Source of the DNA: a virus
Direction: 5' to 3' (one strand)
Virus record (IMG/VR): IMGVR_UViG_3300023118_000008
Coordinates: 92,188 to 144,326 of that record
Length of the DNA: 52,139 nucleotides
A program made the position numbers and the translations under genes. The notes beneath the pieces were generated by a model that made no database searches, was not told the origin of the DNA, and was given only the letters and a program-made list of their open reading frames with translations. Position 1 is the first letter of the stretch; every line of letters begins with the position of its first letter. This document shows, piece after piece, positions 1 to 52,139 of the stretch.

Positions 1-383
1 TAGTATTCTTTTTTATTAAGTGCTGTTTGTATGGATGGTTTAAAACCTCTTAGTAAATTCTTAGCAGTCGCCCTAATTTTACCATATTTACTCTCTATAA
101 TTACATTGAAACAAGATACATATTCAACAACATTAAAAAAATCAAAGAATTTGGAATTAAATTCAAATAATTGCTGAGCAAAGTATTCAGTCTTATTTTC
201 TGCGGATTTTATAGTAGGTGTTCTGCCTGATTTTAAGTTGTGTAAGTTTTGCAAAACCACACCATATTTCGTAGAGCATTTAAATAGTGCAGATGTATTG
301 AAGGGTATTTCTAAAGGTGTTAGCATTAAATCAATCATAGACGGGGTTAAAAACTCCTCAAATTCTTTTTTAAATTTTTCCAT
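1..383 (-). CDS. Partial unidentified protein with internal duplication (runs off left edge)
   Basis: Open minus-strand frame from ATG at 381-383 to the window edge, 127 codons without a stop; the 3' end is missing. The visible part holds two related segments about 60 residues apart. Both follow the pattern S-x-K-Y-G, seven variable residues, L-x-x-G-x-x-P-(S/T)-I-(K/Q)-(S/T)-A-x-N-K-x-E-Y. This reminds me of N-terminal repeats in phage homing endonucleases with Zn-finger repeats (VSR/Hef-like), but no catalytic motif is visible, so the function is only a guess. The gene lies directly downstream of polB, behind its own promoter and a structured leader whose terminator-like hairpin ends 13 bases before the start codon. 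Confidence 0.7.
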   Translation of the reverse strand, partial: MEKFKKEFEEFLTPSMIDLMLTPLEIPFNTSALFKCSTKYGVVLQNLHNLKSGRTPTIKSAENKTEYFAQQLFEFNSKFFDFFNVVEYVSCFNVIIESKYGKIRATAKNLLRGFKPSIQTALNKKEY

Positions 384-395
384 TTTTGGGCTTAT

Positions 396-497
396 AAAAA
401 ACGAGAAAACCTGTAGTCGGCTATGGCGGTAGCTTCATACAGGTATCTCTTATTTATGTCTTTTGTTGTAATATTTAACTTTCAAAAATCTCCGCCA
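396..497 (-). ncRNA. Structured leader or small RNA with predicted pseudoknot and terminator
   Basis: Read on the minus strand. An outer stem pairs GAGA (449-446) with TCTC (406-403). It continues, after a small bulge, as a perfect 7-bp stem ACCTGTA (444-438) with TACAGGT (415-409). Inside it, GCTA (433-430) pairs with TAGC (423-420), enclosing exactly the 6-base loop CCGCCA (429-424). That loop is perfectly complementary to TGGCGG further upstream in the same leader (497-492), predicting a 6-bp pseudoknot. A run of six U (401-396) follows the outer stem, as in an intrinsic terminator. A promoter lies just upstream. It could be an attenuator for the downstream gene or a free-standing small RNA. 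It does not match any riboswitch or ribozyme consensus I know. Confidence 0.5.
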
Positions 498-511
498 AGA
501 AATCTAAAAAA

Positions 512-543
512 CAAATATAGAATTTTAATTTCAGGAAAGCAAA
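512..543 (-). promoter_or_regulatory. Bacteroidota-type promoter
   Basis: On the minus strand, TTTG (543-540), exactly 20 bases, then TATATTTG (519-512). This fits the Bacteroidota consensus TTTG-N(19-21)-TAnnTTTG. It starts at the 3' end of polB and would transcribe the structured leader and the partial gene at 1-383. A second TATATTTG (547-540) overlaps the -33 element. Confidence 0.6.
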
Positions 544-547
544 TATA

Positions 548-2635
548 TTAACTTGGATTTAACTTCTCCTCTTTGATTTGTTCTCTTGTTTTTATATCAC
601 CATACTTTTCTATAAGCCAATCCTTCTTATAAAGCTCCTTTTGTCTTGTTGTGGGGATTTTTTTTATGCAGTAAGCTACAAACTTCTCTTCTTCTTTTTC
701 TTTCTTTAAACGCTCTCTATCGAGTTTTCTTTCATTTTCAATTCTTTCGGTTGTACCATCTACGTTTTCTATGATTTTTCTAGCTTCGTTAATATAATAA
801 TCATAATTAATTTTATAGTCTTCTTTTTCATAGTAATCCATAAACATAGTTACTTTATTACCACCAACTGTTAATTCCTGTCTACCATCACTATAATTTT
901 TCTTTAGATTTAAACCATCGTTTGAAACATAAAATCGAATAACCTTATCCTCAATATTTTTTACAGTTTCTTTTTCATCATTTTCCAAAGTATAATTTTG
1001 ATTACTTTGAATTTTCTTACCTATGCAAAAATCATAAATTCCCTGGTTTTCAATTTCTCCATAATTGCCGACTTTTAAATGATTTTTTACAGTTGTTTCT
1101 ACAGGTACATCATTTACAAAATATCTTTTAACTGCTATTTGTACAATTCTTTGTGAGCGGTTTTTATGTAATTCTAAATCAATATCAAAAGCTCCTTTAG
1201 TTTTAACTTTTCCTTTAATATCGATTCCTAAATAATTGTTAATATCTCTAATGAATAATTTTTCATAAGTTCCATATTCCAATTGAAGTTTGGTTAAGTT
1301 TTCAATTCCTACACATACATCATAAACCTCTCTTTTTTTATTTTTTGGAACTACAAGTTCTGCTCCATCAGTATTCGCCATAACCATTCTCACACCTTCT
1401 ATTTGAGAAAGTTGTTCACATAACATAGAAAGTATTAATTGACCGTTTACCGTAATGGCCATTTGAAAGAATTTATCGTATAGGAAGCTATGTTCATCTC
1501 CTCCTTTTCCAAATGCAGAATTCAAAAGTAACTTAATTGCAGTATTCTGAGGATTTGATTTGGGAATTAATTTTCTCTTTTCAAATAATTCTTCATATAA
1601 ATCACAAAAAGAATCCGATAAATGTCTTGGATAAAATCTATTTTTAATTGAAATATTGGGATAAAAACTCGCAAAATCTATCGATAGAACAATGTTTTCT
1701 TGATCCGACTTAAAAATGGAATTTCCGCGAGCTGAATGAAGCCCGCCTAATCCATAGAAATATTCCATCTCATCAAAGACCATCAAGTGTTTGAAAGCAT
1801 CCTTTGTATTTTCTGTTATTTCTTGTTCTCTGAAAAACTCTAAAACACTATTAAACTCAGGTGTTGAGAATTTTATATAAGGTAGAATTAATTCATTTAA
1901 TTTAATTACAGATTGTCTTGTCTGCATTTTTTTAAGTTTTGGTTTTTCTATGCCTAATTTCTGCGACATCAAATCTAAAAACAATGCTTCTCCTATACTA
2001 CTATCCGATTTATTAAATAATTCTAAGTGTGGATTTTCCAATTGTTGAGCAAATCTTAATTCTACAAGTTTTTCTGATTTTATAAAAAACTGTTCTGTCG
2101 CATCAGTATCATTTTTACAATAGTCTATAATATCATCGAATTTATCAGCCGATAGTACTTCGTCAAACTTATAAGGTAAGTCTTGGATTTTTTTCCAATT
2201 CATTGAATACTCCAACCATTTTAAACTCGTAGATCTAGCACGGTTGTTGTAATGTGACTGAAGGTATAAATCTAATTGTTGAAAGCTCAATTTAGATTCT
2301 TGATAAGGTGGGAATTCTTTATTATTTATTTTTTGAATAACATTTTGAGCAAACTCCATAATGTGTTTTGCTTTTGTTTTTCCCGAAAGTTTTTTAAAGG
2401 AAGCGTTAGCATCAATAAGCCATTGTAAAACTTGAGCATCGAAACGAACATTATTAAACCCAATGAAAAACCACTTATTCTCAGTACCTTGTTTTAAAAA
2501 AGCCACTAATTCTTCATACTCGTCTTTTCTTTCACTAATTTCAAAAACTTTATATCTATCCTTGTATTTAAAGACAGCGCAAAAAATTGAAAGGTATGTT
2601 TCAATATCGTATGTTAGAAAAGTTGTATTATTCAT
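548..2635 (-). CDS. polB: Family B DNA polymerase
   Basis: 695-residue replicative DNA polymerase with 3'-5' exonuclease. Exo I is D10-I-E12, Exo II is N61-N-V-R-F-D66 and Exo III is Y172-x3-D176. A YxGG-type motif (FYGLGG) precedes polymerase motif A, D320-F-A-S-F-Y-P. Motif B is K368-x3-N-S-A-F-G and motif C is A-N-T-D423-G in place of the usual YxDTD. Motifs A and B are only 48 residues apart, with no room for the TPR1 insertion of protein-primed polymerases such as phi29, so a compact non-protein-primed enzyme is more likely. The C-terminal about 70 residues are highly charged. The start codon overlaps the stop (ATGA) of an upstream gene remnant, so the gene was once translationally coupled. 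It replicates phage DNA in the host cytoplasm. Confidence 0.93.
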   Translation of the reverse strand: MNNTTFLTYDIETYLSIFCAVFKYKDRYKVFEISERKDEYEELVAFLKQGTENKWFFIGFNNVRFDAQVLQWLIDANASFKKLSGKTKAKHIMEFAQNVIQKINNKEFPPYQESKLSFQQLDLYLQSHYNNRARSTSLKWLEYSMNWKKIQDLPYKFDEVLSADKFDDIIDYCKNDTDATEQFFIKSEKLVELRFAQQLENPHLELFNKSDSSIGEALFLDLMSQKLGIEKPKLKKMQTRQSVIKLNELILPYIKFSTPEFNSVLEFFREQEITENTKDAFKHLMVFDEMEYFYGLGGLHSARGNSIFKSDQENIVLSIDFASFYPNISIKNRFYPRHLSDSFCDLYEELFEKRKLIPKSNPQNTAIKLLLNSAFGKGGDEHSFLYDKFFQMAITVNGQLILSMLCEQLSQIEGVRMVMANTDGAELVVPKNKKREVYDVCVGIENLTKLQLEYGTYEKLFIRDINNYLGIDIKGKVKTKGAFDIDLELHKNRSQRIVQIAVKRYFVNDVPVETTVKNHLKVGNYGEIENQGIYDFCIGKKIQSNQNYTLENDEKETVKNIEDKVIRFYVSNDGLNLKKNYSDGRQELTVGGNKVTMFMDYYEKEDYKINYDYYINEARKIIENVDGTTERIENERKLDRERLKKEKEEEKFVAYCIKKIPTTRQKELYKKDWLIEKYGDIKTREQIKEEKLNPS

Positions 2636-2706
2636 ACTTTTTTAATTTTAAGCTCTAGTTCTTTGTCTAGGATTTCGTATTGTTTTTGTTTGTAAATGTA
2701 GTTCAA
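2632..2706 (-). pseudogene. 3' remnant of a gene truncated by the TnpB element
   Basis: Between the tnpB stop and polB lies an open frame of 24 codons, rich in Lys, Glu, Gln and Tyr, with no ATG. It reads L-N-Y-I-Y-K-Q-K-Q-Y-E-I-L-D-K-E and ends K-K-V-stop. Its TGA overlaps the polB ATG in the ATGA arrangement used throughout the neighbouring operon. Its frame continues only about 13 codons into the end of tnpB before a stop. I read it as the C-terminus of a gene whose 5' part was removed or displaced when the TnpB element arrived. Alternatively it is a tiny gene starting at TTG (2704-2706). Confidence 0.45.
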
Positions 2707-2708
2707 AA

Positions 2709-3890
2709 TTATAGTTGTTTTATGCCTTTCGGCGTTATACGTTTATTTCCTGCTTCACTGACCTTGCTAATGCAAGAATTCTCCACAGGCACTTCGGGCA
2801 TTTTTGTCCCTGATATCCCTTCTTTTAAAATATTTTTCGCCGCGTTTACGTCACGGTCTATTTCTAAATTACAAGATTGGCATTTGTAAGTTCTTTCAGA
2901 TAAAAGTAGAATTTCTTTGATATTACCGCAACCTGAACAAGTTTTAGACGAGGGAAACCATCTGTTTATCTTAATTAAATTCCTACCATACCAATTGGCT
3001 TTATATTCCAACATCTGAATCAATAATCCCCAAGATACGTCTGAAATATGTCTTGAAAGCTTCTTTTCTTCCATCATACCTTTTACATTTAATGTTTCAA
3101 CTACTATGACTTGGTTATCGTTCAATAGTAAGTTTGTGATTTGATGATAGTAATGCTCTTTCTGTCTTGTAATTTTTCTGTTTATTTTTGCTATTTTTAT
3201 TTTTAACTTTTTTCTGTTTTTACCTCCTTTTTTAGTTTTTGAATGCTTTCTTTGTAACTTCCTTAATTTATAGTAACTTGATTGCAAATACTTTTTATTT
3301 TCAAAAGTTTCTCCTTCAGATGTGATAATTAAGTCTTTAATTCCTAAGTCTATTCCAATTTTACTTTCTATTTTAGTTAGAATTTTAGTATCCTCAGTTT
3401 CTATTAAAAACGTAGCGAAATAATCTCCACATAAATCTCTTTTGAAAGTACACTGCCTTATTTTATGTGTTTCTAAAAGTTCATTATACTTTTCAGAGGT
3501 CTTAAAATTTATTTTGTTTTTAAAGAATGTTAAGTTATTATTTTTACAGTATATTGCTTGGTAAGCTGTAAATGATTGCAAACCTTTCTTAGACTTAAAT
3601 TTTGGAAATCCTGAGCCTTTAAAGAACTTTTTATATGAAGCTTCAACATTTAAAGCGGCATCTCTTACACACTCTGCTTTACATTTTACAAGCCACTCAG
3701 ACTCTTTTCTTATTTGAAATAATTCTTTTTGCATTGTGAAACCTGAGACATTTACTTTGTAATTGTCCCAAAGATGCTTTTTGTACTCAAGGCACAGATT
3801 GTAGGAAAAACGATATCCCTGGAAATGCTGTTCTAACATTTCTTTTTGCTTTTCTGTTGGATATAGTTTTACTTTTAATCTTTTGTACAT
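2709..3890 (-). CDS. tnpB: TnpB, RNA-guided nuclease of IS200/IS605-IS607 type
   Basis: 393 residues, the usual TnpB length. The N-terminal region matches the TnpB/OrfB helix-turn-helix and wedge region (Y-K-R-L-K-V-K-L-Y-P-T, and K-G-S-G-F-P-K-F-K). The RuvC site is complete: D181 in G-I-D-L-G, E265 in V-V-E-T-L and D345/D347 in I-D-R-D-V-N-A-A. The zinc finger is C318-x2-C321 and C337-x2-C340. TnpB enzymes are DNA nucleases guided by an RNA transcribed from the 3' end of their own gene and the adjacent flank. No TnpA transposase is present, so it is a solitary tnpB acting as a selfish nuclease or a domesticated one. Its ATG is one base after the stop of a tiny RHH gene, so the two are co-transcribed and probably coupled. 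It interrupts the operon leading to polB. Confidence 0.95.
   Translation of the reverse strand: MYKRLKVKLYPTEKQKEMLEQHFQGYRFSYNLCLEYKKHLWDNYKVNVSGFTMQKELFQIRKESEWLVKCKAECVRDAALNVEASYKKFFKGSGFPKFKSKKGLQSFTAYQAIYCKNNNLTFFKNKINFKTSEKYNELLETHKIRQCTFKRDLCGDYFATFLIETEDTKILTKIESKIGIDLGIKDLIITSEGETFENKKYLQSSYYKLRKLQRKHSKTKKGGKNRKKLKIKIAKINRKITRQKEHYYHQITNLLLNDNQVIVVETLNVKGMMEEKKLSRHISDVSWGLLIQMLEYKANWYGRNLIKINRWFPSSKTCSGCGNIKEILLLSERTYKCQSCNLEIDRDVNAAKNILKEGISGTKMPEVPVENSCISKVSEAGNKRITPKGIKQL
2720..2738 (-). ncRNA. Hairpin at tnpB 3' end, part of the presumed guide (omega) RNA
   Basis: The last codons of tnpB encode a short hairpin on the minus strand: ACGCC, a GAAA tetraloop, then GGCAT (2735-2722). 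TnpB omega RNAs are known to overlap the 3' end of the gene and extend past it, with the guide lying beyond the element's right end. The scaffold would therefore cover roughly 2700-2850 and the guide would be flank sequence left of about 2705. The exact right end cannot be fixed by eye. Confidence 0.35.
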
Positions 3891-3891
3891 T

Positions 3892-4008
3892 TTACTCGCT
3901 TAATTTCATTCTGACAAAAGCGGAAACTGAAATATTCAGTTCTTTTGCTTTTTGTTCTATTTTTTCTTTAAGTTCTTTTGAAACTCTTATTCTTAGTTCC
4001 TCTTCCAT
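3892..4008 (-). CDS. Small ribbon-helix-helix (Arc/CopG-like) protein upstream of tnpB
   Basis: 38 codons. The N-terminus has the RHH beta-strand pattern E-L-R-I-R-V-S, followed by helix A (K-E-L-K-E-K-I-E-Q-K-A-K-E-L-N) and helix B (S-V-S-A-F-V-R-M-K-L). RHH proteins dimerise through the strand and bind operator DNA with it; many are autorepressors. A strong AGGAGT Shine-Dalgarno (4017-4012) precedes the ATG. The TAA (3892-3894) is one base from the tnpB ATG, so the pair should be translated from one message. A similar peptide precedes the homing endonuclease at 9042-10202. The likely role is control of tnpB expression; this is inferred from position and fold only. Confidence 0.75.
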   Translation of the reverse strand: MEEELRIRVSKELKEKIEQKAKELNISVSAFVRMKLSE

Positions 4009-4011
4009 AAT

Positions 4012-4050
4012 ACTCCTACAAATATACTACATTAATATTTAATATCCAAA
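4012..4050 (-). promoter_or_regulatory. Promoter, palindrome and RBS of the RHH-tnpB pair
   Basis: On the minus strand: TTTG (4050-4047), 20 bases, TATATTTG (4026-4019), a full match to the Bacteroidota promoter consensus. The spacer contains the palindrome ATATT-A-AATAT (4045-4035), a natural operator position for an RHH repressor. AGGAGT follows the -7 element almost directly, leaving a very short untranslated leader. Confidence 0.6.
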
Positions 4051-4075
4051 TGTTTGTTAATTTTTTAACGTTTTA

Positions 4076-4471
4076 CTACCAAGTTTCTGTAGAAGTTTTT
4101 CTGACCCACCAACTCAAACTGTTTCTTAGTTCCAAACGATAACTATCAAAAATATCTCCAACCTTGTAGAAATCTTCTCTTGGTATTTTCCTAATCAGGT
4201 AGTAATCATACTCTACTGACCACACTCCCCAAGTATTGTCTATGTATTTTCCTTTGTGCAGATTTATAAAGTGAATGACTCCATAGCCGTTTTTATAAGC
4301 CATTACCATAGCAATTTCTTTGTCTTTCTTTTTTATGGCGAAGTCTACACTATTCAAATGACATTTATATGTCCAATTTATCTTTCCTACCTTTACCTTA
4401 ATCTTTTTACAAGTTGACGTGATTTTGTCTCTTATTTGTTTTTCGGCGATATTATTGTTGAAGCTAAACAT
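4076..4471 (-). CDS. Hypothetical phage protein, 131 aa
   Basis: Soluble, basic N-terminal half and an aromatic-rich C-terminus (W-G-V-W-S-V-E-Y-D-Y-Y, and S-L-S-W-W-V-R-K). I do not recognise the family. No signal peptide or membrane segment is visible. Its ATG lies inside the last codons of the upstream 77-aa gene (8-base overlap), so the two are coupled. It is the last gene before the RHH-tnpB insertion. It ends in TAG immediately followed in frame by TAA. Its position in the operon leading to polB suggests an early role. Confidence 0.75.
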   Translation of the reverse strand: MFSFNNNIAEKQIRDKITSTCKKIKVKVGKINWTYKCHLNSVDFAIKKKDKEIAMVMAYKNGYGVIHFINLHKGKYIDNTWGVWSVEYDYYLIRKIPREDFYKVGDIFDSYRLELRNSLSWWVRKTSTETW

Positions 4472-4697
4472 ACTCCCTAATACCCTCTCTTAGGAATTTA
4501 TCAGCATATTCTCCTAAAACTTTTACCGAACCTTCATAACTGTCTTTATTCCTTGATACGTATTGTACCTCTTCAATTAGGTCTGTTATTAAATTACACA
4601 TCACTTTCAAGTTTTCTAATCTTTGAGGATCTCTTGAGGCACAACCTAGAGGATTTATTTCTCCTACTAATTTATTTACTATTTCCTTAATTTCCAT
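4464..4697 (-). CDS. Conserved small phage protein of unknown function, 77 aa
   Basis: Predicted all-helical. The segment I-N-P-x-G-x-x-x-x-D-P-x-R-x-E-N-L-K and a C-terminal A-D-K-F-L resemble a small protein I recall from many phages and Bacteroidota genomes, for which I know no established function. It terminates in TAG within the start of the 131-aa gene and begins just after the 87-aa gene. Part of the coupled early operon. Confidence 0.75.
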   Translation of the reverse strand: MEIKEIVNKLVGEINPLGCASRDPQRLENLKVMCNLITDLIEEVQYVSRNKDSYEGSVKVLGEYADKFLREGIREYV

Positions 4698-4698
4698 A

Positions 4699-4962
4699 TT
4701 ACATTACTTTATCAAACCAATTTAAAAACTGTTCTATCTCTTTTCTGTCTATAAATAAAAATCCGTGAATTTCAATCTCTTGTGTTTCAATGCTTTTCCC
4801 GCCGATTTTAAAAGAGCCGTCAAACTTTAATACTCTCTCAACTTCTTGTAAAAAGTCTTCTTTGAGTTCATACATCTCTCCACATGGATAATTATTTACT
4901 TCTATTTTACCATTGTCGGCAGAGAAGCTCCCATAAGTTAATTCAATCTTGTTTGTTACCAT
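4699..4962 (-). CDS. Hypothetical protein, 87 aa
   Basis: Acidic protein with alternating beta-like and helical segments; no motif recognised. Starts 2 bases after the stop of the interrupted gene at 4965-5195 and ends 1 base before the 77-aa gene, which is typical operon packing. No signal peptide or TM segment. Confidence 0.7.
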   Translation of the reverse strand: MVTNKIELTYGSFSADNGKIEVNNYPCGEMYELKEDFLQEVERVLKFDGSFKIGGKSIETQEIEIHGFLFIDRKEIEQFLNWFDKVM

Positions 4963-4964
4963 AA

Positions 4965-5195
4965 TTATTGTTTTAAAAGTTCTTTGAATTGTTCTAGTGT
5001 TATTTCTTGGTCTTCTTCTACCGTAATGCTTATATTGAAGTCTGTTTCATCAAAATATAGAAAATTATAATAATCTTCTTTGCATAGCCAATATTCGGGA
5101 CCAATTTTAAAACCAGCATCTAAAATAAGATTTTCAACCTCTCACAGCATTTCTTCATCCTTGATGAACAATACCTTGTTTTTAAATTGTTTCAT
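4965..5195 (-). pseudogene. Small gene interrupted by an in-frame TGA
   Basis: From ATG at 5193-5195 the frame reads 17 codons (ending E-E-M-L), then TGA at 5142-5144, then 58 more well-behaved codons (E-V-E-N-L-I-L-D-A-G-F onward) to TAA at 4965-4967. The second part has no ATG, so it cannot easily be translated alone. Composition and packing (2 bases from each neighbour) fit one 76-codon gene. Changing one base (TGG to TGA, a G-to-A transition) explains it: the residue would be Trp in M-L-W-E-V-E-N-L. Alternatives are stop readthrough or a sequencing error. TGA acts as a real stop in the neighbouring genes. Confidence 0.6.
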
Positions 5196-5197
5196 AA

Positions 5198-5353
5198 TTA
5201 AGCGTCTTTTAATTCAGACCATTTGTTATAAAAGTTAACTTCTAAGTTTCTTAGTTCAATATCCTCCATTTCAGATAGGCCAATTAAACTTTTCTGAGTT
5301 TTTAATTCTTCTAATTTATCGTGGATTTTCCACACTTCTTCCTTTGTTGTCAT
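5198..5353 (-). CDS. Small hypothetical protein, 51 aa
   Basis: ATG at 5351-5353, TAA at 5198-5200. Charged, helical, with a coiled-coil-like run (K-L-E-E-L-K-T-Q-K-S-L). It overlaps the end of the secreted-protein gene by 38 bases in another frame, and ends 2 bases before the ATG of the TGA-interrupted gene. The overlap is longer than elsewhere in the operon, so the start could be a later in-frame codon such as the internal Met of L-S-E-M-E-D. Function unknown. Confidence 0.6.
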   Translation of the reverse strand: MTTKEEVWKIHDKLEELKTQKSLIGLSEMEDIELRNLEVNFYNKWSELKDA

Positions 5354-5597
5354 CCTCTATATAATTAATTGGTTCTATGTCTTGTTCGTTTTTCTTTTCT
5401 ATAACTACTTCGGGTAAAAGGTTTCTAATTCCTAATTCGTTTGTTTTATAGCTTTCTGTTGTGTACTCTGTTTCTATGATTATTTGTTTAGGAACTAACT
5501 CTTGCAAACCTGCTTCGTTTACTTGGAATACTTCTGTTTCTTGTTCTTGCGCCGAAATTAAAATCGGAAAGAGTAAAAATAATATTAATGTTTTCAT
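5316..5597 (-). CDS. Small exported protein with two copies of a 24-residue repeat
   Basis: 93 residues. The N-terminus is a classical signal peptide: M-K-T, a hydrophobic core of Leu/Ile/Phe, and cleavage after I-S-A before Q-E-Q. The mature part contains two related segments, N-E-A-G-L-Q-E-L-V-P-K-x-I-I-I-E and N-E-L-G-I-R-N-L-L-P-E-V-V-I-E (consensus N-E-x-G-L/I-x-x-L-x-P-x-x-x-I-E). The start overlaps the upstream stop (ATGA). A phage early gene with a signal peptide most likely acts in the periplasm or at the cell surface, for instance in superinfection exclusion; that role is a guess. No lipobox. Confidence 0.8.
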   Translation of the reverse strand: MKTLILFLLFPILISAQEQETEVFQVNEAGLQELVPKQIIIETEYTTESYKTNELGIRNLLPEVVIEKKNEQDIEPINYIEDDNKGRSVENPR

Positions 5598-5935
5598 GTC
5601 TTTTTATTATGTTCGATTAATTTATTGAAAGTGTCCTCTTCTAGAATTTCTTTTAAAATATTTTCCGCCTTATGAGTCCAACTAAGTCCATAATGAGCTG
5701 ACTTAACTTGTTCATAGCCTAATTTTTCTAGATTTTCTTCTATAAGATCTATTATTTCGTCAGTAGCTATTCTTGCAAAATAACCTTCTTCCTGCTCTTT
5801 GAATAATTGTTCTATGTGAGTTCTTATAATCCATTCGCAGTCTGCTTTAAACTGTTCTTGTTCTTTAGTTTTGTGCGACCAAATTGAATGGCTGTCTCCA
5901 TCGCAATCATATTGTGTCAGTTCAAATATTTTCAT
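5594..5935 (-). CDS. Hypothetical acidic helical protein, 113 aa
   Basis: Glu-rich, predicted mostly alpha-helical, cytoplasmic. N-terminal F-E-L-T-Q-Y-D-C-D-G-D-S-H-S-I-W is distinctive, but I cannot assign it to a family. Both ends are ATGA overlaps with the genes before and after it, so it is translationally coupled within the early operon. Confidence 0.75.
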   Translation of the reverse strand: MKIFELTQYDCDGDSHSIWSHKTKEQEQFKADCEWIIRTHIEQLFKEQEEGYFARIATDEIIDLIEENLEKLGYEQVKSAHYGLSWTHKAENILKEILEEDTFNKLIEHNKKT

Positions 5936-6546
5936 TTATTCATTTTATAAAATTCTTCTGCAAATCCTTGACTGCACAGGCTTCGAAAGTCCGAGTCATT
6001 TTTTATATTTTCTTTGAATGGGTAAAACTCTTCTAAGTGGTTTATTGCACTTTTATGTAGGAAGGCTAAAGACGGCTTATTTCTTCCTGGTCTTACGTAT
6101 AAGTTTTCATTCTTCAAAACGTCTTCCCACTTTTTAAACTTCTTTTCGGGCATTTTAAAATTTCCCCACAAAGCTGTCTTTTTAGTATAAGGACTTCCAA
6201 ATTCCCAAGGTTGGTAAACGTCTTTAGGTTTTCCTAAGATGTCTTTGAGCTTTCCATTATAAGGGTTCTCTAGGAGCCACCATTCAGGTTTAGTTTCTTC
6301 AATTATTCTTAAACAATGATTGACTAAAAACATACCTTTTTCTAAGTCATTTTCTTTGTGAAAGCCTTTGGCTGTTGAAAATTCTCTACAAACTGGATTG
6401 CATATTACTCCATGTATTTTTAAATCGGTTTTGAAGTTTTCTACGCCGATTTCCTCACCAATTAAAATAACATTATAATCAGAGTCCTTTTGATAGAAAT
6501 AGCTGTCAGAACCTATATCAGCACAGAGGTGTAAGATGTTTCTCAT
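5932..6546 (-). CDS. Atypical C5-cytosine-methyltransferase-like protein
   Basis: 204 residues, much shorter than standard C5 DNA methyltransferases. The N-terminal L-H-L-C-A-D-I-G-S-D resembles a SAM-binding motif I. The catalytic-loop position reads N-P-V-C53-x-E-F-S, where normal enzymes have P-P-C-Q-x-F-S. Motif VI is E93-N-P. G-S-P-Y-T-K-K-T-A-L-W-G may stand for motif VIII, and R-P-G-R-N-K-P-S-L-A-F-L-H-K-S-A is a further conserved block. I recall similar short proteins in many phages, annotated as DNA methylases. No obvious target-recognition domain is present, so it may need a partner or modify another substrate. Coupled by ATGA overlaps on both sides. Confidence 0.75.
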   Translation of the reverse strand: MRNILHLCADIGSDSYFYQKDSDYNVILIGEEIGVENFKTDLKIHGVICNPVCREFSTAKGFHKENDLEKGMFLVNHCLRIIEETKPEWWLLENPYNGKLKDILGKPKDVYQPWEFGSPYTKKTALWGNFKMPEKKFKKWEDVLKNENLYVRPGRNKPSLAFLHKSAINHLEEFYPFKENIKNDSDFRSLCSQGFAEEFYKMNK

Positions 6547-6977
6547 TTGACTAATTTTAGTGCTTCATTAATTCCAAACTCTAGAGCTTCTTCGTAGGAT
6601 TTATTTGCTTTTTTATCAACCCATTCCTTGAAAATTTCTTTAGTTTTATCTAGTTTATTAGTGACTTCTTTTACACGTATATCATCAATTTCTTTTGTAA
6701 CTGAATAATAAAAAGCACGATTTAATTTATACCCTATTGATTTTTGTACGAATATATTAATATGCACATTATACTCTTCTCTCAACCATTTTTGTAAAAG
6801 TTCTAAACTTGGTGCGGGATATCTTGAATATTCGCTTGTACTCTCTTTGTAACCTTGGAACGTATAATCTAACTCCCCATAAAAATCATAAAATTTATCG
6901 TCCGATTGAATCCAATCAAAACCTTTCTTTACGGCTAACTTTACTGTTTCGTAACTTGCTATTTTAAGTTCTTTCAT
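6543..6977 (-). CDS. Conserved phage protein of unknown function, 144 aa
   Basis: The ATG at 6975-6977 overlaps the upstream TGA (ATGA), as elsewhere in the operon, so I prefer it to the ATG two codons earlier (6983). The block Y-P-A-P-S-L-E-L-L-Q-K-W-L-R-E-E-x-N-V-H-I is a motif I recall from many small phage proteins; I know no established function for it. The C-terminus is helical and Lys/Glu-rich (S-Y-E-E-A-L-E-F-G-I-N-E-A-L). Cytoplasmic, probably an early accessory protein. Confidence 0.8.
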   Translation of the reverse strand: MKELKIASYETVKLAVKKGFDWIQSDDKFYDFYGELDYTFQGYKESTSEYSRYPAPSLELLQKWLREEYNVHINIFVQKSIGYKLNRAFYYSVTKEIDDIRVKEVTNKLDKTKEIFKEWVDKKANKSYEEALEFGINEALKLVK

Positions 6978-7213
6978 TCCCATTTTAAGATTTTAATGTT
7001 ATTTGCTTTTTCAAACTGTTTTATTACCTTTTCTTTTTCTTCGCGGATTTTTTGTGCTGAGGGTTTCTTAGTAAATTTAGAAATTGCCACGCCTTGGTCT
7101 GATGAACCTATGCATTCAGTTTCTATGTTATGGGTTGAATACAGCTCTTTGAAGACGTTATCATCATGTTCTAATCCTTTTTCTAAAAGATATTTTGTGT
7201 CTATTTCTTGCAT
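6974..7213 (-). CDS. Hypothetical protein, 79 aa
   Basis: The frame is open further upstream (to 7288), but that extension overlaps the Zn-ribbon-like gene. The ATG at 7211-7213, preceded by AGAGAA and clear of the upstream stop, is the better start. The protein has an acidic N-terminal half and a basic helix at the end (S-A-Q-K-I-R-E-E-K-E-K-V-I-K-Q-F). Family not recognised. Its TGA overlaps the ATG of the next gene. Confidence 0.65.
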   Translation of the reverse strand: MQEIDTKYLLEKGLEHDDNVFKELYSTHNIETECIGSSDQGVAISKFTKKPSAQKIREEKEKVIKQFEKANNIKILKWE

Positions 7214-7229
7214 AATTGTTCTCTTAGTT

Positions 7230-7427
7230 TCATAAAATAAAATCTGTTGTATGTTCGTAATTAGTTTTTCCACAATATTTGCATTCATATTTTTCTGTAA
7301 CTCCGCAATTATTGTAATTTCCTATTTTTGCTGAAAATTTTCTCATGGAATCATCGAAATACTTTATCTTTTTAGATTGGAATTTAAACCAATGGAGTCC
7401 TAAAGTGCAAAGAATATGTTTATTCAT
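7230..7427 (-). CDS. Small Cys/His-rich protein, 65 aa
   Basis: The start is set at 7425-7427 because this ATG overlaps the upstream TGA (ATGA); the frame extends to 7466 but that would overlap the previous gene. The C-terminal part has C-G-V-T-E-K-Y-E-C-K-Y-C-G-K-T-N-Y-E-H, three Cys and a His that could bind zinc. N-terminal H-x-L-C-T-L-G-L-H-W-F may contribute further ligands. Probably a small zinc-ribbon-like phage protein; function unknown. Confidence 0.65.
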   Translation of the reverse strand: MNKHILCTLGLHWFKFQSKKIKYFDDSMRKFSAKIGNYNNCGVTEKYECKYCGKTNYEHTTDFIL

Positions 7428-7741
7428 ACTGTTTTCTGTATTAATTGTTCTGCATTTATTGGGCAAATTCCTAAATGTTTTCTGTTTAAATAAATTCCAT
7501 TGAAGTAATATGGAACTGTTTTACCTTCTTTTATTTTAGTTTTTATTTCCGCGATTTTAAAAGGTTCTGAAACTTGGCCTTTGGTTTGATATATTTCGCC
7601 GACTCTAAAAGGCTTTAATTGCTTTGGTGTTTCTTCCTTCCCTAAATGCTTTTCTATGATAGCTCTTAAATCCTGTTGTGTGATTTGTTTTTTAGCTATA
7701 AAGTTATTCCAAATGTCTTTGGTTAGGCTTGTTGTTAACAT
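7424..7741 (-). CDS. Hypothetical protein, 105 aa
   Basis: I place the start at 7739-7741 (M-L-T-T-S-L), which has a GGAAG motif upstream. The ATG at 7753 would add four residues and lengthen the overlap with the small membrane-protein gene. The N-terminal third resembles a helical DNA-binding or adaptor region (L-T-K-D-I-W-N-N-F-I-A-K-K-Q-I-T-Q-Q-D-L). The rest is beta-like with F-R-V-G-E-I-Y-Q-T-K-G. No family recognised. Its TGA overlaps the next ATG. Confidence 0.65.
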   Translation of the reverse strand: MLTTSLTKDIWNNFIAKKQITQQDLRAIIEKHLGKEETPKQLKPFRVGEIYQTKGQVSEPFKIAEIKTKIKEGKTVPYYFNGIYLNRKHLGICPINAEQLIQKTV

Positions 7742-7833
7742 CTTCCCGCCCAAATTATCAGTGCAAATCCGCCGAAAAAAGCTAAAATCATCAAAGCGCA
7801 GCCATACGTATTTGGAGTTTCGTTATTTTTCAT
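7735..7833 (-). CDS. 32-residue single-pass membrane protein
   Basis: ATG at 7831-7833, TAA at 7735-7737. The N-terminal 11 residues are polar. One strongly hydrophobic segment follows (A-L-M-I-L-A-F-F-G-G-F-A-L-I-I-W-A), then a short basic tail G-R-C. It overlaps the upstream gene by 11 bases and the downstream gene by 7, matching the packing of this operon. It fills a gap that otherwise has no gene. Function unknown; tiny phage membrane proteins often affect host membrane processes. Confidence 0.6.
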   Translation of the reverse strand: MKNNETPNTYGCALMILAFFGGFALIIWAGRC

Positions 7834-8113
7834 TGTTTTCAAATTTTAAAAGACATTCATCTAAGAAATTTAGTCTTTGGCTTTTCGTATTAAACCAAGA
7901 AAATTTGCAATTATAAGATAAACCTTTATTTAAATATTTAGAATCCATGTTTGCTTCTACCTCTTTCAAATTTTTCCAACAGATAAAAATACTATGCCAA
8001 CTTCTTACTTTACAACAAAAATAGTCTTTCTCTATTACTATGTTATTTTCAATTTTCTTCAAAAAACTTTTTCTAAACGGTTTAAATAACCTTGAATTTA
8101 TTAATGCTTTCAT
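7823..8113 (-). CDS. Hypothetical basic protein, 96 aa
   Basis: Lys/Phe-rich with several aromatic residues and a C-C pair (Y-F-C-C-K-V-R-S-W-H-S-I-F-I-C-W); no recognised domain. The start ATG overlaps the TGA of the 48-aa gene (ATGA), and the end overlaps the small membrane-protein gene. A more internal start is possible, but the overlap geometry supports this one. Confidence 0.65.
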   Translation of the reverse strand: MKALINSRLFKPFRKSFLKKIENNIVIEKDYFCCKVRSWHSIFICWKNLKEVEANMDSKYLNKGLSYNCKFSWFNTKSQRLNFLDECLLKFENNEK

Positions 8114-8256
8114 CTTATAATTAATTGTGTTTTACTCTTCCAATGACCTGCTCTTGCTTTAGGGTCTCGATTTATTTCAACTAAACCTTTTGACTCCTGT
8201 ATGATAAATACTTCAACTGGCTCTTTATCTCCGAAGTGGTGGTAATAGTATTTCAT
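8110..8256 (-). CDS. Small basic protein, 48 aa
   Basis: ATG at 8254-8256 overlaps the upstream TGA, and its own TGA (8110-8112) overlaps the downstream ATG; these double ATGA junctions strongly support a real gene. The sequence starts M-K-Y-Y-Y-H-H-F-G-D-K, has beta-like E-V-F-I-I-Q, and ends basic. No homologue recognised. Confidence 0.7.
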   Translation of the reverse strand: MKYYYHHFGDKEPVEVFIIQESKGLVEINRDPKARAGHWKSKTQLIIR

Positions 8257-8483
8257 CTTTTATCCAATAAATCTTGAATTATTAGATGTGAAAATTGACT
8301 AGGAGGTACATTGATGGGTTTCTTGTCTTTTAAATAATTCTGAACCTCTACCTCTGTTTCAAAGTATTTATTTAAAATGAAGTCTACATGCCGTAATTTA
8401 TTATCTTTAGTTTTAACATAAAATCCACCGTCACATAAGTCTCCTTCAAAATATTCTAAGCTTAATTTGTTGATTATATACAT
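8253..8483 (-). CDS. Hypothetical protein, 76 aa
   Basis: The frame is open to 8549, but the ATG at 8481-8483 is preferred. It is preceded by A-rich AAAAATAAGAGAT, the same leader found upstream of the 86-aa gene, and lies just after the upstream stop (8489). The protein begins M-Y-I-I-N-K-L-S-L-E-Y-F and has alternating beta and helical segments with a charged C-terminus. Function unknown. Its TGA overlaps the next ATG. Confidence 0.7.
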   Translation of the reverse strand: MYIINKLSLEYFEGDLCDGGFYVKTKDNKLRHVDFILNKYFETEVEVQNYLKDKKPINVPPSQFSHLIIQDLLDKR

Positions 8484-8488
8484 ATCTC

Positions 8489-8749
8489 TTATTTTTCTAG
8501 TTCTAATTTTACTTCCTGCCAATATTTCTGTCTTTCTAAAACACTCCAATTTCTATCTTTATCTTGGTAAACGCTTACTAAGTCTTGATAGGAACTATTT
8601 TCTTCCAAAATCTCATCAACTGCCAATATTGCACATGCTTTAATTTGGCTTTTATACATTGAAATAGGCAGTTTACCTTTTAACAATTTCATATTGTGCT
8701 TTATATCAAACTTTCCAATCAATTCTTCCGCTTTTTCCTTTGGTGTCAT
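8489..8749 (-). CDS. Conserved small phage protein of unknown function, 86 aa
   Basis: First gene of the early operon. The pattern M-T-P-K-E-K-A-E-E-L at the start, A-x-L-A-V-D-E-I-L-E in the middle and Y-W-Q-E-V-K-x-E-L-E-K at the end is, as I recall it, very common in small proteins of Bacteroidota phages and prophages; I know no established function. All-helical and cytoplasmic. It follows a promoter-like TATATTTG by about 20 bases and an AGAGAT ribosome-binding region. Confidence 0.82.
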   Translation of the reverse strand: MTPKEKAEELIGKFDIKHNMKLLKGKLPISMYKSQIKACAILAVDEILEENSSYQDLVSVYQDKDRNWSVLERQKYWQEVKLELEK

Positions 8750-8768
8750 ATCTCTTATTTTTCTTCTA

Positions 8769-8776
8769 CAAATATA
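8769..8776 (-). promoter_or_regulatory. -7 element of the early operon promoter
   Basis: TATATTTG on the minus strand, matching TAnnTTTG, 19 bases before the first ATG of the small-gene operon and downstream of the late-block terminator. The expected TTTG about 20 bases upstream is not present (TTTCC there), so an activator may be needed. Confidence 0.45.
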
Positions 8777-8823
8777 TGAAATGTTTTCTATTGGAAATTT
8801 ACTTTAACAAAACTTTATAAAAT

Positions 8824-8848
8824 AAAAAATCCCCTAATTAAAGGGGAC
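8824..8848 (-). terminator. Intrinsic terminator at the end of the late block
   Basis: On the minus strand TCCCCT, loop, AGGGGA forms a 6-bp GC-rich stem (8847-8830), followed directly by six T (8829-8824). It lies just downstream of the 52-aa gene and upstream of the early operon, so it separates the two transcription units. Confidence 0.8.
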
Positions 8849-8854
8849 TTGTGT

Positions 8855-9013
8855 TTAGGCATTTAATTCATCTATTTGGGCTTGTAATTTTGCTAACATT
8901 GTGGCTACGTCCTCGCCGTCTTGAATCGGTTCACTTGGAACGTCTTTTGGGAGTGTCAGGGCGTTTAGCTGCGCTACTAGGTTGAACCAATAAAATTTAA
9001 AGAGCTGTTTCAT
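8855..9013 (-). CDS. Small hypothetical protein, 52 aa
   Basis: ATG at 9011-9013, TAA at 8855-8857. The N-terminus is amphipathic (F-K-F-Y-W-F-N-L-V-A-Q-L-N-A-L) and the C-terminus is an acidic helix (V-A-T-M-L-A-K-L-Q-A-Q-I-D-E-L). Last gene before the terminator, immediately after the homing endonuclease cassette. It may originally have followed the 1851-aa gene directly. Function unknown. Confidence 0.65.
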   Translation of the reverse strand: MKQLFKFYWFNLVAQLNALTLPKDVPSEPIQDGEDVATMLAKLQAQIDELNA

Positions 9014-9041
9014 TTTTGTTTATTTATGTTTGGGTTAGTTA

Positions 9042-10202
9042 TTAATCTGTTATCTCTACTGTGTAGTTATAAAGGGCTTCATAGACTCTTGGATCGATCA
9101 AGTCTTTCCATTTGTCGGCTTTTTGTTTTATATAGTCTTCTTTAGCTGTCTTGTACGGTTGGAAGGCTTGCTCTACAGTATCAAAGGTTCCAAGGTAGGT
9201 TGTTTTTCCGAGTTTTGAAATTCTTGCTTGAAACTTATTTCCTTTAATTTTAACACCTGTTGGAAGATTACTATTATTTTTTGACTTCTTCTTTCCAAAT
9301 ATACTGTTAATCTCTCTAGGTACAAAAGAACAAGTTTCTGAGGAGTAGATTTTATTACCTTTTTGTAAAATATCCTTATCTAGTTCAAATCCCCTCATAG
9401 TTTCAGGATTATAGTTGTCTTCCATCCATTGAGCGAAATTCTGAAAATTAAACCATTTTTCAGCTACCATACAATCCTTATAGGTTGGATATTTTTCGTG
9501 CCTCTCCTTACTGTAACACCTACTAAAGATGTTGTACCAAACATTTGAATAAAATAGGGTGAGTGAGTCTTTACAATTAAATTTACCATATCCTAAAAAT
9601 CCTTGTGTTTCAGTTCGGAAATTATAGTTTTTAACCATCCCATCTTTCACATGACTATATTTCTGATTTTTGACTATTGTTCCATCTTCAAACTGTATAT
9701 CTAAGTCATCAGCATTTCTATAAGCTATTATTTCTAATTTACAACCTCTGCTGTTAGTAAATATCTCGCCTGTTCTGTCATTAAATCTTGGCTGGTTGTT
9801 ACTGCTATAACCGCATTTTTTACATCCAGAGCCTCTTAACAAAGTATAGGGGAAGGACTGCCTTTCTCCATGCAGGGGACAATCATACTTGACTTTTTGT
9901 TTTGGATTTTCATATACTGTTTTATCGAAAAACAAACTTGAATGCAGTTGTTGTACTTTTTCTCTGAATGTTTCGATTGTCCATTTTCTAACAGCCTCCC
10001 CAGATTTTAATTTACCACACTCTCTACAACCATTACCCGCAGTATGTGCACTCGCTGTCTGAGAAAAATCTCCATGTATTGGGCAGGTAATAATTACAGG
10101 TGTTTTTGAATTTATATATGTAGACTTAGAATAGTTATAAAAATTATTATGTTTTTTATTCGAATCTAAAATGAATTCTACAATGGTTTTATTTTTAGAC
10201 AT
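9042..10202 (-). CDS. AP2/HNH-type phage homing endonuclease with two zinc fingers
   Basis: 386 residues. Two N-terminal zinc-binding repeats of the homing-endonuclease type: C40-P-x-H43-G with G-x-G-C59-x2-C62-G, and C108-P-x-H111-G with G-S-G-C127-x2-C130-G. The central region (Y-S-N-V-W-Y-N-I-F-S-R-C-Y-S, Y-P-T-Y-K-D-C, D-K-D-I-L-x-K-G-N-K-x-Y-S) matches the common phage HNH-like endonuclease core. The C-terminus, about residues 307-355 (L-P-T-G-V-K and the lysine-rich A-R-I-S-K-L-G-K-x-x-Y-L-G-T-F-D-T-V-E-Q-A-F), is an AP2-like DNA-binding domain. Such enzymes cut alleles lacking the gene and copy themselves in. The ATG overlaps the stop of a tiny RHH gene. It sits between the 1851-aa cargo gene and the 52-aa gene without interrupting either. 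Confidence 0.88.
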   Translation of the reverse strand: MSKNKTIVEFILDSNKKHNNFYNYSKSTYINSKTPVIITCPIHGDFSQTASAHTAGNGCRECGKLKSGEAVRKWTIETFREKVQQLHSSLFFDKTVYENPKQKVKYDCPLHGERQSFPYTLLRGSGCKKCGYSSNNQPRFNDRTGEIFTNSRGCKLEIIAYRNADDLDIQFEDGTIVKNQKYSHVKDGMVKNYNFRTETQGFLGYGKFNCKDSLTLFYSNVWYNIFSRCYSKERHEKYPTYKDCMVAEKWFNFQNFAQWMEDNYNPETMRGFELDKDILQKGNKIYSSETCSFVPREINSIFGKKKSKNNSNLPTGVKIKGNKFQARISKLGKTTYLGTFDTVEQAFQPYKTAKEDYIKQKADKWKDLIDPRVYEALYNYTVEITD

Positions 10203-10329
10203 CTCTTAAAGCATGTTTAATTAACATTCTGACTTGAGAGGAGACTGAAATAGCATTAGACTCTGATAGCACTTTTAGTTGATCCATTAGTTCCTTGCTA
10301 ATCCTAATTTGTAATAATTCTGTTTTCAT
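10195..10329 (-). CDS. Small ribbon-helix-helix protein upstream of the homing endonuclease
   Basis: 44 codons: ATG at 10327-10329, TAA at 10195-10197, overlapping the endonuclease start by 8 bases in another frame. Strand L-L-Q-I-R-I-S, helix A K-E-L-M-D-Q-L-K-V-L-S-E-S-N, then I-S-V-S-S-Q-V-R-M-L-I. It aligns with the RHH peptide before tnpB, sharing E-L-x-I-R-(V/I)-S-K-E-L, S-V-S and V-R-M. A perfect 8-bp inverted repeat lies 13-36 bases upstream of its ATG and is a plausible operator. The likely role is repression of the nuclease, inferred from position and fold. Confidence 0.75.
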   Translation of the reverse strand: MKTELLQIRISKELMDQLKVLSESNAISVSSQVRMLIKHALRDV

Positions 10330-10341
10330 TGTATCTTTACT

Positions 10342-10365
10342 TTATATGTTTGTAAGTACATATAA
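10342..10365 (-). promoter_or_regulatory. Inverted repeat upstream of the RHH-endonuclease pair (possible operator)
   Basis: Perfect 8-bp arms TTATATGT (10342-10349) and ACATATAA (10358-10365) around an 8-base spacer. It lies between the end of the 1851-aa gene and the RHH start. There is no U-run after it, so it is not a terminator. Size and position fit an RHH dimer-of-dimers site. No TTTG/TAnnTTTG promoter is evident nearby. Confidence 0.5.
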
Positions 10366-10384
10366 TAGCAAACATCGTGCCAAA

Positions 10385-13300
10385 CTATTCTTCTGCTTCA
10401 TCTTCTGCCAAAACTGTAGCGAATGTCCAATTCTCAAGAGTACTCTTATTAAAAAAGTAATAGGTGTCCTTAGCAGAATTAAAATCCCTGAACCTGTTGT
10501 AATCCCTAATAAACGGTAGATTTTTTGACATCCACTTGTACCTAACCGTACTACCTGCATAAGTTCCTCTATCTATAATGTTTGAATCGGCTAAATCTAG
10601 TATATTTCCTAAATCTTTGAATTTCTCGGCACTAATAAGGGGGTTTGAAAGCATTGAGTCTAATTGCATAGGAAGAGAAACGGTAGAAGAAGTTTGTTCC
10701 ACTGCTACTCTTAGAAGCATATATTCGCTCCAAGCAAGTAGAAATCCAGGATCTTCGGGGTCATCATCTGACATATTGGCAAGTAATATTACAGCCACTG
10801 CTAATGCGTTCGCTACTGCAAGCTCTAAACCAGTTCTGCGTAAGTTCCTAACTGAGACTTCATCTGTCATATACTCTTGCCAAACTTTCTTTAACTCTTT
10901 TGGTTTTAGAACATTTTGAGCTAAGCTGTTTGTCATATTGAACACAGTATTCCATGAACCTTGAGTCCAAACCCCTTCGGAAATATTGTAGCTTCTACTT
11001 TTCAGTTTGTTCTGCGCCGCAACTTGCCACCACGAGCTATGTAAAAGGAAGAAATTTGCAATTGCGTTCCTGTTCGCCAAACTCTTCTGATAACTTGGAA
11101 TTTGTGAATCGACACGTTGAACCGCCGAAGCCGTCCTTGCATTAATTGCCTCTAAAATCAAGTCTACCTTCTCTACAGCTTCCTCTTCACTTATATTCAA
11201 CTGCTCAGAAATACCTTTGTAATTAGGCGCAATAACTCCATCTTTTACAGGAATCAGATCTTTGAACAAAGGTTGTTTTTCCCAAAGTAATCTGTCATCT
11301 TTTCCATTAATTTCTTTGAACTGTCTGTATGTTACTACTTCTCCGCCGAAAACTCTATAGTCATAAATAACAGAAAGCATGACAGTACTAGTTACAGGAT
11401 AGTTTCCAGCACTATGTAAGGCAGAAGATGATTTCAAAAGGCCTCTCCCTGCTCTACCGATGTAAGAGTTTTCAAATCTTTCTGTCAAGTTATACAAACC
11501 AAATCTTTCACCATAAACCGAGATCTCAGCTTTACCATTATATTTCATTATCTCTCCTATCTGCTGACTCCCTTTCCTTGCAAATTCTTTCTGAGCCTCC
11601 TTATAAGCCGTCTTATCTAAAACTTCTCCTACAGCCACTTCTAAAAATTCTTGGGTCTTTCCTTGTAGGGCTGAAGTCAAAGGTACCGTTACACCCGCTA
11701 AATTTGAGAACCTTACCCAGCTGTTGAAAGTCCTTGCCAGTTTTCCTAAATCTACTTTTTTCCCTAAAACTGTTACTTCTTGGCTGAATGTTTCTTTTAC
11801 GCCATAGAAATTTGATTTTAGAAAAGAGTTGAACATCTTGTAGGTGTTTGTTGCCTCAGCTTTCTTGCCTGGATAATCTCTTTCTTTGGATAATATGAAA
11901 TCCTCTAAAACTAGCATATCTGAGATGTTTTCTCTTCTTGCTTTGTATAAAGCCGACTGTTGGTTGAACATTGCATAAGACAATAGTAATTCGTCTGTTA
12001 CGTCCGTTTGGTCTTTTAGTTTTCTTACCCCGTAAGTTGGTACTGACAATAATGAGTCCCCTTTTTTCGCCAAATTTCCTGATATATCTTGCCCTAAATC
12101 TGCTTCATCCTCCCTGATGCCTGTCATATCGGAAGCGATTTCTTTTAGGGATTTTAACTTATTTGAACCGTCAGTCAGTCTTCTTGTCGCGCTCCTTAAA
12201 AACTGAGGCAGTTGATACCTGTCATGTGTTGCTTGAATACCATAATTTTCCAAGCTTTGATCATTATAATCCAAAAGTATTTTTCTCGCTTCAAACTCTT
12301 GAATGTTTTGAGTGGCGTTTCCTTGCTCGTCTATTCCATATCTTTTATAATACTCATCATTTCTTACAGAGTTTTTATAGGCTTCTGTGTATTGGTCTCT
12401 TTGCGCGTCACGATTTTCAATCCACTTAGGATTTACATTTGCCATCGCGTCATAATAGCTCCAACTTGGCTTTACTTCTACTATTCCGCTTTCAATGAAG
12501 TCTAAAACTGCTCCTGATTGGTTTTCAGAGACATTTCTTTTTAGTTCCTCGTAAGCTTCTGTAAATCCTTGAGGCTCTGTTCTCTTATAGTATGGTAAAA
12601 GTTTTCTTCTAGCGAACTCTGCTAAGACATTATCGTAATCTGATCTCCCTTCTATAAGATTAGTCAAAAAAGGTGTCATTATAACAGATTCTCCTTTTTG
12701 AAGTCTTTGCAAGTTTCTTCTTAGTGACTCTATACTGCTTCTTCCATTTGAAGTTACATGTTTTAGAATGAAATCAATCTCTTGTGGGCTGTTTGAAGCT
12801 ATTTCGTTAGATTCTAAGTCTTTTCTGTAACTTTCATTAACTGTTGAAACTGATTGGATTTCTGTTGCTTCTTGTTCTTCTAGAATGTTTCTTGCCTCGG
12901 CGGTCTGAACTTCTAAAATAGATTGGGCATCCCTTATTGCAGATGTTTCTGTTTCATACATTGCAAAAACATCTGTTTCGGAAGGATTATTTAAGTTTTT
13001 ATTTCCGCGAATAATTGTAGAGATTATTGATTGCTGTTCTCTGATGTTTTGTGCAAATTCTAAAGCTTCGGGTGAGCCCAATTCTAAAAGTCTTGCTACC
13101 AAAGAGTTATTAGGATCAAAATTATCCCAAAATTCTTGAGTAAAATCTGTTGTTGCATTGTTATTTAAAAAGTCAAACTTCTCTTGCTCTGTACTTAGGC
13201 TGTTTAATTCGTCTAGAAACTTTTGAGGAATTCCTTGAGAGTTAGAATTAGCCTTGTAGAATTCAGAGTTTAAAAGCATTAGGTTTTGCAATCCCACGAC

Positions 13301-15940
13301 TTTCTGAGCTTCTGAGTAGTCTAAATCTGATAGGTCTTCATTAGCCTTTAAAAAGTAAGTAAATTTCTTTAAACCTCTATCGTAAACTTCAATAACTCCT
13401 TTTTTCAATTTTCCATCCGAATACCTTGGATTTGCTTCTTGGAGTTTTTGTTTTGTCAAGTTTTTTATCTCCGCGATATCGCTTGAAGTAAGTTCACCTT
13501 GTTTTTTTATTTCCCCGATTTGTGAACGGTATAATTTATCCAATTGCAAGACATCATCTGGAATAGAAGTTCTATCAATCGTTACTCCGTTTGTTGTGAT
13601 AGAAAAGTTTTGGAGCTTCTCTAAATATTTAGGGTCAAAGTAAGATTCAAATCTTTGAGTAAAAGTCTTTCTGAATTCCTTATCTAGATTGGCAAGCTGT
13701 CCTGAAATCTCATCTCTGTTTTGAGTTTTCTTATTGATATCTTCTTGACTCAATTCTTTATTTGCGGTTAATTCTCTTTGTAGGGAATCATACTCGCTTT
13801 GCATTGAATCAATCTTCTCTTGAACCGTGTCCTTATTTAAGTTTTCTCCTAAAATCGTAGATAAAATTTTAGCTTTTTCTGTATTATCAACTTCCAAAAC
13901 TTTTTGAGGATCTTTCTCATTGATTATTCCTCCATTATAGATAAGCTTTTTTAATGTTGTGGGGATTTGACTCTCTGTTAATCCTAAAGCTTCCAAACGG
14001 TTTAAGAAAGGTTTGGTTTGGTTTTGGTGCGTTGTTCTTTCTTGGTATTGTGTTCTTTCAATTATTTCTCCCGCCAAATTTAAAAGACCATCTCTTGAAT
14101 TGATTAATCCTCCTAAATGGGCATGTAACCAACCTGTGTCAGCTTCTGCTGTTCTTGAAATATTGTCGATATATTCACGATATTTATTAGCCTGTTCAGG
14201 AGTCATATTATTCTTTCTGATGACTCTCTCAACAATCAAATCTCTTGCCTTTGTATTTGTTGCGGGAACTCTTCCTTCAATTGTAGAAATCTTTTGTAGG
14301 ACATCATCGATCTGTTTTGCAATAGCCTTGTCATTAATGCTTTCTCTGATTTGTCTTAGCATTGGAGCAAGTCTTGAAACTGTTGATTGAAATACTCCAT
14401 TTTCTTCTGACGTGAAATGTCTTGAATTTTTATCGGCGTTTTCTAAAGATTTTAAAAGAGAATTTGCTTGAGAATTAGCAACCGCTACCAATTGTAATGT
14501 TGAATTTTTCAAGGAAGCTTCGTCTGTCAGGGCAATTGTCTGCTTTAATTTGTTTAGGGTATTTTTATTCGCCGAGGAATTTCTTAAAGCGTATTGCTGA
14601 TTTAAAAGAGTTTCATAAGACTTCTGAATAGTTTGGGCTAAAGCTGTACGTCCTGTTGCATTATAGAGCGTATAAGACTTATTCTCTTTATTCCTGATAT
14701 CTACATCCAAAGAGTCATTCATAAGGTCTCTATAGACTTGTTCGGTGAATGTTTCTAATTGGGTTTGATAGTTCGGCTGAAAGAAATCATAAACACGGTT
14801 AAAGAAATCTTGAAAGAAGTTTCTTAAAGTTGCAACAATACCGCCTTCCAAAGTCGGTTCCGATTCCCTTGTAAAATTATCTTGCAGGGAATTAGCTAAA
14901 ACCTTCCCTAAAATTTCTTCTCTGACAGCATCTTCTAAGGCTTCACCTTCTAAAGTTTCCGAGTAGATTTCAAAATATTGTTCTGCAAATTCTGCCCACT
15001 CTTTAGTTCTATGGACATTGCGTTTTTGGTTTGCAATTTCTTCTTGATTTTTTGTGGCTATAATAAAATGGCTCACTTCTTCAATCAAGTCTGCTTGACT
15101 TATGACACCGTCTTTGAAAGCTACAATGTTATTTGTTAAATCCGTTAGAGCTTTTGCTGAGGGCTCATAACCGTTCTTTTTAGCGTATTTTTCCGCCCAC
15201 TTTTCAATAGAAGTAGTCTTTACACCTAATTTATTTAATAGCTGTAATAGTTTTTCTTGAAGCTCGTTTTCAGGTATGATTTGAATTTCTTCCAAAGCAG
15301 AATTATTGGCATTTGTTTCCAAGGAAATTTCTTCCAAAGTCTTTATGAAAACAGCTGTTGGTTCATCAAATCTTTGAGTAAGCTGATTGAAGCTTTCTGA
15401 TTTGGGAACTTCCTGTCTTTCTTTGAAAGTAATATTATAATCTTGCCCTACTAAAGCTGAAAATGCTCCTTTATATCGTTTTGAAACTGTTCTGGCTACA
15501 TCCGCGTAAACTGCTTTCTCTTGCTCGTTATTCCCTGTCACTTCCAAAAATTTAGACCCATCAACATCTAAAAAAGAATTTCCTGTTAGGATGTCTTCTT
15601 TGATTAGAGAATTTAAAAGGCCTGAACGCGTCTGAGGATTTATTGTAGCGTCGATTGTCATAAAAGATTTTCCATTTCCAACCACCTTTATTTCAGAATT
15701 AGGTTTGCTATTTTTGAGAGCCTCTTTTAATGTCTGGAACTCTTCTCCTTGGTTTTGAAAACTGATTGGAAATTCCTGATTGCTATTATCCGACAAAAGA
15801 TTTGTATACCCTATTAGAGCTTCTTGGAAATTTTGTATATGAGGAATATTTAATATTTGATTGAAAACTAAAGAAGGTCTGCCATCAGGAGCATTTACTC
15901 CAATTTGTCTGCCGTTCTTATAAATTATTTCACAAGCCAT
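10385..15940 (-). CDS. Giant virion/cargo protein, 1851 aa
   Basis: Not assigned to an enzyme. The first about 30 residues (M-A-C-E-I-I-x-x-N-G-R, then P-S-L-V-F) match the start of the 765-aa protein upstream. Most of the protein is charged and helical with coiled-coil stretches. Residues about 285-360 contain I-E-E-V-S-H-F, which resembles a zincin helix but lacks the first His. The C-terminal 450 residues are more hydrophobic, with a clear membrane-like segment near 1705-1722 (L-A-V-A-N-A-L-A-V-A-V-I-L-L-A) and many Trp/Tyr. Giant proteins at this position in crAss-like phages are packaged in the virion and ejected with DNA, and I infer that role here. No D-x-D-x-D RNA polymerase motif is visible. 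Ends in TAG. Confidence 0.8.
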   Translation of the reverse strand: MACEIIYKNGRQIGVNAPDGRPSLVFNQILNIPHIQNFQEALIGYTNLLSDNSNQEFPISFQNQGEEFQTLKEALKNSKPNSEIKVVGNGKSFMTIDATINPQTRSGLLNSLIKEDILTGNSFLDVDGSKFLEVTGNNEQEKAVYADVARTVSKRYKGAFSALVGQDYNITFKERQEVPKSESFNQLTQRFDEPTAVFIKTLEEISLETNANNSALEEIQIIPENELQEKLLQLLNKLGVKTTSIEKWAEKYAKKNGYEPSAKALTDLTNNIVAFKDGVISQADLIEEVSHFIIATKNQEEIANQKRNVHRTKEWAEFAEQYFEIYSETLEGEALEDAVREEILGKVLANSLQDNFTRESEPTLEGGIVATLRNFFQDFFNRVYDFFQPNYQTQLETFTEQVYRDLMNDSLDVDIRNKENKSYTLYNATGRTALAQTIQKSYETLLNQQYALRNSSANKNTLNKLKQTIALTDEASLKNSTLQLVAVANSQANSLLKSLENADKNSRHFTSEENGVFQSTVSRLAPMLRQIRESINDKAIAKQIDDVLQKISTIEGRVPATNTKARDLIVERVIRKNNMTPEQANKYREYIDNISRTAEADTGWLHAHLGGLINSRDGLLNLAGEIIERTQYQERTTHQNQTKPFLNRLEALGLTESQIPTTLKKLIYNGGIINEKDPQKVLEVDNTEKAKILSTILGENLNKDTVQEKIDSMQSEYDSLQRELTANKELSQEDINKKTQNRDEISGQLANLDKEFRKTFTQRFESYFDPKYLEKLQNFSITTNGVTIDRTSIPDDVLQLDKLYRSQIGEIKKQGELTSSDIAEIKNLTKQKLQEANPRYSDGKLKKGVIEVYDRGLKKFTYFLKANEDLSDLDYSEAQKVVGLQNLMLLNSEFYKANSNSQGIPQKFLDELNSLSTEQEKFDFLNNNATTDFTQEFWDNFDPNNSLVARLLELGSPEALEFAQNIREQQSIISTIIRGNKNLNNPSETDVFAMYETETSAIRDAQSILEVQTAEARNILEEQEATEIQSVSTVNESYRKDLESNEIASNSPQEIDFILKHVTSNGRSSIESLRRNLQRLQKGESVIMTPFLTNLIEGRSDYDNVLAEFARRKLLPYYKRTEPQGFTEAYEELKRNVSENQSGAVLDFIESGIVEVKPSWSYYDAMANVNPKWIENRDAQRDQYTEAYKNSVRNDEYYKRYGIDEQGNATQNIQEFEARKILLDYNDQSLENYGIQATHDRYQLPQFLRSATRRLTDGSNKLKSLKEIASDMTGIREDEADLGQDISGNLAKKGDSLLSVPTYGVRKLKDQTDVTDELLLSYAMFNQQSALYKARRENISDMLVLEDFILSKERDYPGKKAEATNTYKMFNSFLKSNFYGVKETFSQEVTVLGKKVDLGKLARTFNSWVRFSNLAGVTVPLTSALQGKTQEFLEVAVGEVLDKTAYKEAQKEFARKGSQQIGEIMKYNGKAEISVYGERFGLYNLTERFENSYIGRAGRGLLKSSSALHSAGNYPVTSTVMLSVIYDYRVFGGEVVTYRQFKEINGKDDRLLWEKQPLFKDLIPVKDGVIAPNYKGISEQLNISEEEAVEKVDLILEAINARTASAVQRVDSQIPSYQKSLANRNAIANFFLLHSSWWQVAAQNKLKSRSYNISEGVWTQGSWNTVFNMTNSLAQNVLKPKELKKVWQEYMTDEVSVRNLRRTGLELAVANALAVAVILLANMSDDDPEDPGFLLAWSEYMLLRVAVEQTSSTVSLPMQLDSMLSNPLISAEKFKDLGNILDLADSNIIDRGTYAGSTVRYKWMSKNLPFIRDYNRFRDFNSAKDTYYFFNKSTLENWTFATVLAEDEAEE

Positions 15941-15941
15941 T

Positions 15942-16898
15942 TTATTGTTTTAAGTTTTTTAATATGTGGACTATTGTATCTATATTCCAACCATTTCCGA
16001 GCATTTCACCCGCTTTGTTTTTTGAAACTTTTTTAGTGTAATTATCAGGGACGGTTTGTAACCTTTCTAGTTCTTTCCTTGTAAATTTTCTAACAGTATT
16101 TTTATCAATAAAAAGCTTATGTTTATTGGAGCAGCCTCTGTCTAAAGTACCACACTTACCTGTCTGATAATATCCTCTTTGATCTTGACTTCCATTATTC
16201 TTACCTGACAAATCATATTGATAATAGTTATTTGTAAATATTCCCTCTTTTCCTTCTATGTTAACATGTAAATCAAGGGATGCTTCTTTTTCTATAATAT
16301 CTTCAATCACTATTCTTGAATCTATATATTCATCTATTTTTAAATTTGTCCAGTAATATCTAGGTCTGTTTTGGGCTGAAAAGTTACTAGAATTTATTAA
16401 CTCTCCTTTTACCTTCATAACTTCATCAAAAACATCTTTCCAATATTTCACCATCTTAACATTTTCTAATAAAAAATTAAGAGGTTTAATTTCTCTCATT
16501 AATCTGACAAATTCCCAAAATAAATAAGATTGCCCTTCAAATTGAAAATCTTCACTTTTTAGTAATAGATAAGTTTCCAAATCTGTTATTTCAACCCCTT
16601 CTTTTGTAGTCAATCCTTTTCTCTTTCCTGCAAAACTCAAATTTTGGCAAGGACTTCCTCCAATTAACAAATCTATTTTTCCAACTTCAAAAACTCCGTT
16701 ATCTGTAAAAAGTTTTCCTTCACAGTACTTTAAATTTCTGACATCTCCTATTTGAATAGTATTTGGGTAGTTATCCATAGCAACTGCAATTGCATCGGTA
16801 TTTACTTCAGATGCATAATAATTTGTAATTTTGTGACCTCCTCTGTTTAAGGCAATTTGTCCTCCTGATTTTCCGTCAAACAATGATAGTACATTCAT
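15942..16898 (-). CDS. C5-cytosine DNA methyltransferase
   Basis: 318 residues. Motif I is L-S-L-F-D-G-K-S-G-G. Motif IV is G-G-S-P83-C84-Q-N-L-S-F-A-G with the catalytic Cys. Motif VI is E145-N-V. Motif VIII is Q-N-R-P-R-Y-Y-W, and motif X is G-E-M-L-G-N-G-W-N. It transfers a methyl group from SAM to cytosine C5 in phage DNA, most likely to protect against host restriction or to regulate. All core motifs are present, so it should be active. The target-recognition region (about residues 190-255) is short. It has its own promoter (16915-16945) and is inserted between two cargo genes that share an N-terminal motif, so it looks like a late addition. The stop is one base before the 1851-aa gene. 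Confidence 0.92.
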   Translation of the reverse strand: MNVLSLFDGKSGGQIALNRGGHKITNYYASEVNTDAIAVAMDNYPNTIQIGDVRNLKYCEGKLFTDNGVFEVGKIDLLIGGSPCQNLSFAGKRKGLTTKEGVEITDLETYLLLKSEDFQFEGQSYLFWEFVRLMREIKPLNFLLENVKMVKYWKDVFDEVMKVKGELINSSNFSAQNRPRYYWTNLKIDEYIDSRIVIEDIIEKEASLDLHVNIEGKEGIFTNNYYQYDLSGKNNGSQDQRGYYQTGKCGTLDRGCSNKHKLFIDKNTVRKFTRKELERLQTVPDNYTKKVSKNKAGEMLGNGWNIDTIVHILKNLKQ

Positions 16899-16914
16899 AT
16901 TTATATATTTTCAA

Positions 16915-16945
16915 CAAATATAGTAAACTTAATTAACAATCAAAA
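16915..16945 (-). promoter_or_regulatory. Promoter of the C5 methyltransferase
   Basis: Minus strand: TTTTG (16945-16941), 18 bases, TATATTTG (16922-16915), then 16 bases to the ATG. The -33 part lies in the last codons of the 765-aa gene. It gives the methyltransferase an independent start within the late block. Confidence 0.5.
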
Positions 16946-19230
16946 CTTTCTTTTAAAATATTTTTTGCTTTTGTGGAATCTTTAACATTTGAATTGTCTG
17001 ACATGCTTGCTTTCAAGTCTAAGTTGTATTCGTTGAATTGGGGTTTAGGATTTCCAAAGGTGTTATATTGTGACTTGTTTACCATTTGTCTTTTGAACAG
17101 GCTTTTACCGTTTTGATTAAATATGTTTTCCCATAAGCTTCCGTCTTGTCGTTTAGTAAACCTTTCTTGGCTATCCGATATTAAGGTTTCTGAATCTACT
17201 ATTGTAGGGCTTTGTATTAGGGGTGCCATTTGTGGGTTGTTTACATAGTAATCTCTTTCTTTTTGGGAGATATCTGGATTTTCATCTAAAGTAGTTTGAT
17301 TTAGATTTGGCATTTGTTTTGAAATCAGGGAATACTGCCTTAAATTTTCATCTGCTAATTCTTCTACTGTTGAAAGTGTTAAATCATCTGTATATTTTAG
17401 ATTTATTCCTTGCTCGTTAATTTCAAAGTTTGAATAGAAATTTAACCACATTGGAGAGTTCTTTTTCTTTTCTCTCAGGCTTTTTATATTAAATTCTGCC
17501 ACGAAATCATTTGTAAGGTACTCGTAGTTTCCTATGAAAGCTGTGTCATTTATACCATCATTTATCCCCTCATTTATACCATCAAATCCTAAAATAGTTT
17601 TGAAAAGATTTATTTTTTCTGCTGTTTCTCTCTGCGGAGATTCTATTCTTAGGGCTTGTCTTTGGTTTTCTTGTTTTGTAAGGCTTGGGTTGTAATAATA
17701 AGCGATTTCATAAAGCTCTTCTAGAGTCTTATCGTTTACTTGGACATACAAGTTTTCTGATTTTTTTATCGCCCCGATTTGATTGAAAACTTCACCCTCG
17801 CTCAAAGCTGTTCTTAGATAAATATAATCTCTATCATTAGGTTGTCTTATAGCTTTTGTTTCTTGGATTTGATTGGGAAAGAACTCTGTATAAAGTTTGG
17901 AAAATGTTGCTAAGTTTTCTTGCACAGGATTTTCCATAACACCCCCCAAAGCATTTAAAAAGGGTTTTAAAATTGGATTATCTGCCTGGTCTTTTATTCC
18001 TATAACATCAATACCCATTTTCAAAGCCTCATTCTCTATCTTATCCAAAGCTCTATAAGTCTCTCTTGGATTCTCTAAAAGAACTTCATCTGAAATATTT
18101 GTTATATTAACTATTGCGCTTATTGCTTTATATGGGCTCTTTAATATCGTAGCTGAAATTGCCAAACGATCACCTAGATTAGGCTCTACTATTAGTCCAT
18201 CAACATCTGCCAAAACTCTTGCTTTTACAAATGCTTGTGCTTCCTCTAAGGTTATGAAAGGATTTTCTTCAAACATATCTTCCTCCACGCCCGCAATTTC
18301 TTCCATTAAGTCTTGCTTTAGGTGGTTTGGGTTTTCATATAGAGCTTTTCCAAAACTTCCAATAGTATTTGATTTGAGTAATTGTTCTTGTGGTATTTGT
18401 TGTTCTGTAACTAAGTCAAACTCTGTATTCTGAAATGCTTCTAGGCTTTCTTTGATTTGATTTTGCAGGCTTGGTGATTTCAAAATTCTATCAATTTCGT
18501 ATTGTGAGTACAAGGACTGCATTTTTTGAGGAACTGTTGTAAAGAAACCTTGCTCATCATAAAACACTTTGTTCATTTCCGCTTTCAAATCTCCTTGAAA
18601 TCCTAAAGACAAGTTTTTTAGCTCAATTTTCTCTTCTGTATTTAATTCTCTTTGGTTTCTATTTTGATTTCTTAAGAATTCCAAAACGCTTTGCATTGAG
18701 GGCTCACCATTTGGATAACTGTTTTGAAGTATAAATTGGTATCTTCCGTCTGGTATCTGTTCAGCTAGATTGTCTCTCACAAGGGACTCCCATACATTCA
18801 AATCATCTTGACTTGAAGCGTTATCGCTTTTTAACTGTATTCCTCTTTGAAATAAGTCTTTAGCCACTTGTTTATAGAGACTCTTTCCATATCCTTTGCC
18901 TTTGAAAGCATCATATATAGTTATCATATCTACCCTGTCCCCTTTTATTCTCAGAGTACCTATTCTTTTTCCTTTAATTGTAGGAATATAAGAAATAGAA
19001 TTTCCTTTGATTTGTCTGGAAAGTTTTACATCATTTTGATTCACTGAATATAATAAAGCATTTTTAGCTCTATTTACTGTTTCAAACGCCTCAGACTTGG
19101 AAGCCTTATAAATTTCTAAAGCTTCTTCTTGGGTAAATCTCTCCCTTAGGTCTTGGAAAAGCAATGACGGAGTATCTTGATCCGTCACTACTGTTACTTG
19201 CCCATTCTCTCTTATTATATTACAGCTCAT
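16933..19230 (-). CDS. Virion/cargo protein with a GNAT-like acetyltransferase domain, 765 aa
   Basis: The N-terminal tag (M-S-C-N-I-I-R-E-N-G, then P-S-L-L-F) resembles that of the 1851-aa protein. Residues about 74-160 look like a GNAT N-acetyltransferase fold: beta strands (R-I-G-T-L-R-I-K-G, V-D-M-I-T-I), an acetyl-CoA loop K-G-K-G-Y-G-K-S-L-Y, then a helix. The rest is unidentified, with a mixed charged/helical composition and a short tandem G-I-N-(E/D)-G-I-N-D-G-I-N-D stretch. The ATG overlaps the upstream stop (ATGA). If packaged, it could be an injected effector that acetylates a host protein; that is inference. It may also be a polyvalent protein in the sense used for phage-injected multidomain proteins. 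Confidence 0.75.
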   Translation of the reverse strand: MSCNIIRENGQVTVVTDQDTPSLLFQDLRERFTQEEALEIYKASKSEAFETVNRAKNALLYSVNQNDVKLSRQIKGNSISYIPTIKGKRIGTLRIKGDRVDMITIYDAFKGKGYGKSLYKQVAKDLFQRGIQLKSDNASSQDDLNVWESLVRDNLAEQIPDGRYQFILQNSYPNGEPSMQSVLEFLRNQNRNQRELNTEEKIELKNLSLGFQGDLKAEMNKVFYDEQGFFTTVPQKMQSLYSQYEIDRILKSPSLQNQIKESLEAFQNTEFDLVTEQQIPQEQLLKSNTIGSFGKALYENPNHLKQDLMEEIAGVEEDMFEENPFITLEEAQAFVKARVLADVDGLIVEPNLGDRLAISATILKSPYKAISAIVNITNISDEVLLENPRETYRALDKIENEALKMGIDVIGIKDQADNPILKPFLNALGGVMENPVQENLATFSKLYTEFFPNQIQETKAIRQPNDRDYIYLRTALSEGEVFNQIGAIKKSENLYVQVNDKTLEELYEIAYYYNPSLTKQENQRQALRIESPQRETAEKINLFKTILGFDGINEGINDGINDTAFIGNYEYLTNDFVAEFNIKSLREKKKNSPMWLNFYSNFEINEQGINLKYTDDLTLSTVEELADENLRQYSLISKQMPNLNQTTLDENPDISQKERDYYVNNPQMAPLIQSPTIVDSETLISDSQERFTKRQDGSLWENIFNQNGKSLFKRQMVNKSQYNTFGNPKPQFNEYNLDLKASMSDNSNVKDSTKAKNILKESFDC

Positions 19231-19436
19231 ACTAATATTTTAAACACTATAAAACCTATTATTCCTAAAATACTTATTACTTGAGTTATGGCACTTCCAG
19301 TAAATACAAACCTGTCTTCTAAAACATATTTTTCAGACTTACCTATTTTAGTCCAACTATATATTGGGTCAGCTAAAAGTAATCCAAAAAGGGGTATAAA
19401 AGGTACTGCATATTTTAACTTATCTTTAAATTTCAT
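19227..19436 (-). CDS. Small two-TM membrane protein, 69 aa
   Basis: Two hydrophobic segments, Y-A-V-P-F-I-P-L-F-G-L-L-L-A and I-T-Q-V-I-S-I-L-G-I-I-G-F-I-V-F, with a short basic N-terminus and a charged loop between them. Probably an inner-membrane protein with both ends on the same side. Its TGA overlaps the start of the 765-aa gene, and it starts one base after the 64-aa gene. Function unknown; a holin-like role is possible, but it is far from the lysis genes. Confidence 0.7.
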   Translation of the reverse strand: MKFKDKLKYAVPFIPLFGLLLADPIYSWTKIGKSEKYVLEDRFVFTGSAITQVISILGIIGFIVFKILV

Positions 19437-19437
19437 A

Positions 19438-19632
19438 TTATTCGCCTAATGGCATTCCTGTTAATAAATATCCTCCTTTTAGTATAGACTCTTTTTGTTC
19501 TTTGTCGTAGATATCGAAAATAATTACATCTCCGTTTTCTTCTACTCTTGACACTATGTAAACAACACCGTTTTGTTCAAGTGTGCAGTTTGTTTTTAAC
19601 TTTCCATCAAAATATTTGCTTGATTTCTCCAT
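19438..19632 (-). CDS. Small hypothetical protein, 64 aa
   Basis: Predicted beta-rich: N-G-V-V-Y-I-V-S-R-V-E-E-N-G-D-V-I-I-F-D-I-Y, resembling a small SH3-like barrel. Soluble and acidic. Tightly packed between the 157-aa and 69-aa genes. Not recognised. Confidence 0.65.
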   Translation of the reverse strand: MEKSSKYFDGKLKTNCTLEQNGVVYIVSRVEENGDVIIFDIYDKEQKESILKGGYLLTGMPLGE

Positions 19633-19634
19633 AC

Positions 19635-20108
19635 TTATAATTTTTGCCCTGGTTGTAGCGTAAATTTATATACCAATTCTCCATTTTCTTGTGCTTCTTT
19701 CATACCTTTATACAATTCTGTTGACTTGTTCATAGTTTCTAAATCCTGAATTTCTACCCCTGCTGTGACTAAGACTTTTAAGTTGTAGAAATTATTCAAA
19801 CCTGCCTCTTTCAGTATTTTTCTTACTTCTTTTTCTGTATGAAGTCTAGTTGGTAAAAGAAGAGGTACTTCGTGATTAACATAATTTTCTGTTTTTCCTT
19901 TTTCAAGATGTTGTTTTACATATTTCTCAACAATACGTGAATTAATTTCTTCTGAGAAATCCTTATGTTCTTCTAGCTTTTGGTATAACTCGCTGTCTTT
20001 TTCTATCTTAGGTAATATTTCTTGAATAGTACTTATAGCTCCAAAATTAAACCATGTGGTCTCATTGTCCTTTTCCGAGTATTGTAATTTTGTTGATTTT
20101 AATTCCAT
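19635..20108 (-). CDS. Hypothetical protein, 157 aa
   Basis: The frame is open to 20153, but the upstream part lies inside the promoter/inverted-repeat region and reads as a hydrophobic run. The ATG at 20106-20108 (M-E-L-K-S-T-K-L-Q-Y) is the better start. Charged, helical protein with H-T-E-K-E-V-R-K-I-L-K-E-A-G-L and a C-terminal F-T-L-Q-P-G-Q-K-L. No domain recognised. First gene after the 1739-aa cargo gene, apparently with its own promoter. Confidence 0.7.
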   Translation of the reverse strand: MELKSTKLQYSEKDNETTWFNFGAISTIQEILPKIEKDSELYQKLEEHKDFSEEINSRIVEKYVKQHLEKGKTENYVNHEVPLLLPTRLHTEKEVRKILKEAGLNNFYNLKVLVTAGVEIQDLETMNKSTELYKGMKEAQENGELVYKFTLQPGQKL

Positions 20109-20121
20109 TTTTATCTTAATT

Positions 20122-20169
20122 AATATTAGGAAGCAAATATAATCTAAGTACACTTAACTTCCTAATATT
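20122..20169 (-). promoter_or_regulatory. Promoter enclosed by a perfect 12-bp inverted repeat
   Basis: Arms AATATTAGGAAG and CTTCCTAATATT (20169-20158 and 20133-20122 on the minus strand) are perfect complements separated by 24 bases. The -7 motif TATATTTG (20141-20134) abuts the downstream arm, and a second smaller palindrome (TAAGT-GT-ACTTA, 20156-20145) lies in the spacer. No TTTG -33 box is seen. It lies between the 1739-aa stop and the 157-aa start, and is either a regulatory site or an RNA hairpin. Confidence 0.55.
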
Positions 20170-23100
20170 TTAACATTTAGTATTATTATTACCTGATTTC
20201 AGAATATCTTCCTTAGGCTTTACTTGTTTGTTGATGTTGTCTAAAATACCAAAAAGTATTCTGACTCTTTCAATTTTTTCATTTCCTATTGCGTCTCTCA
20301 GAATCTTGTTTTTAGAAAAGTCTACTTTAAAAGCTTCTCTTAGAATTCTTATGTTATGAAGTTTATCGAGGTGTGAGTCCCCTTCCAACATTGATTCCTC
20401 ATCAAAAGCGTCTGTATAAGTATTTTCAATAATATCTCCTCTTGAATTTATATAGGTTGTAGAAGCATTTCTTATGAAATCATTATAAAGCTGTTTTGCC
20501 AAGGTATCTAATTCATTTTCAACCGAAGTTTTTACATCCGAGGTATCAAAAGTAGCCTCTTGGTTAAAAAGCATATTCTGGATATCTATTCTTACTTTTG
20601 GCGCATTGATTACTTGGTCTAAGTTATCTGCATCAATATACATCTGAGCATCCACTAAAAGATTTGCCTTATTATAATCTTGTGAAGCTATTTCATCTGC
20701 TGTCGAAAAAATCAAATGTTCTTGGAAAGCTGTTCTGATTCTTTCAAGGTTTTCATCCGTAACTTCTTGCGGTAGAATTTTTTCAGTCCTAATGCCTTCT
20801 TGATTAATCAGAGCGTTTAAGTTCTTTGCAACTTCTATTGGGCTTGTTGCTGTCTCTAAAGCATTTTCCACCATGTCTAATCCTCTTTGCCCCAAAGGAT
20901 TTTTATTTAGAAATATTGGCAAAGCTACATAATTTCCCCCTCTTTTAACAACTATGATAGGCATTTTTCTTTGAGGGTATTGTTTAGAGATTTTAGAAAC
21001 ATAAGAGGTATTTACTTGCGGTAGGTCTTCTGATGTTACGATTTCGCCGTTTAAAACAAATCCTTTTGTCAAAACTTTATCTAAAGATGTTTCTGTGAAT
21101 GGTCTTGATTCTAACTGTCCATCTTCTGAAATAAAGAATTGAGGGCTTCCTAAAAACACTGCTGAAACTGTTGAGGTCGCTTGCAAATCTACTTCATAGC
21201 TGTCTTGTATTGCTAATTCAAAAGCCTTTTCTCTTAGAAGTTTAAAATTATCAGGGGATACTCCTCTTTCTCCTTTTAGGGTTGAAATTCTTTTGCCTTT
21301 AGATACTAAATAAATCTTAATACCATCTGTTAAAGCTTTTCGGTTTTCTTCATTAGGGAATTTTTTATACTTGTCTAAAAGTTGTTTTGAATAGGCATCT
21401 TGTCTTCCTATTTCAAATCTTATAGGTGCGCCCTGTTCTAAATTGTAGATTTCATCTGCTTGAATATCTTCAAAAAAGTCTGATGGCTTCTTTACATATT
21501 CTGAACCATTAAAATAATATAAATCTGCATAAGTCCAACTTGTAGAAGCACTTCTTACTACTAACAATGGGATGTTGTCAAAAACCTCGCTTCTCATTTT
21601 CAAGATATTCCCATTCTCTACTGAAAACATTAATCCGCTTTCTGTTGTAACTATATCTCCAATTGCGATTTGCGATATGTCAATAGGCTTGTCTTTTCTC
21701 GTAACTTGGAAAGGTTCTCCTATGATATTTACTAGAGATTGTGCTGATATGTGATGCAAAGTTACAGAACCGTCTTTATTTCTTTTTATTGTGGCGTTTC
21801 CTGTGACATTTTGCGCCAAAGTATAATCATCTAATTTTTCTCCTGCTTGTGATTCTTGAGTCATAGCATAGGAATCATCTTCTGTGATTTCAGTTATGGT
21901 TTCCTGCTCTGAAATATTCTGTTGTTGCTGTTGAATCAATTCTGCAAGGTCAGCCATTGTCAAACCTTCCTCATTTATAAAACTGTCTAGAACTTTCCAA
22001 TTTGATAGTTTTTCTCTCAACTGTTCAAGTCTGTCTAGATTTACTATTGAAGGCTGGGTGAATATCTCTACAAGTCTTGGATTAGCTGTAAGTGTACCTT
22101 TACCATCAAGCTGGATAGTAACCAAATCTCCTTCTATCTCGGTAACCGTTCCTTGGTCAGATAAGGTAGAAACTCTTTGCCCCACTGAAAGTTCAGAGAT
22201 GTTTTCTACTTCTCTTCTTTGGGGACTTCTTTGTCTCAATAGGTTTCTTTCTTCTTCAGTAAGTGATTCTAAAGCTAATCTTTCAGCTTCTGATTCATTA
22301 TTTCCATTGGATAGAAGTGTTTCATATAAGTTGTCAAGCTTTTGATAAAGTTGTGCTTTTTCACCTGTTTCTCCTCTTAATAATGCTTGGTATTCGTCTA
22401 CTTCTGCTTGCGTAGGCTTCTCCAAAAGAAATTCATCTGTGGAAGTTCCTATAAAAGTCAGGGAATTATTAGATCTTGAAACTAAATTAGCAAGCCTTTC
22501 TCTTAAATATTGAAGTTTGGTTTTAGCTGTTGGTAACGGTACAACTGGAAGCATCGGCTCCCTTTTCATAAAAGTATCTATCTCTAGCTTGTTTTCATTA
22601 TAGAAAGCCTGCTCTTCTTCTGATAAGATATCGCCTCTTCTCCTTTTATCTATAATAGACTCATTTGAAATAACTGCATCTCTGTTACTCATTTCAGAAA
22701 TCTCACTTAAGCCTCTTACTGCTTCTTGAGTATAATTGCCTAGAATTTCTGATAGCCATTCTTTTGTAGCAGAGTCTAAATTTTTGTTCTTTTTTAAAAC
22801 TTTTCGCCCGACTAAAGTATTAATATTATCTATATTCACTTTACCGTCCCTGAAAGCTAATACAGTTGACTGATAGGCTCCAAATGTTTTTCTAGAGTTG
22901 TTATACTCTTCTAAAATTGCTTCGAGTCTGGCGGAATTTTCAGGATTTGAAGCTTTTATTGCATTCAAAACTTGGTCTAAGTTTTTAGTGTTGGAGTCAA
23001 GATTTTTTAAGTCCTCTACACTGATATTTTGAATATCTATACCTTGATTTAAAGAAGTTCCCGTTGTTTGTTCTAAAGTTTTATTGTTTAAGTTTATTTC

Positions 23101-25389
23101 ATCTGCAAATTGTTGCAAGCTTATCTCATTAGCTGAAATTAAATTAGTAAGTTTTAAAAGCCTGTCAGATAATCTTAAGACTTTATTTCCCGTATCAATG
23201 TCACCTTGAGTAGTTTCTTGAATATTCCTCAACTGTTCCACTAGCCTTTGTCTTTGCTCTTCTAAAGATTTGCTTCTATTTATGGCAATATTTACCTGAT
23301 TTCTTTTTTCTTGTGTTACTGTTTCTAAACTTGATATTGTATCTAAAGCCTTAACTTTTTCATAATCTAAAATCTGAGCCATTTCTTGAACAGCTTCTTT
23401 CATTATTGTATGGGAACGTTGCCCACCCATCATTGTGAAAGCCAAACTTTGAATTAAGGCTTCTTGAGTATTATTTGCACCCAAAGATGAAAGTTGGTTT
23501 TCAGAATCTAGTTCTTGTATTCCTGCTATGGGGTTTCTTCCTATGATGTATTCAGCAAACTGTCTATTCTTTTTGAATGATTTTGCAACCTCTGAAAAAG
23601 CTGTTACTTGTTGTTCCTTCCAAGTAGTCAAATCAGTTTCAACTCCCATTTCTGTAAGCTGTTCTTGTGTAACTGTACCTAAAGCTTTTTGTATATCTTG
23701 AGTCACATCATCTACTGAATCTCCTAGTTGGTGCCTGTTGTTTAATAGAGAGAATATAACTCCATCTTGCGCAATTCTAGCTTCTGTCAAGTTTCCTTTA
23801 GCTTGTGCCTCTTCTGACTGCTTATTGAATCCATTTACACGGTTCATCATCAGGAAATGTTCTGACAAGGCTTTTGAAGTATAGGTTTCGTTTAATTTAG
23901 AACGATTTTCAAATTCTTGTACTTGCCTGTTTACACCACCTCTTGTATTACCTGTACCAGCTTCTCCTAAGATACCAATAATTATTCCCACTCCATTTTC
24001 AACCCAGCCTTCTTTTGAGCCATATTGATGAGAAATGTTTTCATATAGTGCTCCCGCCAAATCAAAAGAATCTTTTGTGTTATTGGTATCATATGCGTGT
24101 TCGAGCCATTTACCTGCCGTAGCTGACGTAATAGACTGTCCTCCCTCTTCGTATAAACCTTCTGTTATGGCATTTTGCACAAAAGGCATTACTTTTCTAT
24201 TTATAGATTGCAGTCTAGACGGCGTAGCTTTGCCTATTCCGTATAGAGCTCGATTATACATATCTCCAAATCCTGTTTTTACAGGAGATTTTAAATTGAA
24301 AACTCTTCCTAGGGTTACTAGATTTGCACTTCCCACTAAAGCCATATTGACTCCAAAAACTGCATTTGCAGAGGAGGTAAGATTATCTTGGAAAGCTGTT
24401 ATCTCTTCTTGTTCAGGCTGTCTCCCATTTTGCTCTTGAAAGTTTCTATAGAAGTTTTCTTCCTGTTCCTTTTTATACTGTAGGGCTTCCACAGACGCTT
24501 CATATCCTGCCGAAGTCATTGTAAATCTCAAGGTGTTTAAAGCATCCGCTGCTTGACCAAATCTTACAGCTCTGTCTACATTCAATGCTCCTGGAATTGC
24601 TAAGCTGTTATCAGCTACTCTTGCGACATCTTCTCCGACAGATAATGAATTTTTTAGAAGTCGTGAGAACTTAGAAGTACCGTTCGCTACTCTTGCTAAT
24701 CCTGCCGATTTTGTTGACCATCTCGCAGCTGTTGTTGCTAAAGAAGTTCCTCCCGTAGCCCAAGCCCAAATACCTTCTGATACGATTGCTCCTGCTGTAA
24801 AAGACAACCCTCCTAAAACTTTATCCGCCCAAAAGTTAGAAGTGAATAATTGTCCGCCCAAACCTTTATCTGTTTCTTGTTGAGTATAATAATTTGGAAG
24901 ATTATAGTTCATCTTGGTATCTAAATCCCCAAGCCAGTTTGAAAAGTTGTTATCATAAACTGAGTCAAATTTCCAATCTGCTATTCCTGCTCCCACACCA
25001 TACACAACTCCTGCTGTACCTCCTACAACCGCATTTAAAGTTTTTCCTCCAAACTTAGCTAGTCCATTAAGCCACTTTTCTCCTGTGCCTTGGCTTTGAG
25101 CATAAAGTTCGTTATTATTTGCTCCTGCTTTATAGGTATCATATTTAGCTATGTAAGTACCATCATTAAGTCTTGCATAGGCATCGTCTACATTATAGTT
25201 TGTACTCTCAAAAGTCATCTTCTGAGGTGTTGCCACAGGTGCTTTGTAAAAGAAATTATTATCTGTTTTTACATCACTTATTATTCTATTTGGCGAATTG
25301 ATAATGGCAGGGGGCATTTCAGCTTTTATTCTGATGTCCTCTTCCATAGATTTTAAAGCGGGTGTCAATATAGGATTTTTATCTTCCAT
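20170..25389 (-). CDS. Giant virion/cargo protein with membrane-like segments, 1739 aa
   Basis: After a Pro-rich start, residues about 105-140 (G-G-K-T-L-N-A-V-V-G-G-T-A-G-V-V-Y-G) and 190-222 (V-L-G-G-L-S-F-T-A-G-A-I-V-S-E-G) are Gly/Ala-rich and hydrophobic. This pattern is typical of internal virion proteins that insert in or cross membranes during DNA ejection. The region beyond about 480 is long, charged and helical (coiled-coil). The C-terminal third has repeated beta-type segments such as E-L-S-V-G-Q-R-V-S-T-L. No enzymatic motif is recognised. Context (after the muzzle and transglycosylase genes) fits the crAss-like cargo proteins. The start overlaps the end of the 903-aa gene by 11 bases. 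Confidence 0.78.
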   Translation of the reverse strand: MEDKNPILTPALKSMEEDIRIKAEMPPAIINSPNRIISDVKTDNNFFYKAPVATPQKMTFESTNYNVDDAYARLNDGTYIAKYDTYKAGANNNELYAQSQGTGEKWLNGLAKFGGKTLNAVVGGTAGVVYGVGAGIADWKFDSVYDNNFSNWLGDLDTKMNYNLPNYYTQQETDKGLGGQLFTSNFWADKVLGGLSFTAGAIVSEGIWAWATGGTSLATTAARWSTKSAGLARVANGTSKFSRLLKNSLSVGEDVARVADNSLAIPGALNVDRAVRFGQAADALNTLRFTMTSAGYEASVEALQYKKEQEENFYRNFQEQNGRQPEQEEITAFQDNLTSSANAVFGVNMALVGSANLVTLGRVFNLKSPVKTGFGDMYNRALYGIGKATPSRLQSINRKVMPFVQNAITEGLYEEGGQSITSATAGKWLEHAYDTNNTKDSFDLAGALYENISHQYGSKEGWVENGVGIIIGILGEAGTGNTRGGVNRQVQEFENRSKLNETYTSKALSEHFLMMNRVNGFNKQSEEAQAKGNLTEARIAQDGVIFSLLNNRHQLGDSVDDVTQDIQKALGTVTQEQLTEMGVETDLTTWKEQQVTAFSEVAKSFKKNRQFAEYIIGRNPIAGIQELDSENQLSSLGANNTQEALIQSLAFTMMGGQRSHTIMKEAVQEMAQILDYEKVKALDTISSLETVTQEKRNQVNIAINRSKSLEEQRQRLVEQLRNIQETTQGDIDTGNKVLRLSDRLLKLTNLISANEISLQQFADEINLNNKTLEQTTGTSLNQGIDIQNISVEDLKNLDSNTKNLDQVLNAIKASNPENSARLEAILEEYNNSRKTFGAYQSTVLAFRDGKVNIDNINTLVGRKVLKKNKNLDSATKEWLSEILGNYTQEAVRGLSEISEMSNRDAVISNESIIDKRRRGDILSEEEQAFYNENKLEIDTFMKREPMLPVVPLPTAKTKLQYLRERLANLVSRSNNSLTFIGTSTDEFLLEKPTQAEVDEYQALLRGETGEKAQLYQKLDNLYETLLSNGNNESEAERLALESLTEEERNLLRQRSPQRREVENISELSVGQRVSTLSDQGTVTEIEGDLVTIQLDGKGTLTANPRLVEIFTQPSIVNLDRLEQLREKLSNWKVLDSFINEEGLTMADLAELIQQQQQNISEQETITEITEDDSYAMTQESQAGEKLDDYTLAQNVTGNATIKRNKDGSVTLHHISAQSLVNIIGEPFQVTRKDKPIDISQIAIGDIVTTESGLMFSVENGNILKMRSEVFDNIPLLVVRSASTSWTYADLYYFNGSEYVKKPSDFFEDIQADEIYNLEQGAPIRFEIGRQDAYSKQLLDKYKKFPNEENRKALTDGIKIYLVSKGKRISTLKGERGVSPDNFKLLREKAFELAIQDSYEVDLQATSTVSAVFLGSPQFFISEDGQLESRPFTETSLDKVLTKGFVLNGEIVTSEDLPQVNTSYVSKISKQYPQRKMPIIVVKRGGNYVALPIFLNKNPLGQRGLDMVENALETATSPIEVAKNLNALINQEGIRTEKILPQEVTDENLERIRTAFQEHLIFSTADEIASQDYNKANLLVDAQMYIDADNLDQVINAPKVRIDIQNMLFNQEATFDTSDVKTSVENELDTLAKQLYNDFIRNASTTYINSRGDIIENTYTDAFDEESMLEGDSHLDKLHNIRILREAFKVDFSKNKILRDAIGNEKIERVRILFGILDNINKQVKPKEDILKSGNNNTKC

Positions 25390-28090
25390 TATTTAGAATC
25401 TTATTATAGGCATTAGGGTCTGTCAAAAGCTCTTTTAGGAAAAAATCCATAATTAAAGTTTGAGGATAATTTTGTACTAGGTCTAGGTAAGGAGCTTCTA
25501 AGTATTTTTGACCCGTTGATCCTTCCCTATAATTATATTTTGTATTTTTATCATCCAAAGATAAGTTCCAAAACCCGTCTATAGGTTTTAAGCTTAATTT
25601 ATAATTGGATATGTTGTTGGAAATATGGTCAGAAACTGTTTTTATCTGCTCTGGCGTAAATCTTCCTTTTAAGGCGTTTTGGTAAGCTTGTGAAGATGTT
25701 TCTGCTGTTGTGTAGTTTGCTGGGCTGTATAGCAAAGCCCCTGTCTGATAATAGGATTGAGGTATGCTCTTTTGTAGATGGTTATTTACTTTTGCCGTGT
25801 GGGCTTTCGAAGACTCTAGAAATTCAGGTGTAGTTTGAATAACCAAACCTTTTTTAGCTATTTCTGCATTAAGTCCTCTTTTTGTTTCATCTAAATCTGC
25901 TATTCTGCTCAAGTATTCAAATCCTGCACTTTGTGGAGAAAGTGTTGTGGTTGCTTTTTTTGCTCTTCCATTTTTTTCATCAAACCCTACATTTTGCTCA
26001 ACTACTAAAGTTGGCTGACCTCCTACGTTTCTTTTATAAACTGTAATCGGCGCACTGTTCTTTTTTGTATCGAAAAGTCTGTTAGTTTCTGTTGACGGCA
26101 GTACTCCTACTATGTAACTTTTCTCGGCTTCATTAGAAATATTAATTTGATTTCCACTTGCAAAAGAGGCTCTTGTAGCTTGTCCTTGGTTGATTATGGT
26201 TTTACTTCTCTCTTTTACAGCTGTTCCAAACCCCCTATCACTTAATTTAATAGTAGCCGAGGTTACAGGATTTAGGGTAAAAAATTCTACATTGGAGTCC
26301 ATCTCTTCCATAATTTGTCTGAATTCTTCTACTCTTTCGGTATTTGCTCCAATGTTTTTTAAGTTTCTCTCTCCTCCAATCTTTTTAATAAACTCTTTGG
26401 CTTTATTTACAACAGCTTCTTGTCTGTTTTGTCTTTCATTATTCTGATTTCTTGAGCCAAAGAAGGTATCTAAAGCTAAAGGCTCTGATATTTGGTACTC
26501 TAAATCTGTTATGGTATTTAAGAAGCTTCTAGAATATCTTTCAGGATTTGAGTTAAATTCTTCTTTAGTTGCCCTACCCACTGAACTATTGTAATCAGAA
26601 GCTATATTCTCAACTAAAGCTTTTTTCTGTATGATATCCATTGCCGATTCGGGGTCTGATAAATTCATTTTGGATTTTTCATAGGCTTTTGCCAGCGCAT
26701 CTGCTCTAGAGACTGTTGGTTGTTTTTGCGGGTCAAGTAGTTCTCCTGTGGGAGTGTATCCCATAGAATTCATTGTTGCATCAAATTGATTTCTTGTTTC
26801 TTCTGATACCCTATTTGAATTATAAACTTGCTGTATCGAGCCTATCAAATCGTTATTTCTATTTGTAAATTCTTCTGCCACTTGTGCGACTGAGTCAATC
26901 TCTTGAGATATGTCTGCTGAAATTGGGGATACACTTCTACCACTATCAGAAAAAACTCCATTTGCTTGTGCAAGTTCATTAGCTTGTTTTTCTCTTGCTA
27001 GTTGCAGAGTATCTTTTTTAATCTGCAAACCTTCATATTCTAAAGCAAGTTTTTGTTTGGCGTAGTAGTTTTCATCAACAGTGTAGGTTGTATTCCATTC
27101 TGTTCCTGCCATGCCTGCAATAGACTTTACATACTCGTTCTTGTTTAGGAAGTAACCTTTCTGTTCTAAATTCGCTCCTCCTATATTCTTTGTAAACTGT
27201 TCTTTTTGCGATTCTAAGGCTGATATTTTTTGTCTTGCTTCGTTTCTTGTTGCTTCATTTTGTGCACTATTATCTCTTAAGGCTTTAAGTTCTGTTATCT
27301 GAGAGTCATAGTCTTGGGTTTGGTTTTGTATATAACTGTTGAATTGGGTTTCTACTGCTTGAGGGTTTTGTTTACCTGTCCACCACCCATTAATTCTCAA
27401 TTGCATCTCATCCTCCGTGCTCATCATTCCTGGAACATAGTCTACAATTTCTTGTGGTGTAAGACCGCTTAATTTTTTTACAACTTTTTGCCCTTCTGCT
27501 ATTCCATTAGAACCTGTACCTAATATTTCAATAGTTCTATCCCCTTTTAAATCTTTTAAAGTTTTTAGCCTGTCTACAAGATTTTTATTTACATCTGAAT
27601 AGTTGTGATAAGAAAAACTTCCCAAAGAATTTGTAGTTCCTGCCATATATTCATTCAATCCTGCCTTATCTAAAGCAAATTGGTAGTTTATTTGATGAAA
27701 TTTATCAGGATTCTTTTTTTGGACATCCTGCATCAATCCTTGAAACTGTTGGTACTTAACTGTGTTAGATGCCGCCTCGACTACAAAAGGATCTCTTGCA
27801 ACCGATTTGATAGTGGAGTAGAAATTTGAAGCCACATTGGGGTTAGACAAGTCCTTATCCTGCATATTATCTAAAGAAGCTGTCATACCTCTAATCTTTG
27901 AATTAAGATATTCTGTATCTTGGGGTCTTAAAAGTTTTAAGTTTTCCAGTGAGCTTAATCCTGCTTGGACTTGTGCATCCGCCTGGTTGTATGTGCCCTG
28001 CTTTACCTGCAACACTTGCTGTATCAAAGGTAGATTGATACTCGTTGAAACGGGAGCTAGGGTTATGTCTTTTGATGTATAATTTGCCAA
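25379..28090 (-). CDS. Virion/cargo protein, coiled-coil rich, 903 aa
   Basis: N-terminal M-A-N-Y-T-S-K-D-I-T-L-A-P, then extended helical regions rich in Gln, Asn and Glu (L-Q-V-K-Q-G-T-Y-N-Q-A-D-A-Q-V-Q-A-G). Strong coiled coils lie around residues 260-300 and 335-370. No signal peptide or TM. Position and composition match the internal (cargo) proteins of crAss-like phages; no function is known to me. It has its own promoter (28138-28169), so transcription of the downstream cargo genes can be reset here. Confidence 0.75.
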   Translation of the reverse strand: MANYTSKDITLAPVSTSINLPLIQQVLQVKQGTYNQADAQVQAGLSSLENLKLLRPQDTEYLNSKIRGMTASLDNMQDKDLSNPNVASNFYSTIKSVARDPFVVEAASNTVKYQQFQGLMQDVQKKNPDKFHQINYQFALDKAGLNEYMAGTTNSLGSFSYHNYSDVNKNLVDRLKTLKDLKGDRTIEILGTGSNGIAEGQKVVKKLSGLTPQEIVDYVPGMMSTEDEMQLRINGWWTGKQNPQAVETQFNSYIQNQTQDYDSQITELKALRDNSAQNEATRNEARQKISALESQKEQFTKNIGGANLEQKGYFLNKNEYVKSIAGMAGTEWNTTYTVDENYYAKQKLALEYEGLQIKKDTLQLAREKQANELAQANGVFSDSGRSVSPISADISQEIDSVAQVAEEFTNRNNDLIGSIQQVYNSNRVSEETRNQFDATMNSMGYTPTGELLDPQKQPTVSRADALAKAYEKSKMNLSDPESAMDIIQKKALVENIASDYNSSVGRATKEEFNSNPERYSRSFLNTITDLEYQISEPLALDTFFGSRNQNNERQNRQEAVVNKAKEFIKKIGGERNLKNIGANTERVEEFRQIMEEMDSNVEFFTLNPVTSATIKLSDRGFGTAVKERSKTIINQGQATRASFASGNQINISNEAEKSYIVGVLPSTETNRLFDTKKNSAPITVYKRNVGGQPTLVVEQNVGFDEKNGRAKKATTTLSPQSAGFEYLSRIADLDETKRGLNAEIAKKGLVIQTTPEFLESSKAHTAKVNNHLQKSIPQSYYQTGALLYSPANYTTAETSSQAYQNALKGRFTPEQIKTVSDHISNNISNYKLSLKPIDGFWNLSLDDKNTKYNYREGSTGQKYLEAPYLDLVQNYPQTLIMDFFLKELLTDPNAYNKILNNGR

Positions 28091-28106
28091 TTTTTAGTTT
28101 TTTAAA

Positions 28107-28138
28107 TAAAAATGCCCACTTATTAATGTTAAGCAGGC
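28107..28138 (-). terminator. Intrinsic terminator-like hairpin
   Basis: Minus strand: a 9-bp stem GCCTGCTTA / TAAGTGGGC with two G-U pairs and a 7-base loop, followed by ATTTTTATTT. It lies between the 1054-aa and 903-aa genes and directly abuts the -7 element of the next promoter. It may end most readthrough from the upstream unit or act as a 5' hairpin of the new transcript. Confidence 0.55.
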
Positions 28139-28169
28139 AAATTTAAGGATTTAATTTGATTTGAACAAA
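28138..28169 (-). promoter_or_regulatory. Bacteroidota-type promoter of the cargo genes
   Basis: Minus strand: TTTG (28169-28166), exactly 20 bases, TAAATTTG (28145-28138). A full consensus match upstream of the 903-aa gene. Confidence 0.6.
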
Positions 28170-28185
28170 TATGTTAATTGAATAT

Positions 28186-31100
28186 TTATCGAGAAGCTAC
28201 TTTTGGAGTATTATATCCCGTCTTATATGATTTATAGTTTTGACTTTGCTGAAATTTAGTAAAATCTTGAGGAGAAAGGTAGGTGAAATCTCTTCCCTCT
28301 TGTGGCTGATTTCTTCCTGTGAAATACTCAGGTCTGTTATTCATCCATACTTTCTTATAGTCTCCAACTATTACTCCTCCGTCAGGCGTATATCTATTTG
28401 TGCCCGAAGTAATATCAGCAATCATATCGCCCTCAAGGTTCAAAGGTCTTCTTTGTGGTATTGACTGATTGAGGTTTGGATTTTGATTACCTTGTTGTCT
28501 GAAATACTCTCTTGCAAACTCCTCACTGAATCCTGTTGCCTGAGCTACTTCCCTTGCTTGTTGGTCTGTCATAGGAATTGCACCCTCTTCAAATTCATAG
28601 ATGTATCCGCCGTCTTGTTTATAATTAGAGACATATTGCGCCCTTTGTTCAGGTGTCATATTCTGCCACATTTGTTGCTGGGCTTGTAGTTCAGGGTTTA
28701 CTTGATTATATTGCCTAGGGTTTGAGAAGTAAACATTTGAACCATCTGTCTGATAATTAGGAGTCATTGCATTAGTCAGGTTCAGGTTATTTACATCCAT
28801 CCAATTTTGTTTGTTTTGAAGCTGTTCATTTATTAAGTATCTGCTCCAAGCCTGTTCTTGATTGTCAAGGGTTTTGAATAATCTCTGCTCATAGTTTTGT
28901 CCAAGATTTATATTCATCAACTGCTCTTTATCTCCTATATTGGCATTATATTGGTTTGCCCTATTTACAGCCTCCGCATTATAAATATCTGTTTCTGCTA
29001 TAGCTTTATTAACAGACTGTTGTGTTGTTCCTAAGTTATTTGCTGTTAGAAACGGTGCGAGGTTAGGGTTTGATAAAAAACTCTGCTCGTTAATATAATT
29101 AGTCTGATTGTTTATCGCTGCTATTGAAGCTTCGGGCGTTCTAAGAGTAGGTTCAATTCTGTTAAAATTAACTTGGTCATTTCTAGGTATCAGAGCCGCG
29201 CTTGGAGTAAGCCCTTCTACAACAGGTAACATCGGTATAATATTTCTTCCTCTCTGTTGTTGCTGATTTTGAACTTGCGAATTATTAGTCGTTGCTACTA
29301 AGTCTTCCGCAGGTATGTTCTGATTTTGTGCAGTACTTGTAAATGGCAACTGGGGTGCTGTGATTGCTTGATTTTGAGGCTGTGCTTGTGCTAAAGTGCT
29401 GATAGTTGCTTGAGGAAATCTATAATCTACTTTACCATCTGCAAATTGGTTCAATATAAAATTACTATCTAAAGGAATTGCCTCTTGAATTGCCTTTTTT
29501 TCTTCAGCAGTGAAACTATTAGGTTTTCTATTAGTGTCTATCCCAAGTCCCTTTAAATCTGCTTTTCTGTCTTTTAGTAGTATTTCCATACCCTTGTTTG
29601 TTATAGGCTGTTCATTAAAGTAGCTTACAACTTCTTCAGGTGCATTTTCAACAAACCAATTTTGAAGTTCTGTCCAATTTTTAGTCAGGTTTCCTTTTGT
29701 AAGATTAATGTTTGGAGGTTGGACTCCTTTTGACTCCGCTAAAAGATTGGCAGATTTTAAGAAATCCCCTATTCTTGCACCCGCTGTTCCTCCTGCCTGC
29801 ATCTGGGGTTGTTGTTGTGACTGGGAAGCTTGGATAATTTGGGAAGCTTGGTCTTCGGAGTATCCCATTGACAATAAGTTGTTAAGTATCTCTTCGATAG
29901 GGGCTCCCTGAGCTACTGCTTGCTGTACTTGAACTATTATGTCATTAGGGTTAATTGCTTCTTCCTCTGTAGCTGGTGCCAATGTTTCTCCACCTTCTTG
30001 CAAATAGCTTGTTTTTTGAGATTCTTGCTTATCAAAAATTGTTTTGAAAGCCTCTTGCTGTTGAGTATTTAATTCTTCTTTTTCAGCTTCTATTCTAGCC
30101 GTTTCTTCTTGTACGAAGTCTAAATTTATTTGCTTGGTATCTGTTTCATCCATTCTTAGAGTTTCCTCTGTTTGATTCACAAGTTTTTCACCCTCTTCAA
30201 TGTTTTTTTCTACGCCGATTTTCTTTGAGTATTTGTCTAAGACATCCGCAAAAGTATTTTTAGCTTTTAGTTTAATATCTAATTCTTTTGATAGCTCTTT
30301 TGCGTTTTTTGCCCCTATTTTAGTGTGGTCAGATAAAACTTGTGAGCCTTCAGATAGATTAGTTTTAATCCCTCCTTTTTCGTGGGTTTCTCCAATTGCT
30401 TTTTGAACTTGACCGTCTTTTGCATTCAATACAAACTCGTTTTTCTCAATTTCTGTTGTCGGATTGGAGGAATCTGTGATATATTTCCCACTTAGGAATT
30501 TACCTACGCTAACAGAGCCTCCGTCTTCCATATAATTAATTACTCCGCCTTCTTGTAGGGGTGTTGAATTATAGATGGATTGATTATTTTGTTGATTTAA
30601 TAAATCTCTTTGATTTCTCCCTAATCCGTAAGCTGAAAATCCTTGCCTGGCTGTGCCTAGCAATCCTTTACTCAATCCTAAGATACCTAAGCCTGTATTG
30701 CCTTGTCCTAGATTGTAAGCCCCATAACTAAAGGCCGTAGACGTATCAATTCCTCCAAATGGGTTAAACAACCTAAAAGGCTGATTTGTTTGTTGATTAT
30801 TGTAATTTGTTTCAGCATTTAAAGCTTGATTTCTTGTTACTCCACTCCCTGCCGTATTGAACTGATAACCTCCTTGCGTATTTAGACCAGATACAGTTGT
30901 TTCTGGAATTTTGTAGTTTGTACTTATTGCTCCTAACTGAGGTGTAGAATCGTCGTCGTAAGCTGTTAGTGGTGGTGCCTGAAGAGTTTGAGGCTGATTT
31001 TGATTCATCCATTGCTGTCCCATGCCTTGTGCCACATAGTCAGGAATACTAGATTCTTGGGGGTAAACTGCCATTTGATTTGTCTGCGGGTTCTGGTTTC

Positions 31101-31350
31101 CTAAATTTACAGGCTGGTAGACTCCTATCTGACTAGAGGGCATTGTATTTAACCTCGCATTCAAAGCTTCATAACTGTTATTCTGATTTTGCTGTAAATT
31201 AACTGGTTGGTAAATTCCTTGTTGCGTGGAAGGCATATTGTTTAAGTAGTCGTTCAGCTGTGTGTAGTTGCTATAAGGATTTTGTCCTACTGTCATTCCT
31301 ACTTGTGCCTTTGGCAGGGTAAGGAATTTTTTTAGTTTTTCGTAACTCAT
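28186..31350 (-). CDS. Q/N-rich virion protein, 1054 aa
   Basis: The N-terminal about 100 residues contain two imperfect copies of a roughly 30-residue unit (L-N-x-x-L-N-x-M-P-S-x-Q-x-G-x-Y-Q-P-V-N-L). A central domain (about residues 270-380: Y-M-E-D-G-G-S-V-S-V-G-K-F, E-I-E-K-N-E-F-V-L, H-E-K-G-G-I-K-T-N-L-S-E-G-S-Q-V-L-S-D) matches a module I recall from structural proteins of crAss-like phages. Long Gln/Asn-rich linkers follow. No catalytic motif. The start overlaps the end of the transglycosylase gene (ATGA). Probably a structural or cargo protein made in stoichiometric amounts with it. Confidence 0.75.
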   Translation of the reverse strand: MSYEKLKKFLTLPKAQVGMTVGQNPYSNYTQLNDYLNNMPSTQQGIYQPVNLQQNQNNSYEALNARLNTMPSSQIGVYQPVNLGNQNPQTNQMAVYPQESSIPDYVAQGMGQQWMNQNQPQTLQAPPLTAYDDDSTPQLGAISTNYKIPETTVSGLNTQGGYQFNTAGSGVTRNQALNAETNYNNQQTNQPFRLFNPFGGIDTSTAFSYGAYNLGQGNTGLGILGLSKGLLGTARQGFSAYGLGRNQRDLLNQQNNQSIYNSTPLQEGGVINYMEDGGSVSVGKFLSGKYITDSSNPTTEIEKNEFVLNAKDGQVQKAIGETHEKGGIKTNLSEGSQVLSDHTKIGAKNAKELSKELDIKLKAKNTFADVLDKYSKKIGVEKNIEEGEKLVNQTEETLRMDETDTKQINLDFVQEETARIEAEKEELNTQQQEAFKTIFDKQESQKTSYLQEGGETLAPATEEEAINPNDIIVQVQQAVAQGAPIEEILNNLLSMGYSEDQASQIIQASQSQQQPQMQAGGTAGARIGDFLKSANLLAESKGVQPPNINLTKGNLTKNWTELQNWFVENAPEEVVSYFNEQPITNKGMEILLKDRKADLKGLGIDTNRKPNSFTAEEKKAIQEAIPLDSNFILNQFADGKVDYRFPQATISTLAQAQPQNQAITAPQLPFTSTAQNQNIPAEDLVATTNNSQVQNQQQQRGRNIIPMLPVVEGLTPSAALIPRNDQVNFNRIEPTLRTPEASIAAINNQTNYINEQSFLSNPNLAPFLTANNLGTTQQSVNKAIAETDIYNAEAVNRANQYNANIGDKEQLMNINLGQNYEQRLFKTLDNQEQAWSRYLINEQLQNKQNWMDVNNLNLTNAMTPNYQTDGSNVYFSNPRQYNQVNPELQAQQQMWQNMTPEQRAQYVSNYKQDGGYIYEFEEGAIPMTDQQAREVAQATGFSEEFAREYFRQQGNQNPNLNQSIPQRRPLNLEGDMIADITSGTNRYTPDGGVIVGDYKKVWMNNRPEYFTGRNQPQEGRDFTYLSPQDFTKFQQSQNYKSYKTGYNTPKVASR

Positions 31351-34094
31351 CTTTTTCTTAATTTTTTGATATTTTCGTCAGTAATATACTCCTTTGTTTT
31401 TGGGTCAAAATAAAACCTATCGTATATTTTAAAAGGATTTCCACTTTTGTGCATCAAATAAGATTGTATGTAGGCTTTTTGTTCATCTACTTTTGTGCTT
31501 TTTGAATTTCTTGTCCATTTTTTAGCATAATGGGTTGGTTCAAAATCCCATGAATCTGAAATCGACATGTAAGGTCTACCTACTTCTTCATCCCACGCTA
31601 CTCCTAGTTTATGTCCCCCTAAATCTACTCCCAATGTCTCAGACAAAACGCTTCTTTCCGTCTGAGGAGAATACACTGGTTTTTTATCATTTAAAAAATT
31701 ATTATAATCAACATCCCTAAAGACATCTCTTTCTATTGCTTCTTTAAATATTTCATTATAATCTTCTGTGTTAATTCTATTTTCAAAATCTCCTTTAATA
31801 CTGTAAGATGGTAAAAATGTCAAATAGTCTGATTTAGGACTATATTGAGAATTGGGTAAAATGGCATTTTTAGAAAAATATTGATTAATTAGATTTGGAC
31901 GATTATTATCTAAATTACCTTCATAATTTGATTCTTTTCTACCTAGTACATTATCTGCAAGATTTACCGTTGGGGCTCCTATAGTGGCAGACCCATAATT
32001 ACTTTTTGATACTTTTTCTGCTGCTTTTTTTATAATGTTACCTACTAATGGTGTATTTAAAAGCCAATCGTTCCTGTATAAAAAGTTAACCGCCATATCA
32101 TCCGTTTTTATACCTCTTACTCTTTTTGGATTAAAATAAGCATCTCGTTCCTTCCAGTACTTATAATCTTTTGAATTTTCGTTCAGATAGAAGTTAGAAT
32201 TGTTATTATTACCATTCATACTTTCCAAATTCTGTAAAAAACTACTTACATTAGATACGGGAATTTCAGGTAACCATATTCCAGGTGGAAATTCTGAATG
32301 ATTTATAGAACCCCCTTGTTGCTTTAAAGGTATTTCAACTACTGTTTTTGTGTTATCAAATAAATAGTTTTCATTTGGATACATTATTTTCCTCTCTCCT
32401 GTTTGTTCAGATACTCCTAGAATTTTATGGTCAATTCCCTTCATTGTTATGTTCCCGCTTGGCACTCTTACCATTTGATTTGGATATTGCCACATACCTA
32501 AAGGTGAAGTCGGTATTTCTCCTCCAATTTGATAGTTTGGCTGTATATCTAGGTAATTTCTCAAAGTATTATATCTTTCTTGCGCTTTTGGGTTATTTTG
32601 AGCTTCGGGATTATTATAACGTCTTTCTATATCTTGGTTATATCTATCTTGGTACTCCAAGGCTCTCAAGGCTTTTTCTAAATCTGCTTCGCTGTCCTGT
32701 CTTCCTGAACCGTATCCTTGGGAACCATTCATTCTCTGATTGTATTCTGAAAGTGAAAAACTATTAGGTGTCTGAGCATATTGTATGATTTCTGGGCTTG
32801 CTTTTGGGGTTGCGTTGTTATATACTTGTGTTACACCTTGCTCCTCTACTTTAGAAACTGTTTTTTGTACATCTCTCTGTTGTCTAGTTAAATTTAATTG
32901 AGCATCGTAACCTGCCTTATTTTTTACAAGAACTGGCTGTTCTGGCTTTTTGTAGTTTCCTATAGAAATTTGCGTCTTTATATCGGGACGGCCTTCTATA
33001 GGATTTGCAACAGTACTTGCAAAAGTGGTGCGGGAAATAGGTTTGATTCCTCCAATCTGTCTTCCGTTTTCGTCTTCTTTGATGCTGAGGTCAAAAACTT
33101 TATTGTTATTACTGTTGTTGACATTTCTTATACCGCTCATATAAATAAGAGGATTATTTTGTATCTCTTTCTTTAATGCGTTGTTTTCTTCATATAGATA
33201 TAGACTGTCTCTGTAGGGTTGGTATCTTGGGTCGCTCGGATTATCAACATATAAAGTACCTCCTTGTTGCATTTGCAAGAAACTGTCTATTTCTTCATAA
33301 GTTTGGTTTGGATCAGTATAGTATTGTGCTATGTCTTCTTGTAAGGGTTCTTGGTTTTGCTGTTGAGATGCTTGCTGTTGTGCTATGATTTCTTTTTCCC
33401 TTATTACTTCTTTTTCTACCTGTTTCTCTTCAAGTTTTTTAATGTCTTCATCTTCTTGAGGGGTATAGGATATTCCTCCAAAGTTAGGGAGTTCTTTTGT
33501 AAATACCAAATCTGTTAATCTGTTATTAACCTCTCTGAGATTTTCTACTGTTTCTTGCGGAGTTATCTCTTTTTCGCTATTTGAATACTTAGTTGGTGGG
33601 ATGTTCATCTTCTGTTTGAAATGATTTCCTACATCCGCTAGAGTTTTTGGGGAACCATCTTTATTATAAAGCAAGGCTCTGTTCTGCTTTAAGATAATTG
33701 GAGAAAAGAACTGTTCAGTTGTTGTATTTGGATTTTTGTTTAAACCTTCTATTAATCTTCCTGCCCCCGCCGCACCAAACCCATGAGCTAAATAAAGTTC
33801 ATAATCATCAGGCTGTCTGCCTAGTCTTTTTGAAAGTTGCTTTTTATTATCTTCCGTAAAAAGCTTCATTACTTTTTTAGATTTTTCAGGGTCTAACCTG
33901 TCATCTTGCGAGTATCCCAGATTATATTTCTCATTCAATGCCCTCCAAGTAGAAGGTACAAATTGGAAAAGTCCCGCCGCACCAAAGGGATTTTTGGCGG
34001 TTGTATTTCCTCCACTCTCAGCCGATGCCACTTTACGAGTGTACTGCTCATAAGGGTCATTTTGGTATTGTTTAATTGTTGTAATAGGTGGCAT
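31347..34094 (-). CDS. Virion protein with N-terminal lytic transglycosylase domain, 915 aa
   Basis: The start is set at 34092-34094 (M-P-P-I-T-T), because the longer frame to 34148 overlaps the previous gene by 77 bases. Residues about 12-120 are an SLT lytic transglycosylase: catalytic E26 in A-E-S-G-G-N, then G-A-A-G-L-F-Q-F-V-P-S-T-W, and Y-L-A-H-G-F-G-A-A-G-A. It cleaves the peptidoglycan glycan strand, presumably opening the wall during DNA injection. The remaining 780 residues hold structural motifs including Q-Q-G-G-T-L-Y-V-D-N-P-S-D-P-R-Y and V-P-S-G-N-I-T-M-K-G, which I associate with crAss-like virion proteins. Follows the muzzle-like gene, so it is probably part of the tail or ejected cargo. 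Confidence 0.85.
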   Translation of the reverse strand: MPPITTIKQYQNDPYEQYTRKVASAESGGNTTAKNPFGAAGLFQFVPSTWRALNEKYNLGYSQDDRLDPEKSKKVMKLFTEDNKKQLSKRLGRQPDDYELYLAHGFGAAGAGRLIEGLNKNPNTTTEQFFSPIILKQNRALLYNKDGSPKTLADVGNHFKQKMNIPPTKYSNSEKEITPQETVENLREVNNRLTDLVFTKELPNFGGISYTPQEDEDIKKLEEKQVEKEVIREKEIIAQQQASQQQNQEPLQEDIAQYYTDPNQTYEEIDSFLQMQQGGTLYVDNPSDPRYQPYRDSLYLYEENNALKKEIQNNPLIYMSGIRNVNNSNNNKVFDLSIKEDENGRQIGGIKPISRTTFASTVANPIEGRPDIKTQISIGNYKKPEQPVLVKNKAGYDAQLNLTRQQRDVQKTVSKVEEQGVTQVYNNATPKASPEIIQYAQTPNSFSLSEYNQRMNGSQGYGSGRQDSEADLEKALRALEYQDRYNQDIERRYNNPEAQNNPKAQERYNTLRNYLDIQPNYQIGGEIPTSPLGMWQYPNQMVRVPSGNITMKGIDHKILGVSEQTGERKIMYPNENYLFDNTKTVVEIPLKQQGGSINHSEFPPGIWLPEIPVSNVSSFLQNLESMNGNNNNSNFYLNENSKDYKYWKERDAYFNPKRVRGIKTDDMAVNFLYRNDWLLNTPLVGNIIKKAAEKVSKSNYGSATIGAPTVNLADNVLGRKESNYEGNLDNNRPNLINQYFSKNAILPNSQYSPKSDYLTFLPSYSIKGDFENRINTEDYNEIFKEAIERDVFRDVDYNNFLNDKKPVYSPQTERSVLSETLGVDLGGHKLGVAWDEEVGRPYMSISDSWDFEPTHYAKKWTRNSKSTKVDEQKAYIQSYLMHKSGNPFKIYDRFYFDPKTKEYITDENIKKLRKR

Positions 34095-37000
34095 CGTTTT
34101 GAGTATTTTTGTAATTAATTTTAAATCTTGATTCCAAATCGTTTTCAAGTCTTATTATGAATGAGTCTCCTCTCATTCTTTCCAAAAGCCTTTGGTTTGA
34201 GAAATTGACTGCTCTTCTGTCTATCTCCTTGTAGATATTATTGTCATCCCAAGTCCATTGAGGTATATTTCTATTCTCTTTTTTTACGCGATTATAGAAA
34301 TAGTTTATATACTGCTTCTCGTCTTGGGGAACAAATAAAATATCTTGGGTATTATCTAAATTAGTCTTTGGGTATTTTGCTACATCACCAACTGTTTTTT
34401 GCTCTTTTAGGTTAAGGTTTCCTGTGTTATTAGTATTATTGTAAAGAACGGTTTTATTAAACCCTTTGTTAGCCCATTGTGCATAAGACCAGTTATCTTG
34501 GTATCTCAAAGCTTCTGAGTTTATACTGAAATTGTCAAAAATTTTGCTTGTGTTTTTATTGGCATAAACTGTCTCAACCACAAAAGGTTTTAACTCTCCT
34601 TGAAAAACTTGAAAAGAACTGTTCTCTAAAGTATGTGACCATAACGTTGGCTGAGGTGTATTAAATCCTGTCTGAAAGAAATCTTGGTGAGAATTGTAAT
34701 AGTTTGGGACTGATGTAAAATAACTGTTCCACCCCTTTCTCTCAAATTTAAAACTCACTGTCCAAGACCTGTCTTCAAAATAAGTTACGTCTGTTACATC
34801 TATAGGTTGTAAAACATCTTCAAATGTAGGCTCTTCTGTAAATACGCAAACGCAAACTCCCAATTCCAAATCTTCTTCACAACTTGAATCGCAAGACTCT
34901 GGATCGATACTTTCTACACAATTAAGTTCGGCAGTAATACTATCGACTATATCTTGGGCATCCTGAAATTCAGCTTCATAAGTTGCATAACCATAAAGCC
35001 CAGTTCCTTCGGATGATAGGGGATAATTTGTTTCAGGTATTACACTTCTGCCTCCATAGGCGTTTAAAACACTGATTCTTTCCGCTTCTGTGCCTAAAGC
35101 TACTACAGTTATCTTGATTCCGTTGTCTTTCATGATAGCTCCAAGTTCAAGAACTCCTTCATCACTTGCCTGCGTGTCGCATAAATTTTCCAATCCTCCT
35201 GTCTGAGTTCCGTCTGTTATTAGGACAACTTTTTTAAGAGCCAAAGGTCTGCTGTTTAAGCCTGTTACTACGGTATTTCCTTGACATAATCCTGCTGCTA
35301 TATTCGTACTTCCCGTTTCTCTTGGAAAATCAATAGCCTGCTTTATGAAATCCACATTGTTTGATAGATTTCTTCTTATATTTGCATCATTTCCAAACTT
35401 TACAACACCCATTCTTATAGTGTCATCGGCTATCTTATCAGCAAAACTGTCTACTATTGATTTGGCAAAAGCATTCAGCTGAGCCATTTCTACAGTACTG
35501 ACTGAACCAGAGTTGTCTAAAATCAATACAATATCAGAAATACAATTTTCCGATACTTGTTCGCACATCTGATTTTCAGAGTTATAAGTGTACCCCACAG
35601 GACATATTGATACTGTACTTATTCTTTCACATAATCCTGTCTCTTCATTATAGATAAAGTCTTGACCACACGTAGGATTAGGTTCCAGTCCTTCACATTC
35701 TGACAAATTTAAAGCAAATCCTGTCTGAGGGTCGTATCTCATACATTCTTCATACTCTTTTCTAGGAACGGCATCAAGTTTCGTTAAAAACAGCCTTTTG
35801 TTTACCGAATCATATCCTCCCGAAATACCTAATCCTGTAAACGGGTTATCTGTATCTGCGTCTTTAAAGAATCTTTTGATTTTAAAAGGAAGCTGTTTTT
35901 TAAACCATCTTTGCATATTTGACAATTCTCCTGAAAAAGAGTATGCCATATCTTCAATCTTATCGGCATTATTACTTAAAAATATTACCTGCCCTCTTTC
36001 AGAATCTATGTGGACATCTCCAAATTCTGTTTCTATTATATTATAGTGCTGTGTTCCTGTAAAACCAAGGGAACTTTTTACAAATTCTACTGGTTTAGTG
36101 CCAAAAATACCTCCTGTGCCCAATTCTTTGGTTTGAGGCGTAATTCTCTCAGCCAAGTTGTCAATAGTATTGAATACTTGCATTCCTCCTGTAAATCTTG
36201 CAACTCCTTGATTTCTTGTTGACTCTTTCAAACTTTTTAATACCCCTGAATCTGTGTTGAAAGGGTAAGTATTTAAAGGCTTGTAAACTAAATAAGGATC
36301 GTAATAGGTATCATACTCGCTATTGTCCATTTCCGACCAGATGACTTCATTGGTATTTTGGGAAATCTGTTTCCACTTTTCCCTGTCATAACTTGAAGGA
36401 AGATTTACTGTATTTGTATAAATCGTAGGCAGTGAGTATACTCCACTATATAAAATATTCTCAGGCTGAGTTATTGAGACATTTTTTTCTTGCGTGATAT
36501 ATTCCAAATCAGAAGCTACAGGATAAAAATGCGTATTTAATTCTTTTGTGGCATACCTTGTATTAAGATTCATCTCTGATTCCACTAGAAAATCAACTAC
36601 GCTATAGTAAGCCGTGTAAAATTTAGAAGGTCTTATGTAAAACTTATTACCTCCTGGCTTGCAATCAAATTCATAATCTGAGTCAATATCAGGGAATGGT
36701 ATTAAAAGTCCGTCATATTCAGTGTCTGTTTCATAGTCACAATAAAATCTAGTGAATCCTATGTTACTTGCCGTTGAGTACTGATAGGTTGTCTTGTCTG
36801 GCGTGCCAAAAGCCGTTCTTCTGAAAAAAGGTATTTTACGTTTATAGGTAAATCGTGTTATGCTTACATTTCCTCCGAATACGGGCTGACAGCTGTTATC
36901 AAGGCCTAATTTGAATATTTTTCCCGTTGTTAGCCATCTGACAGTATCAATATCCCCATATTGGTCTGGGACATAATTTTTCATTGTGATGTAAGGTGAT

Positions 37001-40000
37001 GCAATCTCTGGGGAATACTCTCTTTTATCACACCCTATAGTACTTGATATTGCACGGCTGGACGTATTTTTTATGCTAGAATTATCAATACTTATGTATG
37101 CCTGTGGGTAATTTAAAAAATTTTCCCCAAGTCCTAAAAAGACTGACTTTTCTCTTTGAAAGTTATTGATGTTGTAAGTTTCTCCTGCTTTTGTATCCAC
37201 AAGTGAAAAATCTCCGTCTTGGAGGTATCTTGAAACAGTCAAAGGCTTGAAATAATTCTGGTCATCGTTATTTATAAGAATACTGTTGTAATTCCCATGA
37301 GAGTATCCATAGTATGCAAAATTATATGAAGCTCCAATGTCCCTGAAAGATTTTATCCAATCATATCTATATTGTCCTATCTTTGTAAAACCACTAACTG
37401 CGTAGGCAACTCCTGAAAGTATCGCTCCTACAAGACCGAAACTTGTACCTACTACAAATCCCGCAACAAAGAACTGTTGTGCCGTTAATTCCGCTATGCT
37501 TATGGCAGTTTCTAACGCTACTTCAGTTATTGCAAGAGTTGTTGCTGTACTTCTTGCCTTACTCCCTAAAATAGTCCATCTAGGGTGGTCTTCAAGTTCT
37601 GTAAAACTGCTTTTTGCCGTCCCCTTTACAAACCCTTGTATTGAAATCTCCGTCCCTAGCTGTGTTTTTGTATGTAGAAGATCAGGTGATATGTAAGTGT
37701 ACTTGTTATTTCTTTCTGAATCATAAGGATGCTGTATACCGCCTGTGGAATTTCTATCGGGCTTATGATATAAATCTCCGCCTAAATCATTATAGGGAAA
37801 ATTAGAATACAAGTACTCCTTTTCATCTTTGTTGTATTTGTACATATCAAAGGCAATGCCATTGGAAATAACGCTCTTGCTGTAAGTATTGTCTCCTCGC
37901 AGAATTTCAAAACCGTAGATATTGTCAGACTCTTTTTGAGTCATAAGGTTGTTTCTAACAGCCACTTTTAGCATGCCTTCAACAACTCTAGTGTCCATAT
38001 ATACGCCTAGTGGATATATATAACTCTCTGTAAAAGCTGGCATATCCTGATTGGCTATGAAAGGCGCGACTCTATTGTCAGGCATTTTTGGATGTCTGAT
38101 TTTTGCACACCTGAAATCTGTAGTACCTTTTAAAGTGTAGTAGTTTTCATCGTCCAAGCCAGAAGCATAGTAGGCCTCAAATTTAGGTCTTAAGTCTGAG
38201 GGTATGTCATTAGGCTCTATCTTCAGCCAAGAGCTGTCATACAAGTCTTTGTTGTCAGGATAAGTTCTTAAGCTCTCCCAATATGAAAACTCTCCTTGCT
38301 GATATGGTATAGGCTCACATTCTAAGTTATCAGGAAGAAAGTAAGTGCATAAAGTAGAATACTTCTCTGATTTATTTAATTGTATAGAAGTCCAAGACAC
38401 TGTTGCTCTTTCATAGGCTATGTCTCTTGTTACTACAGCAAAGCATCCGTCTGGTGGAGCCGTTCTGTACTTTAATACGGGCGTGGCCTCAGGGTCATAC
38501 CCATTCTCTTGAGTATCGTCTTCTGGGACTCCATAGGTAGTATTTACCCAAGGATCTATGGCAACAAACATTTCCCCCGAAGCAAAAGGATTGCTCAGAG
38601 ATATAATGTTATCATTTACTAGGATAATATTATTTTGGGAAGTTCCTGTCAAATCTCCTGTCAAATTATCAACTGTTACAGTCATAGTAACATTTGATTT
38701 TAGGCTTATGATATTATCCGCCGTTTCTATGCTTATGCCTAAAGTAACCAAATCATTACCATTAAGAAGCATAAAATTTTTAACAGTAGTCTCTAAGTCC
38801 GTGTCAAAAACAATAGGGTAGGATTGCGCATTTACAATTACGCTTGCACTTCCCGAAGTTCCTGTTATCTCTAACCTGCTGTCTGTATTTTTATAAGCTT
38901 CTATCTTATATTTTAGACTCTGGCTTCTTATAGGTATTATCTCCCCCCAAAAAGCCTGTACATCTGAACACTTATGAAAAAGGGAAACCCTTACTTTTTG
39001 AGTTGGGTTTGTAGCACTTTCAATAATATCGTCATTGGCTGGCGGATCTTGAGTTCTTGAAACTTCCAAAATGAACTTGCTTCGATTTAGGGTAGTAGCT
39101 TTGAACCACAAGGCTCCTGCTTGAATCTTCTCTGAAAATCCATTTGTTGAAGACAATTCTGTGACTGTAGACTCTTTACTGCCCTCTAGTTCCGCTCTAG
39201 TTTCTGCTCCCCTGTAATTGAAAAAGTATCTTTGCGCGTTATTATTTGTAGGAGAGATGTTTATTATATCTGCTGAAGACGAGCATCCCTCATTTGTAAA
39301 ACTGTACGTTCTTTTTAAAGTGGTCTTTCTGCCTGGGGTCGGATCTAATGGCGGACGCATCATATAAAGATACTCGAAAGTGGTGTCTCTGACATACTCT
39401 CCCGTTGAAGAATTTTCATAGAAGTTGCAAGATGCACTTGGAAAATTTTCATAGCTTTCAGGAAAAGGTGATTCTTCCCTATTCACGAATTCTCCGTTTA
39501 CCCTGTCTATAAATACTTCAAATTCATCCAAAGTCGGAGTCTCACAAACAGTTTCTTCTACCTCTGTTTGATTGCTCCAATTAAGCGGAACATCTTCTAA
39601 AGCTGTAAATACTACACCCTCTGTCGTAAAGCCCACGTTAGAGAAGTCATCCCCTGCTATTAAGTTATAAATTATGTAGTTTTTACCCGCGATTAGGGTG
39701 CCCGAAGTGTAGACTGTTCCGAAAACAGGTACACAATGGGCTTCTGGGTACGGATTTAAAAGGTAGGGTGTTATCTCAGGAATCACTACTCCTGGATTAT
39801 CTTCAATGTAATCTTTTAAATTATCGAAAGAAGTGTTAAGTTCTATTTCTATAGTATTTGCAGGAATCTCATCAACTCCCTCAATCACGCATATTCTAGA
39901 ATTAGGCTGTATTACTTCTGTTCCGCTTGTTGCTATGTTACAGGTCTTTTCTAATTTTGCCGTGTTGATATACTGCCATTTGAAATCTCTTTCGTTGGTA

Positions 40001-41409
40001 TCACAATTTGTAATATCGCCCATAAGAGACGAATATCCCGTTTCAAGATCTTCATTATTAGCAGGTCTGCCCACTATAGGAAAATTGTAACTTTTTCCGC
40101 CATCCTTGTATAGGAATCTTAAAGAAAAAGGCTGTACTTCATCCCTTTGGTACCCTAAATAATCGGCTGATATGACGCCGTCTTTATATAAGTTTTCATT
40201 TGTAATGGAAGTCTGCCATTTCAATAGGGAAGACATCAGATTTACAACAGGCTGTATATTCAGCTCCTCTTTTCTTTTTATTCCGTGTATGTATTTTCTA
40301 GAGCCGATAATAGCCTCTCCTTCTCCCTTTTCAACTTTTGGCTTTCTTATGAATATATCGTTTAATTCTACTTCTTTCTTGGGGCTGATTAATGTATCCC
40401 TGTCAGTATTTGTATAAATCCTGCCCGATGTAGTTGCCAATACAGTGTCATTTGAAGTTGGGAAAATACCTTCCTCATAAGCAAATATATTAGAGTTTAA
40501 AACTCCTCTTTCAACACAGACTACCTTATAGTATCTGTACTGTTTGTCTAAATTTAAAATATTTAATTTTATAGAATAGGAAGTCAGCCCGTCTAGTTCC
40601 GTGGGATCTAAAATTCTATCATTTTCATTGAATATTTTTATCACTCCCGAACTTGAAGAATATTCAGACATTTCTGCCCCATTTGCGTCACAGTAACAGG
40701 CAAAGTACTCATAAGTACCGTTTCTAAGATTTCCTCCTGTATTTCTAGATACCGCATCAATAGATAATGGAGTATGCTCAGGAAATTGAAGCAGTTTTTT
40801 TACATCTATGCAATCCGTAATTATATTATCTCCACATACGACCTCTAATTCATATAAATAAGAAGTGTCCGTAACATTTAAAAATCTCGGAGGGTTTAAG
40901 TTGTCTTCCCAATATAAAGTAGTGCCTGACTGTTCATTTTTTATGACTGGGTTTTTTATTGGATAATTTTGATTGAAATTTAAGCCTGAACCTACTTCCA
41001 GGCAGTTATCGTTTATAAGCTCTCTATAAATGTTTTCGGGTTGCTGTGTTATACTCTCTAGAGGTTCTGAAAGTGTATTTACATTACCACAGCCTACGCA
41101 GTTTTCTATCGGGTCTTGGTTTTCGTGAAAAGTCAAAAAGTCCTCGACATATCCTATCGAAGACTTGAGTGTTTCCTTATTGGTTAAAAAGTAGTATGTT
41201 ACGTTTTTTAGCGCATTCTTTTTAAAACCTATAACCTTGTATCCTTGAGGAAAATTTACATTTAGATAATTTGAGGGCTCGTTATGAGTGACCTGACCAT
41301 TAGTATCGGAGTTTAGTGCAAAAATAAATTCCCCTTCCTGTAGTCTGTCTATGTTATTTTCTCTATTCATACCCTTTAAAGGGATGCTTCCTTCTTCTCT
41401 TTGTTGCAT
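34072..41409 (-). CDS. Giant tail-tip (muzzle/stabilisation-like) protein with VWA domain, 2445 aa
   Basis: The N-terminus, I-P-L-K-G-M-N-R-E-N-N-x-x-x-L-Q-E-G-E-F, matches the start I recall for crAss-like tail stabilisation/muzzle proteins. The body is beta-rich with many Tyr and Asn. A Gly/Ala hydrophobic stretch lies near residues 1290-1340. Residues about 1890-1955 carry Cys-rich repeats (C-P-V-G-Y-T-Y-N-S-E-N-Q-M-C-E). A full VWA domain spans about 1955-2163, with MIDAS D1965-N-S-G-S, a Thr in G-S-T-N-I-A and D2066 in I-T-D-G-T. VWA domains bind ligands through a metal ion, so the domain may contact the host surface or another tail subunit. It closes the tail tip in the related phages. 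Length exceeds the usual family size. Confidence 0.82.
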   Translation of the reverse strand: MQQREEGSIPLKGMNRENNIDRLQEGEFIFALNSDTNGQVTHNEPSNYLNVNFPQGYKVIGFKKNALKNVTYYFLTNKETLKSSIGYVEDFLTFHENQDPIENCVGCGNVNTLSEPLESITQQPENIYRELINDNCLEVGSGLNFNQNYPIKNPVIKNEQSGTTLYWEDNLNPPRFLNVTDTSYLYELEVVCGDNIITDCIDVKKLLQFPEHTPLSIDAVSRNTGGNLRNGTYEYFACYCDANGAEMSEYSSSSGVIKIFNENDRILDPTELDGLTSYSIKLNILNLDKQYRYYKVVCVERGVLNSNIFAYEEGIFPTSNDTVLATTSGRIYTNTDRDTLISPKKEVELNDIFIRKPKVEKGEGEAIIGSRKYIHGIKRKEELNIQPVVNLMSSLLKWQTSITNENLYKDGVISADYLGYQRDEVQPFSLRFLYKDGGKSYNFPIVGRPANNEDLETGYSSLMGDITNCDTNERDFKWQYINTAKLEKTCNIATSGTEVIQPNSRICVIEGVDEIPANTIEIELNTSFDNLKDYIEDNPGVVIPEITPYLLNPYPEAHCVPVFGTVYTSGTLIAGKNYIIYNLIAGDDFSNVGFTTEGVVFTALEDVPLNWSNQTEVEETVCETPTLDEFEVFIDRVNGEFVNREESPFPESYENFPSASCNFYENSSTGEYVRDTTFEYLYMMRPPLDPTPGRKTTLKRTYSFTNEGCSSSADIINISPTNNNAQRYFFNYRGAETRAELEGSKESTVTELSSTNGFSEKIQAGALWFKATTLNRSKFILEVSRTQDPPANDDIIESATNPTQKVRVSLFHKCSDVQAFWGEIIPIRSQSLKYKIEAYKNTDSRLEITGTSGSASVIVNAQSYPIVFDTDLETTVKNFMLLNGNDLVTLGISIETADNIISLKSNVTMTVTVDNLTGDLTGTSQNNIILVNDNIISLSNPFASGEMFVAIDPWVNTTYGVPEDDTQENGYDPEATPVLKYRTAPPDGCFAVVTRDIAYERATVSWTSIQLNKSEKYSTLCTYFLPDNLECEPIPYQQGEFSYWESLRTYPDNKDLYDSSWLKIEPNDIPSDLRPKFEAYYASGLDDENYYTLKGTTDFRCAKIRHPKMPDNRVAPFIANQDMPAFTESYIYPLGVYMDTRVVEGMLKVAVRNNLMTQKESDNIYGFEILRGDNTYSKSVISNGIAFDMYKYNKDEKEYLYSNFPYNDLGGDLYHKPDRNSTGGIQHPYDSERNNKYTYISPDLLHTKTQLGTEISIQGFVKGTAKSSFTELEDHPRWTILGSKARSTATTLAITEVALETAISIAELTAQQFFVAGFVVGTSFGLVGAILSGVAYAVSGFTKIGQYRYDWIKSFRDIGASYNFAYYGYSHGNYNSILINNDDQNYFKPLTVSRYLQDGDFSLVDTKAGETYNINNFQREKSVFLGLGENFLNYPQAYISIDNSSIKNTSSRAISSTIGCDKREYSPEIASPYITMKNYVPDQYGDIDTVRWLTTGKIFKLGLDNSCQPVFGGNVSITRFTYKRKIPFFRRTAFGTPDKTTYQYSTASNIGFTRFYCDYETDTEYDGLLIPFPDIDSDYEFDCKPGGNKFYIRPSKFYTAYYSVVDFLVESEMNLNTRYATKELNTHFYPVASDLEYITQEKNVSITQPENILYSGVYSLPTIYTNTVNLPSSYDREKWKQISQNTNEVIWSEMDNSEYDTYYDPYLVYKPLNTYPFNTDSGVLKSLKESTRNQGVARFTGGMQVFNTIDNLAERITPQTKELGTGGIFGTKPVEFVKSSLGFTGTQHYNIIETEFGDVHIDSERGQVIFLSNNADKIEDMAYSFSGELSNMQRWFKKQLPFKIKRFFKDADTDNPFTGLGISGGYDSVNKRLFLTKLDAVPRKEYEECMRYDPQTGFALNLSECEGLEPNPTCGQDFIYNEETGLCERISTVSICPVGYTYNSENQMCEQVSENCISDIVLILDNSGSVSTVEMAQLNAFAKSIVDSFADKIADDTIRMGVVKFGNDANIRRNLSNNVDFIKQAIDFPRETGSTNIAAGLCQGNTVVTGLNSRPLALKKVVLITDGTQTGGLENLCDTQASDEGVLELGAIMKDNGIKITVVALGTEAERISVLNAYGGRSVIPETNYPLSSEGTGLYGYATYEAEFQDAQDIVDSITAELNCVESIDPESCDSSCEEDLELGVCVCVFTEEPTFEDVLQPIDVTDVTYFEDRSWTVSFKFERKGWNSYFTSVPNYYNSHQDFFQTGFNTPQPTLWSHTLENSSFQVFQGELKPFVVETVYANKNTSKIFDNFSINSEALRYQDNWSYAQWANKGFNKTVLYNNTNNTGNLNLKEQKTVGDVAKYPKTNLDNTQDILFVPQDEKQYINYFYNRVKKENRNIPQWTWDDNNIYKEIDRRAVNFSNQRLLERMRGDSFIIRLENDLESRFKINYKNTQNDATYYNN

Positions 41410-41411
41410 AG

Positions 41412-42278
41412 TTACCTTGGAAATCTAAAATATTTTGCGAAATGCTTTTTGTTATTATCCGAGAATTTTTTATCCCAATTTTTACCCAGACCTTTAAACT
41501 TTGATTCTTTCATTGCCAAGGATTTTAGTCCTGTTGACTCCTGTTTATAAACCGTATACAGCTGTCCTATTCCTTGCGGGTTTAAGTTATTGTTTATAAG
41601 ATACTCTGATAATTCTATTTTTATAAGGTTTTCTATGTAGTCATATATAGCCCCTGTTGAAAAGATAGGGATTACCATGTCTCCGTTCTCATCTGTCTGT
41701 AGGGAGTAGTATTGTATGTAGACCTTGCCTTTGTCAAAATTAGTATTTAATACTGAATTCGATATGCTTGCCTTATAGGGACTATTTACTCTGAGTTTTT
41801 TATTTACACAGTCTGCTGCTAAAGAGTTTGCTTCCACTGTTCCTTCAAGTTCTAAAAAACGGTGTTTGTAATGGGTATGTAAATGGCTGTTTTTGATAGT
41901 TATCTTTTCAGTCACTATCTTGGTATTGCAACTTTTTATGTACTCATTGGTAAGCTCATTCCATCGGGCAGGATTTTCTATTCTCTCTCTGTAAACGTAG
42001 TTGTCTGTAAGGTTTTCTCTATCCCCTGAAACTGTGAATCCTAAAGGCTCTAGAATATATGCCAATTTTAAAGATTTGAAATCTTGAGGCAGTATTGCTC
42101 TTGAATTATCAATATCTAAAAATTCACTTTTTAAATTTTGTACATTGACTCCAAATTTTCTAAGAGCATTGATTACTGTAAACACAATAGAAGATTTATC
42201 TATATCGCCACTCTCTGCCAATATGGGGTATTTTGCCTCTATCTCGGCTATAAGTTCGTTTATTGATATATTGTCCAA
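41412..42278 (-). CDS. Tail ring/tubular-like structural protein, 288 aa
   Basis: N-terminal I-S-I-N-E-L-I-A-E-I-E-A-K-Y-P, then a helical region and a central beta-rich part, resembling the tail-tubular/ring proteins that precede the muzzle gene in crAss-like phages. No enzymatic motif. It ends two bases before the giant tail protein and follows the 158-aa gene. Basic C-terminal tail (K-H-F-A-K-Y-F-R-F-P-R). Role assigned from position and faint N-terminal similarity only. Confidence 0.6.
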   Translation of the reverse strand: MDNISINELIAEIEAKYPILAESGDIDKSSIVFTVINALRKFGVNVQNLKSEFLDIDNSRAILPQDFKSLKLAYILEPLGFTVSGDRENLTDNYVYRERIENPARWNELTNEYIKSCNTKIVTEKITIKNSHLHTHYKHRFLELEGTVEANSLAADCVNKKLRVNSPYKASISNSVLNTNFDKGKVYIQYYSLQTDENGDMVIPIFSTGAIYDYIENLIKIELSEYLINNNLNPQGIGQLYTVYKQESTGLKSLAMKESKFKGLGKNWDKKFSDNNKKHFAKYFRFPR

Positions 42279-42286
42279 TGTCTTGT

Positions 42287-42763
42287 TTAAATTTTAAAAT
42301 ATTTGCTAGGAGATAAAAAGTTCATCTTTCCTTTCAAATACTTGAGTTGTTTGTAAAATTCATCTGCCTTGTCTAATCTTTTCAAATCGGGAATCAAAAC
42401 TTTGTCTGTTAAGTAATGTCCTTCTGTCCTGAACGATATAAGCTCATCACAAAGAGGTATGAAACTCTGCTCGTAATAAAACCTATCTGGCTTTCTTCTT
42501 AATAGGGATATTCTGCGTCCCTTTACTTTATATTTTGGCAAGAACAATAAATATCCCAATTCTTGGAAGTACACTCCTGCATCATATTCTTGTGATAGAA
42601 GGTTCATTGCGTGCATTAATCCTTTAGCTATTTTGACCCATTTTTTATATTCGTCAAAGGGCTTGTGAGTGAATCTCTTGTTCTTCTTAAAATACTCATA
42701 AGACTCTCTTTCTGTAATATCTGTCTCTTTAAAGAATAGAAATTTATGATCCGTTGACTCCAT
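42287..42763 (-). CDS. Tail completion-like protein, 158 aa
   Basis: Helical start (E-S-Y-E-Y-F-K-K-N-K, F-D-E-Y-K-K-W-V-K-I-A-K-G-L), then L-G-Y-L-L-F-L-P-K-Y-K-V-K, a strand pattern seen in small tail/head completion proteins of Bacteroidota phages. Very basic. Overlaps the 218-aa gene by 20 bases. Family assignment is tentative. Confidence 0.55.
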   Translation of the reverse strand: MESTDHKFLFFKETDITERESYEYFKKNKRFTHKPFDEYKKWVKIAKGLMHAMNLLSQEYDAGVYFQELGYLLFLPKYKVKGRRISLLRRKPDRFYYEQSFIPLCDELISFRTEGHYLTDKVLIPDLKRLDKADEFYKQLKYLKGKMNFLSPSKYFKI

Positions 42764-43400
42764 TTGGGTTTTGATCTTCTGGTGTTTGTTTTCTTAAAAG
42801 TATTTTTTGAACTGTTTCGTCCACGACTATTTTTAAAAATCTGTCAGGCACTATAAACTCATAGTCCCACGCGCTTTTGCATTCATCATCGCACCCGCAC
42901 TTTTCTGTCTCCAAAGTTATCAAGTCTAAAGAAAGATTGTATATTTCTTCATCAGGGATATATATATGCATATCGCTTCCTAAATAAATAAAAACTTCTC
43001 CTTTATGCTGGTATTTTCTTTTTTTATCCCGCCTGATTTGATTCTCATATCCGATTGAAAATTCAAAACCTCCATCAATACTTCTTACATTCTTAATGGA
43101 GCTCCCTAATCGGCTAAAAATAGGTTTAGGTAGAGGTTTCTTTGACCTCATTAATGTACCACAGCGTCTTAAATCGACCAAGGGGCATTTTATTCTATCA
43201 CTGGCTTCCAATTCTATACATTCTATTGTAGTGAAAAGAGAAGCTTCCCTATATAAAGTCCGTTCTAAGAGCTTTTGGGCGATTAGGTTCATAGAAGATG
43301 CCCTGCCCATTCTCAGAATGTATCTTCTTGGCGGAACAGCGTCTACATTATTATCTTTTGCCTGATTTATTACCAAGTCTACAAATTCAGCATTCTTCAT
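42744..43400 (-). CDS. Tail ring-like structural protein, 218 aa
   Basis: First gene after the 43.4-kb promoter. The protein has a helical N-terminus with Y-I-L-R-M-G-R-A-S-S-M-N-L-I and several strands. It carries Cys residues in C-G-C-D-D-E-C that could bind a metal, and a C-terminal F-I-V-P-D-R-F-L-K-I-V-V-D-E-T-V. Position before the other tail genes suggests a ring or neck protein; no family is recognised with certainty. The ATG lies only 4 bases after the -7 element, implying a nearly leaderless mRNA. Confidence 0.55.
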   Translation of the reverse strand: MKNAEFVDLVINQAKDNNVDAVPPRRYILRMGRASSMNLIAQKLLERTLYREASLFTTIECIELEASDRIKCPLVDLRRCGTLMRSKKPLPKPIFSRLGSSIKNVRSIDGGFEFSIGYENQIRRDKKRKYQHKGEVFIYLGSDMHIYIPDEEIYNLSLDLITLETEKCGCDDECKSAWDYEFIVPDRFLKIVVDETVQKILLRKQTPEDQNPNGVNGS

Positions 43401-43404
43401 GTTG

Positions 43405-43412
43405 CAAATTTA
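43405..43412 (-). promoter_or_regulatory. -7 element of the tail-ring gene promoter
   Basis: TAAATTTG on the minus strand, matching TAnnTTTG, 4 bases from the ATG of the 218-aa gene. No exact TTTG box is found 20 bases upstream, only a T-rich run. A short palindrome CCGA-TTTTAT-TCGG lies just upstream (about 43413-43426). Confidence 0.45.
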
Positions 43413-43455
43413 CCGAATAAAATCGGATTAAAAAAATTCATTAATTTATTATTTA

Positions 43456-43498
43456 CCAAAAATAAAGGAGGATAAAGGTTTTATCCCTCACCCTCCTT
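43456..43498 (-). terminator. Intrinsic terminator after the tail-spike gene
   Basis: Minus strand: AAGGAGG (43498-43492) complements CCTCCTT (43471-43465), and the nested GGATAAA / TTTATCC (43486-43480 and 43476-43470) forms a competing perfect 7-bp stem with a 3-base loop. TATTTTT follows. It ends the unit carrying the fibre, lysis and spike genes. Confidence 0.7.
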
Positions 43499-43521
43499 CC
43501 AAGAAAAAAGAAAACAAATTT

Positions 43522-45390
43522 TTATACTATAACTATGTCTATAAACCATGTAGCCTTGTCCACATTTGCAGAGTTAGTATTTATAAACTTACTATTTTTA
43601 GCGAAGCTTGGATCTGCTGCTGCTGCTGTTCTTGATGGAGAAGTCTGTAAAGTCTCTATGACACTATTTCCAATCGTATTTATTGCCGAAATTGTGTTAC
43701 CTTTTGTAAAATCTACTTTTGTAAAATCTATGGCTACAGATTCAAATAAATTATTTCTGAAAGTTATAGGCCACAAATTTGTTGAATTAAAAAGCTGGGT
43801 ACCTGTGAAAAATAAAGTGTTGCAATTAGCCATATCAAAGTCTGCCTGATTATTATTTGCCTTGTTAAACCAAACTGTTCCCGATCCTGTAAATCTAGTA
43901 TCTCTTGCTATGAATTGTGGTGTAAATCCATTCAAGGGTTCTATATAAAATACATTATCCCTTAAAAATTGAGAGCTTATGACAGCATTAAACATACGTA
44001 TAGATCCCCCTGTGACATAAAATGCCTTCAATGACGTGTTTCCTGATATTCCTGATAGGCCTGAACTTACTGTTTTACTTATCTCAATCCTTGACTTGCC
44101 TCCCACTTTGCAAATACCATTATTTGAAGATTGAGCTCTTGCACTTATTGATATCGCGATATTACCATCATTATTACATCCTGTGGTACCATTAACTTGA
44201 CCTATGGGATCTGAAGTAAACATATACTTATCGGCAGTGTACGTAGAAGTGTCGTAGTACATTCCAGTTCCATCTATGGTTATATTTTTTACTTTTTGGT
44301 ATGTGTTTGTCGCTATCTTATTTCCAGAATTAAGCAATCCTAATCCATTAACCACTGCTTGGGTGCTCTCTCCATCTAGTGTTATAGTGACTCTTGAATC
44401 TTGACTGTCATTACCAAAATTGGCAACATCATCCATATTTACTAGATATCCGCTATATGTGAAACTCACCGCACCTTGAATCTTTAATCTAATAAAGTTA
44501 TAGTTTAAATCGCTGTTAAAGATATATTCTCCTGTATTATTTTGTATAACTATTTCTTGTCCCTGTTTTTCAGGGGATATTCGTGTACCTGAACCTAAAT
44601 ATGCAAGTAAAGCGTTCCCAATAGAGCTGTTAAGAGTTTTCTGAGGAACTCCTGCAACATATCCTGTTATAGTGTCTGTAAAAGGTGTGGCAAGTGATCC
44701 CGTGCCTCTATAGGGAAGGCCACCCAAGGAAATCCACTCCTCTTCTGAGATGGTATGCAAATTATTTACATAAAGAGCTGGAATTGAATTTGTTGTAGGA
44801 GTGTTTATCGATATTACCCCTTCATCTTCTGTTATGGTAAGTGAGTCTGAGCTTATTTTTTTTGCAGATATGGTAATATTGTCATTTGTTTGAGATATTG
44901 CATTCAGTATCTCTACTCCTATTGACCCAGTATTAGTGGAGTTGACATTCTTAAAGTTGAATTGAGTATTTGTTGAACCTACTGTTGAGTCCTTATAGAC
45001 ACCAATTCCTAAATTACCTGCGTTAGATGCCGTATAAGTTCTTTGGTCTGGGGCTTCAATAGTTATATTGTTATCTGTTTGTGTTACTATTACATTCTCG
45101 GAGCCTTGTATAGATCTGAATTCATAATTCCCTAAGTTGCTGAGTCCTTTGAAGCTCTGTGCTCCTGTTCCCACATTCGTTATTGAAATTGTAGGTACTG
45201 GTGGAGTAATACTCAAACGCTCATCTATAAGTTCTAAAACTGTTGATAACACTTCTCCTGCATCTGTCCCTATGTTCGGTAATTCTGGGTTTACAGTTAT
45301 ACAGTCCGTTGTTGTTCTCACTTCGCAATCCCTGCACATGTTATCAGGAAAGCAATTATTACTATTACATCCGCAATCTTTTTTGCACAT
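43522..45390 (-). CDS. Tail spike/fibre protein, beta-rich, 622 aa
   Basis: The N-terminal 30 residues are Cys-rich (C-K-K-D-C-G-C, C-F-P-D-N-M-C-R-D-C). A helical/beta linker follows. From about residue 230 on, repeated short Asn/Gly/Thr-rich strands (V-T-I-T-L-D-G, V-K-N-I-T-I-D-G-T-G) suggest a right-handed beta-helix, as in receptor-binding tail spikes. No catalytic residues could be assigned. It likely forms a trimer and binds or degrades a surface polysaccharide. Last gene before the terminator. Confidence 0.7.
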   Translation of the reverse strand: MCKKDCGCNSNNCFPDNMCRDCEVRTTTDCITVNPELPNIGTDAGEVLSTVLELIDERLSITPPVPTISITNVGTGAQSFKGLSNLGNYEFRSIQGSENVIVTQTDNNITIEAPDQRTYTASNAGNLGIGVYKDSTVGSTNTQFNFKNVNSTNTGSIGVEILNAISQTNDNITISAKKISSDSLTITEDEGVISINTPTTNSIPALYVNNLHTISEEEWISLGGLPYRGTGSLATPFTDTITGYVAGVPQKTLNSSIGNALLAYLGSGTRISPEKQGQEIVIQNNTGEYIFNSDLNYNFIRLKIQGAVSFTYSGYLVNMDDVANFGNDSQDSRVTITLDGESTQAVVNGLGLLNSGNKIATNTYQKVKNITIDGTGMYYDTSTYTADKYMFTSDPIGQVNGTTGCNNDGNIAISISARAQSSNNGICKVGGKSRIEISKTVSSGLSGISGNTSLKAFYVTGGSIRMFNAVISSQFLRDNVFYIEPLNGFTPQFIARDTRFTGSGTVWFNKANNNQADFDMANCNTLFFTGTQLFNSTNLWPITFRNNLFESVAIDFTKVDFTKGNTISAINTIGNSVIETLQTSPSRTAAAADPSFAKNSKFINTNSANVDKATWFIDIVIV

Positions 45391-45392
45391 TT

Positions 45393-45596
45393 TTATAAAT
45401 TTTCTTCAAGAGCTTGTATCCTTGCGGTAAGTCCTTGTATTATTGTTGCTAATTTTACGATAGACACATCTAACTGCTCATTGGCAGAAATTCCTAAAAT
45501 CGGTACTGCTGTTTTTGAGATGATGCACTCTGTGTATTTTTTTTCGCCTTGGCAAGAATCTACTTCCTGTTCAATGCAGTCATTACAATCTGCCAT
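45393..45596 (-). CDS. Small Cys-rich coiled-coil tail-associated protein, 67 aa
   Basis: N-terminal M-A-D-C-N-D-C-x7-C and a fourth Cys at about residue 24, then a C-terminal coiled coil (V-S-I-V-K-L-A-T-I-I-Q-G-L-T-A-R-I-Q-A-L-E-E-N-L). Directly upstream of the tail spike, whose N-terminus is also Cys-rich. It could be a trimeric connector or chaperone for the spike. Function inferred from position. Confidence 0.6.
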   Translation of the reverse strand: MADCNDCIEQEVDSCQGEKKYTECIISKTAVPILGISANEQLDVSIVKLATIIQGLTARIQALEENL

Positions 45597-45614
45597 AGTT
45601 TATATCTAATGTTT

Positions 45615-46256
45615 TCATAATTCTATCAATATTTTTGCACCTACTGTTTTTTCTGTTGTTGCCGTACCTAGAACAGTCAGTTTCTTAATCCTTATTCCTA
45701 AATTTGCTTCAAAGCTTGAGTTGTTATTTAAATCTAAAGAGTGATTGTAACCGCCTCCCAAAATAAGCCCAAACTTAGGAGCTTCTTTTACAATTGTATT
45801 GGTGATTGTTTTTTCTTGTACTGTTACTTCCCTTTCTTTTATCTTGTAATCTGCTTTTATATCTTTTAATTCACCTTGTACTTTTGTTCGGACTTTAAGT
45901 TCTATGTTATTATCTGAAAAATCTGAAATATTTTCTTTCTCTTGTATTGATTGGATGTATATTATACTTTTTAAACTGTCATTTGCTTTTAAATATTTTT
46001 CGGCGAGTTTTTTATCAAAAGGATGAGTGGAGTATATGAGCCTGTCTTTGTAAATAATTGAATCAGTTCCTTGACTCGGCAACTCTGTGATTGTCTTAGG
46101 AATTAAAGTCCCTATTACTTCTGGAACTCTTATCTTCACATCCTTATAAGTTGTAACAGTAGACGGTTCAGGATTGCAATCTTTAAGTAGGAGGATAATA
46201 AATATTGCCATAATTCCCATAACAATTTCTCTCCAATATGTTTTTAATGCTATCAT
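45615..46256 (-). CDS. Membrane-anchored lysis-region protein with beta-rich C-terminus (spanin-like?)
   Basis: One N-terminal TM helix (about residues 11-25) followed at once by Cys27. A long periplasmic region with coiled-coil character (about 75-150: [16 protein letters not shown]) follows. The C-terminal about 45 residues have alternating hydrophobic strands ([27 protein letters not shown]) that look like outer-membrane strands. Located next to the endolysin (ATGA overlap). One chain reaching from the inner toward the outer membrane would fit a unimolecular spanin. This is inference; a tail-linked role is the alternative. Confidence 0.6.
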
Positions 46257-46879
46257 ATTTTTAATTTTTGTCCTATTTGTATTAAGTCGGAATTTAGAGA
46301 ATTGTCTTTTTTAATTTTCGTGACGGTAGTTCTATTTTTTATGGCAATTTTAGATAATGTATCCCCCGATACTACCGTATATAGATTTTCCTTTGAAGGT
46401 GTTGTATTCTTTACAGGTAAATTTCCTATTTGAAAGTGCATCCCGTCCTTTCTAGCCCACGTTCCTCCCCACTCTAAGCCACAGTCTGTAAAACATCTTA
46501 CAAATTCTTTGGATAGTTTAGGCTCTTTGTTTAGCTGATTTTCAAAAGCATTTATATCAACAGCTACTGCCCAAGAGTGTAAAGATAGTGATGTCAGACC
46601 TCTTTTCTGACGAATTATAAAAACACCATCCCATGTTTTCAACTCTCTTTCTAAACCTCTATCTATGACATTTTGCAGAGATTTTTCTAATAAGGGTCTA
46701 AAATCTTTATTGATGAATATTTTTTTTGGGAACCCTATTGTACCAACTGCTGAAAATCTTACGTGTGAAAAAGCTTTTAGAAAATTTTCTGAAACTACCC
46801 AAATTTCAAAGTATTTATTTTGGGTTTCTATTAAATTAGGGTCTCCGTACTTGCTTAAGCAGTCTTTACTTGTTACCAT
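46253..46879 (-). CDS. Endolysin: M15 peptidase with C-terminal LysM
   Basis: 208 residues. The peptidase domain has the VanY/M15 zinc triad H101-S-W-A-V-A-V-D108-I-N and D-G-M-H148-F. It cleaves peptide cross-links of peptidoglycan, probably as an L-Ala-D-Glu or D-Ala endopeptidase. Residues 166-208 form one LysM domain ([22 protein letters not shown]) for wall binding. No signal peptide, so it needs a holin to reach the wall. Flanked by holin-like and spanin-like genes, forming the lysis cassette. Confidence 0.92.
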
Positions 46880-46891
46880 TTTTAAACTTTT

Positions 46892-47149
46892 TTAAATTTC
46901 TGTCTCTTCTGTTATATTAGGTACTGACTTATTTTCCACCTTCTTGTCAAAAACTGATATTCCCAGCAGAGCTCCTAAAAATAATAATAGAGAGTTGAAT
47001 ACGCCTGATGCATAGGTGTTTAAAACTTCAGCTATTACAATATAAGCCCCTAAAGAAAGTGTGACTAAAAAAGTAATTATAATAATTACAGATTTTCTAG
47101 AATATTTCCCACTCGGTGATTTTAATAAGTCGTTAATTAATTTTTTCAT
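46892..47149 (-). CDS. Holin-like two-TM protein, 85 aa
   Basis: Basic N-terminus (K-S-P-S-G-K-Y-S-R-K-S), TM1 (V-I-I-I-I-T-F-L-V-T-L-S-L-G-A-Y-I-V-I), TM2 (V-F-N-S-L-L-L-F-L-G-A-L-L-G-I-S-V-F) and a charged C-terminal tail. Size, topology and position immediately before the endolysin fit a class II holin. Overlaps the 74-aa gene by 17 bases. Confidence 0.7.
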   Translation of the reverse strand: MKKLINDLLKSPSGKYSRKSVIIIITFLVTLSLGAYIVIAEVLNTYASGVFNSLLLFLGALLGISVFDKKVENKSVPNITEETEI

Positions 47150-47357
47150 TTTTGAAATCTTGTATCAGTTTGTGCGTCTCCATTATAGTATCTTCTACAG
47201 GAACTGTTTTTTTATAAAGTTCTGTTTCTTGCATCTGTTCTTCAAAGGTCTTTTCCTCTAAGATAATTTTTTCTACTATTGGGTGATTATCATTGGCTTT
47301 GGATAGAGATACCAGTAGTAAAAACCCAGCTATTATACTAAATAATCCTGTTTTCAT
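47133..47357 (-). CDS. Small exported or anchored protein, 74 aa
   Basis: Signal-type N-terminus (M-K-T-G-L-F-S-I-I-A-G-F-L-L-L-V-S-L-S-K-A-N) with likely cleavage after K-A, then a Glu/Lys-rich helical tail. No lipobox Cys, so it is not a typical outer-membrane spanin. It sits in the lysis region beside a TM/coiled-coil protein. The two could be a spanin pair, with this one as the small partner; tentative. Confidence 0.6.
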   Translation of the reverse strand: MKTGLFSIIAGFLLLVSLSKANDNHPIVEKIILEEKTFEEQMQETELYKKTVPVEDTIMETHKLIQDFKNEKIN

Positions 47358-47683
47358 AAGTTTTTAATTTGTTTCACTTCTCTAAAGTTTCTGCGTGATT
47401 CATCTTCAAGTTTTTCAAATCTTGCTCTGAAATATTCTTGAGCTTCTTGGATGATTTTAAATTTTTCCTTTTCTTGTACATCGATCTTATTTTGAAGAGC
47501 ATTAAGGTTATCAATATATCTGATATTATTGGAATTAATAGTATCATCTTTGCTCTTGATTATTTCGTCTTGTTTATATATGGCTATAGACATTATTGCA
47601 ATTATCACAGCCATGAGTACTATTATTATCTGCCTATTGGTCAAAGTAACAAGCGTTTTCAGTATATCTAGGATTTTATCCAT
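47354..47683 (-). CDS. Single-TM coiled-coil protein, possible inner-membrane spanin, 109 aa
   Basis: One TM helix (I-I-I-V-L-M-A-V-I-I-A-I-M-S-I-A-I) near residues 17-33, then about 75 residues of coiled coil. This matches Rz-like i-spanin architecture. An ATG three codons earlier (47692) is an alternative start; I prefer the one at 47681-47683, which overlaps the upstream stop by 8 bases. The end overlaps the 74-aa gene (ATGA). Confidence 0.6.
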   Translation of the reverse strand: MDKILDILKTLVTLTNRQIIIVLMAVIIAIMSIAIYKQDEIIKSKDDTINSNNIRYIDNLNALQNKIDVQEKEKFKIIQEAQEYFRARFEKLEDESRRNFREVKQIKNL

Positions 47684-48029
47684 TCTTATCATTGTTGTAT
47701 ATGCTTGTTAAGATAAAAGATGCTATAAAAATATAGAGAATTAGCAAATAGCACCTGTAATAATCTCTCTCTCCTAACATGTGGGAAAACTCACTCAGTA
47801 TGTTTAGGACAATTACTGCTGAAAAACATCTCAGAGATTCCAAATTCCAGCGTTCATAGCCTTTATATAGGAAAGCTAGCAAGGAAATTAAGACTAGAGT
47901 GTTATCTATATTTTTTAATGTTTCATAGTAGTCTGCATAAAAGTCTGTCTCAATAAAATTATAGACGCTTATATACATGAAAACTAACAATATTGGAATA
48001 GTCTGTAATTTCCTTGCAAGAATTTCCAT
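47676..48029 (-). CDS. Multi-spanning membrane protein, 117 aa
   Basis: Four hydrophobic segments: I-P-I-L-L-V-F-M-Y-I-S-V-Y, T-L-V-L-I-S-L-L-A-F-L-Y, F-S-A-V-I-V-L-N-I-L and Y-L-L-I-L-Y-I-F-I-A-S-F-I-L. No recognised family. First of the membrane genes in the lysis region, so it could be a second holin or antiholin. The start overlaps the stop of an 18-codon gene (TAATG). Confidence 0.65.
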   Translation of the reverse strand: MEILARKLQTIPILLVFMYISVYNFIETDFYADYYETLKNIDNTLVLISLLAFLYKGYERWNLESLRCFSAVIVLNILSEFSHMLGERDYYRCYLLILYIFIASFILTSIYNNDKNG

Positions 48030-48085
48030 TACTTCTTGGTCTTTGGCTTGGGTTTTGGAGCCCCGCTTTTCTTAGTCTTATTCAT
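48029..48085 (-). CDS. 18-residue basic Lys/Pro peptide gene
   Basis: Encodes MNKTKKSGAPKPKPKTKK. The ATG (48083-48085) lies in the last codons of the 123-aa gene, and the TAA overlaps the ATG of the next gene (TAATG). It exactly fills a gap of about 50 bases. The composition is too extreme for chance noise but the size is minimal, so I am unsure that it is translated. It could be a nucleic-acid-binding or packaging peptide. Confidence 0.4.
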   Translation of the reverse strand: MNKTKKSGAPKPKPKTKK

Positions 48086-48449
48086 TAGGTAATCTGTTTA
48101 TTATGTAGTTTAAAACTTGACCTAGATTTGTTATTTGGGAACCGCAAGGATCATCTCCCAGTATGTTAACACATTCTGTAATATCTTTCAAACAAATATT
48201 TTCCTGTTGTAGGGCGAGTACCTGTGATTCTAGTAAAATTATCCTTGTTTCAAAATCTTCAATAGTTTCAATCAAGTTTTCAGGTATCTCTTCTTTTATC
48301 TCTCCTGCTATTAGATACAAATCTTTTGTTGTATCCTCTAGATTTACACAAGACTTTGTAATTTTAGTAAAGTCGGGAAGTTCTTCCTCATAATTCACAC
48401 ACTGTGAGAATATTACTTCTCCACACGAATTTATATTTTCTTGACACAT
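48078..48449 (-). CDS. Cys-containing tail-region protein, 123 aa
   Basis: The frame extends upstream to 48539, but that part overlaps the 58-aa gene. The ATG at 48447-48449 gives M-C-Q-E-N-I-N-S-C-G-E-V-I-F-S-Q-C, a Cys-rich start like those of neighbouring tail genes. The remainder is an acidic coiled coil (I-E-D-F-E-T-R-I-I-L-L-E-S-Q-V-L-A-L-Q-Q-E-N) with further Cys near the end. Probably tail-associated; function unknown. Confidence 0.65.
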   Translation of the reverse strand: MCQENINSCGEVIFSQCVNYEEELPDFTKITKSCVNLEDTTKDLYLIAGEIKEEIPENLIETIEDFETRIILLESQVLALQQENICLKDITECVNILGDDPCGSQITNLGQVLNYIINRLPNE

Positions 48450-48459
48450 TTTTATGTTT

Positions 48460-48636
48460 TTAAGATTTCTTTGGACGTTTTGGGCGAGGAAGCCCACTCT
48501 CGGGAATTTCAAAATATTCTTCCAAGTCATGATATTCATTTACTTCAATACCTTGCTGTCTTAAATCTTCAAAAGCCTTGATTATAATTCTTTGTAATTC
48601 CGTGTCTTGTAAATCTGTATAAAATGCTCTAATCAT
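48460..48636 (-). CDS. Small hypothetical protein, 58 aa
   Basis: ATG at 48634-48636, TAA at 48460-48462. Helical, acidic middle (A-F-E-D-L-R-Q-Q-G-I-E-V-N-E-Y-H-D-L-E-E-Y) and a basic Pro/Arg/Lys tail (L-P-R-P-K-R-P-K-K-S). It fills the space between the fibre gene and the 123-aa gene. No family recognised. Confidence 0.65.
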   Translation of the reverse strand: MIRAFYTDLQDTELQRIIIKAFEDLRQQGIEVNEYHDLEEYFEIPESGLPRPKRPKKS

Positions 48637-48650
48637 TATTTTTCTTTTTA

Positions 48651-49685
48651 TTAATTACCTTTTACTAAAATTTGAATATTTGTTCCATTCGCTACTGGGG
48701 AAGGTAAACCTAAAAGTGTAAGACCTACTAAGGCTACGTTTATTCCTGCGGAGGATTTAGCGTTTACAGTTAAAGCTTTTGTTGTGGAATTATAAGTCCA
48801 TCCATAAGTATAGTTTACTGTAGAATCATTTATGATTGGTAGTACACAAGTTATATTAGTATACAGAGCTGTTCCTGTTGAAGTCTTATCCGATGTTAAA
48901 TAGAATACTGAATTTCCTACTCCTCCTGCCACAGCTACTGTATTTGTATAATCTGGAATTGGTATTGAAGGCGTTGGAATATTAAGTACTCCTGTCGAAT
49001 TATTGTAAGTGGCTTGTCCTGAACCCGTAGTCGTTAAAGTTATAGAGGCTCTTGCTTGTGCCTGACTAATTGGAGTAACTCCTAAAGCAGTTGTGATTTC
49101 TAAACTTGTAGGTGAGTACCCTATTGCTTTGTACAGTGGGTCGGTAGAGGCCTTTATTATCGAAAACGCTGTCAAGGACTTGCTGTAAGTAGGGACATTT
49201 GGATCAGTTTCTGTATAGCCTGTTATAAATCCTGCTCCATTAGTCAATTGATTTGTATTTGTTGGAATTATTGGCTTATTTAAAACCACTCCCAATCCCG
49301 ATAAAGAGTTCCAATCAGATTGAACTTGTGCAGAAGGTATTGTGGGGAAATTGGCAGTAGTACCATCCCCTCTTAAATACTGTGTTGCTAATCCAGAAGG
49401 TATTGGGAAAAAGTTATTTTGTACCCAGATTTCATCTGCTAAGTATTTCCAAGAACTATTATTATTATATTCTAACTTATTTGTAGAAGAATTATATTGA
49501 AATCTTCCTTTATATCGCATTGTAGGGAATATGCTATCATGTGTTCCTAGAGGTAAAAGAAAGCTTCTTTCGGCACCTATTCCTCCTTTATTTTGTGTAT
49601 GGAATCTAATTGAACCGCTTTCTTGATAGACATCTTGGGCAGATAGTGTAAAAGATACTAATAATAGTGATAGAATTTTTTTCAT
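48651..49685 (-). CDS. Fibre-like protein with signal peptide, 344 aa
   Basis: The N-terminus is a clear signal peptide, M-K-K-I-L-S-L-L-L-V-S-F-T-L-S-A-Q-D. The mature part is Ser/Thr/Asn/Gly-rich with phage-fibre style segments (Y-L-R-G-D-G-T-T-A-N-F-P-T, W-N-S-L-S-G-L-G-V-V-L-N-K-P). Fibre proteins assembled in the cytoplasm do not normally carry signal peptides. Either it is exported and displayed, or the N-terminus has another use. It lies between the 142-aa gene and the small Cys-rich genes. Confidence 0.7.
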   Translation of the reverse strand: MKKILSLLLVSFTLSAQDVYQESGSIRFHTQNKGGIGAERSFLLPLGTHDSIFPTMRYKGRFQYNSSTNKLEYNNNSSWKYLADEIWVQNNFFPIPSGLATQYLRGDGTTANFPTIPSAQVQSDWNSLSGLGVVLNKPIIPTNTNQLTNGAGFITGYTETDPNVPTYSKSLTAFSIIKASTDPLYKAIGYSPTSLEITTALGVTPISQAQARASITLTTTGSGQATYNNSTGVLNIPTPSIPIPDYTNTVAVAGGVGNSVFYLTSDKTSTGTALYTNITCVLPIINDSTVNYTYGWTYNSTTKALTVNAKSSAGINVALVGLTLLGLPSPVANGTNIQILVKGN

Positions 49686-49711
49686 TTATTAAAGGTGTGT
49701 ATTAAAATTAA

Positions 49712-50140
49712 TTATTTAGGTTTATATGTTAAGCGAAATTTTTCGCCAATTGCCATAGGATAGTACAATTCTCCTGTTATTTTATCATAGGCTGTGTCAG
49801 GCAGGTTTTCTATTAGAGTTCCCTCAATTCTTAAAGAGTATATTTCATGGTTTCCTTTTAGTTCTTCTAGTACCTGATTACCATTTACTGTAGCTGTACC
49901 ATCATAGCCCATTAAAAATCTACCATTCATTTGAATATCTTCCAATTCAAAATTAGGTATGTATACTCTCATATCATTTATAAACTGTTCATGTGCGGCC
50001 TTTATGTTTGCTGCAACATTTTCAGGTATTTTAATTCCATAAAAGTATTTACCCATAGTATAATAGCTGAAGGTCTGCATCTCTTGTAAAAAAAAGTCTA
50101 TCCTTAGTTCGATCTGAAATTGAATTTCTTCTTCTGTCAT
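49712..50140 (-). CDS. Hypothetical tail-region protein, 142 aa
   Basis: Acidic helical start (E-E-E-I-Q-F-Q-I-E-L-R-I-D-F-F-L), then beta-rich (M-N-G-R-F-L-M-G-Y-D-G-T-A-T-V-N-G). No recognised domain. Packed between two fibre genes, so it may be a connector or chaperone of the fibres. Function inferred from position. Confidence 0.6.
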   Translation of the reverse strand: MTEEEIQFQIELRIDFFLQEMQTFSYYTMGKYFYGIKIPENVAANIKAAHEQFINDMRVYIPNFELEDIQMNGRFLMGYDGTATVNGNQVLEELKGNHEIYSLRIEGTLIENLPDTAYDKITGELYYPMAIGEKFRLTYKPK

Positions 50141-50156
50141 TTTTTATTATTTTTAA

Positions 50157-52037
50157 TTAATATTGTTCATCTAAATGTAGTGTTGCCTTTATAAAATCAA
50201 TACCAGCTACTATATTACTCGCCCCATTGTTTCTATTATTATGAATAGTTAATACTGAATTATGAGTAACGCTACCTTGCTGCATAGCTCCATTTGTAAG
50301 GTTGGTTATTTTATAAAATGTAATTGAACTTCCTTTTATTCTCCATAGTTCCATAAAATAGTCATCACTGTTGGTTTTTAAAAAAGAAGCCCCTAGATTT
50401 ATTTTAAAAAAGGGAATGCCTGCTTGCTTATACATTAATTGCATGTTAGTATCAGCACTATCTGCGGCAAAGCCTACTAAACTTTCTACATAGGCAGAAG
50501 GATCCGCATTAGCCATAACACCAGTAGTAGCTAATCCGTAAAAGCACCTAACATCTGATATTATAGAAGCATCTGCATTTTTTATTCTTTGTGAAAAATA
50601 ATAGCCTTGGTTTGTGTTAATCCTGTTAAAGGCACTATCTCTCAATCCACAACTCGATCCTGCTGTTGCTGCGGTTACATACTTTCTAGTATTTACTACT
50701 ACAAAAGGAGGTACGACTCCATAAGCTATACTCCCATTACTTGCTGTTCCTACTGTAGTAGGCGGGATAGCCCCTGTTGCATCTAATCCACTTCCTGTTG
50801 CTTGATATTTGAAAAATTGGTCATACATCAAACGAGGATAGATGTCGTCATAAGGTGCGAATGAGCTATTTATAATATCTATTGTTGGGTATTTAGAACC
50901 TGTTCCGTCTATTGCCCTGTTATTTTGTTTGTTAGCTAGATTTTCTTTTAAAACTAATGCATCAAATACTGCATTTTGAGAAGGTGCTACTGTAGTTGTC
51001 CCATCGTTTATGGCATCTGCTACTTTTGCATTTATAGCTGTATTTTGAGCAGTACTGACGGGCTTATCAATATCCGATGTATTATCTACATTGTTTAATG
51101 CTAAAGCAGTTTTAAGGTTTGCAGATGTGATAATTCCTGTAAGTCCTGCAACAGAATTTACATCTGAAGGAGATATTTCAATATATGCACTTCCTGACCA
51201 TCTATAAGTTTTATTAGTATCTCTAGCTACGTATATTTTCCCTGTTTCTCCTGTTATAGGAAAAGCTCCTAAATTATTAAATTCCAATACGTCATCTACG
51301 TAGCTAGGTAAATATATAGCGTCTATTGTAGAACTTGAATTTAAAGGTACTACTCCATTTATGGCCCCTTTTTGAGTCAATGGTATAAACCCGCTTCCGC
51401 TTACTTGGCTATCTACATATTGTTTATCTACTAAACTTCTGTTTGTAAAATTAACCGAATAGTCAGCAAAATACTTAGCTGGTAAAGAGCTATCGCTTCT
51501 GATGGTGAACCCCGTACTATCGATATTTAAGTTATTAGTGGGCGTAGCAAAATTTATTGACTGACTTCCTGTTAAAGATGAAGCACCATTTTCAATATAT
51601 ACTGAAGCAAAATTACTTCCTATATTCTGACGAAGTAATATAGGTGTGTCTACTATTCCAATACTTCCTTCTTCTAGGCTTCTCTGTAGTCCTAAATCAG
51701 CTTCTGTAATATAACCTGCATTGTTTATAAGTGTTGATATATTATCCCCTGGCTGTAAAGCTGATTCTATTAGTATTTGAAGAATATCTGAAACTTTAAT
51801 TTGAAAATCTTGCTCGTTTTGAATAACAGTTATACTAGAATCAGGTGACGTTATTGTTATATCACCTCCTTGACTAGAACCTCCTATTTGAATCAGTACT
51901 CCTGTTAGAGAAGACACATACATCAAAACTCCATCAGAGGTCTTTAAAAAATATATTGAATTGGGACAAGGTTTTGAAGGAAGTGTCTTTACCCAATTTA
52001 TACTATTGTCTTTACATTCCTTTTCTTTGCAGTCCAT
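50157..52037 (-). CDS. Tail fibre protein, 626 aa
   Basis: N-terminal C-K-E-K-E-C-K again gives a Cys-containing start. The first about 100 residues (W-V-K-T-L-P-S-K-P, I-Y-F-L-K-T-S-D-G-V-L-M-Y-V-S) form a virion-attachment-like domain. The central part has typical fibre repeats (T-Q-K-G-A-I-N-G-V-V-P-L-N, D-G-T-T-T-V-A-P-S-Q-N-A-V-F-D-A-L), as in flavobacterial phages. The C-terminal about 230 residues are a beta-rich receptor-binding domain. It recognises the host surface. Confidence 0.82.
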   Translation of the reverse strand: MDCKEKECKDNSINWVKTLPSKPCPNSIYFLKTSDGVLMYVSSLTGVLIQIGGSSQGGDITITSPDSSITVIQNEQDFQIKVSDILQILIESALQPGDNISTLINNAGYITEADLGLQRSLEEGSIGIVDTPILLRQNIGSNFASVYIENGASSLTGSQSINFATPTNNLNIDSTGFTIRSDSSLPAKYFADYSVNFTNRSLVDKQYVDSQVSGSGFIPLTQKGAINGVVPLNSSSTIDAIYLPSYVDDVLEFNNLGAFPITGETGKIYVARDTNKTYRWSGSAYIEISPSDVNSVAGLTGIITSANLKTALALNNVDNTSDIDKPVSTAQNTAINAKVADAINDGTTTVAPSQNAVFDALVLKENLANKQNNRAIDGTGSKYPTIDIINSSFAPYDDIYPRLMYDQFFKYQATGSGLDATGAIPPTTVGTASNGSIAYGVVPPFVVVNTRKYVTAATAGSSCGLRDSAFNRINTNQGYYFSQRIKNADASIISDVRCFYGLATTGVMANADPSAYVESLVGFAADSADTNMQLMYKQAGIPFFKINLGASFLKTNSDDYFMELWRIKGSSITFYKITNLTNGAMQQGSVTHNSVLTIHNNRNNGASNIVAGIDFIKATLHLDEQY

Positions 52038-52040
52038 ACT

Positions 52041-52139
52041 TTACCATTCTATTTTTGGTGCACATTCTCTTAGGATCTTAAATTCATCACACCAGTCGCA
52101 TTTATTTTCCTTGTAGTGCTTTTTGCAGGCTTTTTTTCC
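52041..52139 (-). CDS. Partial Cys-rich protein (C-terminus only)
   Basis: 32 C-terminal codons ending in TAA at 52041-52043; the 5' part lies beyond the right edge. It contains C-K-K-H-Y-K-E-N-K-C-D-W-C and one more Cys near the end, which may form a zinc site. It lies just upstream of the tail-fibre gene, whose N-terminus is also Cys-containing. Function unknown. Confidence 0.6.
   Translation of the reverse strand, partial: GKKACKKHYKENKCDWCDEFKILRECAPKIEW

Follow-up and report, generated by a model that had tools for sequence, protein, structure and literature searches.

The window, a stretch of 52,139 nucleotides of viral DNA, carries two pairs in which a small ribbon-helix-helix (RHH) gene lies directly ahead of a selfish nuclease gene, and both pairs are confirmed as real and as going beyond a coincidence of this window. 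Each pair is probably a mobile, self-promoted operon of an RHH autorepressor and a nuclease. The adjacency of RHH and nuclease genes exceeds chance and the enrichment seen from the RHH side is very large; the association is one-sided, being absent among the relatives of the two nucleases.

Results

The features of the two pairs are listed in Table 1. The sequence-only reading had placed an RHH gene of 38 or 44 codons ahead of each nuclease on the same strand, and the coordinates were found to be exact. The junctions were verified as well: the RHH1 stop and the tnpB ATG are one base apart and the 3' end of RHH2 overlaps the ATG of the HNH-AP2 nuclease by 8 nt. The homology of the two peptides also holds: they align at 47% across 32 residues, with a single-comparison E of 6e-7.

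Table 1. Features of the two RHH-nuclease pairs in the window
Feature	Position	Strand	Evidence
TnpB, 393 aa, RuvC nuclease	2709..3890	-	domain match, catalytic residues
Possible guide-RNA region, tnpB 3' end	2747..2789	-	weak RAGATH-18 match, E 0.41
RHH1, 38-aa ribbon-helix-helix protein	3892..4008	-	ORF listing, Pfam, record-wide RHH profile search
AATGTAGTATATTTGTAG, -7 box (TAnnTTTG) preceded by TGTAG; overlaps the promoter and is a candidate operator	4016..4033	-	sequence comparison
TTTGG, possible -33 promoter element of RHH1-tnpB	4046..4050	-	sequence
HNH-AP2 endonuclease, 386 aa, N-terminal DUF723-type zinc-finger region	9042..10202	-	phrog_953 9e-64; PF05265
RHH2, 44-aa ribbon-helix-helix protein	10195..10329	-	ORF listing, alignment with RHH1, profile search
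TTATATGTACTTACAAACATATAA, dyad with TGTAcTTACA inside; candidate operator for RHH2	10342..10365	-	dyad search
TTGGCACGATGTTTGC, sigma-54-like -24/-12 promoter	10368..10383	-	conserved in L257; sigma-54 assignment putative

RHH1 lies above the Pfam cut-offs (NikA-like PF21983, 4e-7; RHH_1 PF01402, 3.7e-5). RHH2 falls slightly under its cut-off (RHH_5, 21.5 bits against 26) and, sub-threshold by itself, aligns with RHH1 and other RHHs. The RHH profile matches NikA (2ba3, E 0.0011), which is the sole PDB sequence match. These family matches place both peptides among the ribbon-helix-helix (MetJ/Arc) proteins by sequence. The structure models showed helices only and are uninformative, because single chains were modelled and an RHH is expected to be an obligate intertwined beta-alpha-alpha dimer. 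The dN/dS of RHH coding sequences in relatives is about 0.12-0.21, or about 0.12-0.16 as the narrower range, which is purifying selection, and the RHHs therefore behave as translated genes that are made and selected. In the whole 144,326-base record, a PF01402 search and a 14-sequence RHH profile each returned RHH1 and RHH2 alone; the other nucleases of the phage (two GIY-YIG genes and one decayed HNH) are without an RHH.

The TnpB has its RuvC residues (D181, E265 and D347) and four zinc-ribbon cysteines intact and conserved. The RAGATH-18 match at the 3' end of tnpB scores 24.6 bits, below the cut-off of 44.9. No TnpA transposase was found between the conserved flanks (2636-4100) and the locus is thus not classed as an autonomous transposon. 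The HNH-AP2 protein combines an HNH domain with an AP2-like DNA-binding region and, as a stand-alone gene at a site that varies in relatives, appears to fit a free-standing phage homing endonuclease.

Profile searches over about 149 other viral records, which had been fetched through TnpB or HNH relatives, identified 15 distinct RHH genes of the window type; four of the six seed RHHs came from cassettes. A selfish nuclease lies directly downstream of 13 of these 15 on the same strand, with a gap of +3 to about -29 nt. The nucleases are TnpB, HNH, GIY-YIG, LAGLIDADG and a DUF7487/REase-like homing endonuclease, and the RHHs preceding nucleases in large phages have 38 to 60 residues. As background, 7 of 468 genes (1.5%) precede a nuclease in a sample of comparable records, and only 1 of 198 tandem-close downstream genes is one. 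The Fisher value for 13/15 against 7/468 is 7e-19; it becomes 3e-16 once the two profile seeds among them are removed and 3e-15 when seven cultured-phage RHHs are counted as failures. Further, a DNA pattern scan of viral contigs that ignored the neighbours gave three RHH families, two of which precede nucleases, namely a GIY-YIG (overlap of 1 nt) and a LAGLIDADG (gap of 1 nt). Neighbours other than nucleases are seen for the remaining 2 of the 15 (G115), for the L251/L254 family and for those RHHs of cultured temperate phages and of plasmids that were checked. With individual RHH peptides as queries, tblastn yielded a small number of weak matches in phages and plasmids, next to other genes.

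From the nuclease side, about 220 loci related to the two nucleases of the window were checked by ORF listing and RHH profile, and no adjacent RHH was found in any of them (TnpB loci: 8 cultured-phage, 80 viral and 47 further viral and genomic; HNH loci: 7 cultured-phage, and 6 plus 79 viral). The enrichment search proposed in the sequence-only reading is thus positive when started from the RHH and negative when started from the nuclease; the lack of RHH enrichment upstream of such nucleases, which that reading had named as counting against it, is found from the nuclease side only. These counts by themselves would have led to rejection of the idea, and the association emerged from the RHH-side search.

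Closely related RHH genes stand before different nucleases. In the comparison of a GIY-YIG cassette (L258) with a TnpB cassette (L259), the RHH DNA is 67-89% identical and the promoter is shared, and from the RHH stop codon onwards identity is only about 30%, because the nucleases behind it differ. RHH2 and its counterpart in L257 are 70% identical in amino acids and have the promoter and TGTANNTACA in common at different genomic sites. The proposal of a modular cassette of RHH governor plus nuclease is strongly supported by these data and extends to the GIY-YIG, LAGLIDADG and DUF7487/REase-like nucleases.

A sister phage (L157/G001) was found by the HNH search, and a viral PolB search gave one 8.6-kb contig. 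G001 has neither RHH-nuclease pair at the two corresponding sites; at the HNH-AP2 site it carries an HNH, 46% identical and without RHH, whose start abuts the stop of the preceding gene (TAATG). The tnpB of L099 likewise begins directly on the stop of its upstream gene. In L019, which holds the closest relative of the window TnpB in viral contigs (56%), a 44-aa TnpA-like HTH peptide ends exactly before the tnpB ATG.

Two promoter elements, each defined only after being seen, are common to cassettes with different nucleases, and one of them includes the TGTANNTACA palindrome. The element at 4016..4033 occurs in the RHH1 cassette and four other RHH cassettes, and the possible -33 element is read on the basis of the Bacteroidota promoter form. 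In these five, whose nucleases are of three kinds, its motif TGTAG-TANNTTTG-YA is found 12-22 nt ahead of the ATG; the partly redundant locus sequence, 1.86 Mb in all, contains seven sites and only two of these are outside RHH cassettes. The sigma-54-like element directly follows the stop of a gene for 1851 aa. The dyad upstream of RHH2 was equalled in 2 of 200 shuffles, and the dyads upstream of most other RHH cassettes are not above shuffled sequence. The shared elements could also have been inherited alongside the RHH instead of being operators.

Discussion

An autorepressor role of the RHH is plausible, given the shared promoter elements, the palindrome, the translational coupling and an RHH that is a bare DNA-binding core. 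We infer DNA binding, repression and a benefit to the phage as follows. The cassette would be a small mobile operon of three parts: a promoter belonging to it, an RHH gene of 38-60 codons, and a selfish nuclease gene whose translation is coupled to that of the RHH. The RHH protein most likely dimerises and would occupy an operator over the promoter of its own operon. On entry of the cassette into a naive genome or cell the nuclease would be made, and accumulation of the RHH would then shut it down, probably limiting self-cutting and the burden on the phage. The promoter and RHH module would have combined, on repeated occasions, with nucleases of unrelated kinds (TnpB, HNH, GIY-YIG, LAGLIDADG and REase-like).

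It is unlikely that the RHH is instead a DNA-binding partner of the nuclease, a targeting or accessory subunit such as NikA is for the relaxase, with no repressor function. The NikA-like family is the best Pfam match of RHH1 and NikA the only PDB match, a similar RHH on a plasmid adjoins a relaxase, and translational coupling would suit complex formation. On the other hand, one closely related RHH type is found with five nuclease folds, some having DNA-binding parts of their own, and it serves TnpB, which is RNA-guided in its characterised members; moreover, the peptides have little beyond the RHH core for contacting a partner and the RHH is absent from relatives of the same nucleases.

It is improbable that the RHH neutralises the nuclease protein as an antitoxin would, in the style of type II toxin-antitoxin systems. 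RHH domains are frequent in antitoxins, toxin-antitoxin pairs typically show this upstream position and overlap, and the peptides show weak Pfam similarity to the CopG, FitA and HicB antitoxins. However, the peptides of 38-45 aa end at the RHH core as bare DNA-binding domains that lack a toxin-binding extension at the C-terminus, and the nuclease folds they accompany are unrelated.

There is only a slight chance that the RHH is a start-up cistron, which would bring in a promoter and couple translation while having little function itself. The G001 HNH and the L099 tnpB, which begin on the stop of an upstream gene, and the HTH peptide filling the RHH position in L019 are in its favour, but the purifying selection on the RHH and the repeated use of one protein family argue against it. 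A chance neighbourhood or survey bias is very improbable: the records were reached through TnpB or HNH relatives and cassettes supplied most of the seeds, but the nucleases used to fetch them differ from those behind the RHHs, the background in such records is 1.5%, and the neighbour-blind scan still placed two of three families before nucleases.

Under the autorepressor reading, the cassettes resemble several known systems, most nearly the regulators of Cas12k and the autorepression of I-TevI. The controller (C) proteins of restriction-modification systems are small HTH autoregulators encoded upstream of a coupled, potentially harmful nuclease, whose expression they delay or limit. The gene arrangement is alike and the autoregulation would be, whereas the RHH is of another fold class and has no methyltransferase partner. 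The IS607-type TnpA, with an N-terminal MerR-like HTH, precedes TnpB, and the HTH peptide of L019 is similarly placed; in contrast, the window tnpB is preceded by an RHH, with no HTH and no recombinase. I-TevI of phage T4 introns binds an operator lying across its promoter and so blocks its own expression (PMC2988022). This is likewise a phage homing nuclease with a promoter-overlapping operator, for which the RHH cassettes have candidates; I-TevI uses its own DNA-binding domain (PMC2988022), whereas the RHH would be a separate, exchangeable gene.

The type V-K CRISPR-associated transposons (CAST) have the Cas12k regulators CvkR (MerR-type) and Arc_1/Arc_2 (RHH, 53-72 aa); CvkR is a demonstrated repressor and several independent acquisitions of regulators were inferred (PMC9938897). 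They too place a small MerR or RHH regulator beside a protein of TnpB-descended nuclease fold in a mobile element. However, that regulator is divergent, in reverse orientation, within a Tn7-like CAST (PMC9938897), whereas the window RHHs are co-directional and overlap or abut the nuclease, and the phage RHHs are shared by at least five nuclease superfamilies, most of them unrelated to Cas12, in large phages. No CAST genes were found in the region of the pairs. A literature search on TnpB or homing endonucleases with RHH, CopG or Arc-like partners, with preprints and most subscription journals outside its scope, returned only the CAST regulators and the T4 autorepression, which suggests that the proposed transferable RHH governor, shared by at least five unrelated nuclease kinds, is without a description.

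More tentatively, and with some doubt on our part, a self-standing RHH family may move among unrelated RNA-guided and protein-guided phage nucleases as an interchangeable, copy-sensing governor, so that a resident cassette would silence a related incoming promoter. If so, there would be cross-talk or immunity between different nucleases with the same RHH type and operator.

Dose control and harmlessness of phage-borne selfish nucleases have been little studied outside the T4 introns, and the pairing of one exchangeable repressor-like gene with at least five nuclease superfamilies suggests that they share a solution. A protein of 40 residues with a short promoter is a simple and immediately testable handle on this question. 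The RHH may also be used as a practical marker to locate selfish nucleases whose annotation is poor, among them new TnpB and Cas12-like proteins.

Results

The phage under study, whose record of 144,326 bases ends in the 52 kb window, looks like a crAss-like phage of Bacteroidota, a placement suggested by its PolB-type polymerase, giant virion ORFs and small genes. The two ribbon-helix-helix (RHH) genes reported by the sequence-only reading in front of nucleases were found with coordinates, spacing and strand all correct. The homology claimed for RHH1 and RHH2 was also upheld (47% identity across 32 residues); RHH1 scored above the cut-off for two Pfam families and RHH2 slightly under it, and these were the only RHHs in the whole record on searching with PF01402 and a broader RHH profile. 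The TnpB has an intact RuvC triad and zinc ribbon, and the HNH protein combines a DUF723-type N-terminus with an HNH-AP2 C-terminus.

Features of the two cassettes and of related loci
Feature	Sequence	Position	Strand	Remark
RHH1	window	3892-4008	-	1-nt gap to TnpB
TnpB	window	2709-3890	-	downstream of RHH1
RHH2	window	10195-10329	-	8-nt overlap with HNH-AP2
HNH-AP2	window	9042-10202	-	downstream of RHH2
RAGATH-18, weak match	window	2747-2789	-	3' end of tnpB; possibly guide RNA
Family-B DNA polymerase	window	548-2708		
Apparent family-A polymerase	L247 (sister phage G001)	10260-12438		preceding small gene shortened
HTH peptide	L019 (viral tnpB locus)	1866-2000		IS607 TnpA N-terminus-like, recombinase missing
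HNH-AP2 fragment	L311 (window phage)	18378-18738		decayed, reading frame broken
GIY-YIG	G000 (whole record)	91095-92570	-	L313:13895-15370; stand-alone, without RHH
GIY-YIG	G000	78219-79325	-	L313:1019-2125; stand-alone, without RHH

In the sister phage G001 (141 kb), which encodes an 1851-aa protein 89% identical to that of the window phage, the HNH site carries a different HNH (46%) whose start overlaps the 1851-aa gene's stop codon (TAATG), and no RHH was seen there. The TnpB site has matching flanks in the two phages (131-aa gene, 90%; YIYKQKQYEILDKELELK segment at the right border), but in G001 RHH and TnpB are both missing and ~2.9 kb of other genes lie between. Since the flanks match and the contents differ, each RHH-nuclease unit is bounded by conserved flanks. 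Joint arrival of RHH and nuclease at each site would be consistent with this pattern, though not proven by it. What looks like a polymerase replacement between the two phages lies immediately beside the TnpB cassette.

Searching twelve related records with PF01402 gave one sub-threshold RHH, in G004, overlapping a T5orf172/GIY-YIG nuclease by 1 nt. A neighbour-blind DNA pattern of the RHH motif recovered four stretches of three families from viral contigs (G004, L253 and L251/L254); the RHH of L253 lies 1 nt upstream of a LAGLIDADG nuclease (PF14528, 2e-10), and the gene after the RHH in the L251/L254 family is not a nuclease. The profile survey used a six-RHH profile on 100 records and a 14-RHH profile on 50 more, the latter including the window's own record and one searched before. 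Outside the window, 13 RHHs precede nucleases: LAGLIDADG (G013, G133), GIY-YIG (G004, G006), DUF723-HNH (G018, again in its near-duplicate G143), HNH/endonuclease VII-like (G029, RHH N-terminus altered), DUF7487/REase-like homing endonuclease (G069), TnpB (G043, G122, a truncated one in G007 and two in G076) and a DUF723 nuclease fragment (G076), the nucleases of G133 and G122 being recognised by motif inspection and not by family search. Neither of the two RHHs of G115 precedes a nuclease. Three or four further weak profile matches turned out not to be RHHs. The 332-kb phage G076 holds three different cassettes (L264, L265 and L266), two of them with TnpB/Cas12-like proteins.

In 20 background stretches of 19 kb from records of the same kind, nucleases made up 7/468 genes and 1/198 closely spaced downstream genes; the 25 commonest families in a PHROG scan of 141 of these 198 included no nuclease family. 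Fisher's test of RHH-nuclease adjacency gave p = 7e-19, 3e-16 without the profile seeds and 3e-15 with seven cultured-phage RHHs counted as failures, the surveyed records being nuclease-rich because they were obtained via TnpB or HNH relatives, as was the background. The proposed enrichment thus holds when counted from RHHs but not from nucleases, as ~220 TnpB and HNH loci related to the window nucleases showed no adjacent RHH, and a profile scan of 8,511 ORFs from such loci found a single, non-adjacent one. In L019, holding the closest TnpB in viral contigs (56%), a 44-aa TnpA-like HTH peptide ends directly at the tnpB ATG and is a possible HTH counterpart to the RHH governor; the tnpB of L099 (54%) begins right at a virion gene's stop codon. 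Both stand-alone GIY-YIG genes of the window phage have a common GTTTTCTYGTTTTT...GCCYAAA-like stretch immediately 5' of the ATG, perhaps another control element.

Discussion

The RHH gene is exchanged between nucleases as a module. The closely related RHHs of L258 (GIY-YIG) and L259 (TnpB) share 67-89% DNA identity, which is high also in the 40 preceding bases and falls to ~30% from the RHH stop onward. RHH2 is 70% identical to the RHH of L257, the two preceding different HNH proteins at different sites, and 57% identical to that of L250, which precedes a GIY-YIG nuclease. In these comparisons dN/dS is ~0.12-0.21, so the RHH peptides are produced and under constraint.

Control sequences are shared as well. 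RHH2 and L257 have in common TTTGGCACG[AG]T[GA]TTTG, resembling a sigma-54 promoter, with TGTANNTACA and TTACAAACATAT after it (0/200 shuffles equal); in RHH2 the shared palindrome sits inside a longer dyad (2/200 shuffles). Another element, [A]ATGTAGTATATTTGYA, is common to the cassettes of RHH1 (TnpB), L253 (LAGLIDADG), L258 (GIY-YIG), L259 (TnpB) and L261 (TnpB); it is a -7 box of the Bacteroidota type preceded by an unusual TGTAG and lies 12-22 nt ahead of the RHH start codon. Locus sequence totalling 1.86 Mb, in part redundant, contains seven copies of this form, five of them in these cassettes, a count of specificity and not an independent test because the motif was derived from the same sites; only 2/74 promoter-like sites of the sampled genomes have it, RHH1 being one of the two.

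RHHs of the same type in cultured temperate phages and plasmids have other neighbour genes, therefore the nuclease link belongs to the large-phage cassettes and not to RHHs generally. The RHHs were modelled as single chains, and these models are uninformative because RHHs are dimers. The data establish how the genes are arranged, their enrichment, the exchange of modules, selection on the peptides and the sharing of control sequences; binding and repression are inferred from the RHH family and from two precedents, namely the Arc-like and MerR regulators that neighbour cas12k in CAST (PMC9938897) and the autorepression of I-TevI (PMC2988022). Most likely, an RHH dimer would bind over its own promoter and restrain the coupled nuclease by limiting its output, such that the nuclease would be strongly expressed upon entry and weakly thereafter.

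Follow-up and report, generated by a model that had tools for sequence, protein, structure and literature searches.

Evidence for an exchangeable, putatively surface-binding cassette, here with a VWA domain, in a propeller loop of a crAss-type phage muzzle protein

Tail fibres are the usual suspects when it comes to cell recognition by crAss-type phages that have reached the capsule, and to the opening of their muzzle gate. In the stretch of DNA analysed here (the window; 52,139 nucleotides, positions 92,188 to 144,326 of IMG/VR record IMGVR_UViG_3300023118_000008), a gene with an ATG start codon (34072..41409, minus strand) encodes a tail nozzle or gatekeeper protein of 2445 residues with an inserted VWA cassette, and the question is what such a domain does there. 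A sequence-only reading had described a muzzle-like protein and raised metal-dependent adhesion as a possible, unusual receptor or assembly mechanism. The muzzle assignment was borne out: the protein matches phrog_37948 with 1070.6 bits, its csAssE-Sib homologue is annotated as 'Muzzle protein', and the profile–profile alignment (hhalign) with the family of phicrAss001 gp44 (7QOK/7QOL) gave an E-value of 3.8e-39 and a probability of 99.96 over 1071 columns, covering the ring-joining, propeller, IG and crass regions. Foldseek with the C-terminal half of the structure model found 7qol_P (E 1.5e-10) and another 7qol/7qok match (E 6.4e-10). The VIA comparison with 7qol/7qok gave Z 17.3 with an rmsd of 32.9 over 542 residues, which means that the domains are alike and their mutual placement is not; the mean pLDDT of the model is 62.6, and mostly below 60 in the VWA domain. 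The link to gp44 was made by profile–profile alignment and fold search; a phmmer search with gp44 against the ORFs of this analysis gave no matches, and neither did the PDB when searched with a profile of muzzle alignment A5. On its Pfam match, the neighbouring gene for tail ring protein 2 (42744..43400, minus strand; PF25702 CrAss_Ring_2, E 3.9e-23) marks the locus as a crAss-type tail block, and the tail ring gene directly beside the muzzle gene matches phrog_34036 (41412-42278). The podovirus nozzles of GP4 (8jov), Pa223 (9nwi) and VP1 (8zkk) align to the C-terminal 790 residues of the window protein with Z 10.4-11.1; SU10 and T7 have nozzle proteins of this kind according to the literature.

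The window protein thus shares with gp44 a near full-length homology and the CrAss_Ring_2 tail-block context, but gp44 is without the insert that interrupts the window protein at a position corresponding to gp44 residues 1199|1200. The front part (aa 1-1885; 35755..41409, minus strand) aligns to gp44 residues 4-1199 and comprises the ring-joining N part, the propeller, and the IG and crass-type domains, ending with strand B of one propeller blade. The back part (aa 2201-2445; 34075..34809, minus strand) aligns to gp44 1200-1366 and supplies strands C-D of the same blade, the next blade and the ring-joining C part. Between them lies the cassette, from about aa 1886 to 2200 (~315 aa; 34810..35754, minus strand). 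In csAssE-Sib, MT837925 and Lbo-JY46, the sequences that flank it are 16-26 aa apart. Together with the gap at gp44 1199|1200, these relatives confirm that the VWA domain is an insertion compared with other crAss-like muzzles. By profile alignment, the insertion site, which we call the dock, is the strand B-C loop of a nozzle-type beta-propeller, and DSSP strands are present on both sides of the cassette in the muzzle model; by our own count, the interrupted blade is blade 6 of 7. In its sections on the muzzle, the work of Bayfield et al. (2023; PMC10172136) presents it as a hexameric tail-tip gatekeeper with likely cell contact, and credits its length variation to crass and IG2 insertions. 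An insertion of the cassette into the distal crass domain, an idea from the text of the Nature paper, was ruled out by the gp44 profile alignment. The earlier placement of the VWA domain near the C-terminus was loose, as another 245 aa, belonging to the propeller and the ring-joining region, come after the cassette.

The VWA domain itself (aa 1957-2137; 34999..35541, minus strand) is complete, as had been proposed: Pfam PF00092 matches aa 1959-2108 with 62.2 bits against a curated cut-off of 23.8 (E 9.6e-17), which, together with a VWA_2 match (E 2.5e-10), is far beyond chance, and integrin I and VWA chains are among the Foldseek matches. A PDB sequence search with the cassette gave only two weak matches (E 0.007-0.008), and the record of the window contains a single VWA domain. 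The MIDAS is likewise fully formed, with D1965, S1967 and S1969 in the D-x-S-x-S motif DNSGS (35503..35517), Thr2035 in GSTNIAAG (35305..35307) and Asp2066 in ITDGT (35212..35214), all on the minus strand. All three motifs, including GSTN and the Asp, are conserved in the VWA domain of a relative (L108) that shares just 41% muzzle backbone identity with the window. Judged from these residues, the VWA domain in the window muzzle is probably metal-dependent. Metal-dependent adhesion as a general trait did not hold up, however, since the canonical MIDAS is lost in two cultured relatives, the Cellulophaga phages phi4:1 (gp42) and phi17:2 (gp43; Lightbulbvirus). These have the same muzzle and, at the same dock, a predicted VWA-fold cassette whose VWA shows about 26% identity with that of the window and lacks a Pfam match. 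DTTSM replaces D-x-S-x-S in both phages and in L088, and DVTSM does so in L109. When the profile of the window's VWA group was compared with that of the phi4:1-type group, there was no match (E 0.18), so that the two are joined only by their predicted fold; for a model of the phi4:1-type cassette, Foldseek matches were weak (E 0.03-0.06 in the best rows, some of which are non-VWA proteins), and the VIA list held mostly VWA and I-domain chains at Z 8.5 or less. According to a database record note, phi4:1 gp42 was found in virions by mass spectrometry.

Cys-rich modules enclose the VWA domain. On its N-terminal side (aa 1900-1956; 35542..35712, minus strand), the motifs CGQDFIYN..C and CPVGYTYN..C accompany weak CBM_14 and cEGF matches. 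The C-P-x-G-Y-T-Y-N repeats reported ahead of the VWA domain are real as modules, but of the two copies in the window, just the second (aa 1936-1949, C-P-V-G-Y-T-Y-N-x5-C) has the exact form, and the copy ahead of it (aa 1914-1927) is degenerate. With the motif relaxed, matches were present in 24 of the 37 long inserts of relatives and in 0 of 77 short ones, compared with an expectation of 0.55 of 37 from shuffling. On the C-terminal side, another module (aa 2138-2200; 34810..34998, minus strand; Cys-rich stretch at aa 2164-2188) corresponds to the region where the second chain begins in relatives with split genes.

A comparison of 114 muzzle clusters showed how variable the dock is. The insert is shorter than 120 aa in 77 of them and longer in 37, reaching up to 713 aa. 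As this sampled majority has no long insert, the muzzle can do without the cassette, and relatives show that it tolerates a loop as short as 17-40 aa. VWA or VWA-like domains occur in only 13 clusters, so the domain is not universal in the family and the earlier proposal is not refuted on this count. It is also no one-off oddity, but one among several adhesin types found in one loop: long inserts include VWA, LRR (L010, LRR_8 1.2e-8), DUF285 (L015, 2.5e-86), a DUF5122 propeller (L107, 4.8e-48), Fib_succ_major (L105, 6.5e-34) and PKD (PKD_5 in L114, L127, L138, L141, L123 and L142), and the insert of L112 has a weak BACON match. In L127, VWA is present as a motif, with the Pfam match absent. 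When nine related records were searched with PF00092, four gave a match and one scored over the cut-off; type-b VWA domains were therefore defined by mutual identity (46-65%) rather than Pfam score. The largest inserts are so big that an internal place is less likely, though not disproved. In SU10, the channel is lined by nozzle propeller blades 4-6, according to the part of PMC9509320 that deals with them, and a loop of blade 6 thus need not be on the outside.

This variety bears on two other explanations. A VWA domain could help to assemble or mature the virion, in the manner of the VWA proteins that pair with MoxR-type AAA+ chaperones in other viruses; MoxR-VWA pairs are discussed, in the relevant parts of two articles, for jumbo phages and archaeal viruses (PMC7824862, PMC7911831). 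However, a dock that accepts LRR, DUF285, a propeller, PKD or almost nothing is hardly compatible with an assembly role, rapid exchange is confined to the cassette, and AAA_3 (PF07726) and AAA_5 (PF07728) were found in 0 of 1 records, a 144-kb record that may be incomplete; we regard this explanation as very improbable. Scarcely more probable is that the insert is a tolerated hitch-hiker, carried around by homing endonucleases or by recombination, that does little for the phage. The absence of the insert in 77 of 114 clusters would fit this, as would an extra ORF at the dock of L102 that reads, by eye, like a homing endonuclease, but the inserts retain their folds, Cys modules and reading frames, they come in different types instead of decayed forms, and L108 and the window have a conserved MIDAS in common.

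The closely related pair L008 and L009 revealed how cassettes change. In aa 1-1885, 1860 of 1868 residues are identical (99.6%), compared with 123 of 203 in the VWA domain, and dS rises from 0.045-0.057 outside the VWA domain to 1.2-1.5 within it. The near identity upstream, the roughly 40% of differing residues in the VWA domain and the jump in dS together indicate that the cassette was exchanged by recombination. It is one of a few divergence islands across 60 kb of the two phages, the others including a GDSL/tail-fibre pair, an endolysin, a methyltransferase and a terminase intein. Backbone and VWA identities of the window are discordant, with 84% and 26% for L008, and 41% and 44% for L108. 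When labels were mapped on a tree of the backbones of 71 clusters, VWA had to change 10 times, and type-b VWA, found in 5 rows, had to change 5 times. The receptor role suggested by the sequence-only reading is supported in part, as localised cassette exchange fits surface recognition. One may also think of an adhesin for mucus, polysaccharide particles or other phage-concentrating surfaces instead of a bacterial receptor: the cassettes share PKD_5 and the weak BACON match with the Ig-like/PKD/BACON modular adhesins of gut crAss-like phages, and gut phage Ig-like adhesins bind epithelium, as stated in one part of PMC13370021. Yet the cassette belongs to the tail-tip gate, not to capsid decorations, and in L008/L009 it changes along with tail-fibre-type genes, as host-recognition parts would, so that we consider this unlikely. 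A diversity-generating retroelement was rejected as the diversifier (PF00078 RVT_1 in 0 of 1 records; the record may be incomplete). No cassette donor was found, with only weak VWA matches in 3 of 149 genomes (Lacinutrix MAG family; E 1.7e-5 to 4.1e-4, 26-28% identity) and matches in 0 of the 2 bacterial genomes containing L089 and L090. The Lacinutrix MAG contains L089.

Integrin alpha subunits with an alpha-I domain have a MIDAS-bearing VWA domain in a loop of a seven-bladed beta-propeller, an arrangement that the window protein may share (the profile alignment places its insert in a propeller B-C loop, and the blade count is our own reading). Integrin headpieces appeared in the structure-match lists, and 9t5w_A aligned over propeller and I domain with a middling Z of 7.3. 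The alpha-I domain of integrins is inserted between propeller blades 2 and 3. The window propeller is instead of nozzle type and gp44-homologous, and the insert lies, by our reading, within one blade, C-terminal to the crass region; it was therefore rejected as an integrin alpha subunit, and the likeness is taken as convergence, not membership. In a bolder version, the muzzle would be the phage counterpart of an integrin head: the MIDAS-VWA would bind a metal-bridged host ligand, and a shift via the blade would open the gate loop. Receptor recognition and tail opening would then be a single mechanical event, a cassette swap would re-target the trigger while the gate would not have to be rebuilt, and the gene split seen directly after the cassette in 19 of 114 muzzle clusters would ease swapping. 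We think it rather doubtful that the muzzle works in this way.

The explanation that we favour, and consider reasonably likely, is a dock for exchangeable surface-binding cassettes on the tail tip, here with a probably metal-dependent VWA domain. The dock is the strand B-C loop of one blade in the nozzle-type propeller of the muzzle, and it contains a short Cys-rich stalk, the VWA domain with all its MIDAS residues, and a second Cys-rich module that closes the cassette. At the tail tip, six copies per virion most likely stick out of the muzzle, and would bind a cell-surface ligand of a presumably Bacteroidota host via a divalent metal in the MIDAS. Besides the tail fibres, the gate itself would then take part in recognition at short range, and may influence host range. 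By recombination in the conserved flanks, phages replace whole cassettes with VWA domains of other types or with adhesins of unrelated fold. The computations show the VWA domain with its MIDAS, its insertion into a conserved muzzle at the propeller loop, the other folds at this site and the exchange by recombination, whereas surface binding, use of a metal, exposure and an effect on host range are inferred. In open-licence PMC articles, we found no paper on VWA in a phage muzzle or nozzle, and the SU10 text consulted (excerpts of PMC9509320) does not mention a VWA cassette for that nozzle.

In summary, a dock in the gate protein that swaps adhesin folds points to a second recognition element of crAss-type phages, for which the MIDAS residues can be named. 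The differing cassettes of related phages suggest interchangeable keys for surface recognition, and if this is true, the VWA-in-propeller arrangement would have arisen independently of integrins, and the B-C loop insert would be a sequence marker for host-range prediction in uncultured relatives.

The muzzle gene of the window (34072-41409, minus strand; 2445 aa) scores 1070.6 bits against phrog_37948, a virion structural protein, and it is preceded by a tail ring gene (42744-43400; CrAss_Ring_2 match, PF25702) and followed by a gene with a transglycosylase domain (31347-34148). Relatives were present in 11 of 50,697 annotated phage records, which comprise the Cellulophaga phi17:2/phi4:1 group, csAssE-Sib, whose protein carries the annotation 'Muzzle protein', one Leptolyngbya phage, and two gut clones. 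The sequence-only reading had proposed a VWA domain with a full MIDAS and cysteine-rich modules ahead of it, and this was borne out: Pfam identifies aa 1959-2108 as a VWA domain (E 9.6e-17), all MIDAS residues are there (D1965, S1967, S1969, T2035, and D2066), and two Cys modules (aa 1914-1928 and 1936-1950) lie on the N-terminal side, with one more (aa 2164-2188) on the C-terminal side. Elsewhere, the window encodes an IS605 OrfB/TnpB-like gene (2709-3890) with a match to a Cas12f1-like TNB domain, and a small gene (46253-46879), probably for an endolysin, whose product combines M15 peptidase and LysM domains; csAssE-Sib, too, has a TnpB-family gene, directly ahead of its muzzle gene.

For the comparison with other crAss-like muzzles, genes were gathered from annotated phages, IMG/VR, and GTDB genomes, one scan contributing the best 80 of 576, and the flanks of the cassette were found with HMMs built from an alignment. 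The 159 ORFs with the first flank, the window included, formed 114 clusters at 95% backbone identity. The muzzle homologues L090 and L091 come from Spirosoma isolates, on contigs of 229 kb and 574 kb, and would suggest that crAss-type phages are integrated or co-assembled there. In csAssE-Sib, clone MT837925, and phage Lbo-JY46, both flanks are conserved and separated by just 16-26 aa, and the VWA domain is thus an insertion. The length at this site is below 120 aa in 77 clusters and longer in 37, and a VWA or VWA-like domain, far from being universal in the family, occurs in 13 of the 114 (the window, L008, L012, L099, L108, L127, L133, L138, and L140, as well as L001, L088, L109, and L112, which are VWA-like with a differing motif). 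The Pfam cut-off is passed by only three of the 13, namely the window, L108 (64.5 bits), and L138 (27.5 bits), and narrowly missed by L140 (23.6 vs 23.8); L008, L012, L099, and L133 were counted for their 46-65% identity to each other or to L140, and L127 by motif only. The L001-type domain, as found in phi4:1, has no Pfam match and a degenerate MIDAS (DTTSM in L014 and L088, DVTSM in L109). Its predicted fold (4 sequences; mean pLDDT 75.6, pTM 0.78) retrieved mainly VWA and integrin I-domain chains in the VIA list, the best being the VWF A1 region of 8d3c (Z 8.5), with Foldseek taken alone being weak. According to its database record, mass spectrometry of virions detected gp42, the phi4:1 protein that bears this domain. 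In phicrAss001, a separate VWA-like protein, gp52, is annotated outside the muzzle gene (L171:20503-21270).

When inserts or tails of 29 loci other than that of the window (10 + 10 loci, plus 10 proteins from 9 loci) were scanned with Pfam, other domain kinds emerged: LRR_8 in L010 (1.2e-8), DUF11 (4e-25) and DUF285 (2.5e-86) in L015, a DUF5122 propeller in L107 (4.8e-48), Fib_succ_major in L105 (6.5e-34), PKD-like domains in L010, L114, L123, L127, L138, L141, and L142, and matches below cut-off to Lcl_C in L013 and PA14 in L116 (8.7e-4). The scan gave no informative match for the inserts of L001, L023, L109, and L134. That varied folds occupy the site speaks against the alternative that the cassette serves assembly, as does the fact that AAA_3 and AAA_5 were not found in the window's virus record. 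The C-P-x-G-Y-x-Y-N modules occur in 24 of the 37 long inserts (0.55 expected) and in none of the 77 short ones, and because they accompany differing cassette kinds, they resemble a shared stalk more than a portion of the VWA domain.

Cassettes are also exchanged. L008 and L009, the muzzles of two IMG/VR contigs, are identical at 1860 of 1868 positions in aa 1-1885, at 123 of 203 in the VWA domain, and at 224 of 246 C-terminally. Their synonymous divergence, 0.045-0.057 ahead of the cassette, climbs to 1.2-1.5 across its Cys and VWA parts and is 0.33 past it. Such a jump is not expected from amino-acid selection alone, so the segment was replaced by recombination. Over 60 kb, 53,731 of 60,000 bases of the two phages align, and the cassette is among few divergent islands; the others lie in a terminase with an intein, a GDSL/tail-fibre-type pair, an endolysin, and a methyltransferase. 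The terminase ORF with its intein (L179:4745-8401; PF14890, LAGLIDADG_3) is itself a divergent island between two near-identical phages. The window and L008 share 84% in the backbone and 26% in the VWA domain, the window and L108 41% and 44%. In a tree built on the backbone, with 71 of the 114 clusters, VWA versus not-VWA takes 10 changes, the five type-b rows (VWAs grouped by mutual identity) take five, and all labels take 26, with labels that we assigned ourselves, PA14 in L023 and L129 by eye and L112 by its first ORF.

In 19 of the 114 clusters, the muzzle ORF stops past the cassette and the remaining muzzle forms its own ORF, which mostly begins within the C-side Cys-rich module. The split is not a sequencing slip, because five contigs of the L010 cluster share it identically. 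At the 17 junctions looked at, the gap is 9-41 bases in 14 and 1.1-2.6 kb in three, and the long gaps contain ORFs of 635 aa (L013:15248-17155), 736 aa (L134:3212-5422), and 363 aa (L112:15992-17083); those of L013 and L134 each start in a separate Cys-rich module and resemble extra adhesin chains. In a further 35 clusters, by our count from the cluster listing (L074 belongs to both groups), an ORF of about 290 aa stands on its own and holds just the latter half of the second flank, which puts the break at another position, window aa ~2250, around the muzzle ORF end, as in L045 and L066. Poly-Thr linkers are sometimes present at this second break, and L066 has a DUF5122 propeller ahead of it. 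Between the split muzzle halves of L102, a 194-aa ORF (L102:15759-16343) reads like a homing endonuclease, and this putative enzyme might drive cassette exchange.

When the window muzzle family was aligned by profile to seven gp44-type muzzles, of which two needed translation table 15, the alignment extended over 1071 columns (E 3.8e-39). The muzzle genes of two Suoliviridae phages, L176 and L178, are open only with TAG = Gln (9 and 18 in-frame stops in table 11, none in table 15). On gp44, the cassette position maps between residues 1199 and 1200, in '..FYDKNNNDVYFTYKD | HCLCYSELINQFTSFMSY..', whose surroundings we read as strands A and B, then C and D, of a single propeller blade, and the second break corresponds to about gp44 1234-1237, the equivalent loop one blade further on. 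DSSP of our structure model concurs, assigning strands to window aa 1861-1867 and 1872-1878 ahead of the cassette and to 2216-2221 past it. This model, which spans aa 1246-2445, has moderate quality (mean pLDDT 62.6, pTM 0.39); its top Foldseek matches were the phicrAss001 muzzle and then integrin I and VWA domains, and podovirus nozzle proteins came next in the VIA list (Z 10.4-11.1). An integrin alpha chain, 9t5w_A, aligned over propeller and I domain, with values that may mean little (Z 7.3, rmsd 20.6). The integrin likeness concerns a working principle and not kinship, as the phage propeller is a nozzle-type one with the insert inside a blade. In beta-propellers, the B-C and D-A loops lie on one face. 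As gp44 IG1 is located between blades 2 and 3, below the propeller (PMC10172136), the cassettes plausibly leave the propeller on the distal side, as IG1 does. However, the channel of the SU10 nozzle is lined by blades 4-6, which speaks against assuming an outward cassette (PMC9509320). We consider an internal place unlikely, because inserts reach up to 713 aa, six per hexamer.

That muzzles vary in length through insertions in the crass and IG2 regions was already known, and contact with the cell has been named as a likely function (both PMC10172136). Adhesin cassettes in a propeller loop or a VWA domain in a muzzle were not found described in the excerpted open-licence PMC literature, including the available portions of PMC10172136, PMC10136315, PMC11054128, PMC12386605, PMC13370021, PMC7886860, PMC9509320, PMC7824862, PMC8651126, PMC7911831, and PMC10892097. 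Alternatively, the cassette could be an adhesin for non-host surfaces, or a tolerated hitch-hiker. The simplest account is that the muzzle, or gate, protein carries a putative dock that displays exchangeable surface-binding modules, and the intact MIDAS suggests that binding by the VWA domain of the window would be metal-dependent.
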